Source: a virus. From it: a DNA stretch of 24,686 nt. The translations under genes were made by a program, and so were the position numbers. The DNA lies in the IMG/VR virus record IMGVR_UViG_3300037222_000126, positions 1-24,686 of that record. One strand, given 5' to 3'. Positions 1-24,686 of this stretch are shown in pieces (the first letter of the stretch is position 1; every line of letters starts with the position of its first letter). The notes beneath the pieces were generated by a model. It was given only the letters and a program-made list of their open reading frames with translations, was not told where the DNA came from and searched no databases.

Positions 1-168
1 CAGGCCAGCGTCCTTCCACCCCCAGGACGTAAGCACTTGGTGGTTCGGTGTACATCGAATCGTTTTACCAGAGGCCGTGACAAACTCGGTCAAATCACCT
101 GTGTACCAACGCCCGAGACCTTTTCGTATTCCGTAAGCGAAATTGATTGGTGAATTTCCTGGTAAACA
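1..168 (-). other. N-terminal part of an intein (Hint domain) inside the MuF gene
   Basis: Fifty-six intein residues are visible, starting with Cys319 (codon 168-166) placed exactly where MuF proteins have their conserved Cys after NPGEDxN. The signature block B is present: T358-P-N-H361-Q-V-L-T followed by GW and a Leu. TxxH is the motif that activates the first splice junction. Block A begins CLPGN. The C-terminal splice motifs and any endonuclease domain lie outside the window, so a mini-intein, a full homing intein or another Hint-type autoprocessing domain are all possible. The clean placement at a conserved structural cysteine favours a splicing intein with Cys as the +1 residue. Confidence 0.82.
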
Positions 169-1122
169 ATTAAAATCCTCACCAGGGTTGCATGGCTCCC
201 CACAGCTCATGTAGTGGGCCTGGGCCTTGGTCCTGAAATTGAAAGTCTTTCCGTCCAACTCCTTGTGGCCCTTGCGCACGTCGACGTCTCCCGCGGTGTC
301 CCAGATATACTCGCGGACCCCCGCGTCGACGAAGCGTTCTGCCCGAGCCTTAGATACGAATAAACTCGTTTCTTGTCGTGCGAGGAAGGCCGCTTTCCCT
401 GGCGTCACCTTGTACCTGTCTTCTATCCTGTCGATCAACGAGCTGAATCTGTAACCCTCCGTCGCATTTTGCGCCACGATCCCGCGAAGCTCCTGCACCA
501 TCTTGATGCTGAAATCCTTGATCGGCGGCGTGATCGAGTCGACGTACATCTTGGCGAGGTGGTCCTGCGCGCCTTGCGACGTAGTGCTGATCCCGAGGGC
601 GTCGCCGTACTCCTCGTGGAAATCCTTGCCGGTGCGAGACACCATGGCCCGAGCCGCCTTCTGCAAACCGGCGTCGTCCCTGACCTTTCCAACCATCAGG
701 CCCTTCTCCATCTCGTCGAGCCTGGCCATCAGCTTGACGTGCAGCTCGACCGCCTCGCGGCCGTACGCCTGGGCCGCCTCGAGCACTTCGGTCGGCAAAG
801 TTTGGGGGAGGGCCGCGAACGTCCCTGTCCGTTTATTGAACTTGGCTCCGTAGCCGCGCAAGACCTTGGATATGGCCGCGCTGAACTCCCCCGAAAACGT
901 GTCTTTCATGTCGTACTGCACGCGGCCCGAGCGGAGGGCGGCGGTGAGTGGATCGGACTTGGCGTTCCTGAGTTCTGCCTTGGCCGCCCGCACCTGGGCA
1001 TTGCGAGGCGCAAGAAGCGCCACGATCGGGTCGAACACGAGGCGCCGCATGAGCGCCTTGATTTCGGCCTCGATGGCCGAGTAGTCCTGCTCCTTGATGC
1101 CTATGCCTTTCATGATCTTCAC
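1..1122 (-). CDS. MuF-type phage head morphogenesis protein, interrupted by an intein, 3' end outside window
   Basis: The 374 visible codons run off the left edge. Extein residues 1-318 are largely helical. They end in the MuF/SPP1 gp7 signature: D281-x-R-K-G-H286-x3-D290-G-K-T-F, then Cys307, Cys311 and NPGEDFN, just before the conserved cysteine that in this family normally reads CRC. These minor head proteins sit in the procapsid with the portal and are needed for head assembly or DNA packaging/ejection. At residue 319 the sequence changes to an intein (separate entry). The GTG start at 1122 overlaps the upstream stop by GTGA; an ATG lies three codons further in. It follows portal and terminase in the usual order, but nine extra genes separate it from the portal. 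Family call firm; the mature protein requires splicing. Confidence 0.88.
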   Translation of the reverse strand, partial: MKIMKGIGIKEQDYSAIEAEIKALMRRLVFDPIVALLAPRNAQVRAAKAELRNAKSDPLTAALRSGRVQYDMKDTFSGEFSAAISKVLRGYGAKFNKRTGTFAALPQTLPTEVLEAAQAYGREAVELHVKLMARLDEMEKGLMVGKVRDDAGLQKAARAMVSRTGKDFHEEYGDALGISTTSQGAQDHLAKMYVDSITPPIKDFSIKMVQELRGIVAQNATEGYRFSSLIDRIEDRYKVTPGKAAFLARQETSLFVSKARAERFVDAGVREYIWDTAGDVDVRKGHKELDGKTFNFRTKAQAHYMSCGEPCNPGEDFNCLPGNSPINFAYGIRKGLGRWYTGDLTEFVTASGKTIRCTPNHQVLTSWGWKDAGL

Positions 1123-1253
1123 TTGCGTGCCCGCCTGGCCGCGCGCTTGCGGGCACGTGCCTTGAAGAACTCCGACATCAGCTTGTTGGCCGACGGGCCG
1201 GACCAGAGCGTGACTTGCTCGGGGTCGATGGGCTTGACTTGCTTGCGCTTCAC
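1119..1253 (-). CDS. Small basic protein (44 aa)
   Basis: It starts with GTG overlapping the stop of the InPase-like gene (GTGA) and its own stop overlaps the MuF start (GTGA), so it is wedged between two coupled genes. The C-terminal third is extremely basic, with alternating Arg/Lys/Ala (residues about 31-44), and the N-terminal half has a WSGPSANKLM segment. I do not recognise a family. The basic tail could bind nucleic acid, or could be the relic of a fused linker between the InPase domain and MuF. The double overlap is the main support for its being real. Confidence 0.6.
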   Translation of the reverse strand: MKRKQVKPIDPEQVTLWSGPSANKLMSEFFKARARKRAARRARK

Positions 1254-1693
1254 AGTTTCCTCGCTCCATGAAGATATCCGTTAATGAACTGGTCAACCGT
1301 CATGGTTGAAACCCCGCCGATGCCCCATGGCGGTCCGTGACGGCGGTATGCCAGCACGGCGTCTCCATGGCTTGCGAAGTCCAGCATCACCTTGTCCTCA
1401 TCCAGTTCGCCGGTCTTAGTAAGTTGGTGGACCACGTACACGAGAGACGCCCCTGTCGCTGGACCCAAGTACAAATCCACGCCATCGCCGTCGTGGGGCG
1501 ATCTGGTGCCGGGGAATTCTCCGTACGGGAATTCGTACTTGTGCTCCCAATAATTTCCATCTTCGTCGTACCCCGACTTCGTGTCTCCCGCCTCGATCTC
1601 AACCTTGACCGGTACGCCATGCCATGACGTTGCTCGCTTGCCAGGGCGGTAGTTCCACTTGGCCGCCCTGTCTGCTGGTATCCGGTATATCAC
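1250..1693 (-). CDS. InPase-like domain protein (147 aa)
   Basis: The protein resembles the 'inorganic pyrophosphatase' (InPase) domain found in phage and mobile-element polyvalent proteins. It has a GD-x-K-SGYDEDG segment (residues 36-46), a central HDGDGVDLYLGP motif (67-78) with clustered acidic residues, ELDEDKVMLDF (96-106), and a C-terminal helix after a GIGGVSTMT turn. Such acidic clusters would fit metal binding, but the activity is inferred from the family. In many phages this domain is fused to MuF or to large polyproteins; here it is separate, one small gene upstream of MuF. The GTG start at 1693 overlaps the upstream stop by GTGA. The much longer open frame upstream of 1693 is a shadow of the signal-peptide gene. 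Confidence 0.75.
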   Translation of the reverse strand: MIYRIPADRAAKWNYRPGKRATSWHGVPVKVEIEAGDTKSGYDEDGNYWEHKYEFPYGEFPGTRSPHDGDGVDLYLGPATGASLVYVVHQLTKTGELDEDKVMLDFASHGDAVLAYRRHGPPWGIGGVSTMTVDQFINGYLHGARKL

Positions 1694-2544
1694 TGGAACG
1701 TGGCCCACGGCGACTGGGCCCCTCCGTATTCCTGCTGCGACGACGTGCTGAGCATCACGCATGCCGTGGTCGAGCCCGAGCAGAACCCGTTTGCCCACCC
1801 GGTGAACGTGTGCCCTGACGATGCAGCGGTGGCCAGGCTGACGCTGGTGTTGGCCGAGAACCACGCCGAGCACGTGCCCGGGCACTTGATGCCTGCCGGA
1901 GAGCTCGTCACCGTGCCCGGACCATTGACGACGGTGGTGAGCAGGAACGGCCCAGCCGAGCTGAATGTTGCGACCAGCACGGTGTACCCGTTTAGTGTAA
2001 AGGCGCATGTGCTTGACGTCGAGCACCCGCCCACGCCGGTCCATCCCGTGAATGTCGACGTGCTGTCCAGCGGAGTTGCGGCGAGCTTGAGATGCGAGCC
2101 CGGGTAGAACGGGTACAGCCAGGGTGCCTGTGACGCCGTGGTCTGGTGGAACACTCCCGACGAGTCTGTGACCGTCCCGGTCCCGTTGCCGTATAGCTGG
2201 AGAGACAGCAGCGGCAGGAACTGCGCCGTCATGACCCTGGCCGCGGACATCGGCACCGAGCACGTCAGCGAGTTGGTCGGGCACCCGTCCGCTCCGCCCC
2301 ACCCCGCGAACGCGTTCGTCGATCCCGGCACGGCGGTCAGCGTCACCGTGTACGTCGAGTAGTAGATCGCCGTGCAGGTGCTGCCGCACACCAGGTACTG
2401 CTGGGCGGGGTTGGACATCCCGGCGACCGTGGCCGTGACCGAGGACAGGCTGAGCGGCCCCTGCGTGGAGACGGTCAGCGAGAACGTGGTGGCACCCAAG
2501 GGTGCCGCCCATGCCATCGCCAACGCCAGTAGGAGCTTGATCAT
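1690..2544 (-). CDS. Secreted protein with InlB-like/bacterial immunoglobulin-type repeats (284 aa)
   Basis: A Sec signal peptide is visible (MIKLLLALAMAWAAPLGA). Three divergent repeats follow at about residues 22-109, 112-194 and 200-283. Each has the pattern of the divergent InlB B-repeat family: a GxGTV strand, a hydrophobic LxAT strand, F-x-GW-x-G, a Cys-bounded loop (Cys-x5-10-Cys) and a closing A-x-F strand. Paired cysteines suggest disulphides formed outside the cytoplasm. Such repeats are common in bacterial surface and secreted proteins. A signal peptide is unexpected in a head gene cluster, so this may be a lysogenic-conversion or superinfection-type factor rather than a capsid part. 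The start is 7 bases after the upstream stop with only a weak ribosome site. Confidence 0.78.
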   Translation of the reverse strand: MIKLLLALAMAWAAPLGATTFSLTVSTQGPLSLSSVTATVAGMSNPAQQYLVCGSTCTAIYYSTYTVTLTAVPGSTNAFAGWGGADGCPTNSLTCSVPMSAARVMTAQFLPLLSLQLYGNGTGTVTDSSGVFHQTTASQAPWLYPFYPGSHLKLAATPLDSTSTFTGWTGVGGCSTSSTCAFTLNGYTVLVATFSSAGPFLLTTVVNGPGTVTSSPAGIKCPGTCSAWFSANTSVSLATAASSGHTFTGWANGFCSGSTTACVMLSTSSQQEYGGAQSPWATFQ

Positions 2545-2551
2545 TCACTTG

Positions 2552-5068
2552 CTAGTTCAGCCTGTACTTCGCGATGGCCTCGGCCATGGCGTCCTGGAGA
2601 GACTTGCCGCCGTTGACGGCCGCGGTCACGTCGGCGTAAATCTTGCCGATGGACATGATGTTGATCTCGACACCATTGCCTTGCTTGTAGTATTCCTGCT
2701 CGATATCCTTGCGGAGCTGCTTGTCTTCGCGGGGACCATTCTCCATCGAGTACCGGAACGCACCGCGGGTGACTCCGGCTTGGCGGGAGTTGTGGTGCTC
2801 GAAGCCCTTGATTAACTTGTGGGCTGTCATGTCGAAGCCCCGGCAGTGCGCGCACTCTGTAGACCCGGCGCGGATGCACTCGTCGAGTTCTGCGCCGTGC
2901 ATCTGCTTGCCGCAGCCCTCGCAGCGGGGGTCGCCCTCGGCGTTCTCGAGCTCCGGCCCCTTCAGAATGTATCCCCTGCTGTCGTATGTCCTGCCGCATG
3001 GGCAGTGAACGTCCTTGCCGTCGCCGAGGACCGATGCCGGGGCGTTGCCGCACGGGCAGTTGATGCGGCCGACTCCGGGCTTCCCGGCTTTGTCCTCGCT
3101 CCATGATCCATCCCTAACATCGTCGCGGACCCAAGCGCGCTTAGTGAAGCCGTTCTTCCTCTCGCTGTACGCCCCGCACTTCTTCACGTCGAAGCACTGG
3201 AGGCACGATGTATCATTACCCTGCCCGTTGTCCTGGTGGTTGGCCTGTGAGTGGCCGCACTGGCACTCGCCTTGGGCATTGTTCACCGACTTCGGCTCGT
3301 CCTTCTCGATCTGCAGCGCATCATGCACGTCCTGGCTCAGCTCCGTCCACGGGAACCTGGACAGCTCGATGTCCTGACCGGCGCCCTCCAGCCAGTCTGC
3401 GCGCTCCTGCTGGTCTGCCACGTCCCAGGAGTCGGGGCCGAGGTGGCCGGAGTTGGACAGGCCCTTGGTGAAAACGTGGGCGCACGAGTCGGTCAGGCAG
3501 GCATACTGCGTGCCCGTGGCGTCGCTGCCCTGCCAGGCACTCCTGCCCTTGCACTTGGGGCAGGGGGGGTTCTGGCCGGCGTTGCCCATCGCCTTCTTCG
3601 CGGCGGCTCCAGTCTTGCCGCAAATCTCGCAGGACTCGTCGGAGTTCTTTCTCGACTTCTCAGTCATCGCGGCGGATTCCTTGTCCCAGCACTTCTCGCA
3701 AAGCGCCTTTGCCCCACCGCTCGGCTTGTAGCCCAATCCGGAAGGCTGGCCGCATGTGGCACAGGGCACGTCCTCGGCGTTTATCTTTGTTACCGTCCCT
3801 CCCTTGGCCCCGGCCTCCTCGCCGCCGCGGGCTTGGACGTCGGCGTTCTTGTGCTCTGTGGACTTCCATGTGGCCTTGCAAGAATTGCATTCCCTCATAC
3901 CTCCACCAAAATCACATGATCCCTTAGCGCCGCACTCCGGGCATGTCCAACCGTTGTCGTAGTGAGGGCTGGAGTTGTTAATATCACCCCACGACTCTCC
4001 AGGACCTTTTTTCTGATCAAAACACTTGCGACACAGGTCTGGGTTTCCGCTTCCACCGTGCCATGAATCAGCTGCCGTGCCGCTTCCCCGCATTGGGAGA
4101 GTGCGTAATTCTCCTTCTTTCCCACATGCGTCACATGCCCCCCTGGCGTTCTTGCTCGCCCAAATCTTGTGGGCGTCGGGGTACGGTCCCTTGGTTGGCT
4201 CGGAGGGGTGCTCGCCATCGTTCTTATGACCGGACTTCTTGACCTCGATGGCCGAGTCGTATCCATCGTGGCTGATCAGCGATCGTTTTACCGTGTCGGC
4301 GTCCATGCCATCGTCGTAGAACACGGTGTCGATGACCTTGCCGTGGAGGATGACGTTCCAGCCGATGCCGGAGGCGTTCTTCAGAGCGCTCTTGTACGAC
4401 GAGTGCCCGGTGTCTAACTTATGGCTCCTAACGTCTCCGTCTGTCGCCAGCTTCGCACCGCACTCGTCGCACTTCCACGGCCCCTTGTGCTCGGCGAGGC
4501 CGGGAGTCTTGTACTCGGCGTACGCGTTCTTCAACGTCGCCGCCCCCTTCGCCTCCTCCACCGTCACGCCCAAGGTATTGGCCAGCACTCCCCACGCCTC
4601 GGCCACCGAGTTGGCCCGGACGTTCATGCGCTCGCCGGTCTTGTCCTCGAAGTCGTAGTCCTTGTTCTCGAGCGTGCCTGATCCCGTGCATCGCTCGCAC
4701 TCGCCACCGTCTGCCGACTGCCCGGTGCCGTCGCAGCGCGGGCACTCGTCGGGGGAGGCGTTCTCCGTCTCATCCTCACGCTTGGCCGTCGTGCTCTGCT
4801 GGTCCTGCTGGTATCCCACTGGGCTCTCATTGCGAACACCGCACCCGTTGCACCGACCGTTCCACTTCTCGGCGTCCTCGTGGCCGCAGGCCTTGCACTT
4901 GTTGGCCAGCCCCGGGCTCCCCACCGCCCCATCCGGGCCGTAAGGCTCCGGCTCATCCGGCGCGATGCCATGCAGGCGCGCGGCCATCCTGGCGGCGACG
5001 GAGGTGCCGAACTTCATGGCACCCGCCTTGATGCCCCTCACGACGTCGTCGATGCTCAGTTTGGCCAT
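2552..5068 (-). CDS. Giant multi-zinc-ribbon protein (838 aa)
   Basis: I do not recognise this as a whole. It is a chain of about ten Cys-rich modules. Paired CxxC knuckles lie at C58/61-C73/76, C109/112-C124/127 (DnaJ-like spacing), C312/315-C346/349, C376/379-C394/397, C436/439-C457/460, C480/483 with C503/506 and C524/529, C602/604-C622/625, C671/673-C689/691 and C716/719-C739/742. Residues 200-222 form a C2H2 finger. Non-zinc modules lie at about 136-190, 235-276 (ending SLISHDGYD), 543-590 and a C-terminal helical tail 778-838. Most modules are introduced by Asn-Ala or Asn-Ser within a few residues. It lies between portal and MuF genes, so a virion or assembly role is possible. Whether it binds DNA, RNA or protein is unknown. 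Confidence 0.8.
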   Translation of the reverse strand: MAKLSIDDVVRGIKAGAMKFGTSVAARMAARLHGIAPDEPEPYGPDGAVGSPGLANKCKACGHEDAEKWNGRCNGCGVRNESPVGYQQDQQSTTAKREDETENASPDECPRCDGTGQSADGGECERCTGSGTLENKDYDFEDKTGERMNVRANSVAEAWGVLANTLGVTVEEAKGAATLKNAYAEYKTPGLAEHKGPWKCDECGAKLATDGDVRSHKLDTGHSSYKSALKNASGIGWNVILHGKVIDTVFYDDGMDADTVKRSLISHDGYDSAIEVKKSGHKNDGEHPSEPTKGPYPDAHKIWASKNARGACDACGKEGELRTLPMRGSGTAADSWHGGSGNPDLCRKCFDQKKGPGESWGDINNSSPHYDNGWTCPECGAKGSCDFGGGMRECNSCKATWKSTEHKNADVQARGGEEAGAKGGTVTKINAEDVPCATCGQPSGLGYKPSGGAKALCEKCWDKESAAMTEKSRKNSDESCEICGKTGAAAKKAMGNAGQNPPCPKCKGRSAWQGSDATGTQYACLTDSCAHVFTKGLSNSGHLGPDSWDVADQQERADWLEGAGQDIELSRFPWTELSQDVHDALQIEKDEPKSVNNAQGECQCGHSQANHQDNGQGNDTSCLQCFDVKKCGAYSERKNGFTKRAWVRDDVRDGSWSEDKAGKPGVGRINCPCGNAPASVLGDGKDVHCPCGRTYDSRGYILKGPELENAEGDPRCEGCGKQMHGAELDECIRAGSTECAHCRGFDMTAHKLIKGFEHHNSRQAGVTRGAFRYSMENGPREDKQLRKDIEQEYYKQGNGVEINIMSIGKIYADVTAAVNGGKSLQDAMAEAIAKYRLN

Positions 5069-5080
5069 GTCGATGTTCTC

Positions 5081-5344
5081 CTAGTGCCTTACGCTCGCCT
5101 TCAGCTTGTCCAGCGCTTCCATCCCCGCCTTGATAATCTGCGGGTCCCTCGGTGCTGCGGCCAAGTTGGCCTTATGGTTGTCTGCCAAGATGATCTTGGC
5201 CATCTCGATGAGGCCAAGCGCGACCACCATGTTGGCGGGCGCATTCACCGATATCGCCCCAGTCGTTTGATCGACCAGGATGTGGACCTCTCCGGCTATC
5301 AGTTGCTGATCTTTCTCCATGTGTGTCTCCCTCCCCAGGGTCAT
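5081..5344 (-). CDS. Hypothetical phage protein (87 aa)
   Basis: The ATG at 5344 overlaps the upstream stop by ATGA and has GAGG close upstream. A second ATG at 5320 (79-aa product) has a good GGGAGG about nine bases upstream, so either could be used. The sequence has a beta-rich N-terminal part (GEVHILVDQTTGAISVNAP) followed by a helix (MVVALGLIEMAKIIL) and a C-terminal helical segment. No cysteines or membrane segment are present. I do not recognise a family. Its position between the two multi-zinc-ribbon genes suggests it belongs to the same functional block. Confidence 0.7.
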   Translation of the reverse strand: MTLGRETHMEKDQQLIAGEVHILVDQTTGAISVNAPANMVVALGLIEMAKIILADNHKANLAAAPRDPQIIKAGMEALDKLKASVRH

Positions 5345-5505
5345 TTGTTCCTCACATCAAATCCTTCGTTGCAGTCGTCGCAGAAGTACCTGAGCACGTT
5401 TCCGACCTCGCGCAAGTACCGGGTGTTGCTGCCGCCGCACTTAGGGCACGTGACCGTGTCGTTCTTGATCGTGCCGTACTTGCGCTGGCCTGTGGAGATG
5501 CTCAT
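5341..5505 (-). CDS. Single zinc-ribbon mini-protein (54 aa)
   Basis: The ATG at 5505 overlaps the stop of the 561-aa gene by ATGA; the longer upstream frame overlaps that gene and is not real. The protein is essentially one zinc ribbon: CPKC at residues 20-23, a beta hairpin, then CDDC at 42-45. This matches the module that is concatenated in the two large neighbouring proteins, so it looks like a stand-alone unit of the same kind. The partner (nucleic acid or protein) cannot be read from the sequence. Confidence 0.8.
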   Translation of the reverse strand: MSISTGQRKYGTIKNDTVTCPKCGGSNTRYLREVGNVLRYFCDDCNEGFDVRNK

Positions 5506-7187
5506 GACTTGATCAGCCTCTGCTTCGCCTGCTCGGGGAGGCGGGTCCACGACGTCACGCTGTACTTGGCGATGTCGTCTGGATGGCTCCCGGATGTCTT
5601 GAGCCAGCTCTCCCTTTCTTCGTACGTTGCCTGAATCCACGCGTGCTCCGCGTTCTCCGCGTCGGTCTTGTACGACCAGTCGTCGGGCGTCTTGCCCTCG
5701 TTCTGCCTGGGCGACCCGTACTTGGCCGAGCCTCTGGCCGTGCCGGAGATGTGGGTGGGGTCGCCGGCGTTGTGTGATGCGTTGCTTCTATTCATTCTGT
5801 CGCACTCTGCCTGGCACTCTGATCTAGAAGCGAACCAATCTCGTGTATCAACAGACTGTCCCAGCTTCGGATACCATCCGGCGGCAACGGTGTCGCCTTC
5901 CTTGAATTCTGTTGGCTCCCAGCGGTTCGCGTTCTCCACCACGTCGTCAATATCCGACCCTCCGCATCCCGGGCAACCGCGGTCTGAGAACGACGCTTTC
6001 TCGGCCGCAGCGGCGTCCTTGAACTTGCGGCCGCATTCGAGGCACTTCCAGGCGTTCTCTCTCGTCGAGTTCTCCACCACCTTCTCAATCTTGTGGATCA
6101 CCGTCGGCTGTACGTAATGCTGTTGGAAGTACGCCTCGATCTGGGAGTCGGACATCTCGCCCATGATGAGATCGACCTGCAGGCCCTTCAGATACGGGCC
6201 GTCATAGGTGACGCGGTAGCGGGGGCTGCGGGCGTTCTCAAGCGGCACCTCGTCCTGCATAGGCTCGATGTCTTCGGAGGGCGGCTCGGCGTTGGGGCGG
6301 AGCGACATGCCTCGCTCCAGCCCGGAGTTGTCGCGGCCGATGCGGGGGGAGGAGTTTTGTGCAGCGTATTTCCCTGGACACATTGGGCACTCATCGCCTG
6401 GCTTAGCCGTAAGGTCGAGACCGGCTTTATGGCCGCACTCTAAGCAGGCAATGTTCGTCTCGATAGCGTTCTCTCTAGCCTCGGCTTCCTTAAGAAGTTC
6501 TGCCCATATACCATTGGGGTCTTCCTTCACCTTCTGGCGCAGCCTGGTAATCGTTTCGGCATGCCTCTCTTTTCTCTGCTTCTCTATCTCTGCCGCCTTT
6601 TTGGCCTTGGCGTCATCGCCGGCAGTGCCGAATGCGTTGTCGCGGCCGATGCGGGGGGAGGAATTGTCGGAGTTCTGTAGACGGCGATTACGCTCTGCAA
6701 GGTCTACGATATCGCCGCTAGGCACCATGCGGAACTTGCCGTCGCCGAGAGGGTCTGCTCCATGATCGCCTTTCTTTTTTAGGTCCACCCTCTTTTCAAC
6801 TGGCTTATAATCCTCGTCGAGTTCATAACCGAATGGCCTGATCTCTTTCCCTGTCTTGTCGAACTTGGCGTTCTCCTTCGGAGCATGCCAAAAACATTCG
6901 TCGCACAATCTTTGCCCATCAGCGCCTGCCGTAACGTGTGATCCACAGCTCGGGCACTTGTCGGTGACGTTCTTCATTCCCGCGCATTTGATGCACAACT
7001 CTTTTGTATGGATGCCATCATCGGCCTTTACCGTCTGGAGCATGTCTGATCCAACTCGCTTATTGCACTTGTCACAGGTATCGAGTGATCCACCGCCGCC
7101 TTCGACGTCTGCGTTCTCCATCTCTCCCAGCGCCTTCCTGCCCCGCTCGATCCCTTCCGCCGCCTTGTCCCAGAATTTCCAGGTCAT
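5502..7187 (-). CDS. Multi-zinc-ribbon modular protein (561 aa)
   Basis: The ATG at 7187 overlaps the upstream stop by ATGA. It carries four zinc modules: C38/41-C65/68, C79/82-C95/98, C248/251-C267/270 and C382/385-C405/408. Between them are a charged coiled-coil-like helix (about 192-243), a beta module (321-372), a module beginning NRWEPTEF (421-466), and a C-terminal helical module (about 516-560) that resembles residues 547-590 of the 838-aa protein. At least 16 Asn-Ala/Asn-Ser dipeptides occur, mostly at module edges. A ten-residue segment NSSPRIGRDN appears twice (175-184 and 278-287). Not a recognised family; probably built by duplication and shuffling of small modules. It sits between portal and MuF. 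Confidence 0.8.
   Translation of the reverse strand: MTWKFWDKAAEGIERGRKALGEMENADVEGGGGSLDTCDKCNKRVGSDMLQTVKADDGIHTKELCIKCAGMKNVTDKCPSCGSHVTAGADGQRLCDECFWHAPKENAKFDKTGKEIRPFGYELDEDYKPVEKRVDLKKKGDHGADPLGDGKFRMVPSGDIVDLAERNRRLQNSDNSSPRIGRDNAFGTAGDDAKAKKAAEIEKQRKERHAETITRLRQKVKEDPNGIWAELLKEAEARENAIETNIACLECGHKAGLDLTAKPGDECPMCPGKYAAQNSSPRIGRDNSGLERGMSLRPNAEPPSEDIEPMQDEVPLENARSPRYRVTYDGPYLKGLQVDLIMGEMSDSQIEAYFQQHYVQPTVIHKIEKVVENSTRENAWKCLECGRKFKDAAAAEKASFSDRGCPGCGGSDIDDVVENANRWEPTEFKEGDTVAAGWYPKLGQSVDTRDWFASRSECQAECDRMNRSNASHNAGDPTHISGTARGSAKYGSPRQNEGKTPDDWSYKTDAENAEHAWIQATYEERESWLKTSGSHPDDIAKYSVTSWTRLPEQAKQRLIKS
6327..6356. repeat. 30-bp direct repeat, copy 1 (in 561-aa gene)
   Basis: This copy matches 6636-6665 at 29 of 30 positions. 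On the minus strand both encode NSSPRIGRDN in the same frame, at the edge of a module in the multi-zinc-ribbon protein. Near-identity at the DNA level, including third codon positions, points to a recent duplication or conversion. Confidence 0.9.
6636..6665. repeat. 30-bp direct repeat, copy 2 (in 561-aa gene)
   Basis: Partner of 6327-6356, 309 bases apart. Recombination between the copies would delete exactly 103 codons and keep the reading frame, removing the coiled-coil-like helix and one zinc ribbon. Confidence 0.9.
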
Positions 7188-7438
7188 GAGTTGAACCGGT
7201 CCATTACTTCTGAGATCGCCCCAGTGGCCCAGCACTTGTCGGAAGTGGCGTGCCAGACCTCGTCGGGGTTCCTCACACGGGCCACGATGAGAAAATCCTC
7301 GAAGTGCTCGCCCAGCGTGGCCCTCGCCCGGACCCATGCCTCGTCCCGGGTGAGCGCCATGCGCTTGACCATCGGCATGGGGCGCTTGGCCTTCTTGGCG
7401 CCCTTGTACCCGTGCGATCTAGCCCTCATGGTCTTCAT
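7184..7438 (-). CDS. Hypothetical phage protein (84 aa)
   Basis: The ATG at 7438 overlaps the upstream stop by ATGA and its stop overlaps the next ATG likewise. The N-terminal 25 residues are strongly basic (RARSHGYKGAKKAKRP). The rest looks like a small mixed fold with LTRDEAWVRARATLG and a C-terminal ISEVMDRF helix. No known motif recognised. It is one of the extra genes between portal and MuF. Confidence 0.7.
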   Translation of the reverse strand: MKTMRARSHGYKGAKKAKRPMPMVKRMALTRDEAWVRARATLGEHFEDFLIVARVRNPDEVWHATSDKCWATGAISEVMDRFNS

Positions 7439-7620
7439 CGGTCAGCCGCCACTATGCGGGCCAAGCCGCCCCTGCGCCAGCCGATGCCCACCGACTCGTC
7501 GGGGCCGGTGCGCCTCACTGGCTCGGCCTGGCACTGCCTCGTCATGCGCTGGGCCACGGCCACGTTATGCAAGGCGTGGCGCGACTCGCTGCGATCTTGA
7601 CAGTATTCCTTTATGTTCAT
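7435..7620 (-). CDS. Hypothetical protein (61 aa)
   Basis: A short, charged, Arg-rich protein with no recognised motif. It is supported by ATGA overlaps at both ends (with the portal gene upstream and the 84-aa gene downstream), the arrangement seen throughout this operon. The C-terminal region (SVGIGWRRGGLARIV) contains Gly and Arg. It could also be a translational coupler with little function of its own. Confidence 0.6.
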   Translation of the reverse strand: MNIKEYCQDRSESRHALHNVAVAQRMTRQCQAEPVRRTGPDESVGIGWRRGGLARIVAADR

Positions 7621-9131
7621 ACCAGGGGCACCATCCTTTGGTTCTTCTTGGGTTGCATGTGGGCAGTCTTCTTAGACGGCTCGGCGAGCTTGGCTCCCGC
7701 GGGCTGGGCCTCTGTCTTGCTCTCGCCTGTTCCTTGCGGAGGCGTCTTGTCGGTGTCACCGGTCTCCTGTTCTTGCGTGGCCGGGAAGTCATCGAGCAGG
7801 CCCTTCTCGGCCTTGAGCGGCACGGCGGATAGCTCTTCGGTCTTGTACGCCTTCCCCAACTCCTCGCTGGTCATCAGGCTCAGGCTGTACAGGGCGTTGT
7901 AGCGGTTTGCCTTGGATGACTTGACCTGCTCCTCGTCCAGCGCGCTCATGGTGCGGAGCGGTCGGAACTTGAAGTCCACCTTGAAGTCCTCTCCCCAAAG
8001 GTGGCGCACGCCGAGCTTGAGGACCTTCTTGATCACGTGCTTCATTGGCTCTCGAACTTCGGACTCGACGAGGCCGTTGTAGTTCTCGAAGTCGTCCTCG
8101 CCGGACGTGAGTCCAGCGGCGGGTATGCCAAACAGCTTGGACATCGGCATGCGGAACGCGGAGGCCAGGCCCATGCGGTTTTCCTTCATGATCTCGGCGA
8201 GGCCGGAGAACGTGAGCTGCTTCGTCTCGTACTTGTCCTCGCTGTCCATGATCAACGCGTTCTGGAAGTTCTTGATCTGGTTCATTAAGGCGATGCGCTT
8301 GGACGTGATCGCCGTGCCGGTGGACGATGCTAGCTGGCCGTTGAAACCCTTGAGCGCGAACACGTCCACCTTGGCCTCTTCGAGGATCGCGTAGATGACA
8401 TTGCGAGTCCTGAGGAACATGTTGAAATCCTCGATGGCCCGCTCAAGCTCCGACATCCCCCAGTCTGACAGCTGCGCCCTGCGGGTCCACGGGGCGCGCT
8501 TGCCCAGGATCGTGATTACCCGGGAGGCGTCTAGTGTCTTTCCGTAATACCCGTAGTGACCGGACGACGGTATCCGGCGGTCGCACGTAAGCTCCCACCG
8601 GCACGCGTCGTACAGATCGATCTTGCCGTCCTTGATCTCGTCGCCAAGAGGGGACTCGGTATCTGACTCTGTGTTGATGACCAATGCTCCGCCGCCGAAC
8701 AGCCGGGCCCAGATAAACGCGTCCCCGATGCGAGCGAGGACGTCGCCATCCTCAAGCCACTCCTGCAGTTCGTCGACATCGTCTTGGTCAAGCTCTCCCT
8801 CGGAGCTGATGTCGATCCCGCCACGCAGTGCGTCAAGCACCGGCATGTCGATCGCTGTCTGAAGAAGGCCATGCGTGGTGTAAAGGTACATCAGATCGGT
8901 CCAAAGCAATGTTAACGGCGCGAACTGTGAATTTTGAAAAGTTGGATTGAACGAAGTAATTGGAGACTGTCCCATCCCACCGCCAAATCCGCCATTGGCG
9001 CCAAGTGCCGAAGCAAGGCTTCCCATCGAATTCTCGAGCGTCTTCCCAGTCATCTCTATCTTTGACCTAAGCTTGGCATTCTGAGCAGACAATCGGCGGT
9101 TGGCCGAGGCGGTTGGCCTTTTATTCACCAT
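7617..9131 (-). CDS. Phage portal protein, DUF1073 family (504 aa)
   Basis: This forms the dodecameric portal at one capsid vertex through which TerL drives DNA. The recognisable family pattern runs from a Gly/Ser-rich N-terminus, through LLWTDLMYLYTTHGLLQTAID and PVLDALRGGIDI, to the GGGALVI strand, the RVITILGKRAPW segment and the conserved helix with ENRMGLASAFRMPMSKLFG (tunnel/clip region), then FENYNGLVESEVREPM. A charged, Pro/Lys-rich tail ends the protein. Length is normal for the family. The start ATG lies inside the last codons of the GIY-YIG gene, with AGGATGG just upstream as ribosome site. Gene order TerS-TerL-portal is standard. Confidence 0.93.
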   Translation of the reverse strand: MVNKRPTASANRRLSAQNAKLRSKIEMTGKTLENSMGSLASALGANGGFGGGMGQSPITSFNPTFQNSQFAPLTLLWTDLMYLYTTHGLLQTAIDMPVLDALRGGIDISSEGELDQDDVDELQEWLEDGDVLARIGDAFIWARLFGGGALVINTESDTESPLGDEIKDGKIDLYDACRWELTCDRRIPSSGHYGYYGKTLDASRVITILGKRAPWTRRAQLSDWGMSELERAIEDFNMFLRTRNVIYAILEEAKVDVFALKGFNGQLASSTGTAITSKRIALMNQIKNFQNALIMDSEDKYETKQLTFSGLAEIMKENRMGLASAFRMPMSKLFGIPAAGLTSGEDDFENYNGLVESEVREPMKHVIKKVLKLGVRHLWGEDFKVDFKFRPLRTMSALDEEQVKSSKANRYNALYSLSLMTSEELGKAYKTEELSAVPLKAEKGLLDDFPATQEQETGDTDKTPPQGTGESKTEAQPAGAKLAEPSKKTAHMQPKKNQRMVPLV

Positions 9132-9876
9132 TTGCCATCCTGTCTACCCACGCCATTGCCCTTTTGTGCCCTGCCAGCTTCATCTTGGCTATCGTCTCTG
9201 GCGTATTTTTGCGACCCTTTGTTTTTGCAACCCGCTTAGCGATATGATCTTCAGTGTGCTTGCGTCCAAGATTGGCCGCCAGCAGTTTCGCCTTGTGCTC
9301 TGGCGATAGCACGAATCCCTTCCTGGCTGCGCTTATCTTGGCGCGCGTTTCAGGTGAAAGCACCTTGCCAAGATTCGCTTGCCTGCAGCGTTCCTTGCCT
9401 TCAGGCGATACGTGCGGCTTCCCAAGACGGGAAGCGCTCATATTCGCCCTCGCTTTTGGAGAAGCCTTTTTCCCTGTATTGATTTCACGAAGATGATCTT
9501 TTTGAGATTGCGACATTCTCCTATTCTTTTGAGCTTTTCCTATTTTTGCATTGTGCTCAGGAGTTCTTTCGACTCCGGAAAAACTGCTATCACCGCCGCT
9601 GGAAATGTTGTACATGCGATCTGCGCCATACTCGGCGCGATAGTCTGCGATGTTCTGTATTTCACGTTGGTTTAACTCTTCTTCCGAAAAAGCCCAGTCG
9701 ATCACGCTTACGATGAACGATCCTCGCCCGTGCTTTTTGACTGCACGCTTCAAAATCGTCCCGCTCCCCAAGTACGACGGATGCCACAATCCGCCCTGCT
9801 TGCAACGCCGCTTGCCGACATACATCCTGCCGTTCACCAGGTTCACCGTCTCGTACACGTATCCCCAGGGCTTCAT
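9121..9876 (-). CDS. GIY-YIG homing endonuclease with NUMOD3 repeats (251 aa)
   Basis: The GIY-YIG catalytic domain occupies about residues 1-100: GYVYETVN (5-12) and MYVGKRRC stand for the GIY and YIG elements, and a downstream Glu lies in ELNQREIQNI. The rest is a string of about six NUMOD3 DNA-binding motifs of the form SPExxAKxSxAxxGK. This is the architecture of T4 Seg-type free-standing homing endonucleases, which cut a homologous phage lacking the gene and copy themselves in. Its ATG overlaps the upstream stop by ATGA and its last 11 bases overlap the portal start, so it supplies the portal's ribosome site. AT-richer than its neighbours, consistent with transfer. Confidence 0.92.
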   Translation of the reverse strand: MKPWGYVYETVNLVNGRMYVGKRRCKQGGLWHPSYLGSGTILKRAVKKHGRGSFIVSVIDWAFSEEELNQREIQNIADYRAEYGADRMYNISSGGDSSFSGVERTPEHNAKIGKAQKNRRMSQSQKDHLREINTGKKASPKARANMSASRLGKPHVSPEGKERCRQANLGKVLSPETRAKISAARKGFVLSPEHKAKLLAANLGRKHTEDHIAKRVAKTKGRKNTPETIAKMKLAGHKRAMAWVDRMANGE

Positions 9877-10115
9877 TCAACCGTCCCCTGCGTTCTCCAT
9901 TCCCACCCACAGTAGGGGCACCATTTAAGAGGCTTGATCGCCTGCCCAACGTAATCGCAATCGAAGTTGAACAGCCAGCACTGAGACTTGGCCCATATGA
10001 CGCCGCCCAAAGCCTCAAGATGATTGAGCGCCACGCAGCACGCCGCCGGGTGGCTCATTTTATCTTCGATGGGCAGTTTCTTTTGCATGTCTTCTAAAAT
10101 CGTCGCCGCGTTCAC
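9873..10115 (-). CDS. Small Cys-rich hypothetical protein (80 aa)
   Basis: The GTG at 10115 overlaps the upstream stop (GTGA); the long frame upstream of it is a shadow. Helical N-terminus, then a mid-region with paired cysteines (PAACCVAL, KSQCWLFNFDC) and a C-terminal CPYCGWEW knuckle, so a single metal site is likely. No family recognised. Confidence 0.65.
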   Translation of the reverse strand: MNAATILEDMQKKLPIEDKMSHPAACCVALNHLEALGGVIWAKSQCWLFNFDCDYVGQAIKPLKWCPYCGWEWRTQGTVE

Positions 10116-10288
10116 CAGTGCTCGACCCCGCGGCCCGTCAGTGACCGGACCTCGAAGTCCCCCGACGTAAAGAACTGCTCGTAGCAATGCCGCCATCCCG
10201 AATTGTACGCGTGCTCCCAGAAAAGCTTTACACCCAGCACCAGTATGAGCACCCCGGCACACGTGAGCATCCAGGCTTCCGTGCTCAC
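10112..10288 (-). CDS. Single-span membrane protein (58 aa)
   Basis: The GTG at 10288 overlaps the upstream stop (GTGA); an alternative in-frame GTG at 10309 would add seven residues. A hydrophobic helix at about residues 6-24 (WMLTCAGVLILVLGVKLFW) is followed by a short polar tail. It belongs to a run of tiny membrane-protein genes, in which lysis genes (holin, spanin) would be plausible, but no family signature is visible. Confidence 0.65.
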   Translation of the reverse strand: MSTEAWMLTCAGVLILVLGVKLFWEHAYNSGWRHCYEQFFTSGDFEVRSLTGRGVEHW

Positions 10289-10476
10289 AGGTACTCCGTC
10301 CCGAACCACATGATGGCGAAGAACACTCCGCCTCCGGCAAAGAACACCGAGGCAAGGGCGTCAACCGGCATTGCCTGTCCGGCCTGCGATGGCTGATCGA
10401 CGAGGCAGCATGCCGCAACGAGGAAGCACAGGAACGACGACGTGCCGCACAGAATCTTTGCCGCCTCCCTGATCAT
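10285..10476 (-). CDS. Small membrane protein with two spans (63 aa)
   Basis: The ATG at 10476 overlaps the upstream stop (ATGA). Two hydrophobic segments are visible, about residues 8-26 (Cys-rich, ILCGTSSFLCFLVAACCLV) and 42-60 (LASVFFAGGGVFFAIMWF), joined by a short polar loop. Two-span topology and size are compatible with a class II holin, but that is only a size and topology argument. Confidence 0.65.
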   Translation of the reverse strand: MIREAAKILCGTSSFLCFLVAACCLVDQPSQAGQAMPVDALASVFFAGGGVFFAIMWFGTEYL

Positions 10477-10613
10477 CTCTGCCTCGCCTCCATCTCTGCC
10501 TGCTTCGTGCGCCTGCCGACCACGTTGCCGCGGAAGCTCCCGACGATGTACGCGAAAAGCGTCGACCCGAGTATCGTGGCCGTCGTTGCGTCCGACCACA
10601 TGGGATAGTTCAC
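10473..10613 (-). CDS. Tiny membrane-associated protein (46 aa)
   Basis: The GTG at 10613 overlaps the upstream stop (GTGA) and its own stop overlaps the next ATG. A moderately hydrophobic stretch (ATILGSTLFAYIVGSF, about residues 12-27) precedes a strongly charged tail (RRTKQAEMEARQR), consistent with N-out/C-in membrane insertion. No family recognised. Confidence 0.55.
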   Translation of the reverse strand: MNYPMWSDATTATILGSTLFAYIVGSFRGNVVGRRTKQAEMEARQR

Positions 10614-10855
10614 TGTGCCACCGCCCTCAGCGCCCACAGCCTGTGGCTCGGCACGATGTCGAGGAACGCGCCGTCCTTCTGGTCGTACGCCGCCATCGTC
10701 TCCGCTATCGACACGTCCTCGGCCAGAGCATCCCACTTCGCCTTCTCGGCCCGAACCTGGCGGTGCAGCGGTACCAAAGCGAGTGCGCACGCGGCCATGC
10801 CTGCGAGTGCGAATGCGACCATGCACAGCGACAGGCCCATCAGCGTTGCCTTCAT
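10610..10855 (-). CDS. N-terminally anchored membrane protein (81 aa), spanin-like topology
   Basis: The ATG at 10855 overlaps the upstream stop (ATGA). A transmembrane helix at about residues 5-30 is followed by a charged helix (HRQVRAEKAKWDALAEDV) and a soluble tail. A signal anchor plus helical periplasmic domain is the topology of Rz-type inner-membrane spanins, but the soluble domain is short and no specific motif confirms this. Confidence 0.65.
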   Translation of the reverse strand: MKATLMGLSLCMVAFALAGMAACALALVPLHRQVRAEKAKWDALAEDVSIAETMAAYDQKDGAFLDIVPSHRLWALRAVAQ

Positions 10856-11082
10856 CGAGACGGCCTCAGGCATTCTTCCCACCCCTGGCATTCCCGGCAC
10901 GCGTATCCACGGTCATCAAGAGCCCGCCATGTTCCGCACCCGGGATGCTTCTCGACCCTGGGCGCGATGCACGACGTCATGAGCACGGCCACGCATATCG
11001 CCACGCATATCGCCATGGAGCCTGCGATGATTATGACTTGGAGCCGAGACGGCCGCTCGGTTACTTGCATATCCGCCACCAT
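10852..11082 (-). CDS. Single-span Cys-rich membrane protein (76 aa)
   Basis: ATG starts at 11082 and 11070 are both possible; the end overlaps the next gene by ATGA. A long hydrophobic helix (LQVIIIAGSMAICVAICVAVLM) ends at a Cys (MTSC), which vaguely recalls a lipobox but lacks the usual Gly/Ala at -1. The tail has CGTW and CRECQGWEEC, so disulphides or a metal site are possible. It overlaps the end of the preceding 48-aa gene. Confidence 0.6.
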   Translation of the reverse strand: MVADMQVTERPSRLQVIIIAGSMAICVAICVAVLMTSCIAPRVEKHPGCGTWRALDDRGYACRECQGWEECLRPSR

Positions 11083-11207
11083 GCCCTGCGGGGAATCTCG
11101 ACGAACACGAACGCCAGACCGCACGCCGCCATGAGCAGGAGGAACGCGAGCAGGTTGAGCGGGAAAGGAGCGTTCACGCCCAACTCGTCCTCAAATGACG
11201 GGTGCAT
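11061..11207 (-). CDS. Tiny membrane protein (48 aa)
   Basis: The ATG at 11207 directly follows the TAA of the upstream gene. One hydrophobic helix covers about residues 15-37 (FPLNLLAFLLLMAACGLAFVFV), then a basic, Trp-containing tail (RRAWWRICK) ends the protein. Single-span topology with a basic C-terminus. No family recognised. Confidence 0.6.
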   Translation of the reverse strand: MHPSFEDELGVNAPFPLNLLAFLLLMAACGLAFVFVEIPRRAWWRICK

Positions 11208-11369
11208 TTATGCCACCCCCTCGAACGAATACCAAAACCCGCCGTCCATGCCGTCTTGGGGCATGGCCGCCATCAAAGCCTCTGCCCGACCGCGGGCGTT
11301 GGCCCTCTCCGCGGGCGTGGCCCCGGAGTCCGGGGCGGCCAGGGCTAGGAGCTTGGCGATCCTGTTCAC
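11208..11369 (-). CDS. DUF2786-like short protein (53 aa)
   Basis: The GTG at 11369 overlaps the upstream stop (GTGA). The N-terminal part VNRIAKLLALA followed by an ATPAERANARGRAEALMA helix resembles the helical start of DUF2786 proteins (KLLALA-x-NPxExEAxxAxxxAxxLM). The usual downstream part of that family is absent, so this is either a minimal version or a coincidental match. It is the one soluble protein within the membrane-gene run. Confidence 0.55.
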   Translation of the reverse strand: MNRIAKLLALAAPDSGATPAERANARGRAEALMAAMPQDGMDGGFWYSFEGVA

Positions 11370-11587
11370 GGATGCCACGATACCGCCTTCTGGCTGTCGA
11401 CCACTGGCTTCATCTGGACCATCTCTTCCATCACGATCTCCCGGACCTTCGACTCCCGGTTGCGCTGGGCCTGTGCGGCTCCGAACTGGTACAGCGCCCA
11501 CCAGGTAAGGGGCAGGGTGAGGCCCAAGGCGATAAGCGTCAGCTTGTCGCTCAACCGCCTCGGGCCCCAACCCTGTCTGTCGGCCAT
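11366..11587 (-). CDS. Single-span membrane protein (73 aa)
   Basis: The ATG lies 4 bases after the upstream stop. A basic N-terminus (GPRRLSDK) precedes a transmembrane helix (about 16-34, LTLIALGLTLPLTWWALYQFG), then a charged helix rich in Arg/Glu (AQRNRESKVREIVMEEMVQM). The layout (short cytoplasmic basic end, anchor, charged helix) is typical of phage spanin or holin-accessory proteins. No diagnostic motif is visible. Confidence 0.65.
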   Translation of the reverse strand: MADRQGWGPRRLSDKLTLIALGLTLPLTWWALYQFGAAQAQRNRESKVREIVMEEMVQMKPVVDSQKAVSWHP

Positions 11588-11591
11588 GTGC

Positions 11592-12155
11592 TTAGTGTTG
11601 GCCGCTCTTTATCGCGGCGTCCGTCAGCGCGTAGACCAGGCAGTTCGACTTGCCAGGCGCGAGCAGTGAATTGTGCTTGACCGCAGCGAGGCCGTTGGTG
11701 ATCCTGGTCGCGCCGTGCTTCGGGGCCCATGGGCTGCATGCTCCGCCAGTCTGGCAGTCGAATGACGCCGCGGACGTCGAGCCAAGGACGCTCGAGTACA
11801 CGTTGGGCGACAGGGCGTGGCCGAGCAGCGTCACATTGAGCTGGATGATGCCGCCCGTGCCGGGTGCCGTGTCAAAGGCGATGAGATAGTCTCCGGCGAT
11901 TCCGGAGGAGCACTCGACGCCATACAGGTATCCCGATCCCAGGAATAGCTGGACCGGAGCGTCGGCGAGGGTTGACACCTCGACGTAGTACGGGGTCGCG
12001 CCGTAGAAGTTCAGGTTTCCGTTGTACGCCACGGGGCCAACCGAGTTGTTCGCGGGGCCCGGATCGAACGGCTGGGACGGGGACTGGAGCGTCTGCGACT
12101 GCGCCGCCAGGGGGACCAAGGCCAGGAGGGCCAGGGCCAGTAGTGCTTTCTTCAT
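11592..12155 (-). CDS. Secreted hypothetical protein (187 aa)
   Basis: A clear Sec signal peptide (MKKALLALALLALVPLAAQSQ, cleavage likely after AQS) begins the protein, and the ATG at 12155 has AGGAG seven bases upstream. The mature part is beta-rich, with four or more cysteines (VECSSG, FDCQTGGAC, KSNCLVY) and many small polar residues, suggesting an exported jelly-roll or similar fold with disulphides. I recognise no family. It is the first gene after a strong terminator. With the 284-aa protein it is one of two exported proteins in a virion-gene region. Confidence 0.75.
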   Translation of the reverse strand: MKKALLALALLALVPLAAQSQTLQSPSQPFDPGPANNSVGPVAYNGNLNFYGATPYYVEVSTLADAPVQLFLGSGYLYGVECSSGIAGDYLIAFDTAPGTGGIIQLNVTLLGHALSPNVYSSVLGSTSAASFDCQTGGACSPWAPKHGATRITNGLAAVKHNSLLAPGKSNCLVYALTDAAIKSGQH

Positions 12156-12173
12156 TCGAGTTCTCCTTGAGGC

Positions 12174-12224
12174 AAAAAAATAGGGCCCGAAGCTTGGCTT
12201 GCGGATTGCCATGCTCCAGGCCCT
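12174..12224 (-). terminator. Intrinsic terminator after the terminase genes
   Basis: On the minus strand AGGGCCTGGAGC (12224-12213) pairs over 12 positions with GCTTCGGGCCCT (12193-12182), with two G-U pairs. The loop has an inner TGGC/GCCA pairing, and ATTTTTTT follows at once (12181-12174). Only 18 bases separate it from the next start codon. Confidence 0.85.
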
Positions 12225-12249
12225 TTACGGGTTGCTGGCCCTGCGACGA

Positions 12250-12393
12250 CTAGAGTGTCAGTTCTTTGATGCGAGTGCTTCGGTACTGCCCGCCAGCGAA
12301 ATGGTGCTCGAGACTGCCCGATGATCCCGACGTCACGATCTGCTCCACGACCGGCCTCAGCTTCACCACGATCTGCTTCATGATGTCGGCCAC
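12250..12393 (-). CDS. Small hypothetical protein (47 aa)
   Basis: The GTG at 12393 has AGGA seven bases upstream, immediately after the TerL stop; an ATG lies four codons in. The N-terminal helix (DIMKQIVVKLRPVVEQIV) is followed by a Gly/Ser linker and a polar tail. No family recognised. It is the last gene before the terminator. Confidence 0.6.
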   Translation of the reverse strand: MADIMKQIVVKLRPVVEQIVTSGSSGSLEHHFAGGQYRSTRIKELTL

Positions 12394-12403
12394 CTGGTCT
12401 TCC

Positions 12404-13876
12404 TTAGACAAACGAGCCCCAGTTCTGCACGCCGTCATCCAGCACGAGCTGGAGCCCATCCCTGAGATCGTCGTGCTTGGGATGATTCACGGTCAGTTGA
12501 TGCACCAATGCGTCCTTGAGCTTTGGCTCGATGTTCTTGTTGATGAACACCCGGCGGTTCTCGAAGAAATGGCTCTTGTTGACGAGCGTCGTGATCTTGT
12601 CCTTGACCATGTCAACTTCCTCGACCGGCACGGTGGTGCGCCTTTGGACCTCGGCACAAAAATCCTTGAAGCCTGCGATGGCCTCGATGCGGGCGGTGAA
12701 CTTGCGCTCGTTGGGCTGGTCGTCCCACAGCCTTTGCGTGAACATGACGCGCTCGTCCTGCGACCAATGCTCCTGCCACAGGCCCATGATATAGAACCTC
12801 GAGCCCTTGCCGTCGTCCCATCCTTGCTTCCACACCAACGCGATGCCGCAGAAATCGTTCTCTGACTTACTTCCGATGCTCGGGTCAAATCCGAGCCATG
12901 CGCCTTGGTACACCTTGTGCTCGTCGAACTTCAAAGTGGCCGGGTCGAACTCCCATGACTGCCGACCATCGGACGGGTATAGCCACGAGCGTTTGACGAT
13001 GGACGTTGTCTCGTCCATGCGCTGGTTCATCATCTCCCGGTAGAAAATCACCGAGCCCATGTTCTCCAAGTCCTTGTTGAGGGACTCAAGCGTGTTGAGT
13101 TCTGGCCACAGCACTGGGCCGGTAACGAGGTCTGCGCACGCCGAGAACGAGCGGCACGTCCATCCTTTCTTTTTCTTCAATTCCTGCAGGATGTCCTCGT
13201 TGTTGATCGCCGTGCCCTGCACATGGATTGCCCATCGGCGGGACTTGGCGCGGCACGGATAGAGGGTAGACCAAAACCAGGAGTTTTTCTTGACGGTCGA
13301 ATCGGGGTTGTTCAAGTCCTCTTCGTCATAGAGGTCGTCGATGATGAGATAGTCCGGCCTGCGGGAGCGGTACATGATGCCGCGCAACGACTGGCCTGCA
13401 GAGCGCGACGTGAACACCACGCCATTGACTAGCTCGAACTGGGCATCGGTCCACTTGACGCCGACCTGGTTTCCGTACAATTCGCGGAGCACCTTGTTCT
13501 CCTCGATCTCCAGCTTGATGCTGGTATTTACGGCCAGCGCCTTGGTGTCGGTGCCCTGGATGTTCAGGTAATAGCGGAACGACTTGGGCTCGTTGAGCGC
13601 CTGGTATATGGGAATGAGAAAACATGAAATAGTCGTCTTGGCGTGGTTGCGGGGAGCCTCTGTGGACGTCTGCTGGTCGCCGCGGATGGATGCCATGTAC
13701 TCGTGGAGTTCCTTGCAGAACGGGAGTTGGAACTTCTCAGGGAAGCACGCCTTTCCCCACAACAGAATATCTCCATTGGCAATTGCGAGGCGGGCCACTT
13801 GAACTCGGGCGGCAAACAAAAGCTTTTCACGGGCCTCTTGGCTGACCGGCGGTCGCTCAGCCATTGCTGTGGTCAA
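12404..13876 (-). CDS. terL: Terminase large subunit (490 aa)
   Basis: This is the packaging motor that pumps DNA into the prohead through the portal and cuts concatemers. The ATPase domain has a phage-type Walker A (EAPRNHAKTT, about 73-82) and Walker B (DYLIIDDLYDEED, 175-187). The RNase H-like nuclease domain has its first acidic residue at GFDPS (D331) and a C-terminal HDDLRDGL. Length is normal. The annotated start is a TTG overlapping the TerS stop (TTGA), supported by GGAG eight bases upstream; an ATG at 13864 would give a product four residues shorter. Confidence 0.95.
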   Translation of the reverse strand: MTTAMAERPPVSQEAREKLLFAARVQVARLAIANGDILLWGKACFPEKFQLPFCKELHEYMASIRGDQQTSTEAPRNHAKTTISCFLIPIYQALNEPKSFRYYLNIQGTDTKALAVNTSIKLEIEENKVLRELYGNQVGVKWTDAQFELVNGVVFTSRSAGQSLRGIMYRSRRPDYLIIDDLYDEEDLNNPDSTVKKNSWFWSTLYPCRAKSRRWAIHVQGTAINNEDILQELKKKKGWTCRSFSACADLVTGPVLWPELNTLESLNKDLENMGSVIFYREMMNQRMDETTSIVKRSWLYPSDGRQSWEFDPATLKFDEHKVYQGAWLGFDPSIGSKSENDFCGIALVWKQGWDDGKGSRFYIMGLWQEHWSQDERVMFTQRLWDDQPNERKFTARIEAIAGFKDFCAEVQRRTTVPVEEVDMVKDKITTLVNKSHFFENRRVFINKNIEPKLKDALVHQLTVNHPKHDDLRDGLQLVLDDGVQNWGSFV

Positions 13877-14379
13877 GCTGGCTTCTCCTCGGCCGTGAGC
13901 CTATTGATGAGGGCGAGCAGCGTCTCGAGCGGCACTTGGGTGATCGGCGTGCCTTCGAACTCGACCGGCTCGCCTTCCGGGCCGGACAGCTCTTGCTTGA
14001 GCGGGGCCTCGGCGCCTGCGACCTTGACGGCCAGTCCGAGATACGTGGCCCGGGTTCCGTAGTCGATAGTCTCTCGTTCGTCCGTGACGACGCCCTTGTC
14101 TGCGAAGTACTGAATCTTCTTTGCGTCGAGCCCTTCGGCCAGTCGCTTCTGCAGCGCCTTCGTGTTTAGCTTGGGATCGCGCTCCATCATCTCTCGCCAA
14201 ATCGTATTGACAGATTTGGACTTGAGGGCCTTGTGGGCGGCGACCTTAGCGCACTTAGCAGGGTAACCTGCTAGTTCACCGGCTTGCTGCAGAGTGAGAT
14301 CTGGGTTGTCGGCGAGGACTTCGAGGAGCTTGCGGGATTGGGGTGTGAGCGCACGCCGCTTGTTGACTTTACGCGGCAT
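13873..14379 (-). CDS. terS: Terminase small subunit (168 aa)
   Basis: This is the DNA-recognition subunit that loads TerL on the packaging site. The N-terminal region (residues 1-60) has the TerS-type helix-turn-helix: RRALTPQSRKLLEVL, then LTLQQAGELAGYP and KVAAHKALKS. A central helical region and an acidic/Pro-rich C-terminus for TerL contact follow. I chose ATG 14379 (MPRKVNKR); an in-frame GTG at 14415 is an alternative and neither has a good ribosome site. It overlaps TerL by 4 bases. Position and size fit the family. Confidence 0.85.
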   Translation of the reverse strand: MPRKVNKRRALTPQSRKLLEVLADNPDLTLQQAGELAGYPAKCAKVAAHKALKSKSVNTIWREMMERDPKLNTKALQKRLAEGLDAKKIQYFADKGVVTDERETIDYGTRATYLGLAVKVAGAEAPLKQELSGPEGEPVEFEGTPITQVPLETLLALINRLTAEEKPA

Positions 14380-14421
14380 TGGAATCGTGGGCTTGGCCGA
14401 GGGCTCTCGCTTCACACTACC

Positions 14422-14450
14422 AGTATGGTATACCCACGCACGAAGCACAA
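14422..14450 (-). promoter_or_regulatory. Possible weak sigma70-type promoter for terS-terL
   Basis: On the minus strand TTGTGC (14450-14445) and CATACT (14427-14422) are 17 bases apart, in the gap between the Mor-like gene and TerS. The perfect palindrome GGTATACC (14427-14434) overlaps it. Both boxes are poor matches to consensus, which would suit an activator-dependent late promoter, but the match may be chance. Confidence 0.25.
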
Positions 14451-14461
14451 TGGAATTCTCG

Positions 14462-14704
14462 TTACGGAGTATTCCGCTTTGGGAGCCTTTGCCTCATGTT
14501 CCTGAGCGTCCGCTTGTGGCACCCCAATTTCTTGGCGCCTTCAGACAGCGTGCATGCGTCGTACCATTCTTGGTCACGCAGATACGCGTCCTGGATCGAC
14601 TCGCGGCTCTTGCGTATGCGGACGACCCGACCGCCCATTATCTTCATGACCGACATCGCGAGGTCGTCTCCTATTATTGATCGCAGCGTGTCGAAGGCGT
14701 TCAT
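14462..14704 (-). CDS. Mor-like helix-turn-helix regulator (80 aa)
   Basis: The pattern resembles the Mu Mor/C transcription-activator family: an N-terminal dimerisation helix (IIGDDLAMSVMKIMGG), the short GGRVVRIRKSRES strand (in Mor, GGxRxYIPK), and a C-terminal helix-turn-helix (TLSEGAKKLGCHKRTLRNMRQRL, residues about 52-74). In Mu these proteins bind upstream of weak late promoters and recruit RNA polymerase. It sits directly upstream of TerS, where a late activator or TerS-like DNA binder would fit. The similarity is moderate, so an unrelated HTH protein is possible. Its start is 1 base after the dNMP kinase stop. Confidence 0.6.
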   Translation of the reverse strand: MNAFDTLRSIIGDDLAMSVMKIMGGRVVRIRKSRESIQDAYLRDQEWYDACTLSEGAKKLGCHKRTLRNMRQRLPKRNTP

Positions 14705-14705
14705 G

Positions 14706-15305
14706 CTAAGCGAGCATGCCGAATGCGCACTCGAAATGATGCGGGGTTATTTCCTGGCCATCCTTCAAGTCCATGCGCAGGAGCGCTTGGGCCAGGCGCT
14801 CGGATTCATGATCAGTGGACGGGTCGTATCTCTCGGAGCGGTAATCGCAGAACACGAATCGAGACTGACCGAACTCCTTGATAGCATGGACCTCGTTGGC
14901 AAAGCGGCAATCAGCCACCACGACGCCTGGAACGCCTTTGGCCAGCGTAGCAGATGCCTGCAAGGAGAACTGATGGACCCAGTAGTTCGGGTCACGCTTG
15001 CGCATCGCCTCGGTTCCAACGCGCTGGAGCATCTTGCGGCCGGTGATCGTCTCGGGATGTTTCCTCAGGATTTCGGCCACCTCGCCACGCATGAACGCCT
15101 CGACCAGGGGATTGCTCGGCTTGCGCCACCCCACGATCATGTCTTTGAAGAATCCGTACTCAGGCCGGATGTCAAAGCCCACGATGTCCGAGCAAAGATC
15201 AATAAGATCATCCTTAAAATCAATTCTGACGTGACCTTCATCCTTGAGTTTATTCGCGCGATAATCTTTACCAGAACCGATAGGTCCGCAAAATACCGTT
15301 ATCAT
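14706..15305 (-). CDS. Deoxynucleoside monophosphate kinase (199 aa)
   Basis: Phosphorylates dNMPs to dNDPs for phage DNA synthesis. The P-loop GPIGSGKD is at residues 7-14. Further family marks are the IDFKDDLIDL segment, TGRKMLQRVGTEAMRKRDPNYWV (nucleotide-binding region typical of T4 gp1-like kinases), the VVVADCRFANEV strand-loop and a C-terminal acidic region. Length and fold order match T4-type phage kinases. The ATG at 15305 overlaps the MazG stop (ATGA). It is part of the nucleotide-metabolism group with MazG and ThyX. Confidence 0.9.
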   Translation of the reverse strand: MITVFCGPIGSGKDYRANKLKDEGHVRIDFKDDLIDLCSDIVGFDIRPEYGFFKDMIVGWRKPSNPLVEAFMRGEVAEILRKHPETITGRKMLQRVGTEAMRKRDPNYWVHQFSLQASATLAKGVPGVVVADCRFANEVHAIKEFGQSRFVFCDYRSERYDPSTDHESERLAQALLRMDLKDGQEITPHHFECAFGMLA

Positions 15306-15637
15306 AGTTCATCCACCTTGGCCTGCTGTGATTGAGGCGTCCACCCGTTCGGGTGCCTCGCCCGTAGTTTTTCCACGTTGATCTCCATGACACGCTCACG
15401 CGTCTCTCCGAGAACCGCGCACAGATATTCGAGATACCAGTACACGTCGCCCATCTCCTTGACCAGCTTTTCACGCACGCTAGATATCGGCACGTCGTGG
15501 TACAGCACCTTCTTTATGATGTCGGCCACTTCACCGGCCTCGCCTGATACTCCGAGGCCTGCCAGCCCCAGTTTCTCCCGGAGCGAGTCGACGTTGAAGT
15601 TCGGGCAGTTGCGCATAACTTCTTCTCGGTAGTTCAT
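15302..15637 (-). CDS. MazG-like nucleotide pyrophosphohydrolase (111 aa)
   Basis: Hydrolyses (d)NTPs to NMP plus pyrophosphate. The MazG metal-binding signature is visible: E33-A-G-E36 within GEAGEVADIIKKVLYHD, and E61-M-G-D64 within KEMGDVYWYLE, followed by the family's usual end (NVEKLRARHPNGW). Single MazG domain, as in many phages. A strong ribosome site (GAGGTGAT) precedes the ATG. The product dNMPs would feed the adjacent dNMP kinase; control of host alarmones has been proposed for phage MazG. Confidence 0.92.
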   Translation of the reverse strand: MNYREEVMRNCPNFNVDSLREKLGLAGLGVSGEAGEVADIIKKVLYHDVPISSVREKLVKEMGDVYWYLEYLCAVLGETRERVMEINVEKLRARHPNGWTPQSQQAKVDEL

Positions 15638-15677
15638 ATCACCTCAGAACGATTTCCTTTAGTTCGTATCATGGCGT

Positions 15678-15815
15678 TCATTCCACAACCTCCACTACTT
15701 GGCACATCCTGGTCATCGTGTAATTGTCCACCCTCGCGTGCCATGTTCTTGGGTGGATCGGTTTACAGCACCACGGGCATATGCGTCCGATGGAGCAAAG
15801 GAAACGCCAAACGGT
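15678..15815 (-). pseudogene. Beheaded CPWC zinc-knuckle gene fragment (45 codons)
   Basis: The frame is open from 15815 (just after an in-frame TAA at 15818-15816) to a TGA at 15680-15678. It encodes a protein-like stretch with CPWCC, HPRTWHARVDNYT and a Cys near the end, typical of a small phage zinc-ribbon protein. No ATG, GTG or TTG precedes the CPWC motif, so the 5' end seems lost; the HNH gene ends at 15823, directly upstream. A 15-codon frame (15681-15634) bridges to MazG by ATGA overlaps. Start at an unusual codon is an alternative. Confidence 0.45.
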
Positions 15816-15822
15816 TTATTTA

Positions 15823-16434
15823 TCACGCCCATCTGTGCTTCCGCGCGTAGATATAATGCTTTTGACAAAATGTTTTCGCGTATTGAAAACGATCGCACTC
15901 ACTCATCGAACATTTCTTTATATTGGCTGGAGGCTTTTGAAAACTACGTACGTGGGCCATGAATGCGTCACGTTCTTTCTTCGGCAGTTTCGGATACTTC
16001 CGTCTTGGCCGGTGTTCTTTGATATGCTCGGCACGAGTCATAATCTCAAGATTCTCGATTCGGTTGTCCTTCTTGTCGCCATTGATATGGTGGACGATTT
16101 CACTCGAATCCAACAATCGGCCAAGGTGTTGTTCCATGACGAAACGATGGTGGAGCTTTTGTTTACGAGCGTACTTACCGCTTGTAAGCATAAGATACCC
16201 ATGAGATGATGCGGATATCCCGCCTTTCCAGTTCGGGCAGTCTTTCCCGATCCTTTTATTTTCAGGCCTTCTGGATGACGCTTCAAAGCATTTGCGTGAA
16301 TGGAATTTTCTTCTATCCTCATCATGCGGATATAATGCGTGGAATTTTATCCCGCATTCCAAGCACACCAAAGACTTCCTGGGTTTTAGGTTTGTCTTGT
16401 GCCATTTCTTGAACCGGCCGTTATTCTTTCTCAT
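15823..16434 (-). CDS. HNH homing endonuclease (203 aa)
   Basis: The ATG at 16434 overlaps the stop of the Cas4-like gene (ATGA). An N-terminal zinc finger (CLECGIKF ... CFEAS) and a CPNWKGG segment precede the HNH core: LHHRFVMEQHLGR, then IVHHINGDKKDNRIENLEI, the ββα-metal motif with HH, N and the ENLE pattern. A C-terminal zinc-like segment (KKCSMSECDRF, CQKHY) may bind DNA. This layout is typical of free-standing phage HNH homing enzymes. It is AT-rich compared with neighbours and lies beside a damaged zinc-knuckle gene, so it probably inserted here. Confidence 0.9.
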   Translation of the reverse strand: MRKNNGRFKKWHKTNLKPRKSLVCLECGIKFHALYPHDEDRRKFHSRKCFEASSRRPENKRIGKDCPNWKGGISASSHGYLMLTSGKYARKQKLHHRFVMEQHLGRLLDSSEIVHHINGDKKDNRIENLEIMTRAEHIKEHRPRRKYPKLPKKERDAFMAHVRSFQKPPANIKKCSMSECDRFQYAKTFCQKHYIYARKHRWA

Positions 16435-17147
16435 TTCCAACTCGGGCAAAAACTTTTGAAGTCACAGAAACCACAGGCGCGTTCCGACGGCGTCGGCTCA
16501 AACTCCTTGGCGCTGATACGAGCCGCGGTCTCCACGATGCGCATCTTGAGCGCCGAGACCAGAGCCTCGGAGTGCCGCTTGCTTGACTGCATCGTGAGCG
16601 ACGGCACGTGGTACAGCGACAGCTTGGCGACTCTCCCCACCCCCATGGCCTCGACTCCGAGCTGGTACATCGTTAATTGCGGGTCCTCTTCGATACGGCC
16701 CGTGGCCAGTGACTTGCCCGTCTTCCAGTCGATCACGTGGATCGCGCCGGACTTGCTCGCGACCACCATGTCGATATACCCGATGACCCGCACGTGGTCC
16801 ACGGTGAAATCTAAGGCGTACTCAACGCAGAATGGTTGAGTCCATCCTTTGGCGTGCTTCTTATAGAACGCCGTGATCATGGCCTCGCCGTCACGCTTGG
16901 CCTTGGCCTCTGCCTCCGGTGTGGCATATCCAGCCCGCTGCCATTTCCGCTTGTAGGTCTTGAGGATGTCCTCGAGCGTGGGGCATTCGTCGCCGGAGTA
17001 CATGAACTCGAGGGCCGAGTGGATGCTTCGACCAAATGAAAAAAATGATTTTGGTTTCTGGGGAATTCTATCGACCCGACTGTATCGGTATTTTAACGGA
17101 CATTCTAGATAAGTGGACAGAGACGAGTGAGATAATTTAATTGCCAT
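16431..17147 (-). CDS. Cas4/RecB-like PD-(D/E)XK nuclease (238 aa)
   Basis: The family pattern is complete. An LSHSSLSTYLECPLKYRY start holds Cys16, followed by GRSIHSALEFM (His and Glu of motif I), GYIDMV (D126), VIDWKTGK (D140, K142), QLTMYQLG (Q157-Y161) and a C-terminal CGFCDFKSFC (C225, C228, C234). With Cys16 these would form the Fe-S cluster of AddB/Cas4-type exonucleases. It likely acts on DNA ends in recombination, replication or host DNA degradation. A strong AAGGAGG ribosome site lies in the end of the upstream endonuclease gene. Confidence 0.9.
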   Translation of the reverse strand: MAIKLSHSSLSTYLECPLKYRYSRVDRIPQKPKSFFSFGRSIHSALEFMYSGDECPTLEDILKTYKRKWQRAGYATPEAEAKAKRDGEAMITAFYKKHAKGWTQPFCVEYALDFTVDHVRVIGYIDMVVASKSGAIHVIDWKTGKSLATGRIEEDPQLTMYQLGVEAMGVGRVAKLSLYHVPSLTMQSSKRHSEALVSALKMRIVETAARISAKEFEPTPSERACGFCDFKSFCPSWK

Positions 17148-17733
17148 TATGCCTCCTTAAATATTTAATTGATGCAAGAAGAATACTGATGTCTTCTTGA
17201 ATGGCGCCAAGAAATCGATTATGAAGATGGCACAGAAGTCCACGCACCTTCCCTGTCTTATGATTATGGTCAACGCAGAGTCTTCGCCCATGCGTGTTTG
17301 GCTTCTCACAAATCGCGCAAACACCTTTCTGCTTTTTCAATATAAAATTATACTGCTCAACGGATATCCCGTATCCTTTTAGAGCCCTCTTCCACTGAGT
17401 TAATCTGCCACGAGTGGAAGTATAGTATCTAAGAACTTTTGCTTTTGCCTTTGGAGATGACTCGTATCGACGCCTTGCCGCGATGCCCTCTGGAGAATGA
17501 GCGTACGCGTATGCGTACGATTTTCTTTTTGATTTCCATTCCGAAGTCTTGGGTTTTATCTCCCATCGTTTCAGCGCATCTCTTCCTGCTTTTGATCTTC
17601 TGTAATTAAGATTGTATTTTTTACGACAAGTATCGCAGTACCCACTTAGAAGATTTCTCCCATTACTTTTAATTCCTTCTACTCTGAATCTATTATTTCT
17701 TTTAACAATACGACAGCACGAGCATTTCTTCAC
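17137..17733 (-). CDS. Endonuclease VII-like HNH endonuclease (198 aa)
   Basis: The C-terminal region has the recombination endonuclease VII signature: GVCAICEKP, then LCVDHNHKTGKVRGLLCHLHN and FLGAIQED, with the two CxxC/CxxH zinc pairs and the DHNH catalytic core. The N-terminus has its own zinc pair (CSCC, CDTC) and a long basic, Tyr/Ala-rich middle that may bind DNA. Such stand-alone versions usually behave as homing endonucleases rather than true Holliday-junction resolvases. The GTG start overlaps the ThyX stop (GTGA) and the last 11 bases overlap the Cas4-like gene. Clearly AT-rich, so probably acquired. Confidence 0.9.
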   Translation of the reverse strand: MKKCSCCRIVKRNNRFRVEGIKSNGRNLLSGYCDTCRKKYNLNYRRSKAGRDALKRWEIKPKTSEWKSKRKSYAYAYAHSPEGIAARRRYESSPKAKAKVLRYYTSTRGRLTQWKRALKGYGISVEQYNFILKKQKGVCAICEKPNTHGRRLCVDHNHKTGKVRGLLCHLHNRFLGAIQEDISILLASIKYLRRHNGN

Positions 17734-18491
17734 GCGGCCACCATCCCGGTCTGCGCCATGTACTGCCTCAGCTCGCCGTAGTCTCTCTTGCCTGCCGCCT
17801 CATCCTTCTCCATCTCAACGTTCATCGCCGCATACGTCCACGGCATGCACTCGTAGAATATGCGAGCCATGGCGTGGGAGTACTGCCGCGTTTCCCACTG
17901 GGCATGTGCGTCCGACCTTAGCCGTATGAACGCCATCAGGCTCCGAGCGTTCGCCGAGAAGTACATCTCCGAGTAGATGCTGACCGGCAGCACCATGCGG
18001 GCCATTTCCCGGGCGACACCCAGTTTCAGCAGGTTCTGGTATGCGTCCCACGCGGCCCGGTTGGCGTTGGCCTGTTGTGCCGTGGCCGATGCATGGTCCA
18101 TGTCCGCGGCCACCGACCCCTGCCGGTTGACCGTGTCCTGGGCCCTCCAAGTGGCCGGGGTGTAGAATTCCTCTTTGAGTTCCGTGTACCGGGCCGACAA
18201 TTCGTTGTACGACACCCCGATCCGGTGCCGGTGCCATTGCCTGAACACCAGTATCGGTGCCCTCACGTGAATTTCGAAGTGGCAGTGCTCGAATGGTGAG
18301 CCGTGGTCGTTTTTTAGCAAATACTGGATCAGTTTAGGGTCCCTGGCCTCATCCGGTGGAGTATTGCCACCATATGACACCCTGGCTGCCCTAACGACCG
18401 CATTATCGCCTCCCTGGTGGGCCTCCAGGCGGACGAATCCATGGTCCAGGACCTTCAGTCCGCGGCCCGTCGTGGTCAGTTCATTGGTCAT
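17730..18491 (-). CDS. thyX: Flavin-dependent thymidylate synthase (253 aa)
   Basis: Makes dTMP from dUMP with FAD and methylene-tetrahydrofolate. The ThyX signature is at residues 88-102: RHRIGVSYNELSARY. The preceding HGSPFEHCHFEIHVRAP and FRQW are also typical, as is the later EMARMVLPVSIYSEMYFSANARSLMAFIRLRSDAHAQWE (split across the FAD/dUMP site). The signature has eight residues between RHR and its final Ser, where the usual form has seven. GGGGAT precedes the ATG. First gene of the operon after the intergenic region. Confidence 0.95.
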   Translation of the reverse strand: MTNELTTTGRGLKVLDHGFVRLEAHQGGDNAVVRAARVSYGGNTPPDEARDPKLIQYLLKNDHGSPFEHCHFEIHVRAPILVFRQWHRHRIGVSYNELSARYTELKEEFYTPATWRAQDTVNRQGSVAADMDHASATAQQANANRAAWDAYQNLLKLGVAREMARMVLPVSIYSEMYFSANARSLMAFIRLRSDAHAQWETRQYSHAMARIFYECMPWTYAAMNVEMEKDEAAGKRDYGELRQYMAQTGMVAA

Positions 18492-18500
18492 TTTATCCCC

Positions 18501-18744
18501 GTTACGATTGGCAGTTGTAACGACGTAACTGCGAAATTTGGTTTATGTACCAACAGATTTCAGCACTCCGAAAAATGTTACGGGGCAAGGAACGATATAA
18601 AGGGGGTACACACCCTTCCCATCTTAATATCCCCATATCAAAATCCCCCTACTTATCTCTATCTACAGTAACGAGATGTAATAGTGTAACTGTATTGGTA
18701 AAATCGCATTACGCTTAGCGTTACGATTTTTTATCAAGCGTAAC
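18501..18744. repeat. Eight GTAAC/GTTAC boxes
   Basis: GTAAC on the plus strand starts at 18517, 18525, 18668, 18686 and 18740. GTTAC (the same box on the minus strand) starts at 18501, 18577 and 18720. Two pairs form inverted repeats: CGTTAC-N11-GTAACG (18500-18522) and GTTACG-N13-CGTAAC (18720-18744). Likely protein-binding sites (operator or origin iterons). Confidence 0.6.
18700..18732. terminator. Hairpin, possible terminator behind the primase gene
   Basis: AAAATCG pairs with CGATTTT around an inner CGC/GCG stem and TAA loop, with a small bulge. On the plus strand it is followed by TTTTTT, on the minus strand by TTTT within the arm, so it could act in both directions. For the minus-strand primase transcript it lies about 65 bases past the stop codon. 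Confidence 0.5.
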
Positions 18745-18798
18745 ATAAAAATAATGTTGCCCCAGCTTCCTTAATTTTGTTAATTCCATTTTTACACT

Positions 18799-21354
18799 TC
18801 AATCCGTCGCATCCCACGGCAATAAAGTCCCCCGACAAGCCACGTCCCCGATCCTATGTACGCCGCTCGAGGTCGCCCCACCGATCCTTTTGAGCACTCG
18901 ACCCCAGTCCTTGGACCAATGCGTGCCCTCCAGGACCTTCTTGACGCCCTTGTGCGAGTTCGCCACGACGAAACCTTCATCCATGGCCCTGATGCCCAGG
19001 AGTGACAGCGCACTCGCTGCCACATCCGCGGAAACGTCTGGGTCCGGGTTGCCGTGGGCAGTCTTGAGCAGAGTGGCGATCGTCCTGTCCGCCTGTCCTC
19101 GGGACACAATGACGCGAACGACGTGTTGCAGGATATGGTCCATCAGCTCCCGCTCATCAGTCGATTGCTGGATATCTTTCTGCTGAGATAGGTCTTGATC
19201 GTCGATCAGCACGCCCGCGTGTTCCGCGTCAATCACGTCTGGAGACAGCAGCGCGTACGCCCCGGCCAACAGCGTGCCGATCTGGTCTCCGAGGCGGCGG
19301 GAGCCTATCTTGCTCGAGGCCACGGTGGAGAACACCCGGGCGTTTTCTCTGATGGTCGGAATCATGGCCACGCACCTGGCCCGGAACGCCGCACACGCAG
19401 AATCGGTAAGCACGAGTGCGACCTGCTCGCGTATGGCCTTAAACTTAGCATTCCTTTCGTCTTGGGATATGCCCTGCGGTATCTGCAGGTCCAGTGTTGA
19501 CACCCGATTCTTGTCTGCCTGCTGATTTACTGAAACTTGTATCGACGACATGGCAAAGCACGAGCGAATCATGTACGACCTAGCTGTCCCATCAGCTCCG
19601 CCTTTGAGGATCGTCCCTCCGGTCTCCGACGATGCTTGCCGTATGAGTCCAAGGACATTGGCCATCCTGAGCTCCCCACGGGCGCCATCGGCCTCAGCCT
19701 CATCGAATATGACTGGCCGCGCGTCATGCCCGAGAGTCTGCCGCAGGCCAGCCTCTGTGGTCTCGCTCTGCACGACCAGGGCCAAGTTGCCGATGAGCCT
19801 GCGAACCAGGTTGTCGATTACCCAAGATTTTCCCGCGCCACTTGGCCCCGTAAACCAAACGTGAGGGCGCCACTCCAACGCTCCGCACACGACGGCGCAC
19901 ACGCACCACCCGACCGCGAGGCGGGCCTTGTGTGGATGGTCCCACGACAGGCTTTCAAATATGTCCATCACTGCCAATGCGTCGTCGTCATTCATTGGAG
20001 TGCCGAGCGCCACGTCGAGCGGCTCGGCGAGCTGGTAAATGTGCGTGCGGGACTTCGCGTCCTTGATAGGGATTGACTTGTCTCCAGAGAGCAGACGGTC
20101 TCCGGCGTGCATGACAGCTCCGGCGTCATCATCCCACCAGGCTCCGCGGCCACGGATTCGGGACGGCACGAATATTCCGACCTTGTGCTGCTCATTGAGG
20201 AGATTCTGCCTGGCTCCGCGCCAGCTCATGCCGTTCTCGTTTGCGTACTTGCTTTCCCAATACCTTTGCGTGGCGAGCCGGAGAAGGTTCGCCTCGTCGT
20301 GGTTCTTCGACGTGAGAGACACGACGATGCCGGTCGTGCGCGGGAGGTAGAAGTATTCCGACGCGTCCCTGCTGTAGCCGAGGAGTTTGAATTCAGACTG
20401 GTCGATGGGCTTTTCCACGACCTCGAGCGATACCTTTCGCATCTCGCTGGTGTGGGCGTGCTTGGCGCAAGTTGCCACCTCGTCATGGTTTATCTTGAAC
20501 GGCTTTCCCGTCTTGCTGACGCAGTGGGCGTTGAATGCGTTGCAGATGATCAGCGTGGCCGTCGGCTCTGGCACTCCGAGCCTGGCAAAGTACCCGGCCA
20601 GCTTCATCGCGTTTGGATTTATCGTTCCTTCGACGCATCCCTGGGACAGCAGTTCGTCCACCCATCCGTCTGGATTCTTGCTGGCAGTGGCCTTGCCCGC
20701 TTTAGATTTTTTCGATGGCTGAGACTTTGCCTTTATCAGTCCGAGCAGTTCTGGCGGGGCCTCAGGGATCGGACCGTCCGGCTCCACTGCCCATTCGTAC
20801 GCCATGCCACGGGGATGGATTGATGGTGGCAATATGCCGTACCGCCCATTGGCCAATATCTCGACGTACGGCTTGCACGGCTTTCCGGTTGCGCTCAGAG
20901 AATGCACGAACGATTCTCCGGGTAAAGTCGGCGTGCCTAGTGGGGCTCGCAGGATTATCTGGTATCCCTTGCCGGTCTTGACCCGAGGCGCGTTCTCCGG
21001 AAGGAATACGCCAAGCGCATTGAGCATGGCCTCGGCTCGTTTCGCCGACGCGTGTCCGTCATCGGCATCGTCGTCCCCGTCAAGGTCCACGACGATGATA
21101 CCAGGCGGCACCACGTGTCCCACGTTGGCGTCGGGCTTGCTGGGATCAAACCAGTCGTCGTATTCCTTTTCGGTGGGAGCGCGTTTCTGGTACGGTTCCC
21201 AATAAGTGGGCTTGTCCCGGCCCGGAGCCATTTGCGGCTTCATGCGCCGTGTGTCTGGCCGCTTCCATTCGGCGCTTGGCTTCCCATCCCGGCGAAGTGG
21301 GATAGGCCTCAGGCCCAGCGCGGCGTATTGGGCGACGATCTCCCGGATGTTCAC
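18799..21354 (-). CDS. Primase-helicase (Prim-Pol plus P-loop ATPase, 851 aa)
   Basis: The N-terminal AEP-type Prim-Pol domain (about 1-200) has GLRPIPLRRDGKPS, the metal-binding VVDLDGDD (D90, D92) and TGKGYQII (127-134). A linker and primase C-like helical region follow (about 225-310). The C-terminal helicase-like ATPase has Walker A GPSGAGKS (503-510) and Walker B PVIFDEAE (547-554). Such proteins prime and unwind DNA at phage or plasmid origins. The GTG start overlaps the HNH stop (GTGA). It is the only replication protein in the window and lies next to the repeat-rich intergenic region, so an origin nearby is plausible. Call firm; exact helicase superfamily not settled. Confidence 0.88.
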   Translation of the reverse strand: MNIREIVAQYAALGLRPIPLRRDGKPSAEWKRPDTRRMKPQMAPGRDKPTYWEPYQKRAPTEKEYDDWFDPSKPDANVGHVVPPGIIVVDLDGDDDADDGHASAKRAEAMLNALGVFLPENAPRVKTGKGYQIILRAPLGTPTLPGESFVHSLSATGKPCKPYVEILANGRYGILPPSIHPRGMAYEWAVEPDGPIPEAPPELLGLIKAKSQPSKKSKAGKATASKNPDGWVDELLSQGCVEGTINPNAMKLAGYFARLGVPEPTATLIICNAFNAHCVSKTGKPFKINHDEVATCAKHAHTSEMRKVSLEVVEKPIDQSEFKLLGYSRDASEYFYLPRTTGIVVSLTSKNHDEANLLRLATQRYWESKYANENGMSWRGARQNLLNEQHKVGIFVPSRIRGRGAWWDDDAGAVMHAGDRLLSGDKSIPIKDAKSRTHIYQLAEPLDVALGTPMNDDDALAVMDIFESLSWDHPHKARLAVGWCVCAVVCGALEWRPHVWFTGPSGAGKSWVIDNLVRRLIGNLALVVQSETTEAGLRQTLGHDARPVIFDEAEADGARGELRMANVLGLIRQASSETGGTILKGGADGTARSYMIRSCFAMSSIQVSVNQQADKNRVSTLDLQIPQGISQDERNAKFKAIREQVALVLTDSACAAFRARCVAMIPTIRENARVFSTVASSKIGSRRLGDQIGTLLAGAYALLSPDVIDAEHAGVLIDDQDLSQQKDIQQSTDERELMDHILQHVVRVIVSRGQADRTIATLLKTAHGNPDPDVSADVAASALSLLGIRAMDEGFVVANSHKGVKKVLEGTHWSKDWGRVLKRIGGATSSGVHRIGDVACRGTLLPWDATD

Positions 21355-21668
21355 CCTGCAGTGCCCGCGAGAAGTTTTTTAATGATCATCATGTGTGACG
21401 TCGCCATGGAGTGGCACCACGAGCAGAACGGTAAGAATTTGGCGTCGTTGCCGACTTCAGAGTACGGCGGCGTATGCTGGATTTGCTTGGTTAGTCCGAT
21501 CTTGGCCAAGTCCACGTCTTTGATGTTGCACGATACGCATCGGTTGCCGTAGTTCTTCCATGTGTTTTTCTTGGCGTCGCCCGGCAATTTATCTCGACGA
21601 TCTAAATTCTTATCTAGTCGGAGCCGGCAAGAAAACGGCGCACCGTTTCCGAAATCACTGCGAAGCAT
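21351..21668 (-). CDS. HNH-like endonuclease (105 aa)
   Basis: A zinc-HNH pattern is visible: NRCVSC, then QIQHTPPYSEVG, then FLPFCSWCHSMATSH, that is CxxC, a central His, and CxxCH with a final His. The protein is small and basic (RLRLDKNLDRRDKL). I chose ATG 21668 because AGGAGG lies nine bases upstream; an upstream ATG at 21719 has no ribosome site and lies in a predicted hairpin. Its stop overlaps the primase start (GTGA), so it may be a free-standing homing enzyme inserted in front of the primase gene. Confidence 0.72.
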   Translation of the reverse strand: MLRSDFGNGAPFSCRLRLDKNLDRRDKLPGDAKKNTWKNYGNRCVSCNIKDVDLAKIGLTKQIQHTPPYSEVGNDAKFLPFCSWCHSMATSHMMIIKKLLAGTAG

Positions 21669-21675
21669 TAAAAGG

Positions 21676-21751
21676 CCCTCCTCGTACAGGCGCGACTCGT
21701 GACAGCGCGGTCCATGCACGGGAGGGGTAAATTCGGTTGTCGCACTGTCAC
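21676..21751 (-). promoter_or_regulatory. RNA hairpin with anti-Shine-Dalgarno loop upstream of the HNH gene
   Basis: In minus-strand RNA GUGACAGUGCG (21751-21741) pairs with CGCGCUGUCAC (21709-21699) over 11 positions with one G-U pair. The 31-base loop contains CCCCTCCC (21727-21720), which can pair with GGAGGG of the ribosome site (21681-21676) of the downstream gene. The roughly 125 bases from 21669 to 21793 have no convincing gene. A structured leader that hides the ribosome site is the simplest reading. Confidence 0.5.
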
Positions 21752-21793
21752 GCCAACATTGTCCTACATGCTGGCTGTAAAGTCAAATGGCCG

Positions 21794-21856
21794 TCAGTGG
21801 ATCGGATGGATACGCGCGCCAGTCGGCTTCCTACCGCACTTGCAGGGGCAGCTCAT
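21794..21856 (-). CDS. Possible Cys-rich mini-protein (20 aa)
   Basis: The ATG overlaps the stop of the 122-aa gene (ATGA). It encodes MSCPCKCGRKPTGARIHPIH: three cysteines and two histidines in 20 residues. Too short for certainty; the coupling overlap and the zinc-knuckle style shared with neighbours are the only support. Confidence 0.3.
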   Translation of the reverse strand: MSCPCKCGRKPTGARIHPIH

Positions 21857-22221
21857 GCTCTGCACCCGCATGGCTCGATGTTTCCTGGTCTGATCAAATG
21901 AATGTGCTGTGGGTTCCGTGGGCATTTGATTGCTCTCACGACGAGAATCTTCTCTACTCCGGGCCAATTGTAGTCTTCTTTCTTTCCCAGCAGAGCGCGA
22001 ATGCCACCGTTGACTTCCTGTTCGAGCGATTCCATCGTTGTGTTCGTGCAGGGGGTCCTAATATATTTTTCCAAGATTGGTATCGCTATCGTGTCGATCG
22101 CGCATTCCACTTCGCAGGCGATCGCGTCGTCGTCTTCTGGGCGGAGCCTCTCGTATCCTGCTTTCGCGTTGCGACGCAATCTTATGTTAGCTATGAATTC
22201 TTTAAACTCTTCCGCGATCAC
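21853..22221 (-). CDS. Hypothetical protein (122 aa)
   Basis: The GTG start has GAGG seven bases upstream and follows the previous stop by 9 bases. The protein is mainly helical (EEFKEFIANIRLRR, LEKYIRT), with a C-terminal segment holding CPRNPQHIHLI and EPCGCRA that may bind a metal. No family recognised. Confidence 0.65.
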   Translation of the reverse strand: MIAEEFKEFIANIRLRRNAKAGYERLRPEDDDAIACEVECAIDTIAIPILEKYIRTPCTNTTMESLEQEVNGGIRALLGKKEDYNWPGVEKILVVRAIKCPRNPQHIHLIRPGNIEPCGCRA

Positions 22222-22230
22222 GGCATGGCC

Positions 22231-22473
22231 TCATTCTTCCCGATCTCGGCGTGCCCGCATGCACTGATACTCCACGCCAGCCTCGTGGATCAATGACATG
22301 GCATCGCGCTCCGTGGGGCACGCCTCGATGGCCCAGACCCACATGCTCATGACCATATCGATGAACGGCCAGTTGATACGGTGTTTCCCGATGGGCGAGC
22401 AGAGCCATCGCGGAGATGTGTACGCTGTCACGGAAGCGCCTCCCAAGAAACGACACCGGCCCACTTCATACAC
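22231..22473 (-). CDS. Hypothetical protein (80 aa)
   Basis: The GTG start lies in the overlap with the end of the 56-aa gene (GTGTATGA, 8 bases). It encodes FLGGASVTAY, WPFIDMVMSMWVWAIEACPTERDAMSLIH and a basic, Glu-ending tail; a mixed small domain with a Trp-rich centre. No family recognised. No good ribosome site is visible, so expression probably depends on coupling. Confidence 0.6.
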   Translation of the reverse strand: MYEVGRCRFLGGASVTAYTSPRWLCSPIGKHRINWPFIDMVMSMWVWAIEACPTERDAMSLIHEAGVEYQCMRARRDREE

Positions 22474-22636
22474 GGAGATCGTGCCGCCACGTCCATGGCG
22501 CCCACCACTTGGCGCCCGGGCAGTTTAGGTCGTAGTGTGATATCGATCCTCCGTGATAAGGATCGAACTCCCGCCGCGTGATGACACGGATAAGTTCTGA
22601 TCCGCAGATACTGCAGAATTTCTTCTCATCTCTCAT
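22466..22636 (-). CDS. Zinc-ribbon mini-protein (56 aa)
   Basis: A good GGAGG lies five to six bases before the ATG. The sequence has CSICGSEL (Cys8, Cys11), RREFDPYHGG, then SHYDLNCPGAKWWAPW, i.e. CxxC plus a later Cys and His, and a Trp-rich end. A single-metal small protein typical of phage accessory regions; partner unknown. Confidence 0.72.
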   Translation of the reverse strand: MRDEKKFCSICGSELIRVITRREFDPYHGGSISHYDLNCPGAKWWAPWTWRHDLRV

Positions 22637-22663
22637 GATGCCTCCGAGTGCAGCCGCGCTGTC

Positions 22664-22810
22664 TCACTTCCTTCCCCGAGCCTTGGCTTCCGAGCATTCA
22701 TCCCGGATGCATTGGTCAATGAATCTTCGGTTGCGGCCATACTCATCATGGCGGAGCAGCCAGTCCAACCTCTCCTTGTCGCTGATCTTCCCGGCCCGGG
22801 GGTTCTTCAT
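22664..22810 (-). CDS. Small basic helical protein (48 aa)
   Basis: The ATG at 22810 overlaps the upstream stop (ATGA). A basic start (KNPRAGKISDKERLDWLLRHDEYGRNRR) is followed by FIDQCIRDECSEAKARGRK. It looks like one or two charged helices. No family recognised. Confidence 0.6.
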   Translation of the reverse strand: MKNPRAGKISDKERLDWLLRHDEYGRNRRFIDQCIRDECSEAKARGRK

Positions 22811-22982
22811 AGGACCTCCGCGACGAGACGGACCCGAGACGATAGCCCTTTGGGCCAACCATTCTTAGGCCGGACTTTCAGAACGGTCATTGCTCTCATC
22901 ATGTAGACCGTCACGCCTTCTTCGTCCCATCCGATGTCACCAACGGCCACCACCACCCGCCGCGCCTTCTTGTTCTTAGGTT

Positions 22983-22986
<4 letters not shown>
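22807..22986 (-). CDS. MKPKNKK-type small protein, copy B (59 aa)
   Basis: The ATG overlaps the stop of the Ser-Gly repeat frame (ATGA). The first 14 residues (MKPKNKKARRVVVA) are identical to those of the copy at 23461, then the two diverge completely; here VGDIGWDEEGVTVYMMRAMTVLKVRPKNGW follows, which looks like a small beta-domain. This copy is probably the ancestral one, as its sequence is protein-like throughout. Confidence 0.6.
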
Positions 22987-23281
<295 letters not shown>

Positions 23282-23285
<4 letters not shown>

Positions 23286-23461
23286 AACGGTCTATCTCTT
23301 ATCCGTCTTCCCGAAAGAGCGGATTGCAGTTCGTTCTCAGGCACCAGCACCGGATGCTTCGGAACGCCTAAGCCGCAATCTATCCAAGCCGAAAGCAGGG
23401 ACGCCTCTAGCCTCCCGCTGGCCACCACCACCCGCCGCGCCTTCTTGTTCTTAGGTTTCAT
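23282..23461 (-). CDS. MKPKNKK-type small protein, copy A (59 aa, chimeric)
   Basis: The ATG overlaps the stop of the short Ser-Gly gene (ATGA). It shares its first 14 residues with copy B; the rest (SGRLEASLLSAWIDCGLG ... LSGRRIRDRPL) is unrelated. Its last codons come from a duplicated version of the end of the 89-aa gene read in another frame. It therefore looks like a chimera made by the tandem duplication, and may or may not be functional. Confidence 0.45.
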
Positions 23462-23550
23462 AGCGACCCCGACCTCGACCAGGAGCTCGACCCCGACCAC
23501 GACCCCGACCCCGACCCCGACCACTTATTTTTCTGGCTTCTGGTAGCCAT
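23458..23550 (-). CDS. Ser-Gly dipeptide-repeat protein, short copy (30 aa)
   Basis: Begins MATRSQKNKW, a near match to the long copy's MTIRSQKNKW, and has 10 hexamer units instead of 45, ending SLY-less ...RSGSL with ATGA overlap to the next gene. The pair shows that the repeat changed length after duplication. Tiny, so low confidence as a functional gene. Confidence 0.4.
   Translation of the reverse strand: MATRSQKNKWSGSGSGSWSGSSSWSRSGSL
23465..23524. repeat. Hexanucleotide tandem repeat, 10 units, second tract
   Basis: The first eight units are identical in order to the first eight of the 45-unit tract, including the odd GACCAG and GAGCTC units, which shows common origin. The flank 23420-23464 is identical to 22945-22989, and the other flank (23525-23590) resembles 23260-23330. 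Confidence 0.92.
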
Positions 23551-23556
23551 AGCGGT

Positions 23557-23826
23557 CTATCTCTTATCGGTCTTTCCGAAAGACTCGATGGCCGAGAGTT
23601 GGATATAGTGCGGAGCCGATAGATACTGACAGTCCTTGAATTTCTTGTCGGTGTACGCTCCGGTTTCGTAAACGATTCCGGCGTTCTCCAAGAGGACGCA
23701 GGTCGAATTGACGCCTTTAAGAACACCAGTATATATGTAATTGAGAGCGAATATGATAACCGTCTCGCCCAACAACGACTCCATGCCTTCGCCAGAAACA
23801 TCTGTTACTTCAACTATTTTTTTCAT
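23557..23826 (-). CDS. Hypothetical protein, possible Sm-like/small beta-barrel (89 aa)
   Basis: The ribosome site GGGAG is about six bases before the ATG. The protein alternates beta strands: TVIIFALNYIYTGVLKGVNSTCVLLENAGIVYETG, then KFKDCQYLSAPHYIQLSAIESFGK. The 'ETVIIFALNYIYTGVLKGVN ... VLLENAGIVYETG' pattern resembles the Sm/Hfq-like strand order (a G-V-L-x-G turn followed by V-L-L-E-N-A), which would suggest nucleic-acid or protein binding. That resemblance is by eye only. Confidence 0.72.
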   Translation of the reverse strand: MKKIVEVTDVSGEGMESLLGETVIIFALNYIYTGVLKGVNSTCVLLENAGIVYETGAYTDKKFKDCQYLSAPHYIQLSAIESFGKTDKR

Positions 23827-23827
23827 C

Positions 23828-23926
23828 TTATCTCCCTTTTAAGTATTCTTGTATTTCATTCCGCTTTGGATGCGAACGGCATACCCATCTTTGAGGCTTG
23901 GCGCACTCCGGGCATTTGTCGCTCAT
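23828..23926 (-). CDS. Zinc-knuckle mini-protein (32 aa)
   Basis: The ATG overlaps the upstream stop (ATGA). MSDKCPECAKPQRWVCRSH gives a CxxC...CxxH knuckle, then a charged helix (PKRNEIQEYLKGR). The next gene's ribosome site lies in its last codons. Very short, but the motif and spacing are convincing. Confidence 0.6.
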   Translation of the reverse strand: MSDKCPECAKPQRWVCRSHPKRNEIQEYLKGR

Positions 23927-24090
23927 GGCTTCTCCCATCCCTGCTCAACTATTTGCTTGAGCTTGTGAATCCCGGCGTATCCCTCGGGGTTGAACATATT
24001 GCAACGGACATCTCCGTTGGGAACAACATAGACCAAGAGATACCCTTTTGGGAACATCTTGGATATCTGTTCTTCAAAGTCCTCTCTCAT
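23923..24090 (-). CDS. Hypothetical protein (55 aa)
   Basis: AGGAG lies six bases before the ATG. MREDFEEQISKMF is an amphipathic helix; GYLLVYVVPNGDVRCNMFNPEGYAGIHKLKQIVEQGW looks like a small beta-hairpin plus helix. No family recognised, but the composition is protein-like and both ends couple to neighbours. Confidence 0.65.
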   Translation of the reverse strand: MREDFEEQISKMFPKGYLLVYVVPNGDVRCNMFNPEGYAGIHKLKQIVEQGWEKP

Positions 24091-24275
24091 GGTTTCTCCT
24101 GGTCAGGCTGTTGAGGACGACCCCCGCCATCCCGAGGACCGCCAGCGACGGGGCTATAGAGCCGTCCTTCAAGTATCGCCGCGCCCAAGTAGCCGCGAAC
24201 CTTGCCGGTCAACAGCGGCTCGATTACTCTCCACAATGCGGCCCGCCAACGTGGGACGTAGTAGATACCCTTCAC
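24087..24275 (-). CDS. Hypothetical protein (62 aa)
   Basis: The GTG start overlaps the upstream stop (GTGA) and the stop overlaps the next ATG. The N-terminal half (GIYYVPRWRAALWRVIEPLL) is hydrophobic/basic; the end is Gly/Pro/Arg-rich and probably disordered. No family recognised. Confidence 0.55.
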   Translation of the reverse strand: MKGIYYVPRWRAALWRVIEPLLTGKVRGYLGAAILEGRLYSPVAGGPRDGGGRPQQPDQEKP

Positions 24276-24529
24276 AACTTCCCCGACTTGGCGCGGAGAG
24301 CGGCGGCTTCAAGCTCAAGGTCGTGCGCGATTCTTTCGGCGGCTATCTTGCGCTGAGAATGGTTGAAGTGGCCGGACACTTCGCAGCGATACTGAGCCGC
24401 CTTCGCCTCCAAAGCCTCCGCCGCAGACTCGCGCAGGGCTTGGGCCATAACCTTTATCTGCTCTTGCGCGGAATCCATATCAGCAAAATTGTTCCACGCT
24501 TCCTCAGCCTTCTCGTCGTACTTATCCAT
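24272..24529 (-). CDS. Coiled-coil protein (85 aa)
   Basis: GGAG lies eight bases before the ATG. Almost entirely helical and charged: MDKYDEKAEEAWNNFADM, then AQEQIKVMAQALRESAAEALEAKAAQYR, and a second helix IAAERIAHDLELEAAALRAKSG. This is typical of small phage coiled-coil proteins of unknown role. Confidence 0.7.
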   Translation of the reverse strand: MDKYDEKAEEAWNNFADMDSAQEQIKVMAQALRESAAEALEAKAAQYRCEVSGHFNHSQRKIAAERIAHDLELEAAALRAKSGKL

Positions 24530-24556
24530 TTGATTTCTCCTTGCTTCCCCTCCGGC

Positions 24557-24685
24557 TTAGGCGAGGGCGTCAAAGATTCTTTTGAGAAAATAAAGAATGA
24601 GATTTCCGGCTACCCCGTCTCTCGGAGGGAATAACCAATACTGGGAAAACGCTCCATGCTCTATTCCGATCATGTCGTCCTTCAT
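24557..24685 (-). CDS. Hypothetical protein (42 aa), may begin outside window
   Basis: The ATG at 24685 is one base from the window edge, so a longer version cannot be excluded. MKDDMIGIEHGAFSQYWLFPPRDGVAGNLILYFLKRIFDALA has a hydrophobic C-terminal helix (NLILYFLKRIFDAL) that could contact membrane. No family recognised. Confidence 0.55.
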   Translation of the reverse strand: MKDDMIGIEHGAFSQYWLFPPRDGVAGNLILYFLKRIFDALA

Positions 24686-24686
24686 T

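Follow-up and report, generated by a model that had tools for sequence, protein, structure and literature searches.

Background

In phage T4 the internal head proteins (IPI and others) are small and highly variable, share a short capsid targeting sequence, are cut by a protease and are packaged with the DNA (PMC3012670); after injection one of these, IPI*, blocks a restriction enzyme (PMC3012670). In the SPN3US/phiKZ-type phages a single prohead protease processes many head proteins at one short motif, which some of the propeptides contain more than once (PMC10052503), while the polyvalent proteins described by Iyer et al. (2017) are multi-domain proteins encoded beside head genes that are predicted to be packaged and injected, with DdrB of phage P1 being processed before packaging (PMC5512222). 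Our search of the open-licence literature found no paper that deals with the cleavage specificity of DUF2213 proteins, with cleavage behind Asn in phage heads, or with head polyproteins made of zinc modules. Here we compare with these systems a locus that encodes two long chains of small modules, P0002 and P0003, among the head genes of a phage.

Gene order and composition of the window

The window, by which we mean the whole analysed virus record of 24,686 bases, has 203 program-listed ORFs, many of them long and overlapping. The order of genes on the minus strand is terminase, portal, an 84-aa ORF, P0003 (561 aa), a 54-aa ribbon protein, an 87-aa ORF, P0002 (838 aa), an InlB-repeat protein, an InPase domain and MuF (Table 1), such that the interval from portal to MuF also holds the 84-aa, 87-aa, InlB-repeat and InPase ORFs. 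The original prediction had placed about ten zinc modules in P0002 and four in P0003 between portal and MuF, and these counts proved correct (16 and 8 CxxC pairs, respectively, with PF06381 and PF04233 matches on the flanks); its reading of the 54-aa neighbor as a single zinc ribbon was borne out by the four Cys residues and by a match of residues 1-50 to the Pfam family Zn_ribbon_PaaD (PF23451; 28.0 bits, cut-off 27). Also in keeping with its view of P0002 and P0003 as chains of modules, a search for a full-length match to one known family found none: no Pfam model scored above its cut-off in either protein, the best of the zinc-ribbon and treble-clef families reaching 17.9 bits (P0002) and 19.7 bits (P0003), under their curated cut-offs; P0003 had zero tblastn matches in 50,697 phage records, and the tblastn matches to P0002 in phage records were confined to a 46-aa module and its adjoining stretch. 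Direct queries of viral_contigs with P0002, P0003 or the single portal returned no relatives, a PADLOC search returned nothing, and the sole match in a PDB sequence search was 1mey (E 0.095). Neither protein has an enzymatic Pfam or PHROG domain over threshold, and searches of the same two collections identified no metallopeptidase (MPTase) domain of their own.

Table 1. Coordinates of the features of the window; residue numbers are those of the protein named.
Feature	Position	Strand	Remarks
MuF, truncated by the contig end within an intein-like insertion	1..1230	minus	PF04233, E 2.2e-12
InPase domain ORF, directly beside MuF	1250..1690	minus	PF18823, E 5.5e-27; polyvalent-protein type
P0002, 838-aa zinc-module concatemer	2552..5068 (ORF 5068-2552)	minus	43 Cys, 16 CxxC pairs, 16 N[A/S]
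P0002 module 598-639, CxCGHxxxxH...C...C zinc module (predicted)	3152..3277	minus	same type multi-copy in relatives
P0002 module 540-597, non-zinc	3278..3451	minus	by eye like the P0003 C-terminal module (W..EER..WL), from sequence only
P0002 segment 232-307 with 46-aa non-zinc module	4148..4375	minus	phrog_6353
P0002 module 182-231, CxxC...H...H finger	4376..4525	minus	homolog L153 340-383, E 2.7e-13
P0002 segment 104-153, DnaJ-like CxxCxGxG zinc knuckle	4610..4759	minus	PF00684 E 4.4e-4, below cut-off
54-aa stand-alone cargo-like protein	5341..5505	minus	STGQRKYGT resembles the tag (9.7 bits) and is followed by IKN and a single four-Cys zinc ribbon
P0003, 561-aa concatemer	5502..7187 (ORF 7187-5502)	minus	18 Cys, 8 CxxC pairs, 16 N[A/S]
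P0003 module 513-561, non-zinc	5505..5651	minus	
P0003 segment 474-512 carrying the tag	5652..5768	minus	N|A at either border
Scaffold C-terminal tag copy in P0003, residues 484-492, around ARGSAKYGS	5712..5738	minus	20.9 bits, 0/1000 shuffles
P0003 module 379-419, four-Cys ribbon	5931..6053	minus	similar module in L086, E 0.0039
P0003 module 319-373, non-zinc	6069..6233	minus	homolog L056 concatemer 436-490, E 1.9e-14
P0003 segment 26-106, two ribbons (8 Cys)	6870..7112	minus	
Portal	7617..9131	minus	PF06381, E 1.6e-53; N-terminal LEN|SMGSL

Several other features of the window are recorded here as observations in their own right. The region 1690-2544, between the concatemers and MuF, encodes a signal-peptide-like protein with divergent InlB B-repeat domains. 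By eye, ORFs at 9121-9876, 15823-16449 and 17137-17733 look like GIY-YIG and HNH homing endonucleases, and positions 22807-23525 are a long simple-sequence stretch with frames reading VGVGVG or SRSGSG. At the MuF end (minus strand, 1-130) DFN is followed by an intein-like sequence, CLPGNSPINF...TPNHQVLTSWGW, to which PF14890 matches weakly; several related loci with a MuF of 600-640 aa have [H/S]N|CRC near its end, which suggests that an intein occupies this position there too.

Modules of P0002 and P0003

Homologs of individual modules occur in other contexts (the related loci L153 and L056, and phrog_6353), which shows P0002 and P0003 to be real genes. The L153 homolog of P0002 182-231 is bordered by N|A and N|S (the bar marking the border), and P0003 319-373 and its counterpart at L056 436-490 are each bordered by N|[A/S]. 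Among the more diverged matches were a module in the L062 scaffold that is similar to P0002 104-153 (E 0.006) and a weak match of L152 486-533 to the C-terminal module of P0003 (E 0.62). The phrog_6353 profile matches P0002 223-278 (E 1.5e-10), and the 46-aa P0002 module corresponds to a stand-alone protein of 47-48 aa in Pseudomonas phages; free-standing copies of a P0002 module are encoded by Pakpunavirus and Nankokuvirus as well as by many metagenomic phages. Across loci L008-L055 we observed a 46-aa WNVxLNGKxIDTVFF...SLINHDGY domain to be a widespread, mostly stand-alone phage mini-protein. A match in phage K5 that spanned two ORFs had been considered as two neighboring small genes counterpart to two fused modules, and was rejected when the first ORF failed on reading. 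Within P0003 there is an exact nine-residue repeat, SSPRIGRDN, at 176-184 and 279-287, with A or S next each time.

From conserved Cys and His ligands we predict zinc binding for the modules that carry them. In the CGH-type module the ligands C5, C7, H9, H14, C25 and C34 are invariant in 12 copies; the AlphaFold2 model of the one such module we modelled was poor (mean pLDDT 64, no PDB match).

A border motif in the two chains

The dipeptide N[A/S] occurs 16 times in P0002 against 6.7 expected (p = 0.0004) and 16 times in P0003 against 3.8 expected (0 of 5000 shuffles), and is mostly found at module borders, where a module usually ends in xN and the next starts with A or S, e.g., PELEN|AEGDPRCEGCG and VVEN|STREN|AWKCLECG. 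The repeated border motif, [E/L/M/R]-x-N|[A/S], was absent from the original prediction and explains the layout of the concatemers. With the window proteins alone E at P4 is not enriched and the P3 preference is suggestive (p 0.08). Some N[A/S] lie within modules, as in ECN|SC, and these are probably not used as cut sites; individual N|[A/S] sites are uncertain because the motif is short. In eight chains 8 of the 160 N[A/S] sites fall within 3 aa of a Cys, where 33 would be expected by chance, and division at N[A/S] leaves 49 segments with at least four Cys, against 38.4 by chance (p 0.0005). A pure composition effect was ruled out by the shuffles and by the reversed dipeptide.

The motif in head proteins of related loci

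Among named phages, Bdellovibrio phage phi1422 has the closest portal (33% identity); its gp48, encoded right after the MuF-type head protein, has 11 N[A/S] against 3.1 expected; phi1422 gp46 and the 84-aa and 87-aa ORFs of the window were without the motif and tag signals. Relatives were found solely by portal-alignment scans, which gave 137 loci in three sets (80 viral loci, 16 from genomes and 41 further viral), with the gene order terminase, portal, MuF, protease/scaffold, an ORF mostly of ~155 aa, and capsid protein. A prophage-like head cluster of this family is present at L142 10001-17305, in Dyadobacter psychrotolerans AR-3-6, which might serve as a laboratory model.

The N[A/S] pattern was first noticed in set one and was repeated in the other two sets. 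Observed over expected counts in the scaffold part of the protease were 2.90x (z 16.3), 2.77x (z 6.7) and 2.88x (z 11.9) for the three sets; in the first 45 residues of the capsid protein they were 4.02x, 3.15x and 2.88x, against 0.96x, 0.79x and 1.18x in its remainder and 0.70x, 0.57x and 0.78x in the terminase. The reversed [A/S]N dipeptide showed no comparable pattern in the scaffold and capsid parts (0.58-1.25x). Counts at homologous positions in relatives are not fully independent, and we therefore give the three locus sets and the conservation of single columns: 44 of 57 non-redundant capsid proteins have their N|[A/S] site in the same alignment column (the other 13 lack it there), just before the conserved core and after a variable leader of 4-116 residues, e.g., ..SVLN|SNGDLDSTGLGYQYT and ..QIMN|SLGYEIDMTTLT, and the N-terminal site of the portal occupies one column in 66 of 104 relatives, with LEN|SMGSL of the window resembling it. 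The portal excess of N[A/S] extends beyond the N-terminus.

Concatemers and scaffolds prefer similar residues ahead of the site, relative to N[other] in the same proteins: E at P4, L/M/R/V/I at P3 and E/K/Q at P2. The P3 preference stands out most (p 9e-5 for concatemers, 2e-12 for scaffolds and 2e-9 for capsid N-termini, each compared with the remaining Asn residues of those proteins). In the proteases and capsid proteins of outgroup phages with distant portals (KpVB3, LAPP1, Vibrio 1.029.O and RHEph05) a strong N|[A/S] excess was for the most part not seen; the outgroup BgManors32 had 6 N[A/S] against 3.1 expected.

Protease of the relatives

A protein of the relatives matches the head maturation protease families phrog_2229, phrog_530 and DUF2213 (PF09979). 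As the window ends in MuF, the protease of the window phage itself lies beyond the contig end, and its capsid protein is likewise out of sight. An AlphaFold2 model of the L062 protease from 46 sequences gave a domain (residues 30-185) with pLDDT mostly above 90, for which VIA-align gave Z 9.5 to T4 gp21 (5jbl) and Z 9.3 (4v08) and lower to herpesvirus assemblin-type proteases, MCE/Mla proteins reaching Z 6.2. With Foldseek alone MCE/Mla proteins came first, at E 0.004 or worse and none significant, a ranking we set aside as VIA-align put gp21 and the herpesvirus proteases on top. Herpesvirus proteases have a His-Ser-His triad, and H85, S137 and H168, which are invariant in the protease alignment, fit a triad of this type. 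Based on the model, the protease in the head cluster of the relatives appears to have the herpesvirus/T4 gp21 fold.

A scaffold-like tag in P0003

The scaffold C-termini mostly end like ARGKxRYGS (consensus ARGxxRYGS), and in the L062 scaffold AlphaFold2 modelled the tag as a confident helix (387-398). A matrix built from 52 scaffold C-termini was scored on 8609 ORFs, both it and the motif being derived from the sequences of these loci; ARGSAKYGS of P0003 was the best non-protease match among all these ORFs, and we infer that it targets P0003 to the prohead core. At 15 bits or more the tag was found in 13 of 380 sense ORFs of the head region, against 0 of 1275 on the other strand and 1 of 1064 sense ORFs elsewhere (p 8e-11), and at 11 bits CxxC was present in 13 of 26 tagged ORFs against 32 of 354 (p 6e-7). 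In several small tagged ORFs the tag leads into xEN|A or a similar border, behind which a zinc module begins, e.g., GQRRYGAKN|AGEKCAACGH in L062 and GQKRWGSEN|AEPK in L063; the 54-aa window protein shares this plan with a weaker tag. The P0002 candidate KAGAMKFGT is weak (6.4 bits), and the best match elsewhere in P0002 (9.3 bits, p 0.17) is not significant; by matrix score the 1799-aa L154 protein has no tag.

Concatemers in related phages

Most relatives have no large concatemer. Those found were of 774 aa in L056, 704 aa in L152 and 1465 aa in L153 (27 CxxC, 31 N[A/S]), together with two in L154, the first of 1799 aa (31 CxxC, 33 N[A/S]) and the second of 1591 aa (15 CxxC, 33 N[A/S]) with an InPase domain at its start, as judged by reading and by phage matches. 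In L072, and similarly in L078, zinc modules with N|S borders precede the protease in one chain, and in relatives zinc modules are fused to or lie inside scaffold proteins. The same modules recur in related phages in different order and context and with the same borders, the CGH-type module, of which there are many copies, often measuring 38 aa from border to border; this lends weight to the suggestion of the original prediction that such chains grow by module shuffling.

Proposed head-cargo polyproteins and the alternatives

We consider it likely that P0002 and P0003 are head-cargo polyproteins, co-assembled into the prohead, cut by its protease and packaged. The concatemers look built for packing into the head and cutting because the predicted cut motif is common to scaffold, capsid and portal, and because P0003 has a close copy of the scaffold tag. 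In outline, the concatemers would be expressed together with the head genes and enter the core of the growing prohead, at least P0003 by means of its copy of the scaffold tag; the prohead protease, once activated, would recognize [E]-[L/M/R]-x-N|[A/S] and cut behind its Asn in scaffold, capsid leader, portal leader and polyprotein alike; and this cutting would release mini-proteins of ~40-50 aa, many of them zinc-binding. As DNA enters, the modules would stay in the head as small zinc proteins, which may be injected with the DNA. The modular build, the border motif shared with scaffold, capsid and portal, the P0003 tag, the shuffling and the fold of the relatives' protease can be read from sequence, and they leave room for a new head-loading route, to which we give even odds: one polyprotein of interchangeable zinc mini-proteins, with a copied scaffold tag, diced at Asn|Ala/Ser, that would deliver dozens of them to the next host.

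That the two chains are degenerate or chance ORFs without function is extremely improbable; the many long and overlapping ORFs on the program's list could suggest it, but homologous modules occur in other phages at E 1e-10 to 1e-14 with matching borders, and Cys spacing is kept. We also think it improbable that they are uncut multi-zinc platforms, working at full length as binders of DNA or host proteins or as structural parts of the head, with N[A/S] as a habitual linker of this phage family. This would accord with how common multi-finger proteins are in biology, with the lack of a known cut product and with the odd places of some N[A/S]; against it, N[A/S] is concentrated in the scaffold and in the start of the capsid protein rather than in the capsid remainder or terminase, a single aligned position ahead of the capsid core carries it, and zinc modules are found N-terminal to the protease in the same chain. 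In place of the long working platforms of the original prediction, the evidence points to precursors cut into single modules. Its proposal that the proteins are packaged with the virion gains support from the scaffold tag and from the protease motif shared with head proteins.

In a variant of the cargo explanation the concatemers would act in assembly only: they would serve as additional scaffold, which is cut and leaves the head before the DNA is packaged, and their zinc modules would aid core assembly and not be delivered to the host. We rate this possibility well below the cargo reading and above uncut platforms. It accords with the scaffold signals that the concatemers share and with the zinc modules fused to or inside scaffold proteins, but the variable module content, the free-standing phage mini-protein and the InPase domain suit cargo better, and most relatives do without a large concatemer. 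We favor delivery over a pure assembly role because of this great variation in content and because a free-standing phage protein and an InPase domain are part of it; of the steps set out above for head-cargo polyproteins, delivery is the least certain.

Comparison with known systems

If head-cargo polyproteins are the correct explanation, then polyprotein processing, familiar in animal and plant viruses, would also be used by a tailed phage, for the cargo that it packages. The tag and cut site would make a readable code for head-entering proteins of a wide, mostly uncultured phage group, the N-termini of mature capsid and portal proteins are predicted to the residue, and many unstudied zinc mini-proteins become candidate early host-takeover or anti-defence factors.

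The closest known principle is that of the capsid-targeted internal proteins of T4, the likeness being a putative targeting tag together with a prohead protease of the same fold, here that of the relatives as modelled. In T4 each protein is single and has its own targeting sequence, whereas here there are up to ~30 modules per chain; the tag here resembles the scaffold C-terminus and the predicted cut follows Asn, whereas gp21 of T4 cuts after Glu ([L/I]xE), and packaging and injection, which occur in T4, would here be predicted steps. The likeness to SPN3US is that of one short motif on many head substrates, but the SPN3US motif is AxE and its substrates lose propeptides, unlike the chains of mini-domains in these concatemers. 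With the polyvalent proteins the concatemer context has the InPase domain in common, as a neighbor in the window and fused only in L154; polyvalent proteins carry enzymes and often their own metallopeptidase, whereas the concatemers consist mainly of zinc mini-modules and have no peptidase of their own. The DUF2213 families (phrog_2229, phrog_530, PF09979) are part of the relatives' head cluster, where they have a scaffold-like tail, and their outgroup members are mostly without the N|[A/S] excess.
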